DNA of 64,000 bases from Alphaproteobacteria bacterium CG1_02_46_17 (GTDB lineage Bacteria; Pseudomonadota; Alphaproteobacteria; Micavibrionales; Micavibrionaceae): assembly GCA_001871905.1 (NCBI GenBank), contig MNUG01000017.1, positions 62,397-126,396 on the forward strand. Reading direction: 5' to 3'. The position numbers and the translations under genes were made by a program. Positions 1-64,000 of this stretch are shown piece by piece. Every line of letters starts with the position of its first letter. Positions within the stretch are counted from its first letter, which is position 1. Under the pieces are notes generated by a model. It ran no database searches and was not told the origin of the DNA. It worked only from the letters and a program-made list of their open reading frames with translations.

Positions 1-1377
1 CGCCCTGTTGAGCAACTTCGGGCGACCGATTGTCAGTGTTCCGGTCTTATCAAGTAAAATAGTATCTACACTTGCCAATCGTTCCAGAGCATCCCCCGAT
101 TTAACCAGAATATGGCGTTTCATCAACCGCCCCGAGGCCAAAACCTGCACCACAGGAACCGCCAGTCCCAAAGCGCAAGGACAAGTAATAATCAAAACTG
201 TGACTGCGATCAAAACCGCATGCGGGATATCAACGCCACCGAACAGCCACCAGCCGAAAAAAGTCAGCGCAGCAAGCGTATGAACCGCAGGCGTATAAAA
301 CCGCGCCGCCCGATCAGCCAGCCGGACATATTTGGCCTGTCCCTGTTCGGCACGTTCCATCAGCCGGACAATTTCCGACAACAGGGAATCATGCGCCGCC
401 GATTTCACAATCAATTGTAAGGGGGCAGATAAATTTGTCGTTCCGGCAAAAACCGTATCGCCTTCCTTGACCGCGCGCGGCATGGTTTCTCCGGTGACAA
501 GCGATGTATCGATCTCTGACACGCCGGATAACACTTGCGAATCGGCGGGGATGCGCTGCCCCATCGGAACCAGAACTTTCATCCCTTCTTTCAGATCGCG
601 CATAGGGACAGATTTCTGGGTTCCATCTTCTAGCAGGATAATCGCCGTTCCCGTCATCATCGCGAGCAGATCAGAAGCCGCTCCACGCGCCTTGCGCCGT
701 GCGCGAAAATCCAGATACCGCCCGATCAACAAGAAGAACAACAGCATCACAGCCGAATCGAAATACGCGTCTTCGCCATGATGCAAAACCTGCCATAAAC
801 TGACCAGAACCGCGCCAATCACCCCGAGCGAAATCGGCACATCCATATTGGTTTTGCCATGTTTAAGCACAGACCATGCCGACCGGAAAAAAGGTTGTCC
901 CGAATAATAAACCGCAGGCATTGCAATTAATCCGGATAGCCAATGCATCAAATCACGCGTCCCGATCCCCATCACCTCGATCGTGGACGACCATAAGGCC
1001 ACCGAGATCATCATAATATTTCCAGCCGCAAACGCCGCAACACCAAGACAAAGTTGAAGCTGCCGCTCTTCTTCGTCGCTTTCGGCCTGAATGGCTTTGG
1101 GGTCATAGGGATGAACGCCATATCCTTGTCTGCGGATAGTCTCAGCCACATCTCTGGCAAGTTCTGCACCGCCATCCCATTCGACACGCAACCGCTTGGT
1201 CGAGAAATTAAGACGGGCATATGTCACATAGGAAAGCTGCTGCAGGGCTGATTCAACCTTCTGGATACAAGCAGCGCAATGAACACCCTCGACCATTAAG
1301 GTCAGACAGGACTTGCCGTATTCATTAATCTCGACATAGGCAGAGAAATCATGGATCTGATTGAGAGTCTCGGACAT
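1..1377 (-). CDS. ccoI: Copper-translocating P1B-type ATPase CcoI/FixI (3' end outside window)
   Basis: Membrane ATPase that exports copper for maturation of the cbb3 oxidase CuB centre. I translated the minus strand by hand: 459 codons are open from an ATG at 1377 to the window edge. The N-terminus carries a heavy-metal-associated domain with HCAAC (Cys34, Cys37). Several hydrophobic segments follow, then the actuator motif VTGET, the intramembrane Cys-Pro-Cys metal site at residues 399-401, and the phosphorylation motif DKTGT with Asp443. The ATP-binding domain lies beyond base 1. It is the last visible gene of the cco/fix cluster, about 118 bp after fixH, which is the standard place for CcoI. 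The family call is firm; the CcoI subtype rests on context. Confidence 0.93.
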   Translation of the reverse strand, partial: MSETLNQIHDFSAYVEINEYGKSCLTLMVEGVHCAACIQKVESALQQLSYVTYARLNFSTKRLRVEWDGGAELARDVAETIRRQGYGVHPYDPKAIQAESDEEERQLQLCLGVAAFAAGNIMMISVALWSSTIEVMGIGTRDLMHWLSGLIAMPAVYYSGQPFFRSAWSVLKHGKTNMDVPISLGVIGAVLVSLWQVLHHGEDAYFDSAVMLLFFLLIGRYLDFRARRKARGAASDLLAMMTGTAIILLEDGTQKSVPMRDLKEGMKVLVPMGQRIPADSQVLSGVSEIDTSLVTGETMPRAVKEGDTVFAGTTNLSAPLQLIVKSAAHDSLLSEIVRLMERAEQGQAKYVRLADRAARFYTPAVHTLAALTFFGWWLFGGVDIPHAVLIAVTVLIITCPCALGLAVPVVQVLASGRLMKRHILVKSGDALERLASVDTILLDKTGTLTIGRPKLLNRA

Positions 1378-1495
1378 ATTTTTTTCCTAGTTTATTCTTC
1401 TTTCCGATCACTCTCTGGCCAATATGTCCATTGAAAATACGTTCGGAGTCTCGGGCAAAAGGAGGCGCAGGCAAACGGATACGCGGGAGAAATGA

Positions 1496-1981
1496 CTATT
1501 CCAAAACAAGTTTCGTATAATCATAGAAAACGCCATCATCCCACTGGACTGAGATATGTGCATCCCATGCGCCTTTCAAGGGGGTCTGGAATTTCCCCTG
1601 ATATGTTCCGTCAGGCTGTTCGGCCAAAAGAATAGAGAAATCATGACCATCCATAACGGGGCGCGCCATTTTAACGGCAACTTTGCGCCCACGAACAGGC
1701 TGGGACTGTTGGTCAAGCACTGTATAAACCATCATGTCGCCATTAACATCGACTTGAGACGTCCAGCCAAGTTTTTTCTGGTACTCGGCCTGATCCAATG
1801 TCTGGTTATAATTAATACCACGCTGGTAATAATCCTGAGCCACAACACCGGAATTGGATTTGAGTGCCAGAGTGATAAACACGATATTGACCACAACCAC
1901 GAAGCCAAGAAAGCTTGCAACATAAAAGAAGAATCTTTTTCCCGTAAGTGGTTTGACTGGTTTATCCATAGTAATACTCAT
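1496..1981 (-). CDS. ccoH: FixH/CcoH family cbb3 oxidase assembly protein
   Basis: 161-aa protein with one N-terminal transmembrane helix (about residues 17-38, FFFYVASFLGFVVVVNIVF) followed by a periplasmic domain. It contains the typical YYQRGINYNQ segment, then a beta-rich region with PVMDGHDF and a C-terminal VQWDDGVFYDYTK. FixH proteins help assemble cbb3-type cytochrome oxidase with the copper ATPase FixI. The gene starts 24 bp after ccoG and precedes ccoI, the canonical fixGHI order. Length is normal for the family. Confidence 0.9.
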   Translation of the reverse strand: MSITMDKPVKPLTGKRFFFYVASFLGFVVVVNIVFITLALKSNSGVVAQDYYQRGINYNQTLDQAEYQKKLGWTSQVDVNGDMMVYTVLDQQSQPVRGRKVAVKMARPVMDGHDFSILLAEQPDGTYQGKFQTPLKGAWDAHISVQWDDGVFYDYTKLVLE

Positions 1982-2005
1982 TGTCTTGTTCCAAGCATCA
2001 GTGCC

Positions 2006-3463
2006 TTAGTTCCCCATCTTAACCATAAAGACGGAGTCAACTTCGGACTCATTTCCTGTGGCATTATCGACGATTTTGAATTCGATGTCTTCACCTTTCG
2101 CATGTTTTTTATCAACACTGATAAAAATACGGAAATGTCCAATCCTGTCAGGGCCGACTTTCAGATTATCAATAGTCGAACCATCAGCACCCTGTAAGGA
2201 CAAAACAGCCCCTTCGAGTCCTTCGACTGAGAGTTTATAGCTCTTTTCATCATGGGTTTTGTTCAAAATCTTGATCTCGTACCCGTTGCGGATACTCCCA
2301 TCGGATAGGCGAACAAAAAGCGGGTTGCGATCATGAATGGCATTGATTTCCAACACAGGGCGCAACAGCAAAGAGGCCAGCATAACCAAACCAACGACGG
2401 ATAATAAAATGGTATAATAGATGGTTCTGGGGCGCAGCAAGTGTAATTCCGGATTATGCCCTTGGGAACGCAATTCCAGATTTTTTTCCGTATCATAACG
2501 AACCAGACCCAATGGACGATCAATCTTCGCCATCACACTGTCGCACGCATCGACGCATAATCCACAGGCAATACACTGGATTTGCAATCCATTACGAATA
2601 TCAATCCCCGTTGGGCAAACCTGCACACATAACGAACAATCAATACAATCACCCAACTGTTCAGCAGATGCCGACTTGAGTTTACCTCTCGGCTCACCGC
2701 GCGTCTCGTCATATCCGATAATCAAGGTTTCATCATCAAACATGGCAGACTGGAAACGGGCATAAGGACACATATAAGTACAGACCTGCTCACGCGCAAA
2801 TCCGGCCATAATATATGTAGAAATTGTCAAACCTCCGACAAATGCCAGAACAGTTGTTGAAACCTGAAAATTGATAATGTCATGAATCAGAGTTGGTGCA
2901 TCATTAAAATAAAACACGAACGCACCAGCAGTGACCAGACCGATCAAAAGCCAGCATATATGCGTGACTGCCTTCTTCCAAATTCTCTCGAACGAGAAGC
3001 CTGATTTATCAAGCTTCATCCGCGCATTGCGGTCACCTTGGACCACACGCTCGACCAGCATATAAAGGTCAGTCCAAACAGTCTGGAAACAGAAATATCC
3101 GCACCACACGCGGCCCAACAAAGAGGTGATAAAGAACAAGGTCACGGCGGCAAAAATCAGGATGCCGGTAATATAGTAAACTTCCTGCGGCCAGATCTCG
3201 ATCATAAAGAAATAGGCCCGACGGGACGGCAAATCAATCAGGATCGCCTGATCGGGAATATCTCCCGGACGCGCCCAACGTAAGAACGGGGATAAATAGT
3301 AAATCGCCAGACAGACGATCATAGCACCCCATTTAAATGTACGAAACCGCCCGGAAATAGCCTTGGCATAGACTGTTTCCTGAGCGGCAAAATACGTAAC
3401 ACCCCCCAAATCCGAAGAAGTCTGGGGGGTATTTTTCTGATTATTATCTGTCTGCTGATTCAT
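2006..3463 (-). CDS. ccoG: Cytochrome c oxidase accessory protein CcoG (FixG)
   Basis: 485-aa integral membrane iron-sulfur protein that takes part in copper delivery to cbb3 oxidase (family knowledge: Cu(II) reduction). Visible features in order are N-terminal TM helices, the motif WCGYFCFQTVWTDLY, a second Cys pair in CTYMCPYARFQ, two ferredoxin-type 4Fe-4S motifs (DCIDCSLCVQVCP and QCIACGLCVDAC), a further TM helix near residue 345, and an Ig-like C-terminal domain. The ATG lies 20 bp inside the 3' end of ccoP, so the two are probably translationally coupled. Confidence 0.95.
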   Translation of the reverse strand: MNQQTDNNQKNTPQTSSDLGGVTYFAAQETVYAKAISGRFRTFKWGAMIVCLAIYYLSPFLRWARPGDIPDQAILIDLPSRRAYFFMIEIWPQEVYYITGILIFAAVTLFFITSLLGRVWCGYFCFQTVWTDLYMLVERVVQGDRNARMKLDKSGFSFERIWKKAVTHICWLLIGLVTAGAFVFYFNDAPTLIHDIINFQVSTTVLAFVGGLTISTYIMAGFAREQVCTYMCPYARFQSAMFDDETLIIGYDETRGEPRGKLKSASAEQLGDCIDCSLCVQVCPTGIDIRNGLQIQCIACGLCVDACDSVMAKIDRPLGLVRYDTEKNLELRSQGHNPELHLLRPRTIYYTILLSVVGLVMLASLLLRPVLEINAIHDRNPLFVRLSDGSIRNGYEIKILNKTHDEKSYKLSVEGLEGAVLSLQGADGSTIDNLKVGPDRIGHFRIFISVDKKHAKGEDIEFKIVDNATGNESEVDSVFMVKMGN

Positions 3464-4604
3464 CCGAAACGGCCTCTGGGGTTGCTCCTTCTTTTACAGA
3501 AGGCTCGGCAGGGGCGTCAACATTCAATTCTGTCGCAGCTTCTGGAGCGGCTTCTGAAGTTGGTTCTTCAGCAACTGGTTCTTCCTGAGTGACAACTGGC
3601 TCTTCTTCAGTTTGTGCAGGAACTTCCGCAGGGGCTTCCATTGAAACTTTCTCTGGAACAGCAGCTCCTTCACCTTCACCGCCACCCAATGAGTGGACAT
3701 ATAAAGTCAGTTGGCGAATCGAATCTTCATCCAGTTTGCCTTCCCAGAACGGCATCACACCGGCATGGGCAAAGTAAACAGTATTGGAAACGTCTGCACG
3801 TTCACCACCATACAACCAGATCGAATCGGTCAGGTTTGGCGCACCGAAATCACGACCACCAGTTCCTTTTTCACCATGGCAAGATGCACAATTATTGGCA
3901 AAAATTTCAGCTCCTGGAAGATTGGTATCTGCGCCTGTGTCTGATGACAAGGTCAGAACATAATCGACAACTTGCTCGATTTCTTCTTTTTCCAGCAATT
4001 CATCTTTACCGAAAGATGGCATCAGGGATTGACGGGTTTCATCATGCTCGGAACGAACACCATAACGAAGGGTTTGTTCGATATCGGCCAATGTACCACC
4101 CCACAACCAGTCATCATCATTCAGGTTCGGGAAGCCTACGCCGCCCTCAGCACCGGAACCATGACAAACAGCACAGTTGTTTTTGAACAGGGCTTTGCCA
4201 CCAGCCTGAGCGAATGCATACAACTCGGGATCTTGCGAAATCTGATCGTAAGAGGTCGTTGCCTGGAACTTATCCAGATACTGCGCCTGACGAGCGGTAA
4301 TTTCAGCCTGAGAAGCTGCAAGTTCCTCATATTGAGTCCAGCCGAAAATGCCTTCGGTTGCCCCGGTTGTGGTACGGGTCACAGAACCTGTTTGTTCCAT
4401 ACTTCCGCTGCCAAAGAAAGGCCATGCCGTCGGCCACGCGGGATATACAACCCAGTACCCAACTGACAAGACAAAGGTCGCTACCCAAACCCAAACCCAC
4501 CAACGTGGTGCAGGGTTATTAAGTTCTTTCAAACCGTCCCATTCATGTCCGGTTGTCTCGACACCTGTAATCTGGTCGATTTCTTTATTATGTTGGTCAC
4601 TCAT
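3444..4604 (-). CDS. ccoP: cbb3-type cytochrome c oxidase subunit III, diheme CcoP, with acidic C-terminal tail
   Basis: Membrane-anchored diheme cytochrome c that passes electrons to CcoO/CcoN. I place the start at the ATG at 4604 (MSDQHNKEID), which has an AGGAGG ribosome-binding site and overlaps the ccoQ stop; an upstream extension to 4646 lacks support. The 386-aa product has one N-terminal TM helix (about residues 35-57) and two CxxCH heme motifs (Cys144/147-His148 and Cys239/242-His243). After the second cytochrome domain, near residue 308, comes a tail of about 79 residues rich in Pro, Ala and Glu (EEEPVV, QEEPVAEEP). Typical CcoP ends close to that point, so the tail is unusual. Confidence 0.95.
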   Translation of the reverse strand: MSDQHNKEIDQITGVETTGHEWDGLKELNNPAPRWWVWVWVATFVLSVGYWVVYPAWPTAWPFFGSGSMEQTGSVTRTTTGATEGIFGWTQYEELAASQAEITARQAQYLDKFQATTSYDQISQDPELYAFAQAGGKALFKNNCAVCHGSGAEGGVGFPNLNDDDWLWGGTLADIEQTLRYGVRSEHDETRQSLMPSFGKDELLEKEEIEQVVDYVLTLSSDTGADTNLPGAEIFANNCASCHGEKGTGGRDFGAPNLTDSIWLYGGERADVSNTVYFAHAGVMPFWEGKLDEDSIRQLTLYVHSLGGGEGEGAAVPEKVSMEAPAEVPAQTEEEPVVTQEEPVAEEPTSEAAPEAATELNVDAPAEPSVKEGATPEAVSDESADR

Positions 4605-4761
4605 CCCGAGCCTCCTTACGGTCTTCCTCGAAGGGGATATTTGCAAAATTATCGAACTTCTTTTTTGACTTCGGCCGATACACCCAGACTACCATCACCA
4701 TAAAAAAGGCAACGAAGAATAGCAGTCCTATGATCGGCGCGTTGTCTATTATCCAGCCCAT
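4597..4761 (-). CDS. ccoQ: cbb3-type cytochrome c oxidase subunit IV, CcoQ
   Basis: Small 54-aa protein found by translating the gap between ccoO and ccoP. It starts with MGWIIDNAPI, has one hydrophobic helix (about residues 9-28), then the YRPKSKKKFD segment common in CcoQ, and ends in a charged tail. Its stop codon lies inside the start of ccoP (ATGAGTGA), so the two are likely coupled. It begins 4 bp after the ccoO stop. CcoQ stabilises CcoP in the assembled oxidase. Confidence 0.9.
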   Translation of the reverse strand: MGWIIDNAPIIGLLFFVAFFMVMVVWVYRPKSKKKFDNFANIPFEEDRKEARDE

Positions 4762-4765
4762 CAGA

Positions 4766-5521
4766 TTACTCCTGATTAACTGGAGCAGTATCCGGCGTCA
4801 CCGGTTCGGCGGCAGGAAATTCAACCATGGTGCCCAGAACTTGCAAGTACGCAATCAAAGCATCCATTTCAGTTACCATTTCCGGATTGCCGTCAAACAC
4901 ACGGGCATTGACCTTGTCGCCATGACGTTCCAGAAGGCCCGCCACATTCTCATCCAGATCTTCGGTATGAGCCTGAGCCATACCATCTTGATAAGCATTG
5001 GCAATCTGGTCGTCTGTGTAAGGCACGCCAACGGTACGAAGCACTTTCATATGCTCGCCGATGTCGTTCAGCTCAGCCTGATTGTTCAACAAGAAGGCAT
5101 AGGTTGGCATAATGGATTCCGGAACAACCGCACGAGGGTTTTTCAAGTGGGACACATGCCAGTCATCAGAGTAACGTCCTCCCACACGAGCCAATTCAGG
5201 TCCTGTTCGTTTGGAACCCCATTGGAACGGGTGGTCATACATTGACTCCGCCGCGAGAGAATAGTGACCGTAACGGGCAACTTCATCTCGCAAAGGACGT
5301 ATCTGCTGGGAATGGCAGTTGTAGCATCCTTCACGGATATAGATGTTGTATCCAGCAAGCTCCAAAGGAGTATAGGGACGAACACCTTTGACCGGTTCGA
5401 TAACTGTTTCCATACGGAACAGAGGGATAATTTCAACGATACCGCCAACCAGGACTGTCACAATAATGAACAGCAACATGATAACGGATTTACGTTCGAG
5501 TTTAGCGTGATGGTGTAACAT
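4766..5521 (-). CDS. ccoO: cbb3-type cytochrome c oxidase subunit II, monoheme CcoO
   Basis: 251-aa membrane-anchored cytochrome c. An N-terminal TM helix (about residues 12-33, [20 protein letters not shown]) is followed by the heme motif CYNCHS in the conserved context [17 protein letters not shown], then RYGHYS and a distal Met ligand candidate in IMPTYAFLL. The length is normal. The ATG directly follows the ccoN stop. It receives electrons from CcoP and passes them to the heme b centres of CcoN. Confidence 0.97.
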
Positions 5522-6982
5522 TTAGGCTAAGGCCTCCGTACCCTTTTGTGTAAGGTTCATCTCAGGATACTCAGAACGTCTGACGTCCCCTTTGATGGTT
5601 TTGATAAAGTTGTAAACCATGATCAATGCACCGGTTAGGTACAAGAACCCACCTCCAGCACGGATCACATAGAAGACGTGCATCTCTTTCACGGTTTCGA
5701 CGAATGAATATTCGAGGAAGCCCATGGAGTCATAAGATTTCCACATCAGACCTTGCATGATACCGGATACCCACATCGCGCAGATATACAAAACGATACC
5801 GATGGTAGCGACCCACAAGTGCAGGTTCACCAACTTGGTCGAATACAGACGCTCGCGACCCCACAATTTTGGAACCAGATAGTACAAGGCACCAAAAGTG
5901 ATAAAACCAACCCATCCCAAAGCACCAGAGTGAACATGGCCAACAGTCCAGTCAGTATAGTGAGAGAGAGAGTTCACAGCCTTAATCGACATCATCGGGC
6001 CTTCGAAGGTAGACATACCATAGAAAGCAACCGCGATAATCATAAAGCGCAACACAGGGTCAGTCCGCAATTTATCCCATGCACCCGAGAGTGTCATCAT
6101 CCCGTTGATCATACCACCCCAAGATGGCATCCACAAAATGATCGAGAAGGTCATCCCCAGAGTCTGCGCCCAGTCAGGCAAAGCCGTATAGTGCAGGTGG
6201 TGAGGGCCAGCCCAGATATAAAGGAAAATCAAAGACCAGAAGTGCAAAATCGACAAACGGTAGGAATAAACCGGACGACCAGATTGTTTTGGCACGAAGT
6301 AATACATCATACCAAGGAAACCGGCAGTCAGGAAAAATCCCACAGCATTGTGTCCATACCACCACTGGATCATCGCAGATTGAACACCAGAAGCGGCAGA
6401 ATAGCTCTTGACGTCTGTAAAGCTGACTGGGATCACAACATTGTTACCAATGTGCAAAACAGCAATCGTAATGATAAACGCCAGATAGAACCAGTTGGCG
6501 ACATAAATATGAGGTTCTTTTCTTTTGATCAATGTTCCCATGAACACCAGCAGATAAGCAACCCACACAACAGTCAACCACAAGTCGGCATACCATTCTG
6601 GTTCGGCATATTCTTTACCTTGTGTGACACCCAGAACATAACCGAGGGCGGCAATCACAATAAAGAAGTTGTAACCCCAGAAGGTGAACAGGGCGAGACC
6701 ATCACTCCACAGGCGGGTACGGCAAGTACGCTGCACAATGTAGTAACTGGTACCAAGGAGCGCGTTTCCACCAAAGGCGAAAATCACCGCAGATGTGTGA
6801 ACAGGACGTAGCCGTCCGAAATTCAAGTACGGTTCGAAGTTAAGAGCGGGGAAAGCAAGCTGGAGAGCAATAAAAAGCCCGGCAGCAAAACCTACCACAC
6901 CCCAAAAAACGGCTGCTACTGTAAAGAGCCGTACAACATCGTCATTATAGCGTGGTGCTACATCTGCTGTTGTGGTTGTCAT
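5522..6982 (-). CDS. ccoN: cbb3-type cytochrome c oxidase subunit I, CcoN
   Basis: Catalytic heme-copper subunit that reduces O2 to water and pumps protons with high oxygen affinity. I prefer the ATG at 6982 ([10 protein letters not shown], 486 aa) because an AAAGGGAA ribosome-binding site lies just upstream; a longer reading to 7030 is possible. There are about twelve hydrophobic helices. Conserved His motifs are visible: [13 protein letters not shown] (heme ligand region), [18 protein letters not shown] and [13 protein letters not shown] (CuB ligand region), and [13 protein letters not shown] (heme ligands). It is the first oxidase gene of the cluster. I saw no FNR/FixK-type box in the short gap upstream. 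Confidence 0.98.
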
Positions 6983-7051
6983 GTTTATATTCCCTTTCGA
7001 CTGTGAAAAAACCGGAATGTGAAAACGCAAGCCGGAACTTCAAACTAAATG

Positions 7052-7753
7052 CTAAGGCAGAATCCTTCCCGCAATCGCAATCAGCAAGATACCGTTTAAC
7101 ACGATTACCCATTGGGATAAAAGCCTGAATTGCATGGGAAAAATTGTCGCAAGGGTCTTTCCTCCCAAAGAAACAAGCATAAGTGAAGGCATTGTACCTG
7201 CGCAAAACGCCGCCATCCCTAGAGCTGCCTTGATCGGATCATCCAAAGTTGCGACCGCCATCATTGCGCCCATCACCAGACCGCAGGGGATAAGTCCCAA
7301 CATTATGCCAACTCCATACAAGCGAATGGGGGTATTATTTTCCAGAAGACGAGACGAGATTTTTTGAATCGGTGCCAAAGGCAGTGGCAAATGGATTTTT
7401 AGCAGCATCGGAAAGAATTTTCCCAAAAAAGGAATCGACTGAACCAGAAACATCAATCCGGCAAAGGCCAGAATAAACGAAGCAACTCCGTATCTAAGGG
7501 GAGAAACAGGGAAAGCCATCGACAAAAACAGATTGGCCAGCACCCCGAGCGCCACATAGGTGGTCATACGCCCCAGATGATAAGGCAGAAGCAGAACGGA
7601 CGAAATCCGGCCAATGGTTTTTTGCTGTAACATCACCACAAAGGGCGAACACATGAAGGCACAATGGGTTGCACCACCAAACAGGCCGGCCAGAAACAAA
7701 CTGGTCATGATTCCTGCATCGGTCAGAGTGATGGCACTACATTCAAAAAACAT
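7052..7753 (-). CDS. SafE/TauE-like (UreH-type) membrane protein of the cbb3 cluster
   Basis: 233-aa polytopic membrane protein with about six hydrophobic helices. The first carries a GGATHCAFMCSPFV motif, the His/Cys signature of the COG2836-type 'sulfite exporter TauE/SafE' or UreH domain-2 proteins that often accompany cbb3 oxidase genes. The actual substrate is not shown by the sequence; a role in copper or cytochrome maturation is inferred from its place between ldh (11 bp upstream) and ccoN (about 70 bp downstream). A shorter start at 7708 (MTSLFLAGL) has its own AGGA site and is equally plausible. Confidence 0.75.
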   Translation of the reverse strand: MFFECSAITLTDAGIMTSLFLAGLFGGATHCAFMCSPFVVMLQQKTIGRISSVLLLPYHLGRMTTYVALGVLANLFLSMAFPVSPLRYGVASFILAFAGLMFLVQSIPFLGKFFPMLLKIHLPLPLAPIQKISSRLLENNTPIRLYGVGIMLGLIPCGLVMGAMMAVATLDDPIKAALGMAAFCAGTMPSLMLVSLGGKTLATIFPMQFRLLSQWVIVLNGILLIAIAGRILP

Positions 7754-7764
7754 CCCGAAAACCC

Positions 7765-8742
7765 TTATGCGGCAACCGAAGCTTCAACAATATCATCCAC
7801 ACCGATCTCCGCTGCTGCTTCAGCCAGTATATGTGCGCTTCTGGACAGCATCTCTTTTTCACCCTCACTCATTTCCGGAACCAATGTCTGCACAATGCCA
7901 TGCGCGTTGATAATCCGTGGATAAGACAGGCTCACCGGCCCCAAACCTTCTGCAATATTGAATGTGGGCGTTGAACAGGTAATCAGGGCATTTTCATTGC
8001 CAATCACAGCCTGAGCCAGACGGGCAATTCCTGCGCCGATTCCAAACCATGTGGCCCCTTTGCCCTGAATGATCCGGTACGCGGCACGGCGCACCCCTTC
8101 ATCAACCTGATTTCGAATTTGCTGCGTTACCACTGAACCGACTTGTGCAGCAAAATTGGTCAAAGGGATTGTCCCAACCAAGGCACCAGACCAGTGTAAA
8201 ACCTCGGAATCTCCATGTTCTCCAAGAACGTAGGCATGAACCGAGTGCGAAGATATCCCCAAATGGGAGGCCAGTAACGCCCGAAAACGTGCCGTATCCA
8301 GAATCGTCCCCGATCCGATAATACGTGAGGCATGGATATTGTGACTTTTCTGAGCGATTGACGCCACCATTTGCGTCATCACATCGACCGGATTACTGGC
8401 AATGAGCAGCACAGCGTCAGGCGCTGCATTAAAGATTTTTGGAATAATGTTAGAAAAAATATCGGCATTCCGCTTCAGCAGATCAAGCCGGGTCTCCCCT
8501 GTTTTCTGGGCTGCTCCGGCAGCAATAACCACAATTCCCGCACCATCCAGATCTTCGAACGTGCCGGCCCGCACCGTCATTGGTGTCGAAAAGGGTGTTG
8601 CATGAAGAATATCCTCCGCCTGTGCCTTCGCCAAAGCCTCGTTCCGGTCAATCAGAACAAGTTCTGTTCCAACACCGCGTAACACACACGCATAAGCGCC
8701 ACTTGCGCCAACCTGACCACATCCGACAATGCCGATTTTCAT
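7765..8742 (-). CDS. ldh: L-lactate dehydrogenase
   Basis: 325-aa NAD-dependent dehydrogenase interconverting pyruvate and L-lactate. The Rossmann motif GIVGCGQVGASG is at the N-terminus. The substrate loop reads AAQKTGETRLDLL, with the Gln that marks lactate rather than malate dehydrogenase (which has Arg there). The catalytic His lies in VLGEHGDSE. Only 11 bp separate it from the SafE-like gene, so it may be the first gene of the respiratory operon. Malate dehydrogenase is the main alternative but is disfavoured by the Gln. Confidence 0.9.
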   Translation of the reverse strand: MKIGIVGCGQVGASGAYACVLRGVGTELVLIDRNEALAKAQAEDILHATPFSTPMTVRAGTFEDLDGAGIVVIAAGAAQKTGETRLDLLKRNADIFSNIIPKIFNAAPDAVLLIASNPVDVMTQMVASIAQKSHNIHASRIIGSGTILDTARFRALLASHLGISSHSVHAYVLGEHGDSEVLHWSGALVGTIPLTNFAAQVGSVVTQQIRNQVDEGVRRAAYRIIQGKGATWFGIGAGIARLAQAVIGNENALITCSTPTFNIAEGLGPVSLSYPRIINAHGIVQTLVPEMSEGEKEMLSRSAHILAEAAAEIGVDDIVEASVAA

Positions 8743-8886
8743 ATCATTTCACCCTTCGCTTCAAGTTTTGAGACCTGCTAATAAATAACGGATAAACATC
8801 CCGCTCACAACAGACAGATGGTCACAACGGCAAAATCCTTGTTTTTTCCTCTTGGCACAGATGCGATGACACATTAAGTTGCCCCC

Positions 8887-9639
8887 ATGGAAAATGAGAA
8901 AAATACCTTGTCCCTTTCGGTTGCCGTTGTCATTCCGATGTTGAACGAAGCGGAAAGCGCACCCAGTCTGATTGCAGAAATTCAGGCAGCCTCCCAACAC
9001 GCACCCATCACCGAGATTGTGGTTGTCGATGACGGTAGCACCGATAATACCGCGCAGATCATACTGGGGCTCAAGAAACAGGATCCCCGCATTCGTCTGG
9101 TCAAGCATACTGTCCGCTCCGGCCAGAGTGCGGCAATTCGCACTGGTGTAACCACCGCCAACACCACACTTTGTGTCACAATGGACGGTGACGGACAGAA
9201 TAATCCGGCCGATATTCCCAAACTTTATGCGAAATTTATTCTAACCCCCGATGTCCCGATGCTGATGATCGCCGGACAACGGGCAAAAAGACAGGATTCC
9301 CTGCTTAAAAAATTCACCTCGCGCACCGGCAATGGCATCCGCCGCGCTTTGCTGCGCGACGGCGTACGTGATACAGGTTGCTCGCTCAAGATGTTCCGCC
9401 GCAACGATTACCTGAAACTGCCTTTCTTTAACCATATGCATCGTTTTCTACCCGCCTTGTTCCTGCGCGAGCATGGCAAGATTGAATTGGTGGATGTCGG
9501 GCATCGCCACCGCGAACGCGGAATCTCCAAATATGGATTCTGGGATAGATTATGGGCGGGGCTATCCGATATATTCGGCGTGATGTGGCTGATGACGCGC
9601 GCCGCCCAGAAAACAGATATTATCGAGGTAAAAGAATGA
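8887..9639 (+). CDS. Family 2 glycosyltransferase, dolichol/undecaprenyl-phosphate sugar transferase type
   Basis: 250-aa GT-A fold enzyme that probably transfers a sugar from a nucleotide donor to a polyprenyl phosphate. It has VVIPMLNEAES at the N-terminus, the DDGSTDNT nucleotide-binding motif, MDGDGQNNPADIP carrying the metal-binding acidic residues, and a C-terminal HRERGISKYGFWDR segment typical of DPM1/ArnC-like enzymes. It lacks the two long C-terminal TM helices of ArnC/GtrB. It overlaps the next gene by ATGA and heads a three-gene envelope glycosylation cassette. Confidence 0.88.
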   Translation: MENEKNTLSLSVAVVIPMLNEAESAPSLIAEIQAASQHAPITEIVVVDDGSTDNTAQIILGLKKQDPRIRLVKHTVRSGQSAAIRTGVTTANTTLCVTMDGDGQNNPADIPKLYAKFILTPDVPMLMIAGQRAKRQDSLLKKFTSRTGNGIRRALLRDGVRDTGCSLKMFRRNDYLKLPFFNHMHRFLPALFLREHGKIELVDVGHRHRERGISKYGFWDRLWAGLSDIFGVMWLMTRAAQKTDIIEVKE

Positions 9640-9974
9640 CTGCACAAGATTGCGTAGAACTGGCCAAAGACCACGGCCTCTGGCTGGCTATCGGCTTTAT
9701 GGGACAGACGATGTTCTCGGCGCGCTTCCTGATTCAATGGCTGGCCTCGGAAAAAGTCAAAAAATCCATCATCCCGAACCTGTTCTGGTGGTTTTCTATC
9801 GGGGGAGGTTCAATTTTGTTAATTTACGCCATCCACCGTGCCGATCCGGTTTTTATCGTGGGTCAGGCTGCAGGATTGTTTATCTATGCCCGCAACATCT
9901 ATTTGATCTACAAAAAACAGCATCCTGACCATTCTGCCCTGCAACCCGATCATAAACCACAAACCGAAGCATGA
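9636..9974 (+). CDS. Lipid-A-disaccharide synthase N-terminal domain (LAB_N) membrane protein
   Basis: 112-aa membrane protein starting at the ATG that overlaps the upstream TGA. It has three hydrophobic helices and the LAB_N signature segments GFMGQTMFSARFLIQW, SEKVKKSIIPNLFWW and GQAAGLFIYARNIYLI. Stand-alone LAB_N proteins are commonly found next to GT2 and ArnT-like genes, where they may act as small lipid-linked-sugar accessory or flippase-like factors (inference). It is coupled by ATGA overlaps at both ends. Confidence 0.85.
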   Translation: MTAQDCVELAKDHGLWLAIGFMGQTMFSARFLIQWLASEKVKKSIIPNLFWWFSIGGGSILLIYAIHRADPVFIVGQAAGLFIYARNIYLIYKKQHPDHSALQPDHKPQTEA

Positions 9975-11620
9975 CCGCACAACACTTGAAATCCCTGTAT
10001 GCCCGCCCAGCCTTGCTCGCAGCAGTGATCTGCATTGGCCTGATGGTGGCAGGCCTTTATGCCCGCCCCCTTTTTCCCGTTGATGAAACACGCTATCTGA
10101 CGGTGGCATGGGAAATGCACCAATCCGGCAACTGGGTGTTGCCGACCCTGAACCACGAAGCCTACCACCACAAACCACCTGTCCTGTTCTGGTTGATCAA
10201 TATCCTGTGGTCTATCTTCGGTGTCAGCCAAAGTGCCGCCATGGCAGTTCCTTATCTTGCTGCCTTTGCCTTGCTGATGGCCACGGCACGTCTGGCTACA
10301 CGCCTATTTCCTGATGCCCCTCAAGCTCCCCTGATGGCAACCGCGATACTGGCTGGCAGCCTTCCCTTTGTGATTTATTCAAACCTGATCATGTTCGACC
10401 TGTTGCTGGGGGTGTTTGCTGTTCTGGGGGTCACTGCGGTCTGGGACTACATGACGACCCGCAACACCAAACATCTGGTTACTCTAGCCTTGTGCATCGG
10501 CTTAGGCGCCCTCACCAAAGGCCCTGCGATTTTGCTGCATATCGGAACCGTTATTTTGCTGGCAAGATTTTGGTTGCGCCACCCCGAGCACCCTTTGAAA
10601 AAGACCATTTTTCCTATTATCCTAGCTATTTTAGGGGGAGCAGCATTGGCGCTGCTTTGGGCGATTCCAGCGGCAATTGAAGGCGGCAAAGAATTCGCCG
10701 ATAAAATCTTCTGGGGTCAAACCGCAGGTCGCGTGGTCAACGCTTTCGATCATCAACGCCCCTTCTATTGGTATTTGACCTTTGCCCCACTCTTTGCTCT
10801 GCCATGGATTGCCTCTCCGGCCTTGTGGCGCGGGATCAGGTCGATTCGCACCATGACGGCTCAATCCCTCCATACCCGCCAAAGCATGAGATTTCTTATC
10901 TGTTGGGGCGTTCCGGTTTTTCTGGTCTTTTGCCTGATTAGCGGCAAACAGGTGCATTACCTGATCCCGATTCTCCCCTGCCTCAGCCTGTTTTTCACCG
11001 CAGCATTTTTGAATGCACCAGAAGAACTCAAGGCGCGCGATTTATGGCCAGTTCTCGGCACAACAGCGTTACTGGCACTCCTCCCCTTGTTGATGAAAAT
11101 TCTGGCCCCTGTCATTGCCGCAAACATAAACGGCAACGTTCATCTGGAAGAAGCCTTCGGTAATACCAACGTCCTTCCCCCGATCATGCTGGCTCTTCTC
11201 ATTTTGGGTCTAGCAATAACGATCAAAGGGCATAAAATCCGCGGATTGGTTACAATATCCCTCGCCATGATGCTGATGATGTGCAGCTTTCAGATTGCCG
11301 CAAAAACCGGATTTTTCCGCAATTATGACCTGACTCCGATTGCGGCAGAACTGCAAAAAATTGACGCGGCCACCGTAGGAAAACAACGCCCTCTGGCCTA
11401 TTTACGCAATTACCACGGCGAATTCGGTTTTCTGGCGCGGCTTGACCGTCCGGTCAAACAATTGCAACCCGAGGAACTAACTCAATGGTTGGCTGAAAAT
11501 CCCGATGGGATAGTTTTCTTCCGTACCAAACGCGTCGAGGAGTATGCCCGCTTCCATGTCCTCGCGACCATGCCGTATAAACTCGGCAGCAATTACGCAC
11601 TGGTTGAGTTTCCCAGATAA
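9971..11620 (+). CDS. ArnT-like glycosyltransferase (PMT/GT83 superfamily)
   Basis: 549-aa integral membrane glycosyltransferase with about a dozen hydrophobic helices and a soluble C-terminal domain. The first periplasmic loop reads FPVDETRYLTVAWEM, with the acidic DE pair required in this superfamily, followed by HKPPVLFWL, as in ArnT. It probably uses the polyprenyl-linked sugar made by the upstream GT2 enzyme to modify lipid A or another envelope polymer; the sugar itself cannot be told. The ATG overlaps the stop of the LAB_N gene, and the 3' end overlaps convergent rlmJ by 28 bp. Confidence 0.85.
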   Translation: MTAQHLKSLYARPALLAAVICIGLMVAGLYARPLFPVDETRYLTVAWEMHQSGNWVLPTLNHEAYHHKPPVLFWLINILWSIFGVSQSAAMAVPYLAAFALLMATARLATRLFPDAPQAPLMATAILAGSLPFVIYSNLIMFDLLLGVFAVLGVTAVWDYMTTRNTKHLVTLALCIGLGALTKGPAILLHIGTVILLARFWLRHPEHPLKKTIFPIILAILGGAALALLWAIPAAIEGGKEFADKIFWGQTAGRVVNAFDHQRPFYWYLTFAPLFALPWIASPALWRGIRSIRTMTAQSLHTRQSMRFLICWGVPVFLVFCLISGKQVHYLIPILPCLSLFFTAAFLNAPEELKARDLWPVLGTTALLALLPLLMKILAPVIAANINGNVHLEEAFGNTNVLPPIMLALLILGLAITIKGHKIRGLVTISLAMMLMMCSFQIAAKTGFFRNYDLTPIAAELQKIDAATVGKQRPLAYLRNYHGEFGFLARLDRPVKQLQPEELTQWLAENPDGIVFFRTKRVEEYARFHVLATMPYKLGSNYALVEFPR

Positions 11621-12420
11621 AAGGAACGGATTTTTCCACCCAAAGCGCCCGTCAACTCCGGAACCAAGGCGTCAACCCGCTCAGGAATTTGAAAGGGCGT
11701 GTTAAAAATCAACAGGCCGCAACCATTCAGCCCCTGCTCGACACCTCGTTCGCGCAGCAAATATTCCACGACCCAAGTGCGGTTGACCTGCAACTTGGCG
11801 GCGGCCTCGTACAAATCATCAATAGGCTGGTTACTCTTGATCGGGTACCACAGGATATAACAGCCCGTAGCCCAGCGTTTTTGCCATTCCTGCATTTCTC
11901 TAACCAAGAGCTGAAACTCGTCTTTTTTCTCGAAAGGGGGGTCAATCAGAACAATTCCGCGCCGCTCCTTGGGTGGAATATTAGCACGGATCGCTTCATA
12001 AGCATCAAGCTGGGTCACAGCAACAGGGTCAAACGCCCGCAGATTCCGTCTCAAACTCACCACATCTTCCGGATGCAGTTCATTGGCAATCAATCGATCC
12101 TGAGGGCGTAGCATTTTTGCGGCCAGAACCGGTGAGCCGTCATAGCGGTGATGGGTGAAAGCCTCCTGCGCAAAAGCTTTGAAATCCTTCAGATCAGGAT
12201 TATCCACCACGGCCTCCATAAGGCGCGCAATGCCGTCCTGATATTCCAGAGTGCGCTGCGCCTGATCGGCGGTCAGATCATAACATCCAAGCCCCGCAAA
12301 GGCATCCAGAACAAACAGCCCTTTATCTTTTTGCTGCAGGTAAGACAACACCATCCGGAACACCAGATGCTTGAGAACATCGGCAAAATTGCCTGCATGG
12401 AAAATATGTCTGTAATTCAT
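11593..12420 (-). CDS. rlmJ: 23S rRNA (adenine-N6)-methyltransferase RlmJ
   Basis: 275-aa SAM-dependent methyltransferase that modifies A2030 of 23S rRNA in E. coli. It begins with the family signature MNYRHIFHAGNFADVLKHL. The SAM-binding loop is LDAFAGLGCYDL, and the N6-adenine catalytic motif is DPPFE within IVLIDPPFEKKDEF. The C-terminus contains GCGLLIFNTPFQ, also typical. It is a single gene, convergent with the ArnT-like gene, and its length matches the family. Confidence 0.95.
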   Translation of the reverse strand: MNYRHIFHAGNFADVLKHLVFRMVLSYLQQKDKGLFVLDAFAGLGCYDLTADQAQRTLEYQDGIARLMEAVVDNPDLKDFKAFAQEAFTHHRYDGSPVLAAKMLRPQDRLIANELHPEDVVSLRRNLRAFDPVAVTQLDAYEAIRANIPPKERRGIVLIDPPFEKKDEFQLLVREMQEWQKRWATGCYILWYPIKSNQPIDDLYEAAAKLQVNRTWVVEYLLRERGVEQGLNGCGLLIFNTPFQIPERVDALVPELTGALGGKIRSFYLGNSTSA

Positions 12421-12516
12421 GCCTCACTCATACTCTGCTTTCTCAAAGACAAAAAGAGGTTTTTAAGCTATAATATTTACAACTTGTTCATTTGGATTTG
12501 AGATTCTAAAGCAACC

Positions 12517-12834
12517 ATGTTCGACTGGCTCAAGAAAAAAGGCAGCAAATCGCCTGTTACGCCCGCCAACACCCCTCGACCGGAACAATCCGGCGGGGAG
12601 GAAATGCATGAACCTTCCTCCCGCGAGGCCCTGATTGATGAGGCCAACCGCAACGCACGCGCGGCGCGTGAAGCCATAGGACAGGAAAATCTCGACCGTC
12701 TGGCTCAAATGATCCATCATAAACAAGAAGTCTCTCCGGCGGCGCAGGCCCGCAAAATTATTGCCAGAATGGATACCGAAAAACTATCCGAACATCTGCG
12801 CTACCTGCGCAACGAACCACCGACCAAACATTAA
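12517..12834 (+). CDS. Conserved-type hypothetical protein, hydrophilic, 105 aa
   Basis: Not recognised. It is highly charged: an N-terminal MFDWLKKKGSK, a Pro-rich linker of about 20 residues, then a predicted helical region (about residues 35-100) with many Glu, Arg and Ala. No membrane segment or signal peptide is seen. It stands alone, divergent from rlmJ and 33 bp before the acyl-CoA dehydrogenase gene, so it may share that transcript. A TATAAT-like sequence lies about 45 bp upstream. The codon usage fits its neighbours, which supports a real gene. Confidence 0.65.
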   Translation: MFDWLKKKGSKSPVTPANTPRPEQSGGEEMHEPSSREALIDEANRNARAAREAIGQENLDRLAQMIHHKQEVSPAAQARKIIARMDTEKLSEHLRYLRNEPPTKH

Positions 12835-12867
12835 TCCCCAATTCACAAAATCCGTAAAGGAAGCAGA

Positions 12868-14658
12868 ATGCCAATCTATAAAACCCCTCTCGAGAATATG
12901 AAATTTGTCCTGCACGATCTTCTTCATGTGGAACAATTATCGCAACTAGAGGGCTATGGCGACGCGACCCCCGATATGTTTGACAATATCCTCGAGGAAG
13001 GGGCTAAAATCTGTGAAGAAGTCCTCTTTCCCTTGAACCAATCAGGCGACGAAGAAGGCTGTACGTTTGAAAACGGGTCTGTACGCACCCCGAAAGGCTT
13101 TATCGAAGCCTACAAAACCTTTACCGAAGGCGGCTGGACAGCCCTGTCTGCCGATCCGGAATATGGCGGAATGGGTATGCCTCATGTACTAGGGACAGCC
13201 ATGTCCGAAATGATCTGTTCGGCCAATATGTCTTTCGGGATGTACCCGGGATTATCCGAAGGCGCGTACAGAGCATTACTCCTGCATGGTACAGATGAGC
13301 TCAAACAGGCCTACCTGCCGAAACTGATTACCGGAGAATGGTCAGGAACCATGTGCCTGACCGAACCCCATTGCGGAACCGATCTGGGACTGATCCGGAC
13401 AAAAGCCCTCCCAACCGCTGATGGTGCATTTCAGATCACTGGAACCAAGATTTTTATCTCGGCAGGCGACCATGATTTGACAGAAAACATCATCCACCTT
13501 GTTCTGGCCAAATTGCCGGATGCCCCCGAAGGCGCAAAAGGCATTTCCCTCTTTATCGTGCCAAAATTTATACCTGAAACCAGCGCGGCTAACTATGTCT
13601 CTTGTGGGTCGATCGAACATAAAATGGGCATCAAAGGGTCGGCGACATGCGTCATAAATTTTGAAAGCTCCATCGGCTGGCTGGTGGGTGAACCCCATAA
13701 GGGCCTGCGCGCCATGTTTACCATGATGAACGCCGCCCGTCTGGGTGTCGGGATGCAAGGGTTGGGGATTGCCGAAGTGGCATGGCAAAATGGTCTGGAA
13801 TATGCCAAAGACCGCCTGCAAATGCGGGCTCTGGACGGTGTAAAGGCGCCGAATAAACCCGCAGACCCGATCATTGTGCATCCAGATGTCCGCAAAATGC
13901 TCCTGACCTCCAAAGCCTTCTGCGAAGGGGCGCGCGCCTTGTCTTACTGGGTCGGGATGCATCTTGATCTGGCTGAAAAACACCCTGATCCGCAAAAACG
14001 GCAGAACGCAGATGATCTGGTTGCGCTGCTCACCCCGATTATCAAAGCTTACCAAACGGATATGGGCTTCGAAGTCGCGAATCTGGCCATCCAGATTCAC
14101 GGCGGCCACGGCTATATCCGCGAATATGGCGTCGAACAATATGCGCGAGATGCTCGGATTGCCATGATTTACGAAGGCACCAACGGCATTCAGGCGCTCG
14201 ACCTAGTGGGTCGGAAAATGGGTCAAAATTACGGACGTTTGCTGCGCTCGTTTTTCCATCCGGTACTCGACTATATCGAAAGCCATCAAGACAATGAAAA
14301 ACTACAGCAATTTATTTTCCCACTGGCAAAATCCTTTGCCAAACTGCAACAAGCCTCGGTTCATATTGCCCTCAAAGGCCTCAAAGACCCGAACGAAGCA
14401 GGTGCCGCCTCCACCGACTATCTGCGCATGTTTGCACTGGTGGCGATGGGCTATATGTGGGCGCAAATGGCTGAAATTGCGCAGCAAAAACTCGATGATG
14501 GCGCAACCGACCGCCCGAAAGAGTTTTACGAGTCCAAACTCAAAACCGCGAGCTTCTTTATGGAACGGATGCTGCCCGAAGCAGAAGGCCGCTTCCGCAT
14601 GATTATGGCTGGTGCCTCCAGCATGATGTCCATGTCCGAAGAGGAATTCGCTGCCTGA
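12868..14658 (+). CDS. Acyl-CoA dehydrogenase, long form (DmdC-like)
   Basis: 596-aa FAD-dependent enzyme that alpha,beta-dehydrogenates an acyl-CoA. Visible parts are an N-terminal helical segment (KFVLHDLL), WTALSADPEYGGMGMP, the FAD-binding MCLTEPHCGTDLGL and GTKIFISAGDHDL, and the C-terminal QIHGGHGYIREYGVEQYARDARI with IYEGTNGIQALDL. An extra C-terminal domain of about 130 residues follows. The long architecture matches 3-methylmercaptopropionyl-CoA dehydrogenase-like members, but general medium/long-chain substrates are equally possible. A good AAAGGAAG ribosome-binding site precedes the ATG. No other beta-oxidation gene adjoins it. Confidence 0.9.
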   Translation: MPIYKTPLENMKFVLHDLLHVEQLSQLEGYGDATPDMFDNILEEGAKICEEVLFPLNQSGDEEGCTFENGSVRTPKGFIEAYKTFTEGGWTALSADPEYGGMGMPHVLGTAMSEMICSANMSFGMYPGLSEGAYRALLLHGTDELKQAYLPKLITGEWSGTMCLTEPHCGTDLGLIRTKALPTADGAFQITGTKIFISAGDHDLTENIIHLVLAKLPDAPEGAKGISLFIVPKFIPETSAANYVSCGSIEHKMGIKGSATCVINFESSIGWLVGEPHKGLRAMFTMMNAARLGVGMQGLGIAEVAWQNGLEYAKDRLQMRALDGVKAPNKPADPIIVHPDVRKMLLTSKAFCEGARALSYWVGMHLDLAEKHPDPQKRQNADDLVALLTPIIKAYQTDMGFEVANLAIQIHGGHGYIREYGVEQYARDARIAMIYEGTNGIQALDLVGRKMGQNYGRLLRSFFHPVLDYIESHQDNEKLQQFIFPLAKSFAKLQQASVHIALKGLKDPNEAGAASTDYLRMFALVAMGYMWAQMAEIAQQKLDDGATDRPKEFYESKLKTASFFMERMLPEAEGRFRMIMAGASSMMSMSEEEFAA

Positions 14659-15054
14659 TTAAACGCCGAGACGGACAAAAATCCCGATGGCGAGGTGCTT
14701 TAGGCCGGAACGCAATGGATGCGGGTGAGGCTTGGCTACAAATTCAGCGACAGTTTCCCGTTTAACCAGATCATATCGGCCCAGATAGGCGTATTCCCCC
14801 CCTGAAAAGGTCGGGCGTTCCTCAAAGAACTGAACATGGTCACTGGGGATGACATGTTTATGCGCACCACCTCGCAACACAACGGCACGTTCTCCAGATC
14901 CTTCATGGAGCCCCTTTTTCACATAGACGTCATTGACGCCACTGTCCTTGACCGAATGCGAATACCCCATATCAGCAAGACGCAAGCAAACGATATGCTC
15001 CAGTCTTTTTGGGTCAAGTTCTGAAGCTTCTAAGGCAAATAAGTGTCTGAGCAT
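14659..15054 (-). CDS. Hypothetical protein, 131 aa
   Basis: Not recognised. I place the start at the ATG at 15054 (MLRHLFALEA) because CAGGAG lies 6 bases upstream; a reading from 15072 would need a TTG start. The protein is soluble, with a basic and Gly-rich middle (GERAVVLRGGAHKHVIP) and a C-terminal segment HPHPLRSGLKHLAIGIF. Its stop touches the stop of the acyl-CoA dehydrogenase gene on the other strand. It follows the 172-aa gene by 14 bp and probably shares its transcript. Confidence 0.6.
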   Translation of the reverse strand: MLRHLFALEASELDPKRLEHIVCLRLADMGYSHSVKDSGVNDVYVKKGLHEGSGERAVVLRGGAHKHVIPSDHVQFFEERPTFSGGEYAYLGRYDLVKRETVAEFVAKPHPHPLRSGLKHLAIGIFVRLGV

Positions 15055-15068
15055 AATTTTCTCCTGTA

Positions 15069-15587
15069 TCAAGAAATCTTCGGCGATCCATATTCCGCCA
15101 AATAATTGTGCAAACCATTATAGAGGGGCTGGTATGTGACCTTATCCGTGGTGGGAACAGGAATTTGCCGCTGAACAATGGTAATCATTCGAAATCGGGC
15201 GTTATTCTTCGCGGGGTTAGGAATCTGCAACAAAACACGCTCAGTCATTCCCAAATCCTTTCCCTTCATATCAAAGCAAATATGACCATCAGAGTCGGCG
15301 CTAATTGTGACCTCATCATCGGGGCGATCCAAAGGCACTGTGATGGACTGATTGGTGATAATTTTTGGGGGTGCAGCAACATCCTCCCCACGTGCAAGAG
15401 CAGCAAAAATATGCAGCAATTTTATTTGCTGTTCATTTGCATGCTGCCTCATTTTCCCGCTTCCGAGCAATGCCCCCCCACAGGTGCGAAGCTCATCCTC
15501 ATAGGTAGCAGTCGCCCGAAGAGCAATATCACTCCCGACAAAGGCAATCCTTAGGGACTGATTATTGGGTAAGTTAAAACCGGCCAT
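15069..15587 (-). CDS. Hypothetical protein, 172 aa
   Basis: Not recognised. It is a soluble protein with alternating beta-like and charged segments, no signal peptide and no TM helix. It starts MAGFNLPNNQ and contains a possible Cys in TCGGALLGSG. It is the upstream member of a two-gene unit with the 131-aa gene, transcribed away from the SCP2 gene. No motif allows a function to be assigned. Confidence 0.6.
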   Translation of the reverse strand: MAGFNLPNNQSLRIAFVGSDIALRATATYEDELRTCGGALLGSGKMRQHANEQQIKLLHIFAALARGEDVAAPPKIITNQSITVPLDRPDDEVTISADSDGHICFDMKGKDLGMTERVLLQIPNPAKNNARFRMITIVQRQIPVPTTDKVTYQPLYNGLHNYLAEYGSPKIS

Positions 15588-15716
15588 ACGCCATTTTTCC
15601 TTGCTGATCTCTTTATATCTTCCATCTCCTAGACCGATTTTAGGTTTATGTCAATAAAACAAGTTACGATTTATAAACCTCTCCTATGCTAACCTCTTCA
15701 AAAGTGAGGAAAATTT

Positions 15717-16019
15717 ATGACCATCGACACCATCATCCCCAAAATCGAAAAAAAGATGACCTACGCCTCGGGCTTTCACCACACGGTTCTGTTTGATCTG
15801 GGGGAAGACGGGTTCATCCATATCGACGGAACCCAAAGCCCGCCCGAACTGACCACACAAGAAAAAGACGCAGAAGTCACCTTTGCAACGTCGATCGACA
15901 CACTAGATGCCATTCTCGATGGAACACAGGACCCAAGCCTTGCCTTTTTGATGCGCAGACTCAAAGTCCGTGGGGACATGAAACTGGCAATGAAGCTTAA
16001 TGCGTTTCTGGAATCTTGA
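15717..16019 (+). CDS. SCP2 sterol-binding domain protein
   Basis: 100-aa protein made of a single SCP2-like lipid-binding domain. Conserved elements are VLFDLGEDGFIHIDG, the segment DAEVTFATSIDTLDAILDG, and the C-terminal MRRLKVRGDMKLAMKLNAFL, which matches the usual KI.G.M..A.KL ending. It probably carries or binds an acyl or sterol-like ligand. GTGAGGAAAATTT before the ATG gives a reasonable ribosome-binding site. The 3' end overlaps the convergent lipoprotein gene by 23 bp. Confidence 0.88.
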   Translation: MTIDTIIPKIEKKMTYASGFHHTVLFDLGEDGFIHIDGTQSPPELTTQEKDAEVTFATSIDTLDAILDGTQDPSLAFLMRRLKVRGDMKLAMKLNAFLES

Positions 16020-16479
16020 CCTCGGGAGACGGGTCATTATGCAGCTCTCCCTTGATAGTTTTTAGCTTTTCTGCAATTTGCTCGTGAAAAGCCGCAGGAG
16101 AGAGTGTGTTAAAATGTTCCAGAAATTTTTTGGCAGACTTCCCCTTATCAGAATCACAGCCCCGCGCGATCAAATAGGCTTCCACACTTTGCTGCGTATC
16201 ATCACGCCGCGCCAGCACCATCCGCTCGACATCCTGTTGTGACAAATCAGGACGGTTATATTTGATCTCGCCAGTATAAAGGGTAACAATCATCTGCATA
16301 GTGCCGAATAAATTGGCGTTTACCGATTTTGCAGACTCGGCACCGGTACAAACATCGTCATAGGTCATGGCAACCGTCAAATTGTCAAAGATCTGGCGCA
16401 GGAAAACTTCGGATTTTGATGAATTTTCTCCACAAGCGACTAGCCCGAAAAGAATAAATATATATATTGCTGAACGCAC
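15997..16479 (-). CDS. Hypothetical lipoprotein, 160 aa
   Basis: Starts at a GTG with GGAG 8 bases upstream. The N-terminal signal sequence ends in the lipobox LVAC, so the mature protein would be lipid-anchored at Cys16. The remainder is hydrophilic and mostly helical, with one further Cys pair (VCTGAESAK and ARGCDSDKGK) that could form a disulfide. No known domain is recognised. It is convergent with the SCP2 gene. Confidence 0.7.
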   Translation of the reverse strand: MRSAIYIFILFGLVACGENSSKSEVFLRQIFDNLTVAMTYDDVCTGAESAKSVNANLFGTMQMIVTLYTGEIKYNRPDLSQQDVERMVLARRDDTQQSVEAYLIARGCDSDKGKSAKKFLEHFNTLSPAAFHEQIAEKLKTIKGELHNDPSPEVKIPETH

Positions 16480-16551
16480 TGAGTGGTCTCCATTTTGACA
16501 AACCGGTAAGCTGTTGTTGCATCTTAAACAAAGGTCAGTAAACTCACCAGC

Positions 16552-17103
16552 ATGAATTTGCTCTTGCGCGTCCTTTATGTCTGGTTATCCAGCTATTTCA
16601 AGCCCCGAATAGACGATATTCTGGCCCCCGCCGACCTTGAGCTGCGTGTTTTACCCAATGACCTCGATTTCAACATGCATATGAATAACGGGCGATACCT
16701 GACCATCATGGATTTGGGTCGCCTTGATCTTATTCTGCGCTCCGGCCTGCTTAAAATGATGATCAAACAAAAATCGGTTCCCATTCTGGCATCAAGTAAA
16801 ATGCGCTATCGCTTGTCATTAGACCCATTCCAGAAATATGTGCTGCGCACCCAGATTCTCGGCTGGGATGACAAATGGGTTTTTATCGAACAGCGTTTCC
16901 TAAAAGACGGAAAAGTCGCTGCCATCGGTCTGGTCAAAGGATGCTTTTTTGACCAACGCAGTAAAACAACTGTCCCGACCGCCGATTTGCTGCACCATAT
17001 CGGATACGACCAGCCATCCCCCGAACTTCCTCCCCATATTATCGACTGGCAAAAAGCCGAGCAAACACTCAAAGAGGTTACAAGAAATGATACAGATTCT
17101 TAA
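16552..17103 (+). CDS. Thioesterase-like (hotdog fold, THEM6 type) protein
   Basis: 183-aa protein of the 4HBT-like/thioesterase superfamily. An N-terminal hydrophobic segment (LLLRVLYVWLSSYF) is followed by the hotdog core with LDFNMHMNNGRYLTIMDLGRLDL, which closely matches the conserved D.N.HMNN..Y motif of acyl-CoA thioesterases, then WVFIEQRFLKDGKVAAIGLVKG. The substrate is unknown. Its 3' end overlaps panC by 17 bp, so the two are probably co-expressed. Confidence 0.85.
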   Translation: MNLLLRVLYVWLSSYFKPRIDDILAPADLELRVLPNDLDFNMHMNNGRYLTIMDLGRLDLILRSGLLKMMIKQKSVPILASSKMRYRLSLDPFQKYVLRTQILGWDDKWVFIEQRFLKDGKVAAIGLVKGCFFDQRSKTTVPTADLLHHIGYDQPSPELPPHIIDWQKAEQTLKEVTRNDTDS

Positions 17104-17926
17104 AACACCGGAAGATTTGCGTCACTATGCGGCACAGTTGCGCGCACAAAACAAAACATTGGGCTTTGTGCCAACCATGGGTGCCTTGCATGACGGCCAC
17201 TTGACTCTGGCCCGCGCCGCCCTTGGGCAATGTGATGAGTGCCTCGTCAGCATTTTTGTAAACCCCAAACAATTCGCCCCGCATGAAGATTTCGACCGTT
17301 ATCCGCGCCAGTTGGATCAGGATGCGACCCTGCTGGAATCCGCCGGAGTGGGTGCAATCTTCGCACCGGAAGTCGAAATCATGTACCCTTCCGATTTCCA
17401 GACCATGGTGACAGTCGGCGAGATTTCAAGGCCTTTGGAAGGGGAGTTTCGCCCGTCACATTTTGCCGGAGTCTCGACCGTTGTCGCGCGGCTTTTGCTG
17501 CTGGTTGGGGCGCACAAAGCCTTTTTCGGTGAAAAAGATTATCAGCAACTGCAAGTGATAAAACAAATGGTCAAAGATTTGGCAATCCCGACCGAAATTA
17601 TTGGTGTCCCGATTGTGCGGGAAACATCCGGTCTGGCGCTGTCATCGCGCAATGCCTATCTTTCCGCTCAGGAACGTCCGATTGCCGATCAACTCAATAA
17701 AATTTTGCACAACATGGCCTCGGAATTTCAATCCGGAACGGCCATTCCTGACATCGAACAAAACGCGCAGCAAAAATTACAAGATTTGGGATTTGGCAAA
17801 GTGGACTATATCACCATCCGGGACGCGCAGACCTTGCTTCCGCCGACTGAAGACACCACGCAGTACCGGATTTTGGCCGCAGCATTTTTGGGCAAAACCC
17901 GCCTGATCGACAATATCGGCATTTAG
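17087..17926 (+). CDS. panC: Pantothenate synthetase
   Basis: 279-aa enzyme that joins pantoate and beta-alanine using ATP, the last step of vitamin B5 synthesis. I place the start at the ATG at 17087 (MIQILKTPED); an open frame further upstream overlaps the thioesterase gene. Family motifs are FVPTMGALHDGHL (ATP-binding HxGH-type), VSIFVNPKQF, GVSTVVARLLLLV, FFGEKDYQQLQVI and the KMSKS-equivalent RETSGLALSSRNAYL. No panB adjoins it. The length is normal. Confidence 0.97.
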   Translation: MIQILKTPEDLRHYAAQLRAQNKTLGFVPTMGALHDGHLTLARAALGQCDECLVSIFVNPKQFAPHEDFDRYPRQLDQDATLLESAGVGAIFAPEVEIMYPSDFQTMVTVGEISRPLEGEFRPSHFAGVSTVVARLLLLVGAHKAFFGEKDYQQLQVIKQMVKDLAIPTEIIGVPIVRETSGLALSSRNAYLSAQERPIADQLNKILHNMASEFQSGTAIPDIEQNAQQKLQDLGFGKVDYITIRDAQTLLPPTEDTTQYRILAAAFLGKTRLIDNIGI

Positions 17927-18570
17927 TTTTTCGGAGCCAGAACGTCCATCAAACGGGCTTTAATATCCTCGGACGTATCCGCCGTTTTGAACAGGCCAAC
18001 GGTCTGCCCCGCAGGGTCAAGCAGATAGATCATCGAAGAATGATCCATCGTATAATCTTCCGGATCAGACCCATCGCCTTCAGAGACTTTTGCAGCATAA
18101 ACCTTGAAAGATTTTTTGACTGATTCGATTTGGTCAACCGATCCGGTCAATCCCACCAATTGCGGCATAAACAAATTGACATAGCCCTTGATAACAGTTG
18201 GCGTATCGCGTTCGGGGTCAATCGTGATAAAAATCGGCTGAAGCTTTTGCTGCATTTCTTCGGGTAAAGACAGATAGGCTTCCGACATTTTTGAAAGTTC
18301 AGTCGGACAAATTGCAGGGCAATAGGTAAAACCGAAATACATCAGCTTGAACTTATCGGCATAATCTTTTTCTGTGCGCGGCTGCCCATCCTGATCGACC
18401 AGAGAGAACGGCCCCCCGATTGATGTGGCCGCAAGAATATGGGAGGAGGATTGATCTTGGGATGGCGGCAGCGAGCCTTCTTTCTTGCTATAAAGCGCAA
18501 TACCGAAACCGATGGCAAGCCCCAGTATAGAAAGAAGAACAACGCGGAAAAGATGAGTATGTTTTTTCAT
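17923..18570 (-). CDS. SCO1/SenC/PrrC family copper chaperone
   Basis: 215-aa membrane-anchored thioredoxin-fold protein that delivers copper to cytochrome oxidase. The ATG at 18570 (MKKHTHLFRV) starts a TM helix (about residues 8-26). The copper-binding CPAICP motif lies in YFGFTYCPAICPTELSKM, and the third ligand His in YTMDHSSMIYLLDP. ITIDPERDTP is also conserved. The cbb3 operon is about 10 kb away on the same strand; functional linkage is an inference. It overlaps the panC stop by 4 bp, convergently. Confidence 0.92.
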   Translation of the reverse strand: MKKHTHLFRVVLLSILGLAIGFGIALYSKKEGSLPPSQDQSSSHILAATSIGGPFSLVDQDGQPRTEKDYADKFKLMYFGFTYCPAICPTELSKMSEAYLSLPEEMQQKLQPIFITIDPERDTPTVIKGYVNLFMPQLVGLTGSVDQIESVKKSFKVYAAKVSEGDGSDPEDYTMDHSSMIYLLDPAGQTVGLFKTADTSEDIKARLMDVLAPKN

Positions 18571-18631
18571 GAGAAGAGCATAAGACTCTTCCCGGACTTT
18601 GTCACGCCCCAATCAAAATTTCCAATAAGGA

Positions 18632-18874
18632 TCAGTGGAAATATATTGGAAAATCTCCACGGAACGTACAGGCCAAGGACCTTGGATCGGGGGTACACGG
18701 ATTGTGTATTTTAGGGGCCGCATTGATTGGAGCGGTTGGTGCGGGGGTAAGAGAGACCATCCCCGCTGTCAAAAGCGCAGGAACGGACACCAGACTGAAA
18801 GCGCACCATAAGGAAATCTTGCTCTTTGAAGACCCGTCTGTTTCAACCGGATTTTGTAACCCATGATATGCCAT
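18632..18874 (-). CDS. Possible small membrane protein, 80 aa
   Basis: Open reading frame upstream of the SCO gene. It has a polar N-terminus, one hydrophobic segment (about residues 22-42, WCAFSLVSVPALLTAGMVSL) and a Pro-rich tail with three Cys. A weak GGCAGGT ribosome-binding site precedes the ATG. It is not recognised and could be spurious; the TM segment and its place between the phoH terminator and SCO are the only support. Confidence 0.35.
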   Translation of the reverse strand: MAYHGLQNPVETDGSSKSKISLWCAFSLVSVPALLTAGMVSLTPAPTAPINAAPKIHNPCTPDPRSLACTFRGDFPIYFH

Positions 18875-18967
18875 TATATATTACCTGCCATTCGATTATT
18901 GCATTACTTATTACTGTTATGTCATCATAATGCATAAAAAGTCAAGTAATACCAAGAAAAATCCCAT

Positions 18968-18999
18968 AAAAATGTCCGGCACGCGGGGCGCACCGGACA
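18968..18999 (-). terminator. Rho-independent terminator of phoH
   Basis: On the minus strand TGTCCGG pairs with CCGGACA (18993-18999 with 18973-18979). The stem extends inward by TGCGC/GCGTG with two wobble pairs around a short loop and is followed by a run of five T. It begins 22 bp after the phoH stop. Confidence 0.85.
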
Positions 19000-19021
19000 A
19001 GTCTTTCGAAGGAAGAGGATA

Positions 19022-19795
19022 TTATAAAACGTCGAGCATCTCAGCAACCAACGGGTGGCGAACGATATCTTCGGATTTCAGGCGGACAACTGCAATATTT
19101 TCAATGGCCTCGAACCGTTTGGCGACATCACCCAAACCGGACATCCCCTCCAGCAGGTCAGACTGGTCTGGATCGCCTGTCACCACCATGGTCGAATGCC
19201 AGCCCAAACGGGACAGCAGCATTTTGAGTTGTTGGTAAGTGCAGTTTTGTGCCTCATCAATCACCACAAATGCATTATTGAGTGTGCGTCCGCGCATAAA
19301 TCCGACCGGCGCAATTTCGATTGTGCCCTCTTCCAATAACTGGCGGACACGTTTGCCTCCCATGCGATCACCGAGCGCATCATAAAGAGGGCGTAAATAG
19401 GGTGCCATTTTCTCGTGCATATCACCGGGCAGATACCCCAGCGACTCCCCCGCTTCCATCGCAGGACGAGAGAGAATAATCCGCTCGACTTCTCCGGCTT
19501 CCAAAGCCTCGACGGCAGCCGAGATGGCAAGATAGGTTTTGCCCGATCCGGCAGGGCCGATGGCCATGGTCAGGTTATGGCTTTTAATCGCTTCCATCAA
19601 GTCACGTTGACCATCGGTGCGGGGTTTGACTTTGCGCAAATAGGACTGGTCGCGGTTGCTATCAATCTCTGTTGCCAGAGGATGCCAGTCCCGATCATCA
19701 AAAGAAGGATGAACAACATTTCCCTTATTATGAACCTTGGCGCGCGCGATTTGGTCTTTACGGGGTTTTCCGCTTTTCGAAGACATTTTAGACAT
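19022..19795 (-). CDS. phoH: PhoH family ATPase
   Basis: 257-aa P-loop protein. Walker A is MAIGPAGSGKTYLA and Walker B is AFVVIDEAQN, followed by QLKMLLSRLGWHSTMVVTGDPDQSDL and VRLKSEDIVRHPLV, all typical of PhoH/YbeZ. It is shorter than YbeZ-type proteins (about 320-350 aa) because it lacks the N-terminal RNA-binding-like extension, and it does not sit in a ybeZ-ybeY-lnt operon, so it is the separate PhoH subfamily. AAAGGA lies 8 bases before the ATG. A terminator hairpin lies only 40 bp upstream on the same strand. Confidence 0.93.
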   Translation of the reverse strand: MSKMSSKSGKPRKDQIARAKVHNKGNVVHPSFDDRDWHPLATEIDSNRDQSYLRKVKPRTDGQRDLMEAIKSHNLTMAIGPAGSGKTYLAISAAVEALEAGEVERIILSRPAMEAGESLGYLPGDMHEKMAPYLRPLYDALGDRMGGKRVRQLLEEGTIEIAPVGFMRGRTLNNAFVVIDEAQNCTYQQLKMLLSRLGWHSTMVVTGDPDQSDLLEGMSGLGDVAKRFEAIENIAVVRLKSEDIVRHPLVAEMLDVL

Positions 19796-19834
19796 GGCAA
19801 AGGTCCTTTCGGTGAGGGTTAAGGAAAACGCAGT

Positions 19835-19864
19835 AAAAAACCCGTTCGACTTGTGTCAAACGGG
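19835..19864 (-). terminator. Terminator or attenuator just upstream of phoH
   Basis: On the minus strand a 10-bp stem with one mismatch (CCCGTTTGAC with GTCGAACGGG, loop ACAA) is followed by six T. Only about 40 bp separate it from the phoH ATG, so it either ends the thyA-side transcript or acts as an attenuator of phoH. Confidence 0.75.
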
Positions 19865-20201
19865 AGACCGTAAAATAAGAGGATAGGAAGTGGACTACAA
19901 ACCCGCGACCAACATCATCGCGTAAAATCTCTTGAATATGAAATCTGTGATCCAGAACCAATAAGAACTCCGTGATAGAGTGTCAGGTGGAAAACTCAGA
20001 AGGGCGAATCAGAAGAACTCTAACTCTTAACCGAATCGTAACAGAAACGCCCTTCAAATTGCAATGCAAAACGATTTGCCATTCTCCTTCAAAGGATTTT
20101 TCACGAATGAGATACAAAAGCTCGGTATCTGGATTGCTTTGTTTCACGCGCAATGACGAATACCCTCCTTTGCGCCCATAGCGCTCCCTCGCGCCCTTGG
20201 C
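19865..20201. other. Gene-poor region between phoH and thyA with hairpins and a degenerate repeat
   Basis: No convincing coding region. It contains an 8-bp inverted repeat GAAGGGCG/CGCCCTTC (near 20000 and 20048) and, at 20131-20158, a degenerate copy of the CATTGCG...AAGCAATCC dispersed repeat seen again near 35.96 kb. On the minus strand it leads into the terminator at 19835-19864, so an untranslated leader or small RNA is possible. Confidence 0.4.
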
Positions 20202-20390
20202 GTGAACGACTTTTTACAACGAGACAGCAAAGAACCCAAAGATCAAAGAACTAAAAATAATTCGCAGAGATTTGTGGCAAAAAAGGCGTTATCCGAGACC
20301 CGCATCGCAGAATACATGGACGTATTTGAGAAGCGGACGCGGAGGATAATGCCTTTTGCAGCCCAAAGATCCCAAGGGAAAAAGAATTAA
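20202..20390 (+). CDS. Possible small basic protein, 62 aa
   Basis: GTG-initiated frame of a strongly charged protein ([39 protein letters not shown]). Its stop overlaps the convergent thyA stop by 4 bp, a tight packing often seen for real genes here. No ribosome-binding site is evident and no family is recognised. Confidence 0.35.
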
Positions 20391-21181
20391 ACCGCGACGG
20401 GGGCTTTGATAAGGCCATGCGGTTCATACCCCACCAATTCGAAATCCTCATATTTGAAATCGAAAATATTGGTCACATGCGGGTTCAAATGCATTTCAGG
20501 CAACGCCATCGGTTTACGAGAAAGCTGCAACTCGACTTGCTCCATATGGTTGGAATAAATATGGGCATCACCAAAGGTATGCACAAAATCCCCGACTTTC
20601 AGGCCGCACACTTGGGCAATCATCATGGTCAGCAGAGAGTAAGACGCAATATTGAACGGCACCCCGAGAAAAATATCAGCCGAGCGTTGATAGAGCTGGC
20701 AAGACAATTTCCCGTCTGCCACATAAAACTGGAACAAGCAGTGACACGGCGGCAACGCCATCTTGCCAATTTCCGCAGGATTCCACGCCGACACCATCAG
20801 GCGCCGCGAATCCGGATTGGTTTTAATATCATGGATCAGATTGGAAATCTGGTCGATTTTTCGCCCGTCCGGTGCAGGCCACGACCGCCATTGTGACCCA
20901 TAAACAGGCCCCAGATCACCGTTTTCGTCCGCCCATTCATCCCAGATGCGCACACCATTATCTTTGAGATATTTGATGTTGGTATCCCCCGCCAAAAACC
21001 ACAGCAATTCATGGATGACGGACTTGGTATGAACCTTTTTGGTCGTCAGCAGCGGAAACCCTTCGGAAAGGTCAAAGCGCATCTGATACCCGAACACAGA
21101 CGTGGTTCCTGTACCGGTACGATCCTCTTTCTTGGTTCCGTTCGCCAACACATGGCGCAGAAAATCCTGATATTGCTGCAT
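20387..21181 (-). CDS. thyA: Thymidylate synthase
   Basis: 264-aa enzyme making dTMP from dUMP with methylene-tetrahydrofolate. The length equals the E. coli form. Conserved elements are [19 protein letters not shown], the dUMP-binding [22 protein letters not shown], the catalytic Cys in [30 protein letters not shown] and [15 protein letters not shown]. folA, its usual partner, is about 31 kb away. It is the only gene of this short minus-strand unit. Confidence 0.98.
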
Positions 21182-21335
21182 ACAACCTCCCGAAACAAAG
21201 ACTCATAACTCGAAATATAGGCCTGAGAGTACAGGCAACACAGCTCTTTCCCCATAAAAAGCTTGCATATTTCCACATAAATATCTAACCTCCCTATAAC
21301 TTATGAAAACTATAAGAAGGTAACAAGAGGATAAA

Positions 21336-21938
21336 ATGGATTTGCTAAGAGGATTAAAGACATTGTTTGTCGGGGCAAAGGACAACACACAGCCGCACCC
21401 ACCCCTCGCTCAAGATCAAAATAATCAACCAAGCTTGAAACAAGAGGCAACCCCTGTCTTCGAGGAAACCGTCCCATCACCAGATGAACAAAAAACACCA
21501 AAATGCGGCATCTTGTACACCATCACGTCGGATATCGGTGGGACCATCTATTCGGCAGATGGAACTCTAAACCGCGATCTGGTCAATTTTCTTTGTGATG
21601 CTGCCGAAGACGGACACGATGTCATGTTGGTTTCGGGTGGTCATTTGGAGAGCGCCCAAGCCAAATTTGCAGCAGCCTGTCATGAGATAGGAAGACACGC
21701 TCCAGACAATATCTCCGTTCACAGCAAATACGACATTCAGGGCATGGAAGCCGACATCGCCTTTGATAATGAAGATTTTAATTACCTCGACAATAAGAGG
21801 GCTTTCTTGTTTACGGTCATGGTGGATCTTTTCGGGACACCGGATGTACCGATAGAAGAAATTCGCAAAACACTCTGTTTGCCAGCGAACGATCAGGCCA
21901 CAACTCCAAAACCTTCCCTCCAGACTCGACAACCTTGA
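21336..21938 (+). CDS. Hypothetical protein with weak HAD-like features, 200 aa
   Basis: AAGAGG lies upstream of the ATG. After a Pro/Gln-rich low-complexity stretch (about residues 18-55), the segment YTITSDIGGTIYSADGTLN resembles the DxDGT loop of HAD-type hydrolases, and VMLVSGG resembles their second motif. The key second Asp is replaced by Gly, so catalytic activity is doubtful. The ending is again low-complexity. It stops just inside the ssrA promoter. No family was recognised with confidence. Confidence 0.55.
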   Translation: MDLLRGLKTLFVGAKDNTQPHPPLAQDQNNQPSLKQEATPVFEETVPSPDEQKTPKCGILYTITSDIGGTIYSADGTLNRDLVNFLCDAAEDGHDVMLVSGGHLESAQAKFAAACHEIGRHAPDNISVHSKYDIQGMEADIAFDNEDFNYLDNKRAFLFTVMVDLFGTPDVPIEEIRKTLCLPANDQATTPKPSLQTRQP

Positions 21939-21963
21939 TATTTGGGAACGAACGCCCTATAAT
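21935..21963 (+). promoter_or_regulatory. Sigma-70 type promoter of ssrA
   Basis: TTGATA (21935-21940) and TATAAT (21958-21963) separated by exactly 17 bp, with transcription expected to begin near 21970, at the start of the tmRNA acceptor piece. Confidence 0.85.
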
Positions 21964-21969
21964 AAGGAT

Positions 21970-22300
21970 GTCGGGTTCGCCCGACTATGATGCTAAACGC
22001 TTTGTGAAATAGGCGTCGTGGACCCGGGGGCAGTGCCCGGCGGCTCCACCATATAAAACTTGAGAATACAAACGACAGTTTTATATGATGGGGCCGAAAC
22101 AGGATCGACACGCGTAATAAAGATAAAGTCTGTATTCGTTTGAGGAACGGTCGTATCCGTCCAAATTTTATAGATGCAAATGATAATGCACAGACCGTAG
22201 CAGCCAATGACAACTCTTTTGTTGTTGCTGGTGATAAAATCGCTGCTTAATTGCACCGATGAAGCTACATAATCCCTGAAGCTTCGGCAGAGGGTGGGGC
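21970..22300 (+). ncRNA. ssrA: Circularly permuted two-piece tmRNA
   Basis: Rescues stalled ribosomes by trans-translation. The 3' acceptor piece comes first and ends in CTCCACCA (CCA end 22049-22051). An 8-bp inverted repeat (TATAAAAC 22052-22059, GTTTTATA 22078-22085) closes the processed spacer. The coding piece then begins GGGGCCGAAACAGGATCGAC at 22090. Its first seven bases pair with CGGCTCC of the acceptor piece and include the G3-U70 wobble recognised by alanyl-tRNA synthetase. The tag frame runs from about 22203 to the TAA at 22248-22250 and encodes ANDNSFVVAGDKIAA. The outer ends are approximate. This permuted form is characteristic of Alphaproteobacteria. Confidence 0.93.
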
Positions 22301-22302
22301 GC

Positions 22303-22336
22303 GGGGCGGCCTAGCAACAGAACTGCCCCATTTTTT
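22303..22336 (+). terminator. Terminator of ssrA
   Basis: GGGGC (22303-22307) pairs with GCCCC (22325-22329), followed by A and six T, directly after the tmRNA coding piece. Confidence 0.7.
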
Positions 22337-22473
22337 ATGGCTTAAATTTCCGTGAGAAATTATGTCAAAATTTTCTTAAGGGTGAATTTCCGCCTGCGCT
22401 GGACAAATCAATCCCAACCGTTTATAGCTGATTCTACAAACAGTTCTGCTCAAAAAGACCCCAGATATTGCTG

Positions 22474-22980
22474 ATGAAAAACGACGACACTACCCTTAGA
22501 TACGATAAAATGGTTGAATCAGCGCTCCGCGGCGTGGTTCGTCAAGCCGTTTCCGAAGTGCAAGAACATGGCCTTCCCAACGACCACCATTTCTACATCA
22601 CTTTTATGACCGATTTTCCGGGCGTGCAAATTCCTGATTATCTGCGCGAACGCTATCCGGGCGAGATGACGATTGTCCTCCAATACCAGTTTGAAAATCT
22701 GACTGTGGATGAAACCAATCTGGGTGTCACCTTGTCCTTCAATAATATTCCGGAACGTTTGATTGTCCCGATCGCCGCCGTCACAATTTTTGCCGATCCT
22801 TCGGTTAATTTCGCCCTGCAATTCCAACCATTGGGTGACCTGATGGATCATGAGGAAGAAGCCCTTGCGGCTCTTGCCATGGATGACGACGGAGACGATG
22901 ATCCGGACAGCCCGAAAGGCAAAAAATCGAAATCTGGTGGCGGAGAAGTCATCTCCCTCGACAAATTCCGCAAAAAATAA
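22474..22980 (+). CDS. sspB: ClpXP adaptor SspB, alphaproteobacterial type
   Basis: 168-aa protein that tethers ssrA-tagged substrates to ClpXP. I prefer the ATG at 22474 over the TTG at 22468. The core has LRGVVRQAVSEVQEHGLPNDHHFYITF, PDYLRERYPGEMTIVLQYQFENL, LSFNNIPERLIVPIAAV and FADPSVNFALQF, all typical of the alpha-type SspB (DUF2155-unrelated). A flexible acidic linker (MDDDGDDDPDSPKGKK) leads to a C-terminal tail, VISLDKFRKK, the ClpX-binding peptide. It lies about 140 bp after the ssrA terminator, so adaptor and tag RNA are neighbours. Confidence 0.93.
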   Translation: MKNDDTTLRYDKMVESALRGVVRQAVSEVQEHGLPNDHHFYITFMTDFPGVQIPDYLRERYPGEMTIVLQYQFENLTVDETNLGVTLSFNNIPERLIVPIAAVTIFADPSVNFALQFQPLGDLMDHEEEALAALAMDDDGDDDPDSPKGKKSKSGGGEVISLDKFRKK

Positions 22981-23077
22981 ACCAAAAATCTAGTCTCTGC
23001 GACACATAAAATCTGGATTTCCGCCCTTGATTCAAGCTATCAAGGGCGCATTCATTTGTAAGAAAAGAGAATGTAAG

Positions 23078-24412
23078 ATGAAAAAACCGGAATTACTGGC
23101 GCCTGCCGGATCAATAAAAATGATGGACTACGCTTTTGCGTATGGGGCCGATGCCGTGTATGCAGGCCAACCGAAATACAGCTTGCGGGTGCGCAACAAC
23201 TCGTTCAAGAAAGACGAAAATCTGGCCTTTGGCATTGAACGCGCCCATGCTCAGGGTAAAAAGTTTTTTGTCGCGGCCAACCTGTTTCCGCATAACGGCA
23301 AAGTCCGGACTTTCCTCAATGAAATCGAACCGGTTATTGAAATGAAACCTGATGGCCTTATCATGGCCGACCCGGGATTGATTATGATGGTGCGCGAGAA
23401 ATGGCCGGAAGTTCCTGTTCACCTGTCGGTTCAAATGAACACCGTGAATTTTGCCGCTGTTAAATTTTGGCAGAAAATGGGGCTGACCCGCATCATTCTC
23501 TCGCGCGAATTATCGCTCAAAGAAATTGCAGAAATTCGTCAGGAATGCCCCGACATGGAAATCGAAGTCTTTATTCATGGCGCGTTATGCATCGCCTATT
23601 CGGGACGCTGCTTGCTCTCCGGTTACTTTAATCACCGCGACGCCAATCAGGGGACTTGTACCAATGCCTGCCGCTGGAAATACAATACCACCAGCGCAGT
23701 TGAATCAGAACAAGGCATCGTTTTGCCGCAAGATGCCTTGCAACAACCGGAAATGTTTTCGGATTGCGGATCACTCGACCGTCACCCGATGGCTGACGAC
23801 GTCTATTTTCTGGAAGAGCAAAATCGCCCTGGAGAACTCATGCCCGTGTTCGAAGATGAACAAGGCACTTACATCATGAACTCGAAAGATTTGCGCGCCA
23901 TCGAGCATGTGCATAAGCTCGTGGAAATCGGCGTCGATTGTCTGAAGATCGAAGGCCGCACCAAATCGCATTACTACGCAGCCCGTACCTCGCAATGCTA
24001 CCGTCAGGCGATTGATCAGGCAGTATCCGGACAACCGCTTGACCCCAAACTGATCGGCACACTCGAAAATCTGGCGCACCGTGGATATACCGACGGTTTT
24101 TATCAACGCCACCATTCTGAGGATCACCAGAACTATATGGCTGGAGCCTCCGATTCTCACAAACAACAATTTGTCGGCGAGATGATCTCGAACAAAGATG
24201 GCTGGATAGAAATTGATGTGAAAAACAAATTCTCGGTCGGCGACCGTCTGGAAATTATTTTGCCCGATGGACACAACAAGGAAATCACACTCGACCAGAT
24301 GAAAGATAAAAAAGGCAACACAATTGAGATCGCACCGGGCAACGGACATATCGTCCGCATTCCCTCCAACGACATTAAAAGCGACTTGGTTCTAATCAGC
24401 CGCTTTGTGTAG
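23078..24412 (+). CDS. trhP: U32 family tRNA hydroxylation protein TrhP (YegQ)
   Basis: 444-aa protein of the U32 'peptidase' family, which in E. coli prepares 5-hydroxyuridine at tRNA position 34. The ATG at 23078 (MKKPELLAPAGS) follows AGAGAATGTAAG. Family motifs are ELLAPAGSIKMMDYAFAYGADAVYAG, HLSVQMNTVNFAAVKFW and the Cys cluster GALCIAYSGRCLLSGYFNHRDANQGTCTNACRWKY, a probable iron-sulfur site. Then come YIMNSKDLRAI and VDCLKIEGRTKSHYYAA. The C-terminal beta domain is present. A terminator-like hairpin and a G/C-rich repeat follow. Confidence 0.92.
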   Translation: MKKPELLAPAGSIKMMDYAFAYGADAVYAGQPKYSLRVRNNSFKKDENLAFGIERAHAQGKKFFVAANLFPHNGKVRTFLNEIEPVIEMKPDGLIMADPGLIMMVREKWPEVPVHLSVQMNTVNFAAVKFWQKMGLTRIILSRELSLKEIAEIRQECPDMEIEVFIHGALCIAYSGRCLLSGYFNHRDANQGTCTNACRWKYNTTSAVESEQGIVLPQDALQQPEMFSDCGSLDRHPMADDVYFLEEQNRPGELMPVFEDEQGTYIMNSKDLRAIEHVHKLVEIGVDCLKIEGRTKSHYYAARTSQCYRQAIDQAVSGQPLDPKLIGTLENLAHRGYTDGFYQRHHSEDHQNYMAGASDSHKQQFVGEMISNKDGWIEIDVKNKFSVGDRLEIILPDGHNKEITLDQMKDKKGNTIEIAPGNGHIVRIPSNDIKSDLVLISRFV

Positions 24413-24430
24413 CTTAAAAAAATGGCCTGC

Positions 24431-24590
24431 ATCACCCTCACCTAAATCCTCTCCCCTCAAGGGAGAGGACTTGTTATTTATTCCCTTATTTATCCCCTCC
24501 CCCTTGAGGGGGGCCAATCTCTTCTTTCCCTACCCCTTGAGGGGGGAGGGTCAGGGTGGGGGTGCTTTAATCGGTGGGGGTGCTTTAATC
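24431..24590. repeat. Dispersed G/C-rich palindromic repeat, copy 1
   Basis: Starts ATCACCCTCACCTAAATCC and contains two or three palindromic cores of the form CCCTCCCC...TTGAGGGG. The first half is nearly identical to the copy at 35821; the second half matches the copy near 56.8 kb. The 3' part ends with a tandem duplication of a short unit containing GGTGGGGGTGCTTTAATC. It lies just after trhP. Confidence 0.85.
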
Positions 24591-24617
24591 AAAAATTTTA
24601 CAAGGCAAAAAAGAAAA

Positions 24618-24645
24618 CAGGCCTTGAGCGAAGCTCAAAGACCTG
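24618..24645 (+). terminator. Terminator-like hairpin after trhP
   Basis: CAGG...TTGAGC-GAA-GCTCAA...CCTG forms a bulged stem with a short loop, followed by GCCTTTCTTCT. It is about 200 bp after trhP and could end its transcript. The T-run is imperfect. Confidence 0.4.
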
Positions 24646-24659
24646 CCTTTCTTCTGGGG

Positions 24660-25112
24660 GGGAGAAAGCTCTAAAAATTCTTTTCTAAAAACTCGTTCTC
24701 TTCAAAGAGAGAAAAAATAAAGTACTACGCTAATCTTCGTACACCCTGATGATCTTTTGTAGCCCTTATTGGGTCTTTTAAGTATCACCGTCGTCTGTCA
24801 TTTATACTGGAGTTGGGCAATTTATAACCCGAACTTGCTTATATGTCAACTATTAATTTCGAAAAATGTAAGTTTCCAGAATCAAAACTGGCAAAATCCT
24901 TCGTGAAATAAAATAACTTATTGATTCTGAATAAAAAAATATGCCATGACAAGGTCATGCGAAAACCGGAATTACGATACAAGCTGGCTAGAAACTTTAC
25001 ACTGATGGGTGCCAACGAGTTTTTGGCAAACATTCAGAATCTAAAAGTTATTCCATGAAAGATACAAAGGATATAAGGTTATCGGCACTTAAATAGAAAG
25101 CTGCAAGCTAAA
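24660..25112. other. AT-rich non-coding stretch before an unknown gene
   Basis: Visibly richer in A/T than the flanks. No coding frame or clear RNA is recognised. It may carry the promoter of the following gene; together with that gene it looks like foreign DNA. Confidence 0.4.
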
Positions 25113-25994
25113 GTGACCAATTTAATTAAAGACTCATCGCACATAGGCACTCCTGAAAATAAGATTCAGCAGCGAGATTTTGGAGATCTAATGCGCGAAC
25201 TTAACACTCAAGTTAAGTTTTTAATCCGTTCCTGCGAACACTTTGACCAAGGCGACGAAGATGAGGCCAAAAGACTTGCCACACACTTGAGAACACTTTT
25301 GCACGACAAGACAAAATCAAGATCAAGATCCCTTCTCTCTCAATTGGGAATCAAAGAAGATGTTTTATTTATTGATAGTGGCATTTATAGAGATAAACTC
25401 ACTTCTGCAATAAACAATTATTATAAAGACAAAGGACAGGGCATTGCCGTAGCGGGGCACAGTCCTATGGACGTTGGATTGGTCATTCCGTACCCTCTTC
25501 CCGATGGGACTTTCGGATGGAAAGCTCCATGTAGGGAGTTCCGTTTTCACCAAAATGACCCAAGATTTGGGGCACAATCCCAGCCAAACTCATTTAAAAC
25601 ATGGTGGGAAACCCCTTTAATAGAAGCGAGTAGTCTTCTATCATTTAGCAGAAAAAATATTGTTTTAATAATGGCCAACCAAGATGGCGGCGCACATTCT
25701 GATCCAATGCTCGATAAGGACTATGCGGATCTTTGCAATGATTTCTTAGGCTGCCACATGATACACGGGGACGCTGCAAATAGAGCTGATATAATGAAAC
25801 CTGGATCAGAAGGATTGGAGCCAGTAAAAAACAACATTGCATATGCCTCTGTAAGACAGATTACATTTGAGGTTATTGAGACTTTATATAGAAATAAATT
25901 AATTCTTGATAAACCAGCCTCACAGACCACCCCTTTTTTGGGAATGATGCCCATTGTTTTAGGTGTACCGCTAAATGACACTGATGATACTTAA
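25113..25994 (+). CDS. Unrecognised protein, 293 aa, in AT-rich DNA
   Basis: Starts at a GTG; an ATG at 25191 (MRELNTQVKF) has a better site (GGAG 5 bases upstream) and may be the true start. The N-terminal third is helical and charged (LRTLLHDKTKSRSRSLLSQLG). The C-terminal part is mixed and ends PIVLGVPLND. The segment IMANQDGGAHSDPML holds His and Asp residues that could bind metal. Codon choice (AGA, ATA, TTA) differs from its neighbours and suggests recent transfer. No domain was recognised; the alpha/beta hydrolase gene starts 5 bp downstream. Confidence 0.65.
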   Translation: MTNLIKDSSHIGTPENKIQQRDFGDLMRELNTQVKFLIRSCEHFDQGDEDEAKRLATHLRTLLHDKTKSRSRSLLSQLGIKEDVLFIDSGIYRDKLTSAINNYYKDKGQGIAVAGHSPMDVGLVIPYPLPDGTFGWKAPCREFRFHQNDPRFGAQSQPNSFKTWWETPLIEASSLLSFSRKNIVLIMANQDGGAHSDPMLDKDYADLCNDFLGCHMIHGDAANRADIMKPGSEGLEPVKNNIAYASVRQITFEVIETLYRNKLILDKPASQTTPFLGMMPIVLGVPLNDTDDT

Positions 25995-25999
25995 GTACC

Positions 26000-26956
26000 A
26001 TGACAGATAAAGCCCTATCCACCCCGCTTTGGAACCCGAATATTTCGCCTGATACCGAACCCTCGCAAATCACTTTGGGGCGAGGCGAATGGATTGATGC
26101 AAAGCGCGGGAATCGCAAAGTCCTCTATAAAACCTACAAACCAATGGATTTGGGAAGCGGCCCTTTTCCGGTTATCCTTTGGTCGCATGGGTTGGGCGGC
26201 TCGCGTGACGGGGCAGGGTTTATCTCGCGCTTTATCGCCTCACACGGCTATATCGTGGTGCATATCCAACATCACGGCACCGACAGCTCCCTCTGGGAAG
26301 GAAAAAAAGGCCACCCATGGGATGTCATTCGCGCCACACATATTCCACGCCACGCAACACTCAACAGATTCAAAGATGTCCCCTTTGTGCTGGATCAACT
26401 GGCAACACTCGATATCGCGCCACTGATGGACTTAAATAAAATCGGTATGTCGGGACATTCTTTCGGTGCGATGACCACCCAAATCATGGCTGGACAAAAA
26501 AGAGGCCACGGCAAACGCCTCTATGATTTATACGAACCGCGTATCAAGGCAGGAATAGCCTACAGCCCCGGCCCCCACATGGAAAAGAAAGGCCACACCC
26601 CGCAAGATTTTTACGGCGCAATCAAAATTCCTCTTCTGGTGATGACTGGAACCGACGACGACTCACCGCTCAAAAATTTCGGATATAAAGATCGTTTGGA
26701 AGTCTTTACCCATTCCGGTGGCCCCGACCAACATTTGATTGTGATGGATGGCGGTGATCACATGGTCTATAACGGATCAAGAGGGCAACTTGACGCCAAT
26801 CCCAAACAGGAAACCCATGAAGCGATCATCAAAATCCTCTCCCTTGCCTTTTGGGACGCCTATCTCAAAGATGACATGGCCGCAAAAAACTGGCTAACAA
26901 GTGATGCGGTTACCTCTTGGCTTTCAACCGAAGGGGCCTATACTTACAAACCATGA
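26000..26956 (+). CDS. Alpha/beta hydrolase (PAF-acetylhydrolase/dienelactone hydrolase-like)
   Basis: 318-aa serine hydrolase without a signal peptide. VILWSHGLGGSRDGAG forms the oxyanion region, IGMSGHSFGAMTTQI carries the nucleophile Ser, and a late His in DGGDHMVYNGS fits the triad. LLVMTGTDDDSPL holds a candidate Asp. The architecture resembles platelet-activating-factor acetylhydrolase-like proteins; the natural substrate is unknown. The last codons overlap the ATG of the ABC ATPase gene (ATGA). Confidence 0.82.
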   Translation: MTDKALSTPLWNPNISPDTEPSQITLGRGEWIDAKRGNRKVLYKTYKPMDLGSGPFPVILWSHGLGGSRDGAGFISRFIASHGYIVVHIQHHGTDSSLWEGKKGHPWDVIRATHIPRHATLNRFKDVPFVLDQLATLDIAPLMDLNKIGMSGHSFGAMTTQIMAGQKRGHGKRLYDLYEPRIKAGIAYSPGPHMEKKGHTPQDFYGAIKIPLLVMTGTDDDSPLKNFGYKDRLEVFTHSGGPDQHLIVMDGGDHMVYNGSRGQLDANPKQETHEAIIKILSLAFWDAYLKDDMAAKNWLTSDAVTSWLSTEGAYTYKP

Positions 26957-27879
26957 ATAACGCCATTGAAATCACCAACCTGTCCAAAACCTATGCCGCC
27001 TCTGGAAGATCTCCAGAGAAAACTGCATTGGACAATATATCCCTCTCCATCCCGCAAGGCTCCATCTACGGATTGCTTGGGCCCAATGGTGCGGGTAAAT
27101 CGACGATCATCAATATTCTGGCGGGTCTGGTTCTTAAAACTTCCGGAGCGGTTAAAATCTGGGACACAGACATCGACGAAAACCCGCGCCAAACCCGCGC
27201 CAATATCGGAATTGTTCCGCAAGAACTCAACTTCGATCCATTCTTTTCGCCACGCAAATTGCTCGATCTGCAAGCAGGCCTGTATGGCGTTCCAAAATCC
27301 GAACGCAAAACCGAAGACCTGTTAAAACTGGTTGGCTTGCTGGATAAAGCCGATTCATACGCCCGCTCCCTCTCGGGTGGAATGCGGCGGCGCCTGATGG
27401 TGGCCAAAGCGATGGTACACACTCCTCCCATTCTGGTGCTTGATGAACCCACCGCAGGGGTCGATGTCGAGTTGCGCAACCAGTTATGGGACAGTGTCCG
27501 CCTGCTCAATAAACAAGGCCTGACCATTTTGCTGACCACCCATTATTTACAAGAAGCCGAAGAGCTGTGCGACCGGATTGCGATTATCAATCACGGAAAA
27601 ATTGTGGTCGATGAAGACAAGGAAACGCTGCTCTCGCGTGTTGAGGCCAAGGAAATCACCCTGCGCCTTGATCGGGATTTGTGGGATACACCGGAATCTT
27701 TGCTGCGCTTTTCTCCGCAAAAAGAAGGCAAAAGAACGCTGGCGTTCCGCTATTCTCCCAAAGAAACCAATGCCGGAGAAATCATCACCGCTGTTCAATC
27801 CGCAGGACTGGGAATCGTTGATCTTTCGACCGACGATCGTGATCTGGAAGATGTGTTTTTGCAGCTCACACGCAATTAA
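26953..27879 (+). CDS. ABC transporter ATP-binding protein (ABC-2 type)
   Basis: 308-aa nucleotide-binding subunit starting at the ATG overlapping the hydrolase stop. Walker A is GLLGPNGAGKSTII, the Q-loop is GIVPQELNFD, the signature is SLSGGMRRRLMVAKAM, Walker B is LVLDEPTAGVDVE, and the H-loop is LLTTHYLQEAEEL. The C-terminal extension is typical of ABC-2 exporters. No permease gene is adjacent, so the partner must lie elsewhere. Confidence 0.92.
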   Translation: MNNAIEITNLSKTYAASGRSPEKTALDNISLSIPQGSIYGLLGPNGAGKSTIINILAGLVLKTSGAVKIWDTDIDENPRQTRANIGIVPQELNFDPFFSPRKLLDLQAGLYGVPKSERKTEDLLKLVGLLDKADSYARSLSGGMRRRLMVAKAMVHTPPILVLDEPTAGVDVELRNQLWDSVRLLNKQGLTILLTTHYLQEAEELCDRIAIINHGKIVVDEDKETLLSRVEAKEITLRLDRDLWDTPESLLRFSPQKEGKRTLAFRYSPKETNAGEIITAVQSAGLGIVDLSTDDRDLEDVFLQLTRN

Positions 27880-27891
27880 AGCGCAGAAAGA

Positions 27892-28566
27892 CTACCCCAC
27901 CACCAACTTCAAATGTCCGCGTGCCGGAGAGCGTTGCCATTCAGCCCCCAGACCACCTTGAATAACAGATAATGAAACAGGCGCTTTGGAAAACTCCGAT
28001 TTCAGACTTTTCTCGGAAGAGGGTTCTTCCGCAGGAACTCCCCAGAATGTCTGGGCGGCTGAAACCCACGCAACGGTCAGATCAATTGGCGCGACAACCG
28101 GCATAAAGGGCAAACCATAGGTTCCAGATGCTTGGACTTTATCGCGGCCCATATTCAAATCAGATTGTCTTGCGTCCGCATATTGCAGCATAGCCTCACC
28201 CAGAAAATTTATTTTCTTTTGTTCTTCGGCCAGATATTCCGATCTGTAATAAGACGATAGCAGATGGCTGAGCGCCGTACCTCTGATGGATCCGACATTC
28301 AAGGCGACCAGATCATTCAGCTCACCAAAATCACGGCCAAAGCTCTCCACGGCCTTTGTGAGAGTTACAGGTGAGATAAAGGGGCGGGCTTGTTCTTTCC
28401 ACAAATGGCGCATGGATTTCAACATTTGTGCAAGACGCTTGTCATACTCGCGATCCGCTTGATTTCGATAATCCACCTCACCATCGGGAATCACGTCCCG
28501 CTTGACGACCTCGCCAATAAACTGGTCAATAAATTGAGTATTTTCGTCAACGCGGTCTTGTTTCAT
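27892..28566 (-). CDS. Hypothetical protein, 224 aa
   Basis: Not recognised. It is a mostly helical, soluble protein with an N-terminal acidic region, a Tyr-rich segment (HLLSSYYRSEYLAEEQKK) and a Pro/Gly-rich C-terminus. No signal peptide is seen. It is convergent with the ABC ATPase gene (12 bp apart) and upstream faces an AT-rich gap. Confidence 0.6.
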   Translation of the reverse strand: MKQDRVDENTQFIDQFIGEVVKRDVIPDGEVDYRNQADREYDKRLAQMLKSMRHLWKEQARPFISPVTLTKAVESFGRDFGELNDLVALNVGSIRGTALSHLLSSYYRSEYLAEEQKKINFLGEAMLQYADARQSDLNMGRDKVQASGTYGLPFMPVVAPIDLTVAWVSAAQTFWGVPAEEPSSEKSLKSEFSKAPVSLSVIQGGLGAEWQRSPARGHLKLVVG

Positions 28567-28903
28567 GCCTTTGCTCCCTAGTGTTATTTTTCCGCTTTAG
28601 ACGTGCGGATTGCTTTTCAAGAAGAGTACGCCGATATCGATAGAATGTCACCATTTTTACATTTGGCTAATATTTCAGAATATATGGGGAAGTAAAAAAC
28701 CTATGGCAACCTTTGAGAGATATATATAAAAAAATTTATCTTAACAAAAAAGTCAAAAAGTATTAGGGTCATCAATGCAGTGCACACAACCCTGAGTGAA
28801 ATACCACGTTCTCTGCTTTGAATTTCTACATTGCCTACAGTAAAAAAGAACAACGATAATTTGTAGCCTCTTATCAAGAATCGAATAACTTTGGATCAAC
28901 GCG
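28567..28903. other. AT-rich intergenic region
   Basis: Divergent promoter region between the 224-aa gene and the PAS gene. I see no coding frame, clear hairpin or recognised operator in it. Confidence 0.4.
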
Positions 28904-29425
28904 ATGTCACATCTTCATCTCTCCGGACAAGAAATCACTTTTCCCCCCGACGAAATTATTGTCAGTAAGACCGACACAAAAGGACTCATCACCTACACCA
29001 ACTCAACCTTTTGCAAAGTTTCCGGCTATACAGAAAAAGAACTTCTGGGACAGCCCCATAACATCATCCGGCACGCTGCTATGCCACGCTGTGTCTTCAA
29101 ACTGGTTTGGGATTATGTTCAAACAGGGCGGGAAATGTTCGGCTATCTGCTCAATAAAACCAAAGATAACGACTATTACTGGGTTCTGGCGCACATCACC
29201 CCCTCCTATGATAAGGATCATACGATCATAGGCTATCACTCGAACCGTAGAGTTACGGATCAAAAAATAGTAAACGGGATAATCTCTCCTCTTTACGCTA
29301 AGCTTCTGGAAATCGAGCAAAGTCCCAGCAATCGCAAAGATGGCATGATGCTGGGATATCAACATCTCCTCGAAATACTGGAGACCAAAGGAATGGATTA
29401 TGATGAATTTATCCTCTCTCTCTAA
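28904..29425 (+). CDS. PAS domain protein, Aer-like sensor half
   Basis: 173-aa soluble protein with one PAS domain close to the Aer redox sensor: TDTKGLITYTNSTFCKVSGYTEKELLGQPHNIIRHAAMPR, followed by FGYLLNKTKDNDYYWVLAHITP. In Aer this domain binds FAD. After the PAS fold a helical tail of about 60 residues ends the protein. The next gene, a chemoreceptor, starts 26 bp before this stop in another frame, so sensor and signalling halves are separate polypeptides here. Confidence 0.88.
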   Translation: MSHLHLSGQEITFPPDEIIVSKTDTKGLITYTNSTFCKVSGYTEKELLGQPHNIIRHAAMPRCVFKLVWDYVQTGREMFGYLLNKTKDNDYYWVLAHITPSYDKDHTIIGYHSNRRVTDQKIVNGIISPLYAKLLEIEQSPSNRKDGMMLGYQHLLEILETKGMDYDEFILSL

Positions 29426-30578
29426 AGCCAGAATTTTTCTTTTTCTTGCGCTGGCAACCACCCTCCTCAGTATGGCCTTGCAATATACTGGCGGGCAATC
29501 AGGACTGCTCATGGCCCTCATCGGCAGCGTCACCTGTCTTTCTTTGATCATCGGCTATCTCTTTATCGGGCGCGCGACAGAAAATCTGAATAAAATAAAA
29601 TTGTTCTGCGAGGCACTGACCAAAGGAAACCTTGAAGAGAGGTTATGTACTCCTTTGGAAAAATCAGGTGAGATCGAAGACCTGCGTCAGTCAATCAACC
29701 ACTACACCGATATCATTGATGCCTTTGTCCGTGAGGCAAAATATTCGATGGGCAGCGTCTGCCGGAATCAGTTTTTCCGCCCCATCAACCATTTGGGGAT
29801 GCAAGGGTCTTTTCACCAGACCGCACAAATTATGAACCACGCAACCCAGTCCGCCAAAAATAAAAACAAAGCTATTACGGAATTAGCAGCCGTGATTCGC
29901 GGCATCATTGGGGACGAAAAACAGGACGCTGAAAAGGATCATACCGCCGCAGCACATGGAATTGAGTCCATCGCCGCCGCCACCGAAGAAAGCTCGACCA
30001 CCATTGATGAAATCAACCGTCAGGTTGGGCAAACGGTAAGCAGCCTTGATACGGCTGAAAAAAATGCTCAGAATATGGAAAAATCAGCCTCTGTTCTCGA
30101 ATTATCCACCAACGAAATCGCCGATATTATTTCGATCATTAATGGCATTGCTGAACAAACCAATCTTCTGGCACTCAATGCCACGATTGAGGCGGCCCGC
30201 GCCGGAGAAAGCGGGCGCGGTTTTGCTGTCGTAGCAAGCGAGGTTAAAAAACTGGCGGGTGAAACATCCTCTGCCACACAAAAAATCACATCGCTGATGG
30301 AGAATATCCAGCATGCGGTCAATAATACTGTCCTTCAAGTGCAGGAAATGAAGGATACCATTTCCAAAATCAATGATTTTTCCCTCATGATCTCGGGTGC
30401 AATCGAAGAACAGACCTATGCCAGCCGCGAGATCGCAAGATCCGCAACCGTTGTCAGTTCTGGTTTGCGTGAAATCGGCGGACGGGTTTCAAATATTCAG
30501 GAAGTCACGATTAAGCTCCCCCAACCCGTTCTTGCCGCCAGCGTGAAAGAAAAAACAAAAGTAACGGCAGCCGCCTAA
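29400..30578 (+). CDS. Methyl-accepting chemotaxis protein, signalling half of Aer-like pair
   Basis: 392-aa membrane protein. Two adjacent hydrophobic segments near the N-terminus (about residues 10-52) form a membrane hairpin without a periplasmic sensor domain. A HAMP-like linker and the cytoplasmic signalling domain follow, with the hairpin tip [41 protein letters not shown]. Overlap with the PAS gene implies coupled translation, and the PAS protein is the obvious input (inference). A perfect inverted repeat lies just after the stop. Confidence 0.92.
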   Translation: MMNLSSLSKARIFLFLALATTLLSMALQYTGGQSGLLMALIGSVTCLSLIIGYLFIGRATENLNKIKLFCEALTKGNLEERLCTPLEKSGEIEDLRQSINHYTDIIDAFVREAKYSMGSVCRNQFFRPINHLGMQGSFHQTAQIMNHATQSAKNKNKAITELAAVIRGIIGDEKQDAEKDHTAAAHGIESIAAATEESSTTIDEINRQVGQTVSSLDTAEKNAQNMEKSASVLELSTNEIADIISIINGIAEQTNLLALNATIEAARAGESGRGFAVVASEVKKLAGETSSATQKITSLMENIQHAVNNTVLQVQEMKDTISKINDFSLMISGAIEEQTYASREIARSATVVSSGLREIGGRVSNIQEVTIKLPQPVLAASVKEKTKVTAAA

Positions 30579-30584
30579 GCCGAA

Positions 30585-30629
30585 CATTTGAACGTCCAAG
30601 AACTCCTTCTGTTCTTTTGCGTTCAAATG
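30585..30629 (+). promoter_or_regulatory. Long hairpin between chemoreceptor and nhaD
   Basis: CATTTGAACG (30585-30594) is the exact complement of CGTTCAAATG (30620-30629); inside, AAGAAC pairs with GTTCTT (30598-30603, 30611-30616) around a 7-base loop. There is no T-run, so it may be a 5' untranslated structure or a protein-binding site rather than a simple terminator. TATAAT follows at 30632-30637. Confidence 0.6.
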
Positions 30630-30677
30630 CGTATAATATCGGGGAAATTCGAAAATCTATCCTCGGCGTCAAACAAC

Positions 30678-32060
30678 ATGTTCATCAAATCCTTCTTTAC
30701 GGCCCTTCTGGCCATTGCCCTGTTCCTTGTTCCTGACTTGGCATTGGCAGAAACTTTTGAACCCACAACCGAACCTTTTCTGCCGCTTTTATCCCATCCG
30801 GCGTCCTACCTTGCCATTGTGATCTTTGTGGTGTCCTACATCTTCGTCCTGATGGAAGAAAAGACCTCCTTCCGGAAGTCAAAACCGGTCATGATCGCGG
30901 CGGCGCTGATCTGGGCCCTAGTATCCTACGCCGTGCATGATGTCGGAATGGATACCGAAGACCTGCACGAAGCAGTTAATGAAACCATCGCCGAATATGC
31001 CAGCCTGATGCTCTTCCTGCTGGTCGCCATGACTTATATCAGCGCCCTGCAGGAACGTCAGATCTTCGACGCCCTGCGCTCGCGCATGGTGCAATCAGGA
31101 TGGAATTATAAAAAATTATTCTGGGCAACCGGCATTATGGCCTTCCTGCTCTCCCCGCTGGCTGACAATATGACAACCGCGCTGGTCATGGGCGCGATCG
31201 TTATGGCCCTGATTAAGGATGACCCGAAACTGCTCACCCTGTTCATGGTGAATATTGTCAACGCTGCCAATGCCGGTGGCGCTTTCAGCCCCTTCGGCGA
31301 CATCACAACCCTGATGGTCTGGCAGGCTGGTAAAGTCGAATTTTTCGGTTTTCTAGTGTTGCTGGTGCCCGCCATTGTGTGCTTTGCCATTCCCGCAACA
31401 ATTATGACCTTTTTTATTCCGTCAACAGTGCCGGAAAAAATGGTTATGAATATTCCGGTTAAAACAGGGGGCAAACGTATCATTGCATTGGGTGTGCTGA
31501 CCATTGTCTGCGCGATCACCTTCGAACAAATCCTCGAACTGCCCTCCTTTCTGGGCATGATGCTCGGCCTTGGCCTGCTGCTCAGTTACGGGTATTTCCT
31601 GCAACGCCGCTCAATCCGTCGTGAAGATATGTTTGACGTCTTCGCACTGATGGATGACACGGAATGGGATACCCTGCTTTTCTTCTTCGGGGTTATTTTC
31701 TGTATCTCGGGGCTTGGTTATCTGGGCTATCTCGACATTCTCTCGAACAATCTCTACGGAGCATTGGGGGTCAACACCTCCAACGTCCTGATCGGAGGAA
31801 TTTCAGCATTGATTGACAATATTCCATTGATGTTTGCGGTGCTGAGCATGAATCCGGAGATGTCGGAATTCGAATGGCAACTATTGACACTGGCTTTGGG
31901 AACGGGCGGCAGCCTGTTATCCATAGGCTCGGCGGCAGGCGTCGCCCTGATGGGAACCGCGCATGGCCAATATACCTTTATCGGACATTTGAAATGGGCG
32001 CCTGTCCTGCTTTTAGGATATGCAGGGGCAATTGCGACACATTACCTGCTCAACGGATAG
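30678..32060 (+). CDS. nhaD: NhaD-type sodium:proton antiporter
   Basis: 460-aa integral membrane protein of the ArsB/NhaD (ion transporter) superfamily. I prefer the ATG at 30678, which begins a signal-like helix MFIKSFFTALLAIALFLVPD; an upstream TTG frame would cover the hairpin. Conserved segments are PLADNMTTALVMGAIVMAL, NAANAGGAFSPFGDITTLMVW, LIDNIPLMFAVLSM and GTGGSLLSIGSAAGVALMG, the last two holding the polar residues typical of NhaD. It exports sodium in exchange for protons. The ribosome-binding site is weak. Confidence 0.87.
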   Translation: MFIKSFFTALLAIALFLVPDLALAETFEPTTEPFLPLLSHPASYLAIVIFVVSYIFVLMEEKTSFRKSKPVMIAAALIWALVSYAVHDVGMDTEDLHEAVNETIAEYASLMLFLLVAMTYISALQERQIFDALRSRMVQSGWNYKKLFWATGIMAFLLSPLADNMTTALVMGAIVMALIKDDPKLLTLFMVNIVNAANAGGAFSPFGDITTLMVWQAGKVEFFGFLVLLVPAIVCFAIPATIMTFFIPSTVPEKMVMNIPVKTGGKRIIALGVLTIVCAITFEQILELPSFLGMMLGLGLLLSYGYFLQRRSIRREDMFDVFALMDDTEWDTLLFFFGVIFCISGLGYLGYLDILSNNLYGALGVNTSNVLIGGISALIDNIPLMFAVLSMNPEMSEFEWQLLTLALGTGGSLLSIGSAAGVALMGTAHGQYTFIGHLKWAPVLLLGYAGAIATHYLLNG

Positions 32061-32103
32061 AACTTTAAGAAAATAAAGAAAAAAGAAGTGGAAATATAGT
32101 ACG

Positions 32104-32991
32104 ATGTTCTGGTTTCTATGGGCGCTGTGCGCCAGCCTGTGTGCAGCAGCCCTCGCCGAAAGCAATCGTATCTTCAAGCTCGACCCCCAATATCTGAATG
32201 CATGGAGGTCAACTTTTGCAACAATTCTGGTGGCCTTTGCCATTCCCTATATGGCGTGGCCTTCCGGAGAAAGCGCAAAATGGTTTTATGTGGTTTCCGG
32301 ATTTGATGGGGCAGTCACTGCGATTGGCATGGTGATGTTCTTTTATCTGGCGGCCAGAAAAACTGGTCGTGTATCCAGTATGATACTGCCACTGGCCGCA
32401 ATCGGTGCCTATCTGATGTGGTGGATGATCCAACCTTCCGAACGGCCTGACTTGATGACCCATCCCGGACGCGTGATTACGGCTGTCCTTTCGGCGACTG
32501 TCATTCTGGTGGCGTTGCAAAGGGTGCGTGATAATGACGCCAGTTGGGAAAGTTTTCTGTTTGTACTGCCCATCGGGTTCATGTTCGGTGTCTTTGATGC
32601 CCTGACCAAATATGTTCTGGGGACAGGTTATAATCTGTATTCCCTTGCCCTGACTTACGCCTTTATGGAACTTGCGGCCTGTACTGTTGTGTCATGGATT
32701 GCCACCATTCCAACACCGATAGGCGGGCGGCAGATTGGTGTTTTCGATAAGAAACTTCTCTGGGGAGGATTTTGGTGTGCGTTCTGGACATGCGGGATGG
32801 TCTTATGTTCGATTTTCTCGATTTCTCAAGCACCGAACCCTGCTCTTCCTGGGCTCGTAATGGCCCTGACGCCGGTCTGGCTGTTTGCGCTCAATACGCT
32901 GCGCCGGATCAAGGATGATGTGTCAGTTCCCGCCAGCGCGATGCTTGTCGCCGGAGCAGTGGGACTGCTGATCTCGACCATACCATCTTAA
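32104..32991 (+). CDS. DMT superfamily (EamA-like) transporter
   Basis: 295-aa protein with about ten hydrophobic helices, the size and layout of drug/metabolite transporters: two halves of five helices. Segments such as RKTGRVSSMILPLAAIGAYLMWW and PNPALPGLVMALTPVWLFALNTL fit the EamA repeat ends. The substrate is unknown. It starts 43 bp after nhaD on the same strand and may be co-transcribed. Confidence 0.7.
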   Translation: MFWFLWALCASLCAAALAESNRIFKLDPQYLNAWRSTFATILVAFAIPYMAWPSGESAKWFYVVSGFDGAVTAIGMVMFFYLAARKTGRVSSMILPLAAIGAYLMWWMIQPSERPDLMTHPGRVITAVLSATVILVALQRVRDNDASWESFLFVLPIGFMFGVFDALTKYVLGTGYNLYSLALTYAFMELAACTVVSWIATIPTPIGGRQIGVFDKKLLWGGFWCAFWTCGMVLCSIFSISQAPNPALPGLVMALTPVWLFALNTLRRIKDDVSVPASAMLVAGAVGLLISTIPS

Positions 32992-32999
32992 AAAGGGGA

Positions 33000-33416
33000 T
33001 TACGACTTGCTGTCGTTAAGGGCATCCAGCAAAGTGGATTGCATTTCGCGTGCTGTCCGGATCACTTCGGCACTGGATTTATAGGCATTTTCCGCAACTT
33101 TCAGATTAACCATCTCCTCGTCCAGATTGACGTTGGGCGCATTAACCATCCCCTCGCTATTTGCAAACGGGGAATCCGGAGAAAAACTTGGCACAAAAGA
33201 GGATGTTCTGTTCAAAACAACTGTATTGACCCCTGCGCCCTGCCCTCCGGAAGACAGGCTGGTGTCCACCGCCACTTTTGGCGAATAAGCCTGATGGGGA
33301 CTATCGGGATCAACAGACCCGACAACATCGGCATTGACGATGTTATTGGCTGCGACTTCGGCTTTTTTCGACGCCGAAAACAATCCGCTGACAGCAATAG
33401 AAATCGGGTTTATCAT
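33000..33416 (-). CDS. FlgC-like flagellar rod domain protein
   Basis: 138-aa protein with the two ends of a flagellar rod protein. The N-terminal helix is ISIAVSGLFSASKKAEVAANNIVNAD, with the ANNIVNA motif. The C-terminal one is VNLDEEMVNLKVAENAYKSSAEVIRTAREMQSTLLD. The middle is short and low in structure. It resembles FlgC, which is similar in length, but no other flagellar gene is in the window, so it may be an orphan paralogue. Confidence 0.75.
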   Translation of the reverse strand: MINPISIAVSGLFSASKKAEVAANNIVNADVVGSVDPDSPHQAYSPKVAVDTSLSSGGQGAGVNTVVLNRTSSFVPSFSPDSPFANSEGMVNAPNVNLDEEMVNLKVAENAYKSSAEVIRTAREMQSTLLDALNDSKS

Positions 33417-33467
33417 TTTATTAATATATCATAGGATAGATTAAATATTGATTAGGATGTTTTCACC

Positions 33468-33944
33468 ATGACCAGATTCTACTTAGCTGCCTTTTTTGTC
33501 CTGAGTATCTCCTTTTTCGGAGCAAGTTCCGCACAGGCGGGGCCCAAATTCTCTTCACTTTGGTGGTGGGAAAGCCATTGGGCCGAGCAGGATTTTATCC
33601 CATACTATGACAATGGGACAGAGCCTCACAACACCCAGTGGGACGGCCAGAACTGGCAACCTGCAGACTGGATCACCATGAATGGTGGAACTGGTGTGGA
33701 TCTGGTGAACCGCTGGTACACAGCCAAGATTATCAATCGCCAATATTTCGAAGATGACACACCATATCTGGATGTCGGTATTAATTTTTATCACCTCTCT
33801 GGCCGCGACAAAAGCCGCGTGATGCAAACGGTAAATTACGTTTACCAGATTACAGAAAAAAGCCCGCGCATGTTTTATTTGAAAGACCCGCAAACAGACA
33901 AAATTATCGGCTATTTCGGATCTGATGGGTTGATTTTGCAATAA
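33468..33944 (+). CDS. Secreted hypothetical protein, 158 aa
   Basis: Has a clear Sec signal peptide (about residues 1-24, ending SSAQA). The mature part is rich in Trp and Tyr (SLWWWESHWAEQD, NTQWDGQNWQPADW) and has no Cys. Probably periplasmic. Not recognised. A strong hairpin follows its stop. Confidence 0.68.
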   Translation: MTRFYLAAFFVLSISFFGASSAQAGPKFSSLWWWESHWAEQDFIPYYDNGTEPHNTQWDGQNWQPADWITMNGGTGVDLVNRWYTAKIINRQYFEDDTPYLDVGINFYHLSGRDKSRVMQTVNYVYQITEKSPRMFYLKDPQTDKIIGYFGSDGLILQ

Positions 33945-33957
33945 TGCAAATTTAACA

Positions 33958-33990
33958 AAAATGGTGAGAGAAATAATCTTTCACCATTTT
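33958..33990. terminator. Terminator after the secreted protein gene
   Basis: A 14-bp stem with one G-U pair (33958-33971 with 33977-33990), loop AATAA, ending TTTT on the plus strand and preceded by AAAA, so it can work in either direction. Confidence 0.85.
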
Positions 33991-34082
33991 GTCGCAATGA
34001 GTACATGATGGTTCCTATTGACGCTCATAACATAAAGCTGTCAAAATATTTCTGCGTTTTCAATCATGGGGAGATTTTATAG

Positions 34083-35777
34083 ATGCGTCGGTTCGTCAAT
34101 CTGAGTTTGCTGAAAAAAATCTTACTGGTTACCATCACCATGATGGTTTGCGCAGTATGTTGGGGCGCCTTCAACTCCTATCTGGGATATTTGCTCACCG
34201 TTGACAGTACAATGAAAAAAAACAAGGCTCTTGTTGAGTCTGTTGTCAGTGTGATGGATGGTCTTCAATCAGATGTCGAAAAAGGCCTGTTGACAGAAGA
34301 TGAGGCACAGGATCTGGCTAAAAAATTCGTTCGTTCCGCGCGCTACGAAGATGGTCAATATTTCTGGATCAGCGATAGCAATGGCCAAGTCATCACTCAC
34401 CCCCTTATCCCGGCATTGGAAACCCAGGACTTAAGCGAGACCAACACCAAATTACATGATCTTTTTCTCACCTTTGCCAAAGTCTCCGCAGACAACGAGG
34501 ACGGCGGGGAATATTACTATGAATGGTCGAAACCCAGCCAACCCAAAGAAGAATTATATCCGAAATCCTCCTATGTGAAAATCATGCAGAGCTGGGGCTG
34601 GGTTGTGGGAACAGGGGTCTATATTGACGATCTTATGAAGCTTGCCATTATAAACTTCTATCTGGAACTGACCTTTGTTGGCATCTTCGGTATTGTTCTG
34701 ATCGTTGGCACCTACGGAGCTGTTAAATTTTTATCCAAACCTCTCGTTCAACTCTCCAATAATATGAACGACTTGGCGGCAGGAAATCTGAAAGTCGATG
34801 TACCCTACTCTGACCGCTTCGATGAAGTGGGCATGATCGCGCAAGCGTTCAAGGTCTTCAAGGAAAATGCTATTGAAAAAACCCTCCTCGAAAGAGAACA
34901 GGAGGAAATGAAAATCCGTGCCGAAAAAGAAAAACATGATCTGATGAATAGAATGGCCAATGATTTCGAAAATCATATGTCCGGTGTCATCTCCGACCTG
35001 TCCAAAGCTTCACTGACCATGAATGAAAAAGCGACCATCATGGCAAGAGACTCCGAGAACAACGTCAAAACCAGCCAGATCGTGTCTGCCGCTGCAACCG
35101 AAGCCGACAGCAATGTTCAAACAGTTGCCGCTGCAACCGAAGAACTCTCAGCCTCCAGTTCCGAAATTGCGCGACAAATCTCCAGTGTTGCCGAAAAATC
35201 AAGTCGCGCATCAAACGAGGCCGCCAACACCAACGAAAAAGTCAACGAACTTAATGTTCTGGCCGATTCAATCGGTGAAGTCGTGGGCGCGATCAAGGCG
35301 ATTGCCGAGCAAACCAATCTTCTGGCGCTCAACGCGACCATTGAGGCGGCACGCGCTGGCGAAGCCGGAAAAGGGTTTGCTGTTGTGGCGGACGAAGTTA
35401 AAAAACTGGCCACTGAAACAGCCAGCAAAACCGGAGAGATCGACACACGCGTTGCCCGCATTCAAGAAGCCATCCGCAATTCTGCAGAGGCCATGATGCG
35501 GATCATTCGTGATGTGCAGGAAATCGATCACGCCACCTCGACTGTTGCAAGCGCTGTTGAAGAACAAAACGCAGCGACTGCCGAAATTGGCCGCAATGTT
35601 TCCGAAGCCTCACAAGGCACGTTGGAAGTCTCGAGAAATATTCAGGACGTCCAGCGCAATGCGGAAACAACAGGGGCCGCAGCCGCAGAGGTTCAGGAAG
35701 CATCACAAATGATTGGCGATATGACCGTCACTTTGGAAAAAACCGTTAATGACCTTCTGAATACGCTCAGACGCTAA
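34083..35777 (+). CDS. Methyl-accepting chemotaxis protein with single Cache sensor
   Basis: 564-aa chemoreceptor. TM1 (about residues 10-40) is followed by a periplasmic sCache_2-type domain: [21 protein letters not shown] and YEWSKP...[25 protein letters not shown] are its signature parts. TM2 (about 182-213), a HAMP domain ([17 protein letters not shown]) and the signalling domain with [38 protein letters not shown] follow. No C-terminal receptor-tethering pentapeptide is seen. sCache_2 domains often bind small organic acids; the ligand here is unknown. Confidence 0.94.
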
Positions 35778-35820
35778 TTAGTGTCATCAGACCCGTTGCA
35801 TTTATAAATGTGATGCACAA

Positions 35821-35950
35821 ATCACCCTCACCTAAATCCTCTCCCCTCAAGGGAGAGGACTTGTTTCCTTATTTATTCCCTCCCCCTTGAGGGGGGCCAA
35901 TCTCTTCTTTCCCCTCCCCCTTGAGGGGGGAGGGAAAGGGTGGGGGTGCT
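35821..35950. repeat. Dispersed G/C-rich palindromic repeat, copy 2
   Basis: Opens with the same bases as the copy at 24431 (ATCACCCTCACCTAAATCC) and keeps the CTCCCCTCAAGGGAGAG palindrome and two CCCTCCCCCTTGAGGGGG palindromes. It lies between the convergent Cache receptor and ilvC genes, where the stems could also end transcription. Confidence 0.87.
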
Positions 35951-35953
35951 CTT

Positions 35954-35983
35954 GTCATTGCGAGCAAGTGCGAAGCAATCCAG
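35954..35983. repeat. Dispersed CATTGCGAGC...GAAGCAATCC repeat
   Basis: Short imperfect palindrome with GTCATTGCGAGC at one end and GCGAAGCAATCC at the other, directly after the G/C-rich repeat. A degenerate reverse copy lies at 20131-20158. This kind of element is widespread between genes of many proteobacteria. Confidence 0.8.
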
Positions 35984-36014
35984 AAAAGTAAAACTGGATT
36001 CTTCTGGAATGCGC

Positions 36015-37037
<1,023 letters not shown>

Positions 37038-37063
37038 TTACACTCCTTCTCTAAAAACCGTAT

Positions 37064-37498
37064 TTATTTCATAGCCTTCTCGACAGCATCGGACAAAGCC
37101 ATCTGGTCATTCAGACTGCCTGAAATTTCTCCACCACGCGTGCCATATACATCCTCATCGACAGTTAACTGAACCAGATTGGCATACCACGCAAATCCAC
37201 CGAACGAACTGCCTTCTTCAAATTTGCAGTTAAAGGTCTCGTTCGCCTCTTCCTCATACTCTTTGGTCTTGGTCACGACATCAAGAGTGACCAGCTTGAA
37301 CCCGTCAGACATCGAAAATTTCTTATTCACCACGCGATCAAACTGGCGATCATATATATCCTTGGCCAGAATAGTCTCGACAGCCGCAGCACATCCCTTG
37401 GCCAACCGCTCGTTATTTATGTCTTCCTGCCCACATCCTGATAAAATCAAGGATGACAAAGCGCACACAACAGCGAGTGATGAAATTTTATTCGCCAT
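37064..37498 (-). CDS. Hypothetical lipoprotein inside the ilv operon
   Basis: The ATG at 37498 (MANKISSLAV) is preceded by AAGGAG 7 bases upstream and lies 10 bp inside ilvN. The signal peptide ends in the lipobox LSGC, so Cys22 or so would be lipid-modified. The mature 120-odd residues are acidic with two more Cys. No domain was recognised. Its place between ilvN and ilvC suggests joint transcription rather than a metabolic role. Confidence 0.75.
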   Translation of the reverse strand: MANKISSLAVVCALSSLILSGCGQEDINNERLAKGCAAAVETILAKDIYDRQFDRVVNKKFSMSDGFKLVTLDVVTKTKEYEEEANETFNCKFEEGSSFGGFAWYANLVQLTVDEDVYGTRGGEISGSLNDQMALSDAVEKAMK

Positions 37499-38057
37499 TA
37501 TGCACTCCTTCTTTTCCTCTGGACATCGCGGCAACGCCAGTTCTTGAAATTTCAATCAACCCCAAAGGCCGCATCAAAGCAACAAAGGCATCAACTTTTT
37601 CTGTTGTGCCGGTAATCTCGAACACAAAACTCTCAAGTGTTGAATCAACAACGCGGGCACGAAAAATATCGGCCACGCGCAACGCTTCAATCCGCTTGTC
37701 TTTTTTGCCCACGACTTTGAGAAGCGCAAGCTCGCGTTCGATATGCGTTCCTTCCAGAGTAAGGTTTGACACTTTATGAACCGGAACCAGACGTCCCAAC
37801 TGATGATGAATCTGCTCGATCACATGAACCGTCCCCGAACACACAAGGGTGATCCGCGATTGGCGACTGGTATGGTCGGTTTCTGCAACAGTCAGACTTT
37901 CGATGTTATAACCACGACCTGAAAACAATCCGATGACCCGCGCCAGAACCCCCGGTTCGTTATCGACGATCATCGCGAGCGTATGCGACGACACGGGGTC
38001 TTGAACGGGCGCGGCTCCATACACACTTTTCTTATCTTGTAGAGATTGACGTACCAT
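37488..38057 (-). CDS. ilvN: Acetolactate synthase small (regulatory) subunit
   Basis: 189-aa subunit that binds valine and activates and feedback-controls the large subunit. The N-terminal ACT domain reads SHTLAMIVDNEPGVLARVIGLFSGRGYNIESL, followed by RELALLKVV and the C-terminal domain ending LMRPLGLIEISRTGVAAMSRG. The length is in the IlvH/IlvN long range. GGAGAG precedes the ATG. The start overlaps the DUF2007 gene by 26 bp and the end overlaps the lipoprotein start. Confidence 0.97.
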   Translation of the reverse strand: MVRQSLQDKKSVYGAAPVQDPVSSHTLAMIVDNEPGVLARVIGLFSGRGYNIESLTVAETDHTSRQSRITLVCSGTVHVIEQIHHQLGRLVPVHKVSNLTLEGTHIERELALLKVVGKKDKRIEALRVADIFRARVVDSTLESFVFEITGTTEKVDAFVALMRPLGLIEISRTGVAAMSRGKEGVHNGE

Positions 38058-38439
38058 AAAAAAACTCTCCTATTGCCTTAAAAATTAATGCGACCATTGA
38101 CATCATTCCAAGTAAAATAAACAAAATATATAACCAAACAAAAAAGCGTCCCAAACGCATTAGAAGAGGTCTTCGACATTCCCCAACTCGTCCATCAATC
38201 AAATAAGATGGTTCTTCATTCCCTTCAAAAAATTCCTCTATATATTCTTTTGCCCTCTCGTAATCAGAATCATGCACAACCAGAACTTCAACAGGAGACC
38301 CTCCCAAAAGATAATCAAGCCTAACTCCAGAGAGATAATAACCTCGTACAACCGCAGCCACCCCTCTACTCTCAAGGTAGCTTTTTATTAGCTCCGCATG
38401 AGCTGAAAAATTAGAATCAATGGTACTAACAACCTTCAT
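38032..38439 (-). CDS. DUF2007 domain protein with C-terminal membrane helix, between ilvB and ilvN
   Basis: 135-aa protein. Residues 1-70 match the DUF2007 (putative signal-transducing) fold: TIDSNFSAHAELIKSYLESRGVAAVVRG, LLGGSPVEVLVVHDSDYERAKEYIEEF. A hydrophobic segment (about residues 97-122) anchors it in the membrane. It interrupts ilvB-ilvN and overlaps ilvN by 26 bp. The sequence is more AT-rich than its neighbours, which points to a later insertion. The function of DUF2007 proteins is unknown. Confidence 0.8.
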   Translation of the reverse strand: MKVVSTIDSNFSAHAELIKSYLESRGVAAVVRGYYLSGVRLDYLLGGSPVEVLVVHDSDYERAKEYIEEFFEGNEEPSYLIDGRVGECRRPLLMRLGRFFVWLYILFILLGMMSMVALIFKAIGEFFYGTSISTR

Positions 38440-38445
38440 TAAATC

Positions 38446-40299
38446 TTATACCAGTGTCTTATCAAATTTTTCGGCATGGGGTGACAAGATCATTTCATTA
38501 TGCGCCTTGCCACTCGGGATCATCGGGAAACAATTCTCTTTCTGATCGACGCAAATGTCAACCAGAGTCACACGATCTGTTTTCATCATCTCTTTGATGA
38601 CACGATCAAGATCATCCGGTGTTTGAGCCCGCAGACCAACCCCGCCATAAGCTTCGGCCAGTTTGACAAAATCCGGCAGGCTCTCGGTATAGGAATTGGA
38701 ATACCGCTCGCCATGCAACAATTCCTGCCACTGCTTGACCATGCCCATCCACTGGTTATTCAGAATAAAGACTTTGACCGGCAGGCGATGTTGAACCGCC
38801 GTCGAGAGTTCCTGAATATTCATCAAAATCGACGCATCCCCCGCGACATCCACGACCAAAGCATCAGGATGCGCGACTTGTGCGCCAATCGCGGCAGGCA
38901 AACCATATCCCATCGTCCCCAATCCACCCGAGGTCATCCAGTGGTTCGGTTGATCGAATTTCAAAAATTGAGCCGCCCACATCTGGTGCTGTCCAACTTC
39001 CGTGGAAATAAACACTTCGCGCTTATCCTTGCTAAGTGCCGATTGCAACCGTTCCAGAGCATATTGCGGCTTGATAATGGTCTGTGAATTTTTATAAGAC
39101 AAACATTTGACAGATCGCCATTTTTCGATCTGCGCCCACCATTGTTTCAAGGCTGGCGCATTGGCTTTATATTTGCGTTTTTTCCACACAGCAATCATGG
39201 CGCGCAACGCCTCGGCACTGTCCGCCACAATCCCTAAATCAACCCGAACATTTTTATTGATCGAACTTGGATCAATGTCGATATGGATTTTTGTCGAATG
39301 GGGTGAAAACGCATCAAGACGACCCGTCACGCGGTCATCAAACCGTGCGCCGATATTAATCATGACATCGCAATCATGCATGGCCCAATTGGCCTCGAAC
39401 GTGCCGTGCATCCCGAGCATCCCGAGATGCTGGGTGTCCGACATCGGATAAGCGCCCAATCCCATCAAGGTTGATGTCAGGGGATATCCGGTCATCTGGA
39501 CAAATTCGGCCAACAGCTTGGCGGCCTCTGGCCCCGCATTGATCACCCCGCCACCGGTATAAAAAATCGGCTTTTTGGCTCCGGCAATCAACTCGACTGC
39601 CGCTTCGATTTTCGACAAATCAGGCATGGTGCGTGGCTGGTAACGGGAAATATCTGTTTCTTCTGGTGACTGATAAGGCCCGGGAGCAAACTGGACATCC
39701 TTGGGCAGGTCAATCACAACCGGCCCGGGGCGTCCGGATTTGGCAACATGAAACGCCTCATGAACGGTCTTGGCGAGGTCTTTAACATCCTTGACCAGAT
39801 AATTCTGTTTGGTGCATTGACGGGTGATGCCAGTGGTATCGGCCTCTTGGAACGCATCTGTCCCGATCAAAAAGGTGGGAACCTGACCCGAAAAACAAAC
39901 AACCGGAATGGAATCAAGCAACGCATCGGTTAATCCGGTCACCGCATTGGTTGCCCCCGGGCCGGAGGTCACCAGCGCACACCCGACTTTACCAGTAGAA
40001 CGGGCATAGCCTTCCGCCGCATGAAGGGCGGCTTGTTCATGGCGAACCAGAACATGTCTGACTTTCTTTTGCTGGAAAATCGCATCGTAAATCGGCAGAA
40101 CCGCCCCACCCGGATACCCGAAGATCGTATCCACCCCGTTATCAACCAAGGCCTGAATCACAATCTCGGCCCCCGTCAGGGTTTTCTTGTCAAAAACCAT
40201 CACCGGTTTTGATTTGGCCGTTTTGGCCTTCACTTGCGGAGTTGTCTTAACCAATTGCATTTTCGGCTGTGCCTTAGTGCTCGTATTTTTCGTTGCCAT
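38446..40299 (-). CDS. ilvB: Acetolactate synthase large (catalytic) subunit
   Basis: 617-aa ThDP enzyme making acetolactate or acetohydroxybutyrate. An N-terminal Lys/Thr-rich extension of about 35 residues precedes the core. The core starts TGAEIVIQALVDNGVDTIFGYPGGAVLPIYD, with the catalytic Glu in HEQAALHAAEGYAR. The FAD region and the ThDP-binding GDASILMNIQELSTAVQHRLPVKVFILNNQ are intact. The gene follows a leader peptide and attenuator. The weak ribosome-binding site is normal for such a leader arrangement. Confidence 0.97.
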   Translation of the reverse strand: MATKNTSTKAQPKMQLVKTTPQVKAKTAKSKPVMVFDKKTLTGAEIVIQALVDNGVDTIFGYPGGAVLPIYDAIFQQKKVRHVLVRHEQAALHAAEGYARSTGKVGCALVTSGPGATNAVTGLTDALLDSIPVVCFSGQVPTFLIGTDAFQEADTTGITRQCTKQNYLVKDVKDLAKTVHEAFHVAKSGRPGPVVIDLPKDVQFAPGPYQSPEETDISRYQPRTMPDLSKIEAAVELIAGAKKPIFYTGGGVINAGPEAAKLLAEFVQMTGYPLTSTLMGLGAYPMSDTQHLGMLGMHGTFEANWAMHDCDVMINIGARFDDRVTGRLDAFSPHSTKIHIDIDPSSINKNVRVDLGIVADSAEALRAMIAVWKKRKYKANAPALKQWWAQIEKWRSVKCLSYKNSQTIIKPQYALERLQSALSKDKREVFISTEVGQHQMWAAQFLKFDQPNHWMTSGGLGTMGYGLPAAIGAQVAHPDALVVDVAGDASILMNIQELSTAVQHRLPVKVFILNNQWMGMVKQWQELLHGERYSNSYTESLPDFVKLAEAYGGVGLRAQTPDDLDRVIKEMMKTDRVTLVDICVDQKENCFPMIPSGKAHNEMILSPHAEKFDKTLV

Positions 40300-40324
40300 C
40301 TTTGTTTCACCCGATTTTTAGAAT

Positions 40325-40359
40325 AAAAAAGCCCCGTTCTTTCGATCGGGGCGTTGCGG
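40325..40359 (-). terminator. Attenuator terminator of the ilv operon
   Basis: On the minus strand GCCCCG (40352-40347) pairs with CGGGGC (40336-40331) and is followed by six T. The overlapping CCGCAACGCC (40359-40350) can instead pair with GGCGTTGCGG inside the leader frame, which would prevent this hairpin. Confidence 0.9.
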
Positions 40360-40379
40360 TCATATTATGAAGCTACTCC

Positions 40380-40460
40380 TTAAGCAACATCCCGCAACGC
40401 CGTACCCACCACGAGGACGACGACATTGCTAAGAAGAATGTTGCTTGTTTGAAACATCAT
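40380..40460 (-). CDS. ilvL: ilv leader peptide, 26 aa
   Basis: Short frame starting ATGATG that contains ATT CTT CTT and then the run GTCGTCGTCCTCGTGGTG, i.e. Ile-Leu-Leu and Val-Val-Val-Leu-Val-Val. Ribosomes short of charged Ile, Leu or Val tRNA would stall here. Segment 1 (40438-40446) and segment 2 (40382-40390) are 9-base complements, and the adjacent 40392-40401 pairs with 40350-40359, giving the classic pause, antiterminator and terminator choices before ilvB. Confidence 0.9.
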   Translation of the reverse strand: MMFQTSNILLSNVVVLVVGTALRDVA

Positions 40461-40528
40461 GGCGTTATTGTTACGCGCATCCCTGCCGCCACGCAACATT
40501 TTATTTCTCCCTGCGTCAATTTTTTTAT

Positions 40529-40556
40529 TTGACATATATATGGGAAATCACATAAA
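40529..40556 (+). promoter_or_regulatory. Possible promoter of the sigma factor gene
   Basis: TTGACA (40529-40534) and CATAAA (40551-40556) with a 16-bp spacer, about 45 bp before the sigma gene ATG. The -10 element is a weak match. Confidence 0.45.
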
Positions 40557-40601
40557 GTCCTCGGCGGAATAAGAAAATAAAGCAGGAGAGAGGGGTTCAA
40601 A

Positions 40602-41756
40602 ATGATTGCTCCAACATTTGCGGCCATGGCCATATCAAACATCAAACCTGCCGCCTTCGGGATTGAGCAGCTTGCGACTATCCTTGCCGGAACCAGAGAT
40701 TTGATCGCCCAAATCTATACATTAGGCAACCCCGATACACCGATCGACCTTCAAAGTGCCGCAACAAAGGACTTTTCCTTCCGCACCAAAAAAGGCCGCC
40801 TGTTTATGGACTTTCAAGACCAGAAACATCGTGTAGCGGCTCTGGTCTATAAAAACGGACTGGTAACCGAAATTTCAGGGGAAAAAATATATGCTTACCA
40901 AGGGGCCATTCCTCGTCCTCCTGTGCGGATGGAAGAGCAAAAAGCACCGCAACACTCTGTGGTTCCTGCAGAAGCTCCACCAGCGGCGAACACAATCGAG
41001 TCCGAACCACAAACAGAAACATTAACCGAAACGGCCAACAAAGAATTCGTTTCCACAAAATCACCGGAAGACCTCGCTCTTTTCAAAAAAATTGTGGTCG
41101 ATCACGATGCCAACAGCCTCGCCCTGTATCTACAAAAAGCAGGGAGTAAACTGACACGTTTCGCCAGACGTGTTTATAAGAACGAGGATCTGCTGGAAGA
41201 TGTCATGCAAGAACTCTCTATTCGCCTTCTAACGATGCAAGCCGAAGATCTGGAGGGAACAGGTAGTTCTTTCTGCAAGGATTATCGTTACTTTGACACT
41301 TGGGTGCATTCCATCGCTCGCAACATGGCATACAATATGTCGCTCAGAGAAGACCGCCATCATCATGAATATTATGATACAGCCAGCGACTATCCGGATG
41401 ACGTTGTGGGCTTTGGTCAGAATTTTGCGCCCGAGGGCGACATGCCCGGCGTTTCCTTCTCCGAAGGATTTGAAGACCCGTTGAAATTTCTGATCCGCCG
41501 TGAAAACGCAGTAGAATACCAAAGAACACTTTCAAAAATTATGGATCTCGCAAGATCCTCGCCTGATAATCCCTGCATTAGTATGGTGGTGGAAAGCTCG
41601 ATCAAGACAAGCGGTGAGGTCGAAGAATATGGCTCGGGGAAAGATTATAACTCTCTCGCCGAAGAGCAGGACATTCCAGTCGGGACAGTCCGCAGCCGTA
41701 TATCAAGAAGCCGCCGACAATTGGTCAAAGACGGCCTGAAACCGGAATTCATCTAA
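40602..41756 (+). CDS. Sigma-70 family (ECF-like) sigma factor with long N-terminal extension
   Basis: 384-aa protein. The C-terminal half looks like a sigma factor: region 2 (about residues 165-250) with VYKNEDLLEDVMQELSIRLL and YFDTWVHSIARNMAYNM, and region 4 (about 345-380) with SLAEEQDIPVGTVRSRISRSRRQL, a helix-turn-helix. The first 160 residues are not part of any usual ECF factor: a small beta-like part (about 40-105) and a Pro/Glu-rich linker. The linker between regions 2 and 4 is also long and acidic. No anti-sigma gene is adjacent. It is divergent from the ilv operon. Confidence 0.8.
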   Translation: MIAPTFAAMAISNIKPAAFGIEQLATILAGTRDLIAQIYTLGNPDTPIDLQSAATKDFSFRTKKGRLFMDFQDQKHRVAALVYKNGLVTEISGEKIYAYQGAIPRPPVRMEEQKAPQHSVVPAEAPPAANTIESEPQTETLTETANKEFVSTKSPEDLALFKKIVVDHDANSLALYLQKAGSKLTRFARRVYKNEDLLEDVMQELSIRLLTMQAEDLEGTGSSFCKDYRYFDTWVHSIARNMAYNMSLREDRHHHEYYDTASDYPDDVVGFGQNFAPEGDMPGVSFSEGFEDPLKFLIRRENAVEYQRTLSKIMDLARSSPDNPCISMVVESSIKTSGEVEEYGSGKDYNSLAEEQDIPVGTVRSRISRSRRQLVKDGLKPEFI

Positions 41757-41757
41757 A

Positions 41758-42633
41758 TCACATCTGATGCCGGAACCACGTTGCTTGCCGTTTGGCGTAA
41801 TGACGTGTTTCGTTTTTGGATAAAATAATGGCACTCTCAAGATCAAGTTCGCCATTCAAATGCTGTTGCAACGGACGAAACCCCAGCGCATGAGTCAACG
41901 GACAAGAGGACGGCACAAACCCGCGCTCAATCAAACTGTCAAACGCTTCAACTTCGGCCAGCACGCCCTGCTCGATCATCTGGTCAAATCGAACATTGCA
42001 CTGTTCATATAAAACGTCCCGCTCCGGCAGGATCATATCGACTTTGAACTCCAGATCTTCCGGCGTCCCGACAGGCGGCAAGGATTGCCAATAAGACATT
42101 GGCTGCTGCGTGTGGTGATACACTTCAAACGCCCTGACCATCCTCTGGCGATTATAAGGGTCTGCGGCCGCACACCATGCCGGATCAATGTCTTTTAATT
42201 GTTTGAAGAACTCTTCGATTCCGATCTTGTCCATCAAATCGTCTGAGAGAACCCGTACCGCTTCGGGAATTTCAGGAATGGGCGATAATCCTTCGATCAA
42301 GGCCTTCAAATAAAATCCGGTTCCACCCACCACAATCGGAACCTGCTTGTTGTCAATCGCCTTGTATATCTCGACCAACGCCATATCGCGCCATGATCCG
42401 GCATTGGTTTGTGCAGCAGGTGCCAGACATCCATAAAGCACATGGGGAACCAGTGCCTTCTCCTGTGCGCTCGGTTGTGCGGTGAGCATCGCCAACCCGT
42501 CATAAAGCTGCATGGAATCAGCGTTAATCACAACACTGCCCAGACCTCCCATATCCTGCGCCAACTGCAAAGCGCGAGCCGACTTCCCACTGGCAGTCGG
42601 CCCGGCGATAATATGAACGATCTGTTTGTTCAC
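41758..42633 (-). CDS. miaA: tRNA dimethylallyltransferase
   Basis: 291-aa enzyme that adds a dimethylallyl group to N6 of A37 in tRNAs reading UNN codons. The P-loop is HIIAGPTASGKSARALQLA, the catalytic Asp lies in VINADSMQLYDGL, VVGGTGFYLKALIEGL is conserved, and the tail NETRHYAKRQATWFRH is typical. It directly follows the Deg protease gene (3 bp gap) and is convergent with the sigma gene (1 bp apart). Confidence 0.97.
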   Translation of the reverse strand: MNKQIVHIIAGPTASGKSARALQLAQDMGGLGSVVINADSMQLYDGLAMLTAQPSAQEKALVPHVLYGCLAPAAQTNAGSWRDMALVEIYKAIDNKQVPIVVGGTGFYLKALIEGLSPIPEIPEAVRVLSDDLMDKIGIEEFFKQLKDIDPAWCAAADPYNRQRMVRAFEVYHHTQQPMSYWQSLPPVGTPEDLEFKVDMILPERDVLYEQCNVRFDQMIEQGVLAEVEAFDSLIERGFVPSSCPLTHALGFRPLQQHLNGELDLESAIILSKNETRHYAKRQATWFRHQM

Positions 42634-42636
42634 GAT

Positions 42637-44160
42637 TTACTTTTTCTTCTTGTCATTCTTGAGCTTCAAAGCCACAAAGCGCGCATCGCCTTGCCCCTGA
42701 TGATCGACCAACATCAGAACCGATTCTTTGGCATCTTTGGAGTCACCAACCTGTTTGATCTGCTCTTTGGCTTCCGTAACGGTGCTGACTTGATGCTGAT
42801 TGATCTCGAGGATCACGTCACCCGGTGACATCCCCTTCATCATGGCATCCGACCCTGCGCCAACTTTGGTCACGACAACCCCTTGGACATCGTCAGGGAT
42901 TTCGTATGTCTGACGCAAGACATCGGAAAGATCGGAAACGAACAATCCTGTTCCATCCAGCTCACTCGATTTAGGAGGAACCCTTTCATCGTCCGCTGTA
43001 TCGGCTTTTTCGATCAAACCTTCATCTTCGGCTTTTTCCAACTCGGCAACCAACACGGACAGCGTCATTTCTTTGCCAGCACGAATCACCTTGACCGGAA
43101 CTTTCTCTCCCACAGGGGTCTCGGCAACAATACGCGGTAAGTTACGCATCGTATCAAGCTTGCGACCGTTAAATTCGACAATCACATCACCCTGTTCGAT
43201 TTTGGCTTTCTGGGCAGGGCCTTCCGGCGTCACACTGGCAACCAGAGCCCCACCGGTTCCGCTCAATCCCATACTCTCGGCGATCTCGTCGGTCACAGTC
43301 TGGATTTTAACACCGATCCAGCCGCGTTTTGTCCGGCCAAATTTAACAATCTGATCAATAACCGGTTTGGCCAGATCAGATGGAATGGCAAATCCAATCC
43401 CGACCGATCCACCGGAAGGAGAATAAATCGCGGCATTGATCCCGATCACCTCACCTTTGAGGTTGAACATCGGCCCTCCCGAATTTCCACGGTTGATCGA
43501 TGCATCGGTTTGCAGAAAATCATCATAAGGGCCGGAATGAATATCACGCTGACGGGCAGAAATAATCCCTGCCGTCACAGTGCCACCCAACCCGAACGGG
43601 TTTCCAATCGCCAGAATCCAATCACCCACCCGCATTTTATCGCTCTCGCCAAATGCCACGGCAGATAATTTATGTTTTTTTGCATCAACTTTCAAAACCG
43701 CGAGGTCGGTCTTTTCATCCTTGCCAACCAGCTTGGCATCAAGCGTAACATCATTATTAAAAACCACACGGATTTCGTCAGCATCCTTGATGACGTGATT
43801 ATTCGTCACCACCAGACCTTTTTCCGCATCAATCACAAATCCCGATCCCAAGGAGGTCGTTGGCAGGGCTTCTCCGCCGCCACCGCCATTTTTTTCCATG
43901 AAGTCTTTGAAGAACTCGTTAAAAGGTGATCCTTCCGGAAACTCGGGGATCTCCGGCATCTCGCCAACCGGCTGGGTTACTTTGGTGGTCGAGGAAATAT
44001 TGACGACAGCAGGCAACAGCTTGTCGGAAAGATCGGCAAAACTTTGCGGTGCTCCGGCTGGAGGTGCTGCATCTTCGGAAAATAATCCAGCTTGCGCAGA
44101 TGCAGTGACGGAGAAAAGTGACAGAACACAAATCCCGCAGACGAATGAAAAATGACGCAT
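42637..44160 (-). CDS. Periplasmic Do/DegP-type serine protease
   Basis: 507-aa HtrA-family protease. The ATG at 44160 (MRHFSFVCGI) has AAGGGG upstream and starts a Sec signal peptide ending TASAQA. The catalytic triad is His in VVTNNHVIKD, Asp in KTDLAVLKV and Ser in NRGNSGGPMF. Two PDZ domains follow (GWIGVKIQTVTDEIAESMGL... and the C-terminal SDLSDVLRQTY...MSPGDVILEIN). Residues between them are acidic. It degrades or refolds misfolded envelope proteins. DegP and DegQ types cannot be told apart here. Confidence 0.95.
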   Translation of the reverse strand: MRHFSFVCGICVLSLFSVTASAQAGLFSEDAAPPAGAPQSFADLSDKLLPAVVNISSTTKVTQPVGEMPEIPEFPEGSPFNEFFKDFMEKNGGGGGEALPTTSLGSGFVIDAEKGLVVTNNHVIKDADEIRVVFNNDVTLDAKLVGKDEKTDLAVLKVDAKKHKLSAVAFGESDKMRVGDWILAIGNPFGLGGTVTAGIISARQRDIHSGPYDDFLQTDASINRGNSGGPMFNLKGEVIGINAAIYSPSGGSVGIGFAIPSDLAKPVIDQIVKFGRTKRGWIGVKIQTVTDEIAESMGLSGTGGALVASVTPEGPAQKAKIEQGDVIVEFNGRKLDTMRNLPRIVAETPVGEKVPVKVIRAGKEMTLSVLVAELEKAEDEGLIEKADTADDERVPPKSSELDGTGLFVSDLSDVLRQTYEIPDDVQGVVVTKVGAGSDAMMKGMSPGDVILEINQHQVSTVTEAKEQIKQVGDSKDAKESVLMLVDHQGQGDARFVALKLKNDKKKK

Positions 44161-44241
44161 GAGATGTACCCCTTGAAACTTGTCCGAATGACAGTAAACG
44201 AATTTACTACCACACACAGATATGGAATTTATCGTCGCAGG

Positions 44242-45429
44242 TCAAGGATGTGGATAAAAAAACTTTTCCAAAATCAACCGGTAAGTTTCCGTCAACTCCT
44301 CGATATCCTTAACTTCGACATGTTCATCAACCTTGTGAATGGTAGCATTGGTCACCCCATATTCAACCACCGGGCAATAAGGGGAAATGTGACAAGCGTC
44401 CGAAGCCCCGCCAGCAGTATTAAAGATAGGCTTGTGACCGGATGCCTCTTGGACGACGCCTGCCACCAAATCCCGCCACTCAGTATCTTTAACCAGAAAG
44501 CTTTGATAATAGCTCCAGCTCTCCAGTTCATAAGCATATCCGCATTCATCTAGCAGAGATCGGACATGTGATTCCAGAGTCTCGCGCGTCCACAAACTGT
44601 TATACCGGATATTGACCATCGCCTCGACGCGTGCCGGAATAATATTAAAGGCATTATTACCAACATCAACCGATGCGAGAACCAGATGACTGGGTGGGAA
44701 AAATTCATTTCCCTCATCCAACTTGTGCTGCGCGAGTTTGTGCAGCATTTCCACCATTTTGGGAACCGGATTATCGGCCTTTTCAGGATAGGCACTATGC
44801 CCTTGAATCCCTTGCACACGCAACTTTCCGTTCCACGATCCGCGCCGTCCGACCTGAATCCGTTGCCCCATATAATCGGCATTGCTGGGCTCTCCCACCA
44901 ACGCCACATCGGGCAACTGGTCATGGCGTTTCAGCCAGTCAACGACCTTGATCGTCCCGTTAACAGATAGTCCTTCTTCATCTCCGGTAATCAAGAGGCT
45001 GATCGACCCAATATCATCTTTGACAAAGTCGGGATGATCCCCCTGAAACCGCTGAGCCGCAACCACAAAAGCGGCATTGGCCGACTTCATGTCCGACGCC
45101 CCGCGTCCGTATAATTTCCCGTCATGAATTTCCGCAGCAAAAGGCGGATATGTCCAATCGTCCATCCGTCCCACCGGAACCACATCCGTATGCCCCATGT
45201 AACAGAGATGTTTCCCGCCAGATTTCCGGTCCTTGGTTCCAAGCCGCGCAAAGAAATTCTCGACCAACTCCGTCTTTTCCTCGACAAACGGCAACCAGGA
45301 TATTTTGAATCCCATAGCCTCTAGCGGCTCAGCCATAACTTTCTGAGCGCCTTTGTCTTGTGGAGTTATGCTTTCACAACGGATAAGTTTTTGGGTCAGT
45401 TCAACTGGATCAATCACGGAGCACCTCAT
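44242..45429 (-). CDS. dapE: Succinyl-diaminopimelate desuccinylase
   Basis: 395-aa zinc enzyme of the lysine/DAP pathway. Metal-binding segments are [16 protein letters not shown], the catalytic Glu pair in [13 protein letters not shown], and the C-terminal [19 protein letters not shown]. The ATG at 45429 gives an N-terminus like E. coli DapE; a GTG at 45417 with GAGG 6 bases upstream overlaps the dapD stop (GTGATTGA) and is an equally good start. It follows dapD in the same operon. Confidence 0.95.
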
Positions 45430-46222
45430 TTATAGATGTTTTGCTGCGGGTCTGGGCATCAACGCGTTTGACGATCACCGCACAAGACAGGTTCACTTTT
45501 TCTCCAGGGAGAGTGCCTGGAACCACTACCGAATAAGCAGGAACGCGACCTTTGAAAATCTCGCCCGTTTCACGATCAACAATCTTGGTTGACGCCCCGA
45601 GGAACACGCCCATCGAAATCACTGCGCCTTCCTCGACAATCACCCCTTCGGCCACTTCGGAACGCGCCCCGATAAAGACATTGTCTTCAATAATCACAGG
45701 GGCTGCTTGTAACGGTTCCAGAACACCGCCGATCCCGACCCCGCCAGAAATATGACAGTTCTTGCCAATCTGCGCGCAAGACCCGATCGTCACCCATGTA
45801 TCCACCATTGTGCCTTCATCGACATAAGCGCCGATATTGACAAAGGACGGCATCAGCACAACATTGGGGGCAATATAGGCGCCGCGACGGACGATTGATC
45901 CGGGTACACTGCGGAATCCGGCTGTCACAAATTCTGCCACACCCCATTCAGAGGTTTTCAACGGAACCTTATCCCACCATTTCACGGCCTCAGATGCAGC
46001 AATCTCGACATTGGAATTGAGCCTGAATGACAGCAAAACGGCTTTTTTCAACCAGTCATGAACGACCCATCCGGAAGAAGTTTTCTCGGCAATCCGCAGT
46101 TCTCCGCGATCAAGAAAATGAAGCACATCGGCAACAGCCTCGCGGACTTCTCCTTGAGTCTGGACGGTAATATCCTGACGGGTTTCCCAGGCCTTCTCGA
46201 TAATTTGCTGCATTTGAATCAT
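45410..46222 (-). CDS. dapD: Tetrahydrodipicolinate N-succinyltransferase
   Basis: 270-aa left-handed beta-helix acyltransferase that succinylates tetrahydrodipicolinate. The hexapeptide-repeat core contains [40 protein letters not shown] and [19 protein letters not shown]. The succinyl-DAP branch is completed by dapE, which it overlaps by 20 bp. The ATG is overlapped by the stop of the potassium channel gene. Confidence 0.97.
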
Positions 46223-46671
46223 ATTTTCTTTCCTTGTTCACGGTTCGTTGTGTACAGCTTGGCCATAATTTCAAAAATAAAAGCAGTACTCCACCCGAAT
46301 AACAATAACCCGTTGATGGCCTCGGTTCCAGATAGAACACGCCACTTATGTGTCAAGACCACGTCACCATAACCGACTGTTGTAAAGGTCGCCGACGAAA
46401 AATACAGGGCATCTTCCAAAGTGGGTAAAGCCTCCGGCTCCAGATACCAGAATAGCAATGTCCACAGCCACATATCCATCATCAACGCCGTACAGATCAC
46501 AAACACGGCAACTGTGAGCGTGGGGATCGTCCAATGCCGGCCAAAAAAGCTGACAAACGGGCGCGAATGGTGATCGATAAACCGGAACACCCAGTCACAG
46601 ACAAGGGCGTGCAGGATGACCGTAATCCCTATCATGAACAGGCCCAAAAGCAATTTAGCCAATAAAAACAT
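46219..46671 (-). CDS. Two-TM potassium channel protein
   Basis: 150-aa membrane protein of the ion_trans_2 family with three or four hydrophobic segments. The pore helix and selectivity filter are [16 protein letters not shown], the canonical TVGYGD. There is no cytoplasmic RCK domain. ATGA overlap links it to dapD, so it heads that transcript. A role in potassium flux follows from the filter; regulation is unknown. Confidence 0.85.
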
Positions 46672-46733
46672 AGTGGAAAATCCAAAAAACGCATTATATA
46701 GAAGGAGTTAATTCTAAACAAAGGATCAGAATT

Positions 46734-47573
46734 GTGAAGCCTCTGCTACTTTATACATACCTGTTTATTTTCCTTTTTGCACCTGTTTCCTTCGCGCAAA
46801 CAAAGGCTGTGGCCCAGACCATGACCTATGACGTCTTCGCAGGGGGCATTCATGCGCTCGATGCAAAACTGGTGATCGAAACAGATAAAAAGGACTATGA
46901 CATTACCTTGTCTTCTGCCACGCATGGCTTCTTGAAAACTTTAGCCCCGTGGTCGGGTATTTACACAACCTCCGGAACCTTTGACGTCAAAAACACGCCT
47001 TTTCCCAAAGAGCATGTCGCCATGTCCACTTGGAAAGGCGACACAGAAGAAAAACGCTATAGCTATGACGGCAAAGGAGATTTTTTGTCCTACCATGTCA
47101 GTGAAACCGATGGGGACGAGGAACCACGGGACAAAACACCGGAGACAATCGACTCGGAGTTGACCAAGGATTCAACAGACCTGCTTTCGGCAACCCTCAA
47201 ACTATTGATGGAACTCCCAGCAACACAAACTTGTGCCGGAGAGAGCATCATATTTGATGGTGACCGCAATTTCAAACTGGTCTTTAGCAGCACAACACCC
47301 GAAACTCTCAAGAAATCCCGCTATAATATCTATGAAGGAGAAAGCCTCTCCTGTCAGGTCGAAGTGGTTCCCGACAAGGGCAAATGGCGCAAAAAACCGC
47401 GTGGCTGGCTGTCCATTCAGGAACAGGGGCGCAAAAAAGGTGGTCTTCCGACCATCTGGCTGGGACGAATGAGTGAGACCTCCCCCTATATTCCGGTCAA
47501 GATCAGGGTCAAAACCGACTACGGGACTTTGTTCATGCACCTGACTTCTTACAAGACTGATGGTGCAAATTAA
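46734..47573 (+). CDS. DUF3108 domain periplasmic protein
   Basis: 279-aa protein starting at a GTG preceded by AAGGA. It has a Sec signal peptide (about residues 1-21, ending SFAQT). The DUF3108 pattern is visible in MTYDVFAGGIHALDAKLVIE, YDITLSSATHGFLKTLAPWSGIYTTSG and DLLSATLKLLMEL, ending PVKIRVKTDYGTLFMHLT. Family members are periplasmic beta-rich proteins of unknown function. Confidence 0.85.
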   Translation: MKPLLLYTYLFIFLFAPVSFAQTKAVAQTMTYDVFAGGIHALDAKLVIETDKKDYDITLSSATHGFLKTLAPWSGIYTTSGTFDVKNTPFPKEHVAMSTWKGDTEEKRYSYDGKGDFLSYHVSETDGDEEPRDKTPETIDSELTKDSTDLLSATLKLLMELPATQTCAGESIIFDGDRNFKLVFSSTTPETLKKSRYNIYEGESLSCQVEVVPDKGKWRKKPRGWLSIQEQGRKKGGLPTIWLGRMSETSPYIPVKIRVKTDYGTLFMHLTSYKTDGAN

Positions 47574-47590
47574 CCCCGTCCTCTAGTTAC

Positions 47591-47641
47591 GTCATTCCCC
47601 GAATCTGCACAGCAGATTCTAGGGTAATCCAGCAAAATGAC
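47591..47641. repeat. Small palindromic intergenic element
   Basis: Outer ends GTCATT and AATGAC are complementary. The centre holds GAATCTGC-ACA-GCAGATTC, a perfect 8-bp hairpin, followed by GGTAATCCAG. It resembles the short REP-like elements near 20.1 and 35.96 kb, which share GTCATT...AATCCAG. Confidence 0.6.
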
Positions 47642-47745
47642 ATAATAATTGCAAAATCCCGAAAGATGAGGACTATAGATGTCACGCACTGCAATATTTA
47701 GTGACTTGAGCCAAAATTTGTCTTAAGCAAAATGGGTTTTGAATT

Positions 47746-49116
47746 ATGAGTAACACCGCAAAAAAAGTTTATCAGGCCATGCCACAAAGTAAAAAAGAAC
47801 TCGCCGTTATCATTCTGGCCGCAGGGAAGGGAACGCGCATGCAATCCGCCCTGCCCAAAGTCATGCACAAAATTGCAGGCCTGCCGATGATCTCGCACAT
47901 TGTGAGAACAGCCGAATCTTTGAAACCCAAAAAAATCATCACGGTAATTGCCCCCGACATGGACAGCGTGGCCGAAGCGGTCTCCCCTCATCCAGTTGCA
48001 ATCCAGAAGCAACAAAAAGGAACCGCCGATGCCGTCAAATGCGCAGTAGATGAACTCGGTGAGTTTAAGGGTGATGTTCTGGTCTTGTGCGGCGATGTCC
48101 CCTTGGTCACGTCTGCCACCTTGCAATCCTTTATTGACCATCACAGAATGGGGCAAAATTTCGGCGCAACCGTTCTGGCCATCGCCCCGCCAAATCCGAC
48201 CGGATACGGGCGCATCTTTCAAAATCCTGATGGGACGCTCAACCGCATTGTTGAGGAAAAAGACGCAACCTCCGATGAAAAACTGGTGCGTCTGGCCAAT
48301 AGCGGCCTGATGATTATAAACGGCGAAAACCTTGCCGACCATCTGAACAAAATCAAAAACAAAAACGCCCAAGGCGAATTCTATCTGGTCGATCTGCCCA
48401 GAATTCTTGCTGACCAAAATATTCCGACCGGTGTCATTCGCGGGGAGTTTCAGGAATTGCGCGGCGTGAATTCCCGCACCCAACTGGGCGAACTCGAACT
48501 GGCGTGGCAACACCGAAAACGGATCGAGATCATGGAATCGGGAGTAACTCTTCAAGACGCCAACACAGTTTATTTCTCGAACGATACTAAAATAGGACGC
48601 GACAGCATCATTGGCCCGTCAGTCATCTTTGGCCCTCATGTCGAGATTGAAGACAATGTTGAGATTAAAGCCTTCAGCCATATCGAAGGGGCAAAAATAA
48701 AATCCGGCGCTTCAATTGGCCCGTTTGCCCGCATCCGGCCTGAAACTGTGATCGAAGAAAACGCTCGCATTGGAAATTTTGTCGAAGTTAAAAATTCAAA
48801 AATCGGCAAGGGCGCCAAAGCCAATCATCTGGGTTATATTGGTGACGCAGAACTGGGCGACCATTCCAACTTTGGCTGTGGCGCGATTACCGTCAATTAT
48901 GATGGCAAAACCAAATCGAAAACCAAAATCGGCAAGGACGTGATGATCGGCTCGAACAGCTCGCTGATTGCCCCGATTGAAATCGGGAATGGAGCCTATA
49001 TTGCAGCAGGCAGCACCCTGACCAAAGATGTAGAAGCAGACGCGCTGGTCATTGCCCGCTCCGAAACAAAAACCTTACCCGGCAAAGCCAAAGGCCGCCT
49101 GAAGACACACTCGTAA
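47746..49116 (+). CDS. glmU: Bifunctional GlmU uridyltransferase/acetyltransferase
   Basis: 456-aa enzyme that makes UDP-GlcNAc. The N-terminal uridyltransferase has VIILAAGKGTRMQSALPKVMHKIAG, QKGTADAVKCA and VLCGDVPLV. The C-terminal left-handed beta-helix acetyltransferase has GPFARIRPETVIEENARIGNFVEVKNSKIG, NHLGYIGDAELG and NYDGKTKSKTKIG. An N-terminal extension of about 17 residues precedes the core. It is followed 27 bp later by glmS, giving consecutive steps of amino-sugar synthesis. Confidence 0.98.
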   Translation: MSNTAKKVYQAMPQSKKELAVIILAAGKGTRMQSALPKVMHKIAGLPMISHIVRTAESLKPKKIITVIAPDMDSVAEAVSPHPVAIQKQQKGTADAVKCAVDELGEFKGDVLVLCGDVPLVTSATLQSFIDHHRMGQNFGATVLAIAPPNPTGYGRIFQNPDGTLNRIVEEKDATSDEKLVRLANSGLMIINGENLADHLNKIKNKNAQGEFYLVDLPRILADQNIPTGVIRGEFQELRGVNSRTQLGELELAWQHRKRIEIMESGVTLQDANTVYFSNDTKIGRDSIIGPSVIFGPHVEIEDNVEIKAFSHIEGAKIKSGASIGPFARIRPETVIEENARIGNFVEVKNSKIGKGAKANHLGYIGDAELGDHSNFGCGAITVNYDGKTKSKTKIGKDVMIGSNSSLIAPIEIGNGAYIAAGSTLTKDVEADALVIARSETKTLPGKAKGRLKTHS

Positions 49117-49143
49117 CAGAATTTATATAAAGGGAGTAACACC

Positions 49144-50970
49144 ATGTGCGGAATTATCGGAATCGTCTCAACCAAAAACATTGTGCCTTCGCTGGTTGAA
49201 GGGTTAAAACGCCTTGAATATCGCGGTTATGACTCGGCAGGTGTAGCAACACTCGAACACGGCCATATTGTCCGCTGCCGCGCCGAAGGTAAACTAGCCA
49301 ATCTCGAAGAACGCTTGAGTCAACATCCCATGACCGGCACCATCGGCATCGGTCACACACGTTGGGCAACCCATGGCGAACCAACCGAGAATAACGCGCA
49401 CCCGCACGCCACCAAACGCGTTGCCGTGGTGCATAACGGCATCATTGAAAACTACGCCGACCTCAAGGAAGAATTGATGGCGCATCAAGTGCGCTTTGAA
49501 ACCGATACCGACACCGAAGTCATCGCCCATCTGGTCGATCAATATATGACCCAAGGGGATTCACCCGAAGACGCCGCCCACAAGGCTTTTGATCGTCTGC
49601 GCGGGGCATATTCTGTGGTGCTGATGTTCACGGGAGAAACCAATTTGCTGATCGGGGCACGTCAGGGAACCCCTCTGGCTGTCGGGTATGGCGACGGGGA
49701 AATGTATATCGCCTCTGATTCCTATGCCCTCTCGCCTTTCACGCGCAAAATCAGCTTTCTGGAAGATGGCGACCGCATGGTGGTCACCAACGACAATATC
49801 AAATTGATGAATGCCAAACGCAAACCGGTTGATCGTCCGGTACGCATCACGGCACAATCGGGTGCCACGGCAGGCAAAGGCGAATACCGCCACTTCATGC
49901 TGAAAGAAATTTATGAACAACCCTCTGTGATTGCCGACACATTGAACAGCTTCGTCAATCCGGCGACCAATCGCATCTCGATCCCCAATGAAGTTCTGGA
50001 AGCGATGCTGCGCGCCCCACGAATTACGTTGATTGCTTGTGGTACGGCATACTATGCCTGTCTGGTGGCCAAATACTGGTTTGAAACCATCGCGCGCGTT
50101 CCCTGCGAAGTCGATGTCGCCTCGGAATTCCGCTACCGCGAAGCCCCGCTGCCTTCTGACGGTCTGGCCATTTTCGTGTCCCAGTCGGGGGAAACGCTCG
50201 ACACACTCGAAGCTTTGAGATACTGCAAACGCGAACGCCAGATGTGCCTCTCCATCGTCAACACGATTGAAAGCACGATTGAACGCGAATCCCATTTGTG
50301 CCTGCACACGCTGGCGGGCCCTGAAATCGGAGTGGCCTCGACCAAGGCTTTCACCACCCAGTTGACCACGCTGGCCTGCCTTGCCCTGTCTCTGGCCTCG
50401 ACCAAGGGCGTCATCTCTCAAGCGCAAGAAGCCGACCACGCCTATGAACTCCGCGCCATGCCGAAAATTGCGGCGGCCATCCTCAGCCATGACGCCCAGA
50501 TCAACGATATTGCCAAAGAAATTTCAGTGGCGCGTGACGTGCTCTATCTCGGGCGCGGCGCACTCTATCCTCTGGCTCTCGAAGGTGCTTTGAAACTCAA
50601 GGAAATTTCCTACATCCATGCCGAAGGCTACGCCTCGGGCGAAATGAAACACGGGCCCATCGCCCTGATCGACGATCAGGTGCCTGTCGTGGTTCTCGCT
50701 CCGTCCGATAAATTGTTCGAAAAAACTGCATCAAATGTTCAGGAAACCATCGCGCGTGGCGGAAAAATCCTGCTCATCACCGATGAAAAAGGGGCCAAGC
50801 AACTGGGCACAGCCTGCACATGGACGGTGACCATACCGGAAATGCATCCCTTTATCACCCCGATCCTCTATGCCCTGCCGATCCAGCTTCTGGCCTACCA
50901 TGCCGCCGTCGCCAAGGGAACAGATGTTGACCAACCGCGCAATCTTGCCAAATCGGTAACGGTGGAATAA
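49144..50970 (+). CDS. glmS: Glucosamine-6-phosphate synthase (isomerizing)
   Basis: 608-aa amidotransferase converting fructose-6-phosphate and glutamine to glucosamine-6-phosphate. MCGIIGIV exposes the N-terminal nucleophile Cys after Met removal. GHTRWATHGEPTENNAHPH belongs to the glutaminase domain. SIS domains hold LIACGTAYYACLV, SQSGETLDTLEAL and HAEGYASGEMKHGPIALI, and the tail is LAKSVTVE. AAGGGAG precedes the ATG. The 27-bp gap to glmU leaves no room for a glmS ribozyme. Confidence 0.98.
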   Translation: MCGIIGIVSTKNIVPSLVEGLKRLEYRGYDSAGVATLEHGHIVRCRAEGKLANLEERLSQHPMTGTIGIGHTRWATHGEPTENNAHPHATKRVAVVHNGIIENYADLKEELMAHQVRFETDTDTEVIAHLVDQYMTQGDSPEDAAHKAFDRLRGAYSVVLMFTGETNLLIGARQGTPLAVGYGDGEMYIASDSYALSPFTRKISFLEDGDRMVVTNDNIKLMNAKRKPVDRPVRITAQSGATAGKGEYRHFMLKEIYEQPSVIADTLNSFVNPATNRISIPNEVLEAMLRAPRITLIACGTAYYACLVAKYWFETIARVPCEVDVASEFRYREAPLPSDGLAIFVSQSGETLDTLEALRYCKRERQMCLSIVNTIESTIERESHLCLHTLAGPEIGVASTKAFTTQLTTLACLALSLASTKGVISQAQEADHAYELRAMPKIAAAILSHDAQINDIAKEISVARDVLYLGRGALYPLALEGALKLKEISYIHAEGYASGEMKHGPIALIDDQVPVVVLAPSDKLFEKTASNVQETIARGGKILLITDEKGAKQLGTACTWTVTIPEMHPFITPILYALPIQLLAYHAAVAKGTDVDQPRNLAKSVTVE

Positions 50971-51027
50971 ATAACGCTGATGATGAAAATTATTCTGGAC
51001 GACTCAACAAGGGAATAAAACCTTTCC

Positions 51028-52476
51028 CTAATCTGCCGTGACTTGAGCAATTGCTTCGGGCAAACCATTATTATTTGCCGAACCTTGAACAACAGTCACA
51101 GTCCGTTGCGGGAATGGAATTTCAATTCCGGCTTTATCAAAAGCATGTTTCATCCGGCGGTTAAATTCACGCCCGACATACCATTGACGGATCGGCAGTG
51201 TTTTTATTCTGGCCTTGATAACCACGGCACTATCCGCGAACCGGTCAAGCCCGAGAATCTCCAAAGGTTCAAGAATAAACGGCCCATGCTCCGGATCTGT
51301 TCTCAACTCCGCATCAACCTCTTTCAAAACCTCGACCACGCGATCAGTATCAACATTATAGGTCACACCAATATCCATGACATAGTAACTGTAATCCTTG
51401 GTCAGATTCTGGATGGTGGTAATTTCGCTAAACGGGATTGTATAAACAATACCGGCCATATCGCGCATCTGGACTTTACGCAAAGTAATGCGCTCGATCA
51501 CACCGGTATAACCCCCCAGTGTTGCAACATCCCCGACCCGTACCAGATCTTCGAGAACAATCGTGAATCCGGACAGGAAATCCTTGACCATCGTCTGGGC
51601 GCCAAACCCGAACGCAACACCAATCACACCGGCACCAGCCAAAAGCGGAGTTACATTAATTCCGACCTCCGACAACAAAACCAGACCGAACATCACGGCA
51701 AACACAATCAACACCACATTGCGGACAATCGGCAACAGGGTTTTGGCCCGGGTCTGGTTCCGGTCATCAGCTTTTTTGAAAATATAGGACAGATAAAGCC
51801 CGACAGCTTCCCAGATCAGCGCGGCAAAAAACGCGACAAACAAAACGGTAAACACCGTGCCTAGAGTCGCACGCATCTGGTCACTTTCAAAGATATGGTC
51901 AATTGCCGCGATCGACCATATTTTGCCCAGTGTGTAAACCGCCATGCCCGAGATCAATAATTTCAAGAGCATCTGCAAAACATTCGTATAGACATTAAAT
52001 CTTGAAAGTCTCAATCCGACTTTTTGCGAAATCCTTTCGACCATCCGTAAAATTTTGCGCGACATTTGCCGGACACCGAGAAAAAAGCCACTGGCAACCA
52101 GCAAGACAACAGCCGACCCTGCGAGTTGATGCACCAAAGAAGAGGACAGGTTATTTTTATCGAGAAAAGTCTCATACTCTCTGACAACATTGGACACACC
52201 CTCTCGAACACCGATAGCCTCGGTAAACGGCGCGAGAGCAGGAGCGGCCTCCTCCATTTTTTGCTGCTCGACCAGCAATTTCAAATCGCTGATAAATTCG
52301 GCGCGCGACTGGTCATTTTCCAGCGTGTCAATCAAACGGGACACATCTTTTTTGTCCACAGACTGCTCCCCAGAGGTTTCCCCAGCAGGGTCAGCGGCGC
52401 GGGCAGACGTCCCCGCAAAGGACAACAAGCCAAGACAAATAACAAAAGAAAGGACGGGGAGAATAAATTTTTTCAT
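51028..52476 (-). CDS. MscS family mechanosensitive channel
   Basis: 482-aa protein. The ATG at 52476 starts a signal peptide (MKKFILPVLSFVICL...SARAA). A periplasmic helical domain of about 100 residues, four or more TM helices and the MscS core follow. The pore-lining TM3 is AGAGVIGVAFGFGAQTMVKDFLSGF, followed by GDVATLGGYTGVIERITLRKVQMRDM. It is longer than E. coli MscS and closer to medium-size MscS relatives. It releases solutes under hypo-osmotic stress (family knowledge). Confidence 0.93.
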   Translation of the reverse strand: MKKFILPVLSFVICLGLLSFAGTSARAADPAGETSGEQSVDKKDVSRLIDTLENDQSRAEFISDLKLLVEQQKMEEAAPALAPFTEAIGVREGVSNVVREYETFLDKNNLSSSLVHQLAGSAVVLLVASGFFLGVRQMSRKILRMVERISQKVGLRLSRFNVYTNVLQMLLKLLISGMAVYTLGKIWSIAAIDHIFESDQMRATLGTVFTVLFVAFFAALIWEAVGLYLSYIFKKADDRNQTRAKTLLPIVRNVVLIVFAVMFGLVLLSEVGINVTPLLAGAGVIGVAFGFGAQTMVKDFLSGFTIVLEDLVRVGDVATLGGYTGVIERITLRKVQMRDMAGIVYTIPFSEITTIQNLTKDYSYYVMDIGVTYNVDTDRVVEVLKEVDAELRTDPEHGPFILEPLEILGLDRFADSAVVIKARIKTLPIRQWYVGREFNRRMKHAFDKAGIEIPFPQRTVTVVQGSANNNGLPEAIAQVTAD

Positions 52477-52573
52477 ACGGACAACTATAAAACCCTTGCC
52501 TTGAAAAACAACCCCCCCTATTGCCATCCCCCAAAAAATTGACAAACAATCCATGCCGGACTACTCTCCCCGC

Positions 52574-53080
52574 ATGACACAAAAAATTTCCCTGATCGTT
52601 GCCATGGCGCAAAACAGAACCATCGGACGCGGCAATGATTTACCGTGGCACATCCCCGAGGATTTGAAATATTTCAAAACCGTTACGTCGGGAAAACCGG
52701 TCATTATGGGGCGCAAAACCTTTGACTCGATTCTGGCGCGTCTGGGGAAACCTTTGCCCAACCGCCCGCATTATATTATCAGCCGCACAAAGATTGATCG
52801 GGATGACATCACATGGTGTCCTTCTTTGGAAGCCGCCATCAATGCGGCAAAATCCAGCCATCCGGACTCCGAGATCATCATCATGGGCGGGGCGAGTATC
52901 TATGAACAGGCCATTCCTCTGGTTGACCGGATGTATCTGACAATTGTTCATGGTGACGTGGACGGGGACGCGTGGTTTGCTGACTTTGATAAAAACGACT
53001 GGCTGGAAATAGAAAAGACCAGCTCGTCTTTTGAGAACTGGTCTTATGATTTTGTAATATTGGAAAGAAAAGAGAGCTAA
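52574..53080 (+). CDS. folA: Dihydrofolate reductase
   Basis: 168-aa enzyme regenerating tetrahydrofolate for thymidylate synthase. The ATG at 52574 (MTQKISLIVAMAQ) matches the usual N-terminus; one 7 codons upstream is possible. Motifs are RTIGRGNDLPWHIPEDLKYFK, PVIMGRKTFDSI, PNRPHYIISR and IIIMGGASIYEQAIPLVDRMYLTIVHGDVDGDAWF. No Shine-Dalgarno sequence is visible. It is transcribed away from mscS. Confidence 0.96.
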   Translation: MTQKISLIVAMAQNRTIGRGNDLPWHIPEDLKYFKTVTSGKPVIMGRKTFDSILARLGKPLPNRPHYIISRTKIDRDDITWCPSLEAAINAAKSSHPDSEIIIMGGASIYEQAIPLVDRMYLTIVHGDVDGDAWFADFDKNDWLEIEKTSSSFENWSYDFVILERKES

Positions 53081-53484
53081 GGCTCCAAACTTCTAAGAAC
53101 TTGATCCATATCCGGAACAGATCTCCCGATATCTGCTCTCACAATGTAATAGCCATTTGCCAGTCTAGGATCCTTATCAATAAAACGAGCCGCTGCACAA
53201 AATGTATCGCGAGCCTTCCTCATTTCATCGATTACAATAAGAGGGACTCTTTCTCCACTTGCATGAACTTGGCTACGCAGCATATCCATGCTCGCCGCGA
53301 CAGATGCCGCTGCTGTTACTGTTGGAATATGGTAATCTGGGCGTACCTTGCTGGTCAGGGCATACCCCCCGCCCTCAGGCTCCGAACGATGAACAATTCG
53401 CTGCGTAACCGCAGATAAGAAATCTTGGGAGAAGCCTAGAATTTCTTGTGCCCGTTCTTCGGCACTTAACACATGGACTGACAT
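53077..53484 (-). CDS. Hypothetical protein, 135 aa
   Basis: The ATG at 53484 (MSVHVLSAEE) has AGAGGTG 8 bases upstream, which supports it as a real gene. It is a soluble, mostly helical protein with segments IPTVTAAASVAASMDMLRSQ and CAAARFIDKDPRL. Not recognised. It overlaps the convergent folA stop by 4 bp and lies after the aminotransferase gene on the same strand. Confidence 0.62.
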   Translation of the reverse strand: MSVHVLSAEERAQEILGFSQDFLSAVTQRIVHRSEPEGGGYALTSKVRPDYHIPTVTAAASVAASMDMLRSQVHASGERVPLIVIDEMRKARDTFCAAARFIDKDPRLANGYYIVRADIGRSVPDMDQVLRSLEP

Positions 53485-53530
53485 AAACACACCTCTATTT
53501 TTTTATTATGAAAAGATCATATACCTATTA

Positions 53531-54787
53531 TCAAGCTTTTTCCAGATATTTCTGTAATCTGTCAAGTGATTGCTCCAGAATTTCCGGAGAAACCGCAAAG
53601 CACATCCGCAAATAATCATGAAACCCTTTGCCAAAGGCCGCACCGGGCGCCAAAGACAAGCCAGCTTCGTCAATCATGTCCTTGACCAGATCATAGGAGT
53701 TTTCACACCCCTCAACCTTGAAGAACGCATAAAAGGCCGAATTCGGACGCACCATCCGCAAGCGCGGCATCAAGGCCATACGCGACATGACCAGTTCCAG
53801 ATTGCTCTGCCATAACGATTTCTGTGAAGCCAGAAACGCCTCGCCATGACGCAATGCCTCGATCCCACCATACTGACTGAATGTCGGCGGGCCCATATTC
53901 TCATATAAAATCAGGTCGCGCACCTTATCCTCGGCGTCAGTCGGCCCCACCAGCCAGCCAAGCCGCCAGCCGGTCATAGCCCAGCTTTTTGAGAAACTAT
54001 TAACCACATAAAGCCGGTCATCCTCACGGGCGTAATCGAGAAAACTGGGCGCACGGCTTGCGTCATGGACGCAGCGTCCATAGACCTCATCGGCAATGAT
54101 CCAGATCCCGCGCTCGCGGGCAAATTTCGTGACCCGCTCGATATCCGGCCCCGACATGGTCCATCCGGTTGGGTTATTCGGTGTCACAATCAATAAGGCT
54201 TTGGTTGTGGCAGTGCAGGTTTCAAACAACCCATCCAGATCCAGCACCCATCCTGTTTCGGTCTGGGTCATCGGATATTCCTGAATGCTTCCGCCTGCCA
54301 GTTCGGTAATCCCGATCAGGTTTTTCCAGATTGGCGTGACCGCCACCACCTCGTCGCCCTCCTCCAGAATGGACAGCAACGCATAATGAACAGCATTGGT
54401 TCCCGAACTGGTCACGGTGATCCGGTTGGTCGGCAGATTGATCCCGTATATGCGGGAATAATAGGTGGCAATTTCCTGCCGCAATTCCGGCAATCCCGCA
54501 CCAAAACTGTAAAACGTCTTACCATCACTCAACGCCGTGTTGACCGCCTGACAGATAAAATCGGGGGTCGAAACAGTCCCCTCACCTTGTGACAAAGACA
54601 AACAGCCGTCACGAGACTTGCCATAGCGCAAAAGCTCCGCCGCACGGTTGGACCCCAAGGTTTTGAAACACTTCCGGTACGCATTTTTGGGTAAGGGAAA
54701 GCTTTGCATTTGCAAAGGTTCTTCAGAACCGGACGAAGAAACAGAAGAAGACAAATTTGATACACGATCAAGTGGATTGGTAAACAT
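53531..54787 (-). CDS. PLP-dependent class I/II aminotransferase
   Basis: 418-aa enzyme of the aspartate aminotransferase fold. An N-terminal Ser-rich extension of about 30 residues is followed by SQGEGTVSTPDFI, TVTSSGTNAVHYALLSIL, the pyridoxal-binding Asn/Pro in IVTPNNPTGWTM, DEVYGRCVH, and the Schiff-base Lys in NSFSKSWAMTGWRLGWLVG. It is a fold-type I amino acid transaminase; the substrate is not clear (aspartate/alanine-type enzymes are likely). A micro-ORF lies upstream on the same strand. Confidence 0.92.
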   Translation of the reverse strand: MFTNPLDRVSNLSSSVSSSGSEEPLQMQSFPLPKNAYRKCFKTLGSNRAAELLRYGKSRDGCLSLSQGEGTVSTPDFICQAVNTALSDGKTFYSFGAGLPELRQEIATYYSRIYGINLPTNRITVTSSGTNAVHYALLSILEEGDEVVAVTPIWKNLIGITELAGGSIQEYPMTQTETGWVLDLDGLFETCTATTKALLIVTPNNPTGWTMSGPDIERVTKFARERGIWIIADEVYGRCVHDASRAPSFLDYAREDDRLYVVNSFSKSWAMTGWRLGWLVGPTDAEDKVRDLILYENMGPPTFSQYGGIEALRHGEAFLASQKSLWQSNLELVMSRMALMPRLRMVRPNSAFYAFFKVEGCENSYDLVKDMIDEAGLSLAPGAAFGKGFHDYLRMCFAVSPEILEQSLDRLQKYLEKA

Positions 54788-54862
54788 GGACGTACCCTGA
54801 TTATGACTGTGAGGGATTAATTTTTTATTCGTGATAAGGGGGGGATAAGAAAATGAAGCGGG

Positions 54863-54949
54863 CTAAGCCGCCGCACATGCCGCAGCCGCACCTGCACTGT
54901 AACAAGCGCAAGAAGCCGAAGTCAAAACTGGGGCGAAAACAAATTCCAT
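54863..54949 (-). CDS. Ala/Cys-rich micro-ORF upstream of the aminotransferase
   Basis: 28 codons from an ATG at 54949: MEFVFAPVLTSASCACY then a Gly/Ala/Cys-rich end (AAAACAAA). Eleven codons are Ala and three are Cys. The stop is followed by a bulged GC-rich stem and a T-rich tract about 80 bp before the aminotransferase start. No ribosome-binding site is evident. It could be an attenuation leader peptide, a small peptide product, or chance. Confidence 0.4.
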   Translation of the reverse strand: MEFVFAPVLTSASCACYSAGAAAACAAA

Positions 54950-55059
54950 GCTGTAAGAAAAACATGAATGAAAAATAAATGCAATAATTTTATGTAAGGT
55001 AAGTTTTGGCCAATTTTTTAATAACGTCTTTTAATGACGTCTTTTAATTTTTCAAAAGA

Positions 55060-55362
55060 CTAACACTGGTCGGAACAATAAAGCCGATGGAATGTCTCGA
55101 TCAATTCGCGGATATCTTCCGCCGCCAGAGAATAGATCACAAACTGTCCTTTTTTACGGGTCGCCACCAATCCTTCTTCGCGCAACAATCCAAGATACTG
55201 GGATGTCTGCGATTGAGACGCAAATTCAGATTCCTGTTCGACGATCTCGCCAGCGGTCATTTCACCTTTTTCAATCAGATGGCACAAGATACTCAACCTG
55301 ACGGGGTGGTTGAGTATTTTAAGAATTCGCAGCACGCGAGTCATATCGTTACGATCGGCCAT
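55060..55362 (-). CDS. ArsR family transcriptional regulator (BigR/SqrR-like)
   Basis: 100-aa winged-helix repressor. The DNA-binding core is LNHPVRLSILCHLIEKGEMTAGEIVEQ, with the recognition helix SQSQTSQYLGLLREEGLVATRKKGQFVIYSL. One Cys sits in helix 2 (SILCHL) and another in the C-terminal HRLYCSDQC. This two-Cys pattern resembles persulfide-responsive BigR/SqrR regulators rather than metal sensors, though that is an inference. It is downstream of nhaA on the same strand. Confidence 0.87.
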   Translation of the reverse strand: MADRNDMTRVLRILKILNHPVRLSILCHLIEKGEMTAGEIVEQESEFASQSQTSQYLGLLREEGLVATRKKGQFVIYSLAAEDIRELIETFHRLYCSDQC

Positions 55363-55469
55363 GTGTTATTTTAATATAAATTCCAATCACATGACAAATA
55401 GATTAATTTTTGTTAAATCACGGAAGACTAATGAACTATGATTTCTGCTGGTCTTCACCAAAAGTCCAT

Positions 55470-56747
55470 TTAACTGTGCAGACGAGAACTTTTCCAGATT
55501 ACCAGATATCCGACCACCGCAGACAATAATGACCCGCTCAGAACCCCCAACCGGACAGAAGATTGAGTCGCAACCGAGTCAAAAGCCAGCTCCCCGATAA
55601 ACAACGACATCGTGAATCCGACTCCACACAAAATGGCCATGCCATAGACCTGTCCCCAGTTTGCGCTTTCAGGTAATTTGCAAAGACCTGTTTTGACCGC
55701 GACAAATAAAGGAATAAAAATCCCCAACTGCTTGCCCAGAAATAATCCAGCCACAATCCCCAGCGTCACCGGATCGACAAAACTGCTCCAACCCATTCCT
55801 GTGAGGGACACACCGGCATTGGCAAAGGCAAAAATCGGTAAAATCATATAGGCCACCCAAGGGTGCAACGCATGTTCCAATGTTTCGACAGGGGTCAACC
55901 ATGGACGTTTGGAACAGGAGAGAGGAATGGCAAAGGCAGTCAGAACGCCGCCAATTGTCGGGTGCATACCGGATTTCAGTAACGCCACCCACAACACAAA
56001 TCCGACCAGCACGTAAGGCGCGGTCGCCACCACACGTTTTTGATTAAGAGCCCACAACCCCAGAATCGCAACACCCGCCACCAATAGAGGAACAACCGCC
56101 AATCCGCCGGAATAGAAAAACGCAATAATCAAAATCGCCACCAAATCATCAATAATGGCAATGGCCGTCAACGTGATTTTCAGGGAAACCGGAACCCGCG
56201 ACCCGAGCAACGCCAAAATCCCTAAAGAAAAAGCAATATCTGTTGCCGCAGGCACAGCCCATCCATCCGGTGCGCCACCCTCACCCGTATTCAATGCAAA
56301 ATAAATCAATGCCGGAAAAGCCACCCCGCCAATGGCCATCAAAACTGGCAGCAAGGCTTTCTCGCGGGAAGACAATTCCCCGCGCATCACTTCACGTTTA
56401 ATCTCCAATCCGACCAGAAAGAAGAAGACCGCCATCATGCCATCATTGATCCAGTGAAGAATGGATTTATCAAGAAACGGCCCTCCATTTTCAGGGCCAA
56501 TAAATCCGATCGTAAAATTGACTTTATTCAGAATAAAGTCATACAGATCACTCAACGAGCTATTGGCAACAATCATGGCAAGGACAGCCGCAATCACGAG
56601 CATCACGCCCCCCGAGGCCTCCAGTTTGAAGAACTCGCGCGCCATCCCGATCACCGGATGGGCATGACGTTCCAACGCCTGAAATTGGCTGGAAAGATTC
56701 TCGGAAGGGTGTGACGAGGAATTGTTACTATCCAGATAATTACCCAT
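55470..56747 (-). CDS. nhaA: Na+/H+ antiporter NhaA
   Basis: 425-aa membrane protein. The family signature AAVFFFLVGLEIKREVMRGELS-type segment is present, and TAIAIIDDLVAILIIAFFYSGGL carries the Asp-Asp pair that binds Na+ and H+. ILPIFAFANAGVSL and GKQLGIFIPLFVAVKTGL are also conserved. An extra hydrophilic N-terminus of about 35 residues precedes the first helix. A second, unrelated antiporter (NhaD) is in the same window. It is preceded upstream by the third G/C-rich repeat. Confidence 0.97.
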   Translation of the reverse strand: MGNYLDSNNSSSHPSENLSSQFQALERHAHPVIGMAREFFKLEASGGVMLVIAAVLAMIVANSSLSDLYDFILNKVNFTIGFIGPENGGPFLDKSILHWINDGMMAVFFFLVGLEIKREVMRGELSSREKALLPVLMAIGGVAFPALIYFALNTGEGGAPDGWAVPAATDIAFSLGILALLGSRVPVSLKITLTAIAIIDDLVAILIIAFFYSGGLAVVPLLVAGVAILGLWALNQKRVVATAPYVLVGFVLWVALLKSGMHPTIGGVLTAFAIPLSCSKRPWLTPVETLEHALHPWVAYMILPIFAFANAGVSLTGMGWSSFVDPVTLGIVAGLFLGKQLGIFIPLFVAVKTGLCKLPESANWGQVYGMAILCGVGFTMSLFIGELAFDSVATQSSVRLGVLSGSLLSAVVGYLVIWKSSRLHS

Positions 56748-56806
56748 AATATTCCCTGTGTAATATGCTAGAAACTAATATAGGAATCTTTGCAGACTTT
56801 GAACAG

Positions 56807-56861
56807 CCCCAATCTCCTCTTTCCCCTCCCCCTTGAGGGGGGAGGGTCAGGGTGGGGGTAC
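56807..56861. repeat. Dispersed G/C-rich palindromic repeat, copy 3 (short)
   Basis: Contains CCCAATCTCCTCTTTCCCC and the palindrome CCCTCCCCCTTGAGGGGGG followed by AGGGTCAGGGTGGGGGT. It matches the second halves of the copies at 24.5 and 35.9 kb. It lies between nhaA and the phage lysis genes. Confidence 0.8.
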
Positions 56862-56904
56862 TTGAAAGTGTGGGGGCGATAATAACTACAAGGATAAAAC
56901 AAGC

Positions 56905-57459
56905 CTATTCATTATACGACGACCGCACCCGCTCTACCGGCTCACCTGTTTCAACAGGAACAGCAGGCGGAACGCTGATTTTCTTTTCACTGGTGCGCTG
57001 ATACACATAAACCCCCAGAACCGACAGACCCACCGCCCAGATTGTCCCGAGGCTTGCGACCGCATCAATCACCATCATAGCCTGCATTGTATCAAAAACA
57101 ATCACATACGAAATCGCCAGCATTTGCATCCCCCAAGTCAGGGCGATAATATATCCAAAAGTCGGACGCATCCGCCGCACATATAAATCGGACGATGCAA
57201 TTTCCACCCTCAGACTTTCATTCACCTGTGATACAAAATTGCTGCGCTCTCCGCTTTCCAGCTCCTGAATTTTTTCCAGATGCCGATGCAGCTCTGTCAA
57301 TTGCGTATCAGAAACCGCGCCGTTGCCGAACGCCTCGGATAACTCCGATAAAGCGGCAGATGCCCCCTGTACCACGGGGGATTTCAATTGCGCCAATCCT
57401 TCGGCCAATCCTTTCACCAACACCGGAATTCCAATTTGCGCCAATACAGGTAAAGCCAT
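56905..57459 (-). CDS. Three-TM holin (gene-transfer-agent/prophage type)
   Basis: 184-aa protein. The N-terminal half is amphipathic (ALPVLAQIGIPVLVKGLAEGL, helical LTELHRHLEKIQELE), followed by RRMRPTFGYIIALTWGMQMLAISYVIVF and VVDAVASLGTIWAVGLSVLGVYVYQR-type hydrophobic segments. This matches the 'holin of 3TMs, for gene-transfer release' pattern. It would make lesions in the inner membrane so the endolysin can reach the wall. It directly follows the SleB hydrolase gene; the two form a lysis unit. Confidence 0.8.
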   Translation of the reverse strand: MALPVLAQIGIPVLVKGLAEGLAQLKSPVVQGASAALSELSEAFGNGAVSDTQLTELHRHLEKIQELESGERSNFVSQVNESLRVEIASSDLYVRRMRPTFGYIIALTWGMQMLAISYVIVFDTMQAMMVIDAVASLGTIWAVGLSVLGVYVYQRTSEKKISVPPAVPVETGEPVERVRSSYNE

Positions 57460-57948
57460 TTAATCCTCCGCCAGTTTATAAAACAAATGACGCCCGATCA
57501 CCGCGCACGGCCTTAATCCCTTGCTCCACGATGGCGACACATTCCTTGTATGATAATGTGTGGCTCCCTTGGTCTGGTCTTTCAAGAACCCGAGCAACGC
57601 TCTTTGGGCAACCCGCTTGGCCGTTGCAAAATAAGCATTGTCCTTTGTCACCGACAACAGGCGCGGCAAATTCGGGTCATCCTTGTTCCAACAGGAAAAC
57701 TGGTAAGGTTTTCGGCACACCTCGATCACCGAATTGCCCCACCAGTATCCACCGTGTTTTTGCGCAACATCCACACGGTTCAGAATCACCATCACAACGG
57801 CCTCCATTCCGGCCATGCCTTCCCCCCGTGCTTCTCCCCAGATGGTGCGCGCCATCGTATCCAGTTCCATATCCTTGAGGACGGCACGTGTTTTCTCGTC
57901 CCCTGCATCTTTTGAAGACGGCAACGGAGTAAGTCTTGGTTTATCCAT
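57460..57948 (-). CDS. SleB-type cell wall hydrolase (phage endolysin)
   Basis: 162-aa protein with a Hydrolase_2 domain. The catalytic-type motif is MARTIWGEARGEGMAGMEAVVMVILNRV, and YQFSCWNKDDPNLPRL, GATHYHTRNVSPSWSKG and GRHLFYKL are conserved. No signal peptide is seen, as expected for an endolysin exported by a holin. It lies between the small TM gene and the holin. Confidence 0.87.
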   Translation of the reverse strand: MDKPRLTPLPSSKDAGDEKTRAVLKDMELDTMARTIWGEARGEGMAGMEAVVMVILNRVDVAQKHGGYWWGNSVIEVCRKPYQFSCWNKDDPNLPRLLSVTKDNAYFATAKRVAQRALLGFLKDQTKGATHYHTRNVSPSWSKGLRPCAVIGRHLFYKLAED

Positions 57949-57955
57949 GATTGAT

Positions 57956-58246
57956 TTATCCTTTCTCTATTGAATTTTTTTCAGCCTTCAAAGCCGTTAC
58001 ATCAAGCTTTGCCTCGATCCTGAGCAAATGCGCGGTTATCCGGTTTTCCAGCGACCGTAAATCTCTGGTCTGGGCATAGCTGCGCGCTACATCAATCATG
58101 TGCAGGGTCAACTCGCCCCGCACATCCTGTAACCCCCTCTCGAACTCCTTGCGGGATGTCCAGATCATCCAGAACAACGCGGAAAGCGCGGGCAATTCAA
58201 TCACCCCGATCCACCATCCGAATGTTTGTAAAATGGTTTCGCTCAT
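57956..58246 (-). CDS. Small phage membrane protein, 96 aa
   Basis: Start at the ATG at 58246 (MSETILQTFG), with GGAG 10 bases upstream. One TM helix (about residues 9-30, WWIGVIELPALSALFWMIW) is followed by a long charged helix (ELTLHMIDVARSYAQTRDLRSLENRITAHLLRIEAKLD). The layout is that of an Rz/spanin-like or antiholin-like lysis accessory, which is an inference from position. Confidence 0.65.
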   Translation of the reverse strand: MSETILQTFGWWIGVIELPALSALFWMIWTSRKEFERGLQDVRGELTLHMIDVARSYAQTRDLRSLENRITAHLLRIEAKLDVTALKAEKNSIEKG

Positions 58247-58267
58247 TTTTTCTGCTCCAATCATTCT

Positions 58268-59767
58268 CTAAATCTCAAAATCACTTTTTGCTTTTTGCGG
58301 TAAACTGCCCGCACCGCCCTGCCACTTAGCGCGCCGCCGATCAACATAAATACGCCTGATCCGCATTGGTGCGTGGGCAACAGCACCCGCCACCGCATCC
58401 AGATAATCATCATGGCCGCCGCTTTTATCAGGAGACCAGTCCTCGAATTCACCTATAAAGGGCGTATGAAAAACACTGGCATGAACATGCACCGCCCGCG
58501 CAGCCAAAGGCGCATCCAAAGCCTCCAAAATCCGCTGATCCTTGGAACGGCTTGAATTTTCTTCGAAGACCTGACAGGCAAGTCCTGCATAAGACAATTC
58601 TTTACGCAAAATATTGGGTAAAAATTTTCCAATTCCATTTGTCTCAACCCGTAGGGATGGCAGATGAAATCTCTTGACCAGTTCGCAAATCTGCTCGCAT
58701 TGCTGGGTTGCCTCATCCCCTGCGCCATCTTTGACTTTGATCTGCGCCAGATGGTGCAACCAATATTCCCCATCCTCGTCGGTATAGACAATTGCCACCA
58801 CGCTTCGGTCGCGGCGCTTTCCTTCCACCTCGCGCCCAAAGGACGGGTCCCACCATGCCGAGGCCGATACCATACGTCGCCCATCAACCGCCAGAACAGC
58901 TTCACCTCCCGCCTCGCGGTAAATCAAATCACCTTTATACAAAACCAGTTGATCGGCATTGAAATATCCGTCGGAAATATGTGCAGGTTCGCACATCATC
59001 TGACTTCTGAAATGGGCAGGGCCAGTGCGCTTCAGAATGTCTTGGATTTTTTCTTGTGAAAAACGCTCCGGCCAGACACTCTTCCCCTCACTATCCAGAA
59101 CAGGAATCACCAACCGCACGAACCCTTCCAGAAAAATTTCTTCTTCGCCCAATTCACGGCGCGGTTTCTCTCCATAAATCGTATGAAAACAATGTGGCGT
59201 TCCGACATATAACTGCATCCCGTCAGGGGTCAGAATATAATCCAGTTCCATCAACCGCTCGCGCAACACCTCACGTTTTTCGGCATTATTGCTGGTTCTG
59301 GAAACCTCGACATCATCACAAATAATCACATCGGCGCGCGTTCCGGTCAGATTGGTTGTTATACCCTTGGCCAGCATCGACGGGTCGCGTAGCTCCAGAT
59401 TGCGCCGGATGGTAAATCGGTCACTGCCCCATTGATCACTTTGTTTGGGCTTCAAATGACGGGTCAAAGGATGCTTCTCCAGAATACGTTTGACATTGCG
59501 CACCATTTTCCCAGCCAAAGCCAGATCAGCCGAAAGCACCAAAATTCGCAAATCGGGATTCCTCCATAAAAGCCACACACAAAACAATCCCACCAATGTC
59601 GATTTCCCGCAGGCGCGAAACGCCATCAATAATATTTTCCTCTCGCCTTTGGTCCATCTCTCTTCCAGAAACGCCGCAATAGAAAAATGGACTAAAGGGG
59701 TCTCTAATCCCTGCACCCTGTTCCACAGCGCCACAAAAAGCGGAAACCCATAGTTGTTCAATATCAA
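58268..59767 (-). CDS. Phage terminase large subunit
   Basis: 499-aa DNA-packaging motor. Walker A is FRACGKST (residues 50-57), Walker B is VIICDDVEVS, and the coupling region WDQWGSDRF-type sequence is around residue 120. The C-terminal RNase H-like nuclease has ASAWWDPSFG...RRDRSVVAIV and the closing GHDDYLDAVAGAVAHA with metal-binding Asp residues. It resembles the T7 gp19/Terminase_6 type. Upstream is a small gene in the place of a small subunit. Confidence 0.92.
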   Translation of the reverse strand: MILNNYGFPLFVALWNRVQGLETPLVHFSIAAFLEERWTKGERKILLMAFRACGKSTLVGLFCVWLLWRNPDLRILVLSADLALAGKMVRNVKRILEKHPLTRHLKPKQSDQWGSDRFTIRRNLELRDPSMLAKGITTNLTGTRADVIICDDVEVSRTSNNAEKREVLRERLMELDYILTPDGMQLYVGTPHCFHTIYGEKPRRELGEEEIFLEGFVRLVIPVLDSEGKSVWPERFSQEKIQDILKRTGPAHFRSQMMCEPAHISDGYFNADQLVLYKGDLIYREAGGEAVLAVDGRRMVSASAWWDPSFGREVEGKRRDRSVVAIVYTDEDGEYWLHHLAQIKVKDGAGDEATQQCEQICELVKRFHLPSLRVETNGIGKFLPNILRKELSYAGLACQVFEENSSRSKDQRILEALDAPLAARAVHVHASVFHTPFIGEFEDWSPDKSGGHDDYLDAVAGAVAHAPMRIRRIYVDRRRAKWQGGAGSLPQKAKSDFEI

Positions 59768-59784
59768 CCCCCAATAAAAAAATT

Positions 59785-60087
59785 CTATTCTTGCTGCTCA
59801 CGAAATGCCGCAATATCATTCTCTGCCAAAGCCAGAATATCTGCTGAGATCAGCGGCAGATTTGTCTCCTCTCCAGCCTGATCCACCCATTTGGCAAGTT
59901 TAATCAGCAATTCGACATGGGAAATGGCGACCTTGGCATCCTTGTGAAAAGTGGAAAAACAAAAACCTTGACTCTCCACATCCTTATTCATATGCCGGTG
60001 ATAAGAATTCAAAGCTTTTTCCAAAGCCCTTGGCAGAAACTCGGCCAATTGCGCCCGTGTATTTTCTTCTATTGAAATTTTTGTCAA
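59785..60087 (-). CDS. Small phage protein in the small-terminase position, 100 aa
   Basis: Soluble helical protein, 17 bp upstream of the large terminase gene. Segments ISIEENTRAQLAEFLPRALEKALNSYHRHM and KVAISHVELLIKLAKWVDQAG are helical. No clear helix-turn-helix is seen, so the small-terminase role rests on position only. Alternatives include a tail-chaperone or an unrelated small virion protein. Confidence 0.6.
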   Translation of the reverse strand: MTKISIEENTRAQLAEFLPRALEKALNSYHRHMNKDVESQGFCFSTFHKDAKVAISHVELLIKLAKWVDQAGEETNLPLISADILALAENDIAAFREQQE

Positions 60088-60123
60088 AAAAACCTCCCGA
60101 TTTCTTTCATAAAAATAGTCATG

Positions 60124-60267
60124 TGAACTTTGCAGGCCAAAAGACTTTAATAAGGTTCGACGGATTTTGAGCCGAAAAGCTTATGTCTTGAGAACCGGAG
60201 CGCAGCGTACTTGAAGGTACGTGAGCACCGGAAGCGCAAAGACATGAACTTTGCAGGCCAAAAGACT
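60124..60267. repeat. Direct repeats flanking an imperfect palindrome in the phage module
   Basis: A 23-bp sequence starting TGAACTTTGC occurs exactly at 60124-60146 and 60245-60267. Between them, near 60182-60245, is an imperfect palindrome with ATGTCTT at one end and AAGACAT at the other and GTAC-TTGAAG-GTAC in the centre. The second copy overlaps the stop codon of the tail spike gene. Confidence 0.8.
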
Positions 60268-62287
60268 AGAACCTCGAGACGATGTACCATTGCCCACCAT
60301 CTGAAACGATGGTAATCGCTTGATTCTGCGCAGTCAGACTTTGTGTGTACTGATCCGGCCCAGACCCGCCATTCTCGGTAATATTCACGGCATTTCCGGA
60401 CACATCGGTTTTTTTGATGGTCACCTTTCGGCCTGCGGCCTCTGCGGCATCGGCGGGAGGCAATCTTGCAGTCAATGCCCCTCCATAAGAAGAGAGCAAA
60501 TACACATCAACAGCCATATCAATGTCATAGGTGCCTGAACCGTCATAATAACGCGTATTACCCGGCGCACGGTTGGTTGAGATAACAAACCATTCCGCAC
60601 CATTCGACATCATCGTCACAAAATCATATTGCCCACCCAGATAATAAGATTTCCGGTCTGGCCCATCCCCGCCCGACTCCGTCACAGTGATAATATTTTT
60701 TGACGTGTCGATTTTCTTGACCACGATCATGGCTCCTGCTGCCGTCCCGGCATTTGGCAATTGAACTTCAAGCGCCCCACCATAACTGGAGACCAGATGG
60801 ACGGTATGTGACAAATCCAGTGTTACCGCCCCGCTCGCGTCAATATATTCGGTATCAAAGCGCTGCAAGGTTGCGGTCAGATCGGTACAAATTGTTCTTT
60901 GCAACCTGTTTTTATATGGATATCCGGCGTTAAATGCCGAATATTGCCCGCCCGATAAATCCCAGATCGCCGCGCCATCACTGGCCGATAGCAAATTATA
61001 AATTGCCGTTTCAATTGATCCGGCATCCAGCCGAACATTGGGCACAGAATTGAAACTATCGGTATAAAGATTCACAAACAAAGATTTATTTGATCCAGCA
61101 CCACACCGCACACAAGCCTGCGCCGTTCCATTCACATTCACTTCCAGATCGGTAAAGCTGTTATTAAACGACCCTTCTTCGATATAAACTCCCGCCCCTG
61201 ACGTCGTGGCTCCCAAAGAATACACACGGCATTGGGAAAACCGATTGGCATTGGGCGTATCCCCCGCACCTGAACGCATCAAATAAATTCCATGAACGAA
61301 AGGTTGCGCCACGAGGACGCGCGTAAAATTGTTCCAATAAGTCGGCTTTGCCCCATCACTGCCGCCATCCAGAACAATACCGGTCTGCGCCTGCCACACT
61401 GAAACATCGGTCACGGCATTCTGAACGCATGGTGTATCTGCCGCCAGAAACTGGATGCCGACATCTCCACCAAATAATTTCAGTGAAGAAAGTCTGGCAT
61501 AACTTCCGCTAATCCAGATCAAGGGAATGGATAAAGATGTTTCGATCAGCGCCGAATCTCCGGCACCCGTTAAAACCTTGCCCGATGATAGCTCAATCGT
61601 ACCACTCACGATATAATGACCACTGGGAACAAAGACAAAATCATGCGCTGCCAGTGCCTGTTGAAAGGCCAGCGTATCATCGGTCAATCCGTCTCCCACC
61701 GCACCAAAATCCTTGACCGATACGAAATCAGAAAATTTGTCATGGGATGTGCGGGTAACACTGCCTGTTCCAACGGCTGTGAAATCAGGTGCGGCCATGC
61801 TGCCCGCAAGAGAAACCGCCACCGGATCACCATGACCATCAAAACCCAGAGCCTTGCCAGCGCGGATATTGCGCGCAGACAAAACAGTCGATGACGGATT
61901 TTCTCCTGTATCATAGCGCAACATCGGACTCTGGTCGCGCGAGATTTGTTGCAATCCACCCACCAGAAAATCCAGTTCGGTATTAATGGCGGCGGCTGAA
62001 AAATCCCCACCCTCAACAAAATCACTAAGACGCTCGAACACCATGCGCCGCTCGAGTGTCACCACCACACCATTGGCAGGGGCCACATCAAATATTACGG
62101 AACCCCCAGCACTCTCGCCCGCACCGTAAATGGTAAATCCGGAAATCTGCGCAGCACCATCGAAATAAATTTTCAAATCTTCACTGGCAAAAACCGGAAA
62201 TGGGTACTCGAAATTTACCCGCACGCCATCGGCCAGATAGCGGATAATAGGAACCACATCCGGCATTTTAATATGCTCGGTCATCAA
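60266..62287 (-). CDS. Tail fiber/tail spike protein with pectate-lyase-like beta-helix
   Basis: 673-aa virion protein. Residues 1-110 form a T7-tail-fiber-like particle-binding domain (MRYLADGVRVNFEYPFPVF-type segment, EDLKIYFDG, VTLERRMVFERLSDF). The pectate-lyase-3 start SVKDFGAVGDGLTDDTLAFQQAL opens a right-handed beta-helix up to about residue 480. Two copies of a domain of about 95 residues end the protein (481-579 and 580-673), each with SSYGGAL...LP, VKK/IKK...D and GP-Y. This is probably the host-surface recognition or polysaccharide-binding part. Confidence 0.85.
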   Translation of the reverse strand: MMTEHIKMPDVVPIIRYLADGVRVNFEYPFPVFASEDLKIYFDGAAQISGFTIYGAGESAGGSVIFDVAPANGVVVTLERRMVFERLSDFVEGGDFSAAAINTELDFLVGGLQQISRDQSPMLRYDTGENPSSTVLSARNIRAGKALGFDGHGDPVAVSLAGSMAAPDFTAVGTGSVTRTSHDKFSDFVSVKDFGAVGDGLTDDTLAFQQALAAHDFVFVPSGHYIVSGTIELSSGKVLTGAGDSALIETSLSIPLIWISGSYARLSSLKLFGGDVGIQFLAADTPCVQNAVTDVSVWQAQTGIVLDGGSDGAKPTYWNNFTRVLVAQPFVHGIYLMRSGAGDTPNANRFSQCRVYSLGATTSGAGVYIEEGSFNNSFTDLEVNVNGTAQACVRCGAGSNKSLFVNLYTDSFNSVPNVRLDAGSIETAIYNLLSASDGAAIWDLSGGQYSAFNAGYPYKNRLQRTICTDLTATLQRFDTEYIDASGAVTLDLSHTVHLVSSYGGALEVQLPNAGTAAGAMIVVKKIDTSKNIITVTESGGDGPDRKSYYLGGQYDFVTMMSNGAEWFVISTNRAPGNTRYYDGSGTYDIDMAVDVYLLSSYGGALTARLPPADAAEAAGRKVTIKKTDVSGNAVNITENGGSGPDQYTQSLTAQNQAITIVSDGGQWYIVSRF

Positions 62288-62310
62288 AACTCTCCAAAAA
62301 AATAATAGGA

Positions 62311-62781
62311 TTAAAAAAGATCGCTCAAGGATGACAATAAGGTCTTTTGCTTGAGCTGTTGTTTTTGCAGTAAGTTTAGCTGACGCTGCTGCGCCAGTTT
62401 CTGATCCAGCGTTTCATTGGCCAGAGACGTATCATTTTCGTTATTCTGTCGCTCAATATCTGAATCCTCGACCAGACCTTGCAGAACCGCCTCACTTGAT
62501 CCCGCTCCGGAACCAACACCACTCCCGCCATATTCGGCACGTTGCGAAGACACCATCTTCTTCAACTTATTCCGTCGCTCCGTTTCGGCTTGCTGTAACC
62601 CAAGCAGATTCTGCTTTTTTTGTAATTCGACATTTTGTTGATAGTTCTGCAAAGCCAGATCAGACTCTGACCCCTTATGCGATGCCGACATAAAAGGCTG
62701 CGCGAAACTGGCAACGCTCCCGATTGCCGATCCAACCTGCGCCAATGGCGCCACCACCGATGATAAACTTCCCATCTTCAA
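62311..62781 (-). CDS. Internal virion protein-like (T7 gp14 family type)
   Basis: 156-aa protein. The start is Ser/Gly/Ala-rich (MKMGSLSSVVAPLAQVGSAIG), with an internal start also possible at 62775. A long helical, Gln-rich middle (QNYQQNVELQKKQNLLGLQQAETERRNKLKKM) and a Gln-rich end follow. This pattern of short hydrophobic N-terminus plus coiled-coil-like body is that of T7 gp14-like ejection proteins. The call is by composition and position, so moderate. Confidence 0.6.
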   Translation of the reverse strand: MKMGSLSSVVAPLAQVGSAIGSVASFAQPFMSASHKGSESDLALQNYQQNVELQKKQNLLGLQQAETERRNKLKKMVSSQRAEYGGSGVGSGAGSSEAVLQGLVEDSDIERQNNENDTSLANETLDQKLAQQRQLNLLQKQQLKQKTLLSSLSDLF

Positions 62782-62798
62782 ACTTCTCCTTTTTAACT

Positions 62799-64000
62799 CT
62801 AACTATTCGCCATGACCGTGATATGAACTGCAAGCAACGAAAATGGCACAGGCACACTCTGCTCGATCCGCCATAAGGGCCGCGACGGATCATTGCTCCA
62901 CCCGAACGCCTGCACTCGAATATCGCCTGAAACCAGCGGCACCGGAGCGTCAAGAATATCTTCTTCGCCCAATTGGCGCAGTGTGATATCTTTCAATCCT
63001 CGCCCGATATCAACCTGTAACGCCGAAGTGTCCTCCACGCGAAAAGTTGCCTCGATCAACCGGACAGCCCGCGCCGTTCCCACAGAGCCGGTATTCCCCG
63101 GCGGCAAAGGCTCAATCACATGGGTAAACGGCAATCCAACCTGCACAGCGGAAAAATTATTTTCAAGCATGATAGAACCACTTGTCACCACCTCGTCCGC
63201 CAGCACACGTCCGTCTGCCACAACAGACACGGTCTGTCCCTCCAGATGATCCAACCCGCCCCATATATTGGTGGGTGACTCGACCTCTCCGGTCAACGCG
63301 GAATCAAGAACCAGATCATCATCAATCATCTCGAGAAAATAATCATCGCCGCGCTTCATCATGAAATAGACGTCATCACCGGCCACCGACACCGATAACG
63401 CCTCGCCATTTGTCTCATGAAGCGTCCACGCCGCAACAGATTCCGCACGATACACGGTCAGCGTGGCAAATTTTCCATCCGCACGGATCAAAAACAATAA
63501 CCGTCGGCGCTGGTCGTAATCCTGATCAATCGGGGTCTTGATAATATGATGGGACAAAAGCGCCAGATCGGTTGACTGATACGCGGCTTCAACATCCGTA
63601 TAAACAAACTCGCGCAACTCCTGACCATTCCGCGCCACAAACAGAGTTGCCCCATCGACATCAATCGGGGCGATATAACGGTCAACCATTGACCCGACCC
63701 GTGTCTGACGCTTGATCTGGACAGTGGACGGCGTCAACGGATCCCCCGTCACCATCCATTCTGCACCACTGGTAAACACCTGCAAGTGACGACCGGAAAA
63801 AACGCCGCAAATGGCGTTGACCTGATCCGAGAAAATCCCGAACTCAACCGCCTCGGCATCCAATCCAGTTCCAAGGTCGAAATTAAACAAATCTCCCGAT
63901 TGCGACATCCATAACCGGTTGGGCAAATCGCGTGACCCGCCGATCACCAGCCTGTCCTGATGAAAGACGACTGTTTGCGGATATCCCCGAACGGGGGAGA
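62799..64000 (-). CDS. Tail tubular protein B-like virion protein (5' end outside window)
   Basis: The frame is open to the right edge: before the GTG at 63947 the codons still read RGYPQTVVFHQDRLV. Typical signature of the T7 gp12-like (TTB) family: HQDRLVIGGSRDLPNRLWMSQSGDLFNF, followed by ISDQVNAICGVFSGRHLQVFTSGAEWMVTGD-type sequence. The remaining 380 residues are beta-rich and end LLAVHITVMANS. It would form the lower tail nozzle. Confidence 0.82.
   Translation of the reverse strand, partial: SPVRGYPQTVVFHQDRLVIGGSRDLPNRLWMSQSGDLFNFDLGTGLDAEAVEFGIFSDQVNAICGVFSGRHLQVFTSGAEWMVTGDPLTPSTVQIKRQTRVGSMVDRYIAPIDVDGATLFVARNGQELREFVYTDVEAAYQSTDLALLSHHIIKTPIDQDYDQRRRLLFLIRADGKFATLTVYRAESVAAWTLHETNGEALSVSVAGDDVYFMMKRGDDYFLEMIDDDLVLDSALTGEVESPTNIWGGLDHLEGQTVSVVADGRVLADEVVTSGSIMLENNFSAVQVGLPFTHVIEPLPPGNTGSVGTARAVRLIEATFRVEDTSALQVDIGRGLKDITLRQLGEEDILDAPVPLVSGDIRVQAFGWSNDPSRPLWRIEQSVPVPFSLLAVHITVMANS

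Follow-up and report, generated by a model that had tools for sequence, protein, structure and literature searches.

Why would a bacterium encode twice, in one short degradation tag, the motif on which its adaptor protein is presumed to dock? The ssrA tag and SspB are the textbook case of proteolysis assisted by an adaptor and are widely used as a degron in synthetic biology: tmRNA adds the tag, ClpX grips its C-terminal Ala-Ala, and SspB binds ClpX as well as the tag's N-terminal part. We take the NDN motif to be the contact for SspB in alphaproteobacteria, and work by Chien and colleagues in 2007 is said to have found that SspB recognises the N-terminal part of the tag. A tmRNA gene (ssrA) followed by sspB lies in the window, by which we mean the whole stretch of 64,000 nucleotides analysed here, and its tag contains this motif twice.

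A permuted tmRNA gene with a doubled tag

The first-pass annotation had proposed a permuted two-piece tmRNA at this locus and suggested the Rfam alpha_tmRNA model as a check. That model (RF01849) matched 21931-22332 over its full length (model positions 1-355) with 213.8 bits against a threshold of 50 and an E value of 1.6e-60; RF04321 (tmRNA_permuted) also matched the locus with 122.9 bits, and ARAGORN called a permuted tmRNA* at 21956-22341. A search of the genome found this one alpha_tmRNA copy. All features described here are on the + strand. The order of the parts is the permuted one on which membership of RF01849 rests, namely a CCA-ending acceptor piece, a hairpin and then the coding piece. 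By the covariance model and the letters, the region 21964-22051 ends in the acceptor piece (...GGCGGCUCCACCA), with CCA encoded at 22049-22051, and is followed by an intervening segment of 38 bases (22052-22089). Capping the acceptor stem is a strong hairpin of the type ATATAAAACT / AGTTTTATAT, whose arms start at 22051 and 22077 and which folds at −26 kcal/mol (z −7.24). In two-piece tmRNAs the segment between the pieces is removed by processing, and the segment here is presumably excised in the same way. The coding piece, placed at 22090-22332 by ARAGORN and the covariance model, starts with GGGGCCGAAACAGGATCGAC and opens GGGGCCGAAACAGG at 22090.

The promoter that had been proposed ahead of ssrA corresponds to a sigma-70-like site, TTGATA-17-TATAAT (21935-21963), which agrees with the consensus at 11 of 12 positions; this is a consensus match only, in a region with 7 such sites against 1.7 in shuffles. 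A frame of 200 residues directly 5' of ssrA (21336-21938) had no Pfam match, and its end overlaps the promoter-like site. The terminator proposed between the two genes fared less well. A + strand scan found none in the ssrA-sspB gap, the sole + strand terminator-like site being at 23022-23048, 3' of sspB. A hairpin of the form GGGGC...GCCCC, with a TTTTTT run behind it that reaches 22336, could act as a terminator, but it folds no better than shuffles (z −1.07).

ARAGORN, the covariance model and the letters place the tag frame, ANDNAQTVAANDNSFVVAGDKIAA with a TAA stop (22248-22250), at 22176-22250, with GCA 22176 as the resume codon and 24 encoded residues. Its codons read GCA AAT GAT AAT GCA CAG ACC GTA GCA GCC AAT GAC AAC TCT ... 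GCT GCT TAA. The first ANDN motif (GCA AAT GAT AAT, 22176-22187) stands at the resume codon and the second, A-ANDN (GCA GCC AAT GAC AAC), at 22200-22214; the synonymous codons of the two copies differ. The frame closes with the Ala-Ala codons (22242-22247) that would form the ClpX end of the tag. With the charging alanine the tag becomes A-ANDN-AQTVA-ANDN-SFVVAGDKIAA, in which AANDN occurs twice.

The tag had previously been read as ANDNSFVVAGDKIAA, starting at GCC 22203, and called unusual for its middle and end. We rejected this start, because both ARAGORN and the covariance model begin at GCA 22176 and two features of the order's loci agree with them. Copy 1 sits 78-89 nt (median 86) past the GGGG landmark of the coding piece in the 97 of the order's 103 twin-tag loci that have the landmark, and the sole copy of the order's single-tag genomes sits 85-90 nt past it (28 loci), whereas copy 2 of the twin loci lies at 101-121 nt. 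In 112 of 125 order loci copy 1, or the sole copy of a single tag, is preceded by an upstream box with ATA at −6 to −4 (TATAGAT in the window); copy 2 has none in any of 97. ANDNSFVVAGDKIAA thus covers only the latter half of the tag, whose actual peculiarity, the doubled AANDN, had been overlooked.

The adaptor and its partners

The neighbouring gene (22474-22980) encodes an SspB of 168 aa, as had been proposed, with a body, an acidic linker and a C-terminal GEVISLDKFRKK. Pfam SspB (PF04386) matched with an E value of 4.9e-45 (153.8 bits, cut-off 27), and sequence comparison gave 1.3e-38 to 2NYS and 5.3e-30 to 2QAS. The structures closest to its AlphaFold model were 2NYS, 2QAS and 2QAZ, followed by E. 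coli SspB structures including 1OX9 and 8ET3. The fold agreed with the Caulobacter/Agrobacterium structures at an rmsd of 1.3-1.7 Å over 110-113 columns, in a model with a mean pLDDT of 68.6 and values below 50 for residues 123-168. The C-terminal GEVISLDKFRKK-type end, a putative ClpX-binding motif, is conserved.

The same genome gave one SspB match, one match to the ClpX zinc domain and two to SmpB (L454 and L455, on contigs C35 and C6). The frame beside one SmpB match looks to us like dapA; the other match is weaker and lies next to a membrane-protein-like frame, perhaps on a contaminant contig. Across the order, SspB was found in 125 of 142 genomes.

The first-pass annotation had suggested that tag and adaptor may have co-evolved, and had regarded the closeness of ssrA and sspB as unusual. 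This closeness proved to be widespread. Of the 122 called class loci, 89 have sspB 3' of ssrA and in the same orientation within flanks of 0.5 or 1.5 kb; in the order, 81 of 125 loci do so within about 3 kb, where several contigs end sooner. We therefore rejected any special significance of this arrangement and do not read it as a sign that the pair co-evolved in any special way. Among the matches listed in a literature search, no paper concerned ssrA-sspB synteny by its title and abstract.

The doubled tag is conserved in one family

Of 142 genomes of the order, 132 had an alpha_tmRNA match and 131 were analysed; G078, with a match below the cut-off, was left out. Tags were called in all 131 loci, 125 by our own script, which demanded ANDN-like codons for copy 1, and 6 from ARAGORN coordinates. 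ARAGORN, a separate program, called a tag in 124 of the 131, and in 115 of the 118 loci called both ways the tag was identical. In the other three (L019, L035 and L041) ARAGORN began the tag at the second copy, so tag databases may hold truncated versions of such tags.

Two NDN/NDD motifs were present in 103 of the 131 called genomes. These were concentrated in the window's family (f1, 97 of 98), with further cases in f5 (4 of 7) and f7 (2 of 2), and none in f2 (0 of 7), f4 (0 of 1) or f6 (0 of 16). The carriers include genome G047 (tag ANDNFVVANDNSREAAVAIAA), which is presumably the cultured predator M. aeruginosavorus ARL-13. The sole single-tag genome in the window's family is G040 (locus L006). 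A scan based on the SspB alignment covered the best 80 of 436 relatives, mostly MAGs of Micavibrio and other alphaproteobacteria; ARAGORN found a tmRNA in 54 of these loci, and 51 were twin. Two of the three non-twin calls (L135 and L139) presumably correspond to L041 and L035, both scored as twin by the script, and the third (L176) presumably to the single-tag L006. An NDN arose in 1.5% of shuffled tag middles.

Twin tags are 19-27 residues long and the order's single tags 12-21. The two motifs are 7-12 residues apart (9 in 66 of 101 distinct frames), and 7-12 residues, most often 11, separate the second NDN from the tag end, compared with 8-11 and one case of 17 in the order's single tags. 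The single tag of L002, ANDNFAPVAVAA, is identical to residues 1-12 of the L008 twin tag, ANDNFAPVAVAANDNVAASGAIAA, as would be expected from loss of a stop or from tandem duplication. In a further family, L114 (G001) has the tag ANDNNVAANGGFQESDLRLVA, with ANDN followed by AANGG, and resembles a twin tag with a decayed second motif.

The SspB tree, built from 87 rows (75 from the order and 12 hand-picked from elsewhere, 8 of the latter twin) over only 119 columns, requires at least three changes to account for the twin tag, of which its well-supported branches force two; the tag may have arisen once, with later losses, or repeatedly.

Doubled motifs elsewhere in the class

Outside the order, the class was sampled at about one genome per family from a draw of 387 genomes, 370 of them with a match; this gave 150 loci, including 4 that are weaker second hits within a genome. 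ARAGORN called tags in 122 of these, leaving 28 uncalled; 2 were twin, 98 had one NDN/NDD and 22 had none. Tags with one motif were 10-25 residues long (median 12, 98 loci). A single motif is therefore typical of the class sample, although not an Rfam criterion, and the window's tag departs from it. One of the two twin loci, in G397, pointed to a second order, in which 47 of 55 genomes matched; 30 loci were examined, 24 were called (L258 had no call) and 11 of the 24 were twin, including L443, with an odd ARAGORN start. This order, which has a Rickettsia-like tag, may be Rickettsiales.

In several reduced genomes with SspB present, another residue takes the place of Asp in each copy of the repeat (VNSN...VNSN in L287 and ANSN...ANFN in L349, for example). 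Such parallel replacement would fit one groove reading both copies, although the genomes are few and may share ancestry. G256 counts against it: its tag ANQNNAFVVACNDNAPIAIAA has ANQN and then CNDN, so that NDN occurs only in the second place, and a search for SspB in that genome found none. A screen of 186 paired SspB rows, less 6 that were too short, for residues covarying with the tag Asp named no site; its 16 paired genomes without NDN are confounded by ancestry. Separately, in a small order of six genomes (L275, L276, L281, L450, L451 and L452) the tags called by ARAGORN are rich in arginine, 24-31 residues long, and contain AN-x-N-like repeats whose motif has no Asp, for example ANKNNGRRTAANGNLNVANRGRRLARNAA.

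Both motifs are under selection as peptide

The codons of the second copy show what has been kept. Among its 303 NDN codons (101 distinct twin frames) there was one non-synonymous departure, GAC for AAC/AAT, while synonymous codons were mixed at each site (AAT/AAC 35/66, GAT/GAC 21/80 and AAT/AAC 19/81); twin rows were selected for a second ND[ND], so lost copies lie outside these counts, which hides 1 of 98 called family genomes. Parsimony on the SspB tree over the order's 57 twin rows gave no changes at codon positions 1 and 2 of the second NDN and 12, 12 and 7 changes (31) at position 3. The C-terminal Ala-Ala behaved in the same way, with no changes at positions 1 and 2 and 16 and 12 at position 3, whereas the spacer and tail codons had 5-26 changes at every codon position, counts that are inflated by alignment by offset without insertions. 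The second NDN, fixed at positions 1 and 2 and varying at position 3 between neighbours that vary everywhere, is kept as peptide.

This pattern led us to reject two explanations of the second copy. One supposes that it was retained for the sake of RNA structure, which the coding piece does have; but 31 third-position changes with positions 1 and 2 fixed are what a coding constraint produces, and we consider a structural role very improbable. A recent neutral duplication without function is just as hard to credit. Loss is evidently possible, given the single tag of L006 within the family and perhaps a decayed copy in L114; against this stand the codon pattern and the retention of the twin tag in 97 of 98 called family genomes.

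Another possibility is that length matters rather than docking, a longer unstructured tail aiding the grip of ClpX and the second NDN being a by-product of duplication. Twin tags are indeed longer than the order's single tags, and E. coli ClpXP, according to the accessible text of PMC8512704, degrades better with a longer sequence before ALAA in the absence of SspB. Neither the retention of NDN in nearly all genomes of the family nor its invariance amid variable spacer and tail residues is what one would expect of a mere linker, however, and we rate this explanation as improbable, if less so than the two rejected above.

The first copy is conserved in the same manner. Its NDN, which had been sought with ANDN-like codons, had no changes at positions 1 and 2 and 12, 10 and 10 (32) at position 3 over the same 57 rows; there is thus protein-level selection on both motif copies. 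This bears on a division of labour in which copy 2 alone would be the adaptor dock, at the usual C-terminal distance, and copy 1 would serve resumption or passage through the ribosome. Copy 1 does start where the order's single tags start, copy 2 does stand at the usual distance from the end, and G256, even though no SspB was found there, has NDN only in the second place. A purely RNA-level role nevertheless fails to explain the protein-level conservation of copy 1, and in single-tag genomes that same copy would be needed as the dock. We regard such a division as unlikely, though it deserves more weight than the length explanation.

A proposed function for two docks

The reading that we favour, with a probability of roughly 0.62, is that both motifs dock SspB while the single C-terminal Ala-Ala serves ClpX, giving two docking registers. 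The tag is a tandem, A-ANDN-AQTV-A-ANDN-SFVVAGDK-IAA, set in an otherwise ordinary alphaproteobacterial tmRNA-adaptor locus. Its second unit alone makes up a complete conventional tag of presumed dock, spacer and C-terminal Ala-Ala; the first holds the fixed position of the resume codon and would put an extra dock ahead. Trans-translation would add the 24 encoded residues together with the charging alanine, 25 in total, and SspB could then dock on either NDN while the Ala-Ala enters ClpX. In the window's tag, 20 and 11 residues from motif to end would be the two registers.

We infer that SspB binds both copies, and that the benefit would lie in rebinding or in choosing between two reaches, not in simultaneous binding. 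The accessible text of PMC8512704 describes an engineered doubled E. coli tag, AANDENYAANDENY, whose KD for SspB was not significantly changed; the authors consider it doubtful that a peptide this short has both sites occupied at the same time. Both points speak for docks or registers that are used in alternation, not together, and the variable spacing of the natural motifs argues against a fixed bivalent geometry. A selected bivalent degron, with both NDN used together by the two subunits of an SspB dimer or by hand-over from the outer to the inner copy as ClpX pulls, would be a design that almost the whole of one family retains and that recurs in another order of the class. We think it doubtful, on a par with the division of labour.

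Comparison with known systems

The main text of the 2025 tmRNA-database paper (PMC11915505) contains neither 'repeat' nor 'duplicat', and in the accessible text of the 2014 paper (PMC4131195) 'repeat' is absent and 'duplicat' occurs once, for duplicate gene calls. No paper among the matches listed concerned a natural doubled ssrA tag by its title and abstract, in a search that covered only a minority of subscription papers. The databases themselves probably already contain these tag sequences.

The locus resembles the alphaproteobacterial two-piece tmRNAs of RF01849 and RF04321 in its permuted gene with a CCA acceptor piece and a coding piece, in its resume codon GCA behind an A/T-rich box, and in a tag that starts with ANDN and ends with Ala-Ala. 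It differs from those with an ANDN-type tag in having 24 residues and ANDN twice. Its SspB is like the Caulobacter/Agrobacterium proteins (2QAS, 2QAZ and 2NYS) in sequence and fold, with a C-terminal motif similar to the VVSLDAFRKK of 2NYS.

A close parallel to the tag itself is the engineered E. coli degron AANDENYAANDENY, which likewise has two SspB-docking motifs, presumed as such here, in one short tag. By the accessible text of PMC8512704, AANDENY is essential to SspB binding in E. coli, and the degron was degraded by ClpXP with SspB although ALAA is missing. It is man-made, with a spacing of 7, no linker and no Ala-Ala end, whereas the natural twin tags have spacings of 7-12 and, in the order's twin genomes on the tree, keep the Ala-Ala end. 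The family includes the predator Micavibrio, and the parts of the twin-tag system are small and easy to express. A lineage that keeps two presumed docks, set against an engineered doubled tag that gained no significantly tighter binding, makes it possible to test directly what a second dock may be for, whether affinity, reach or hand-over.
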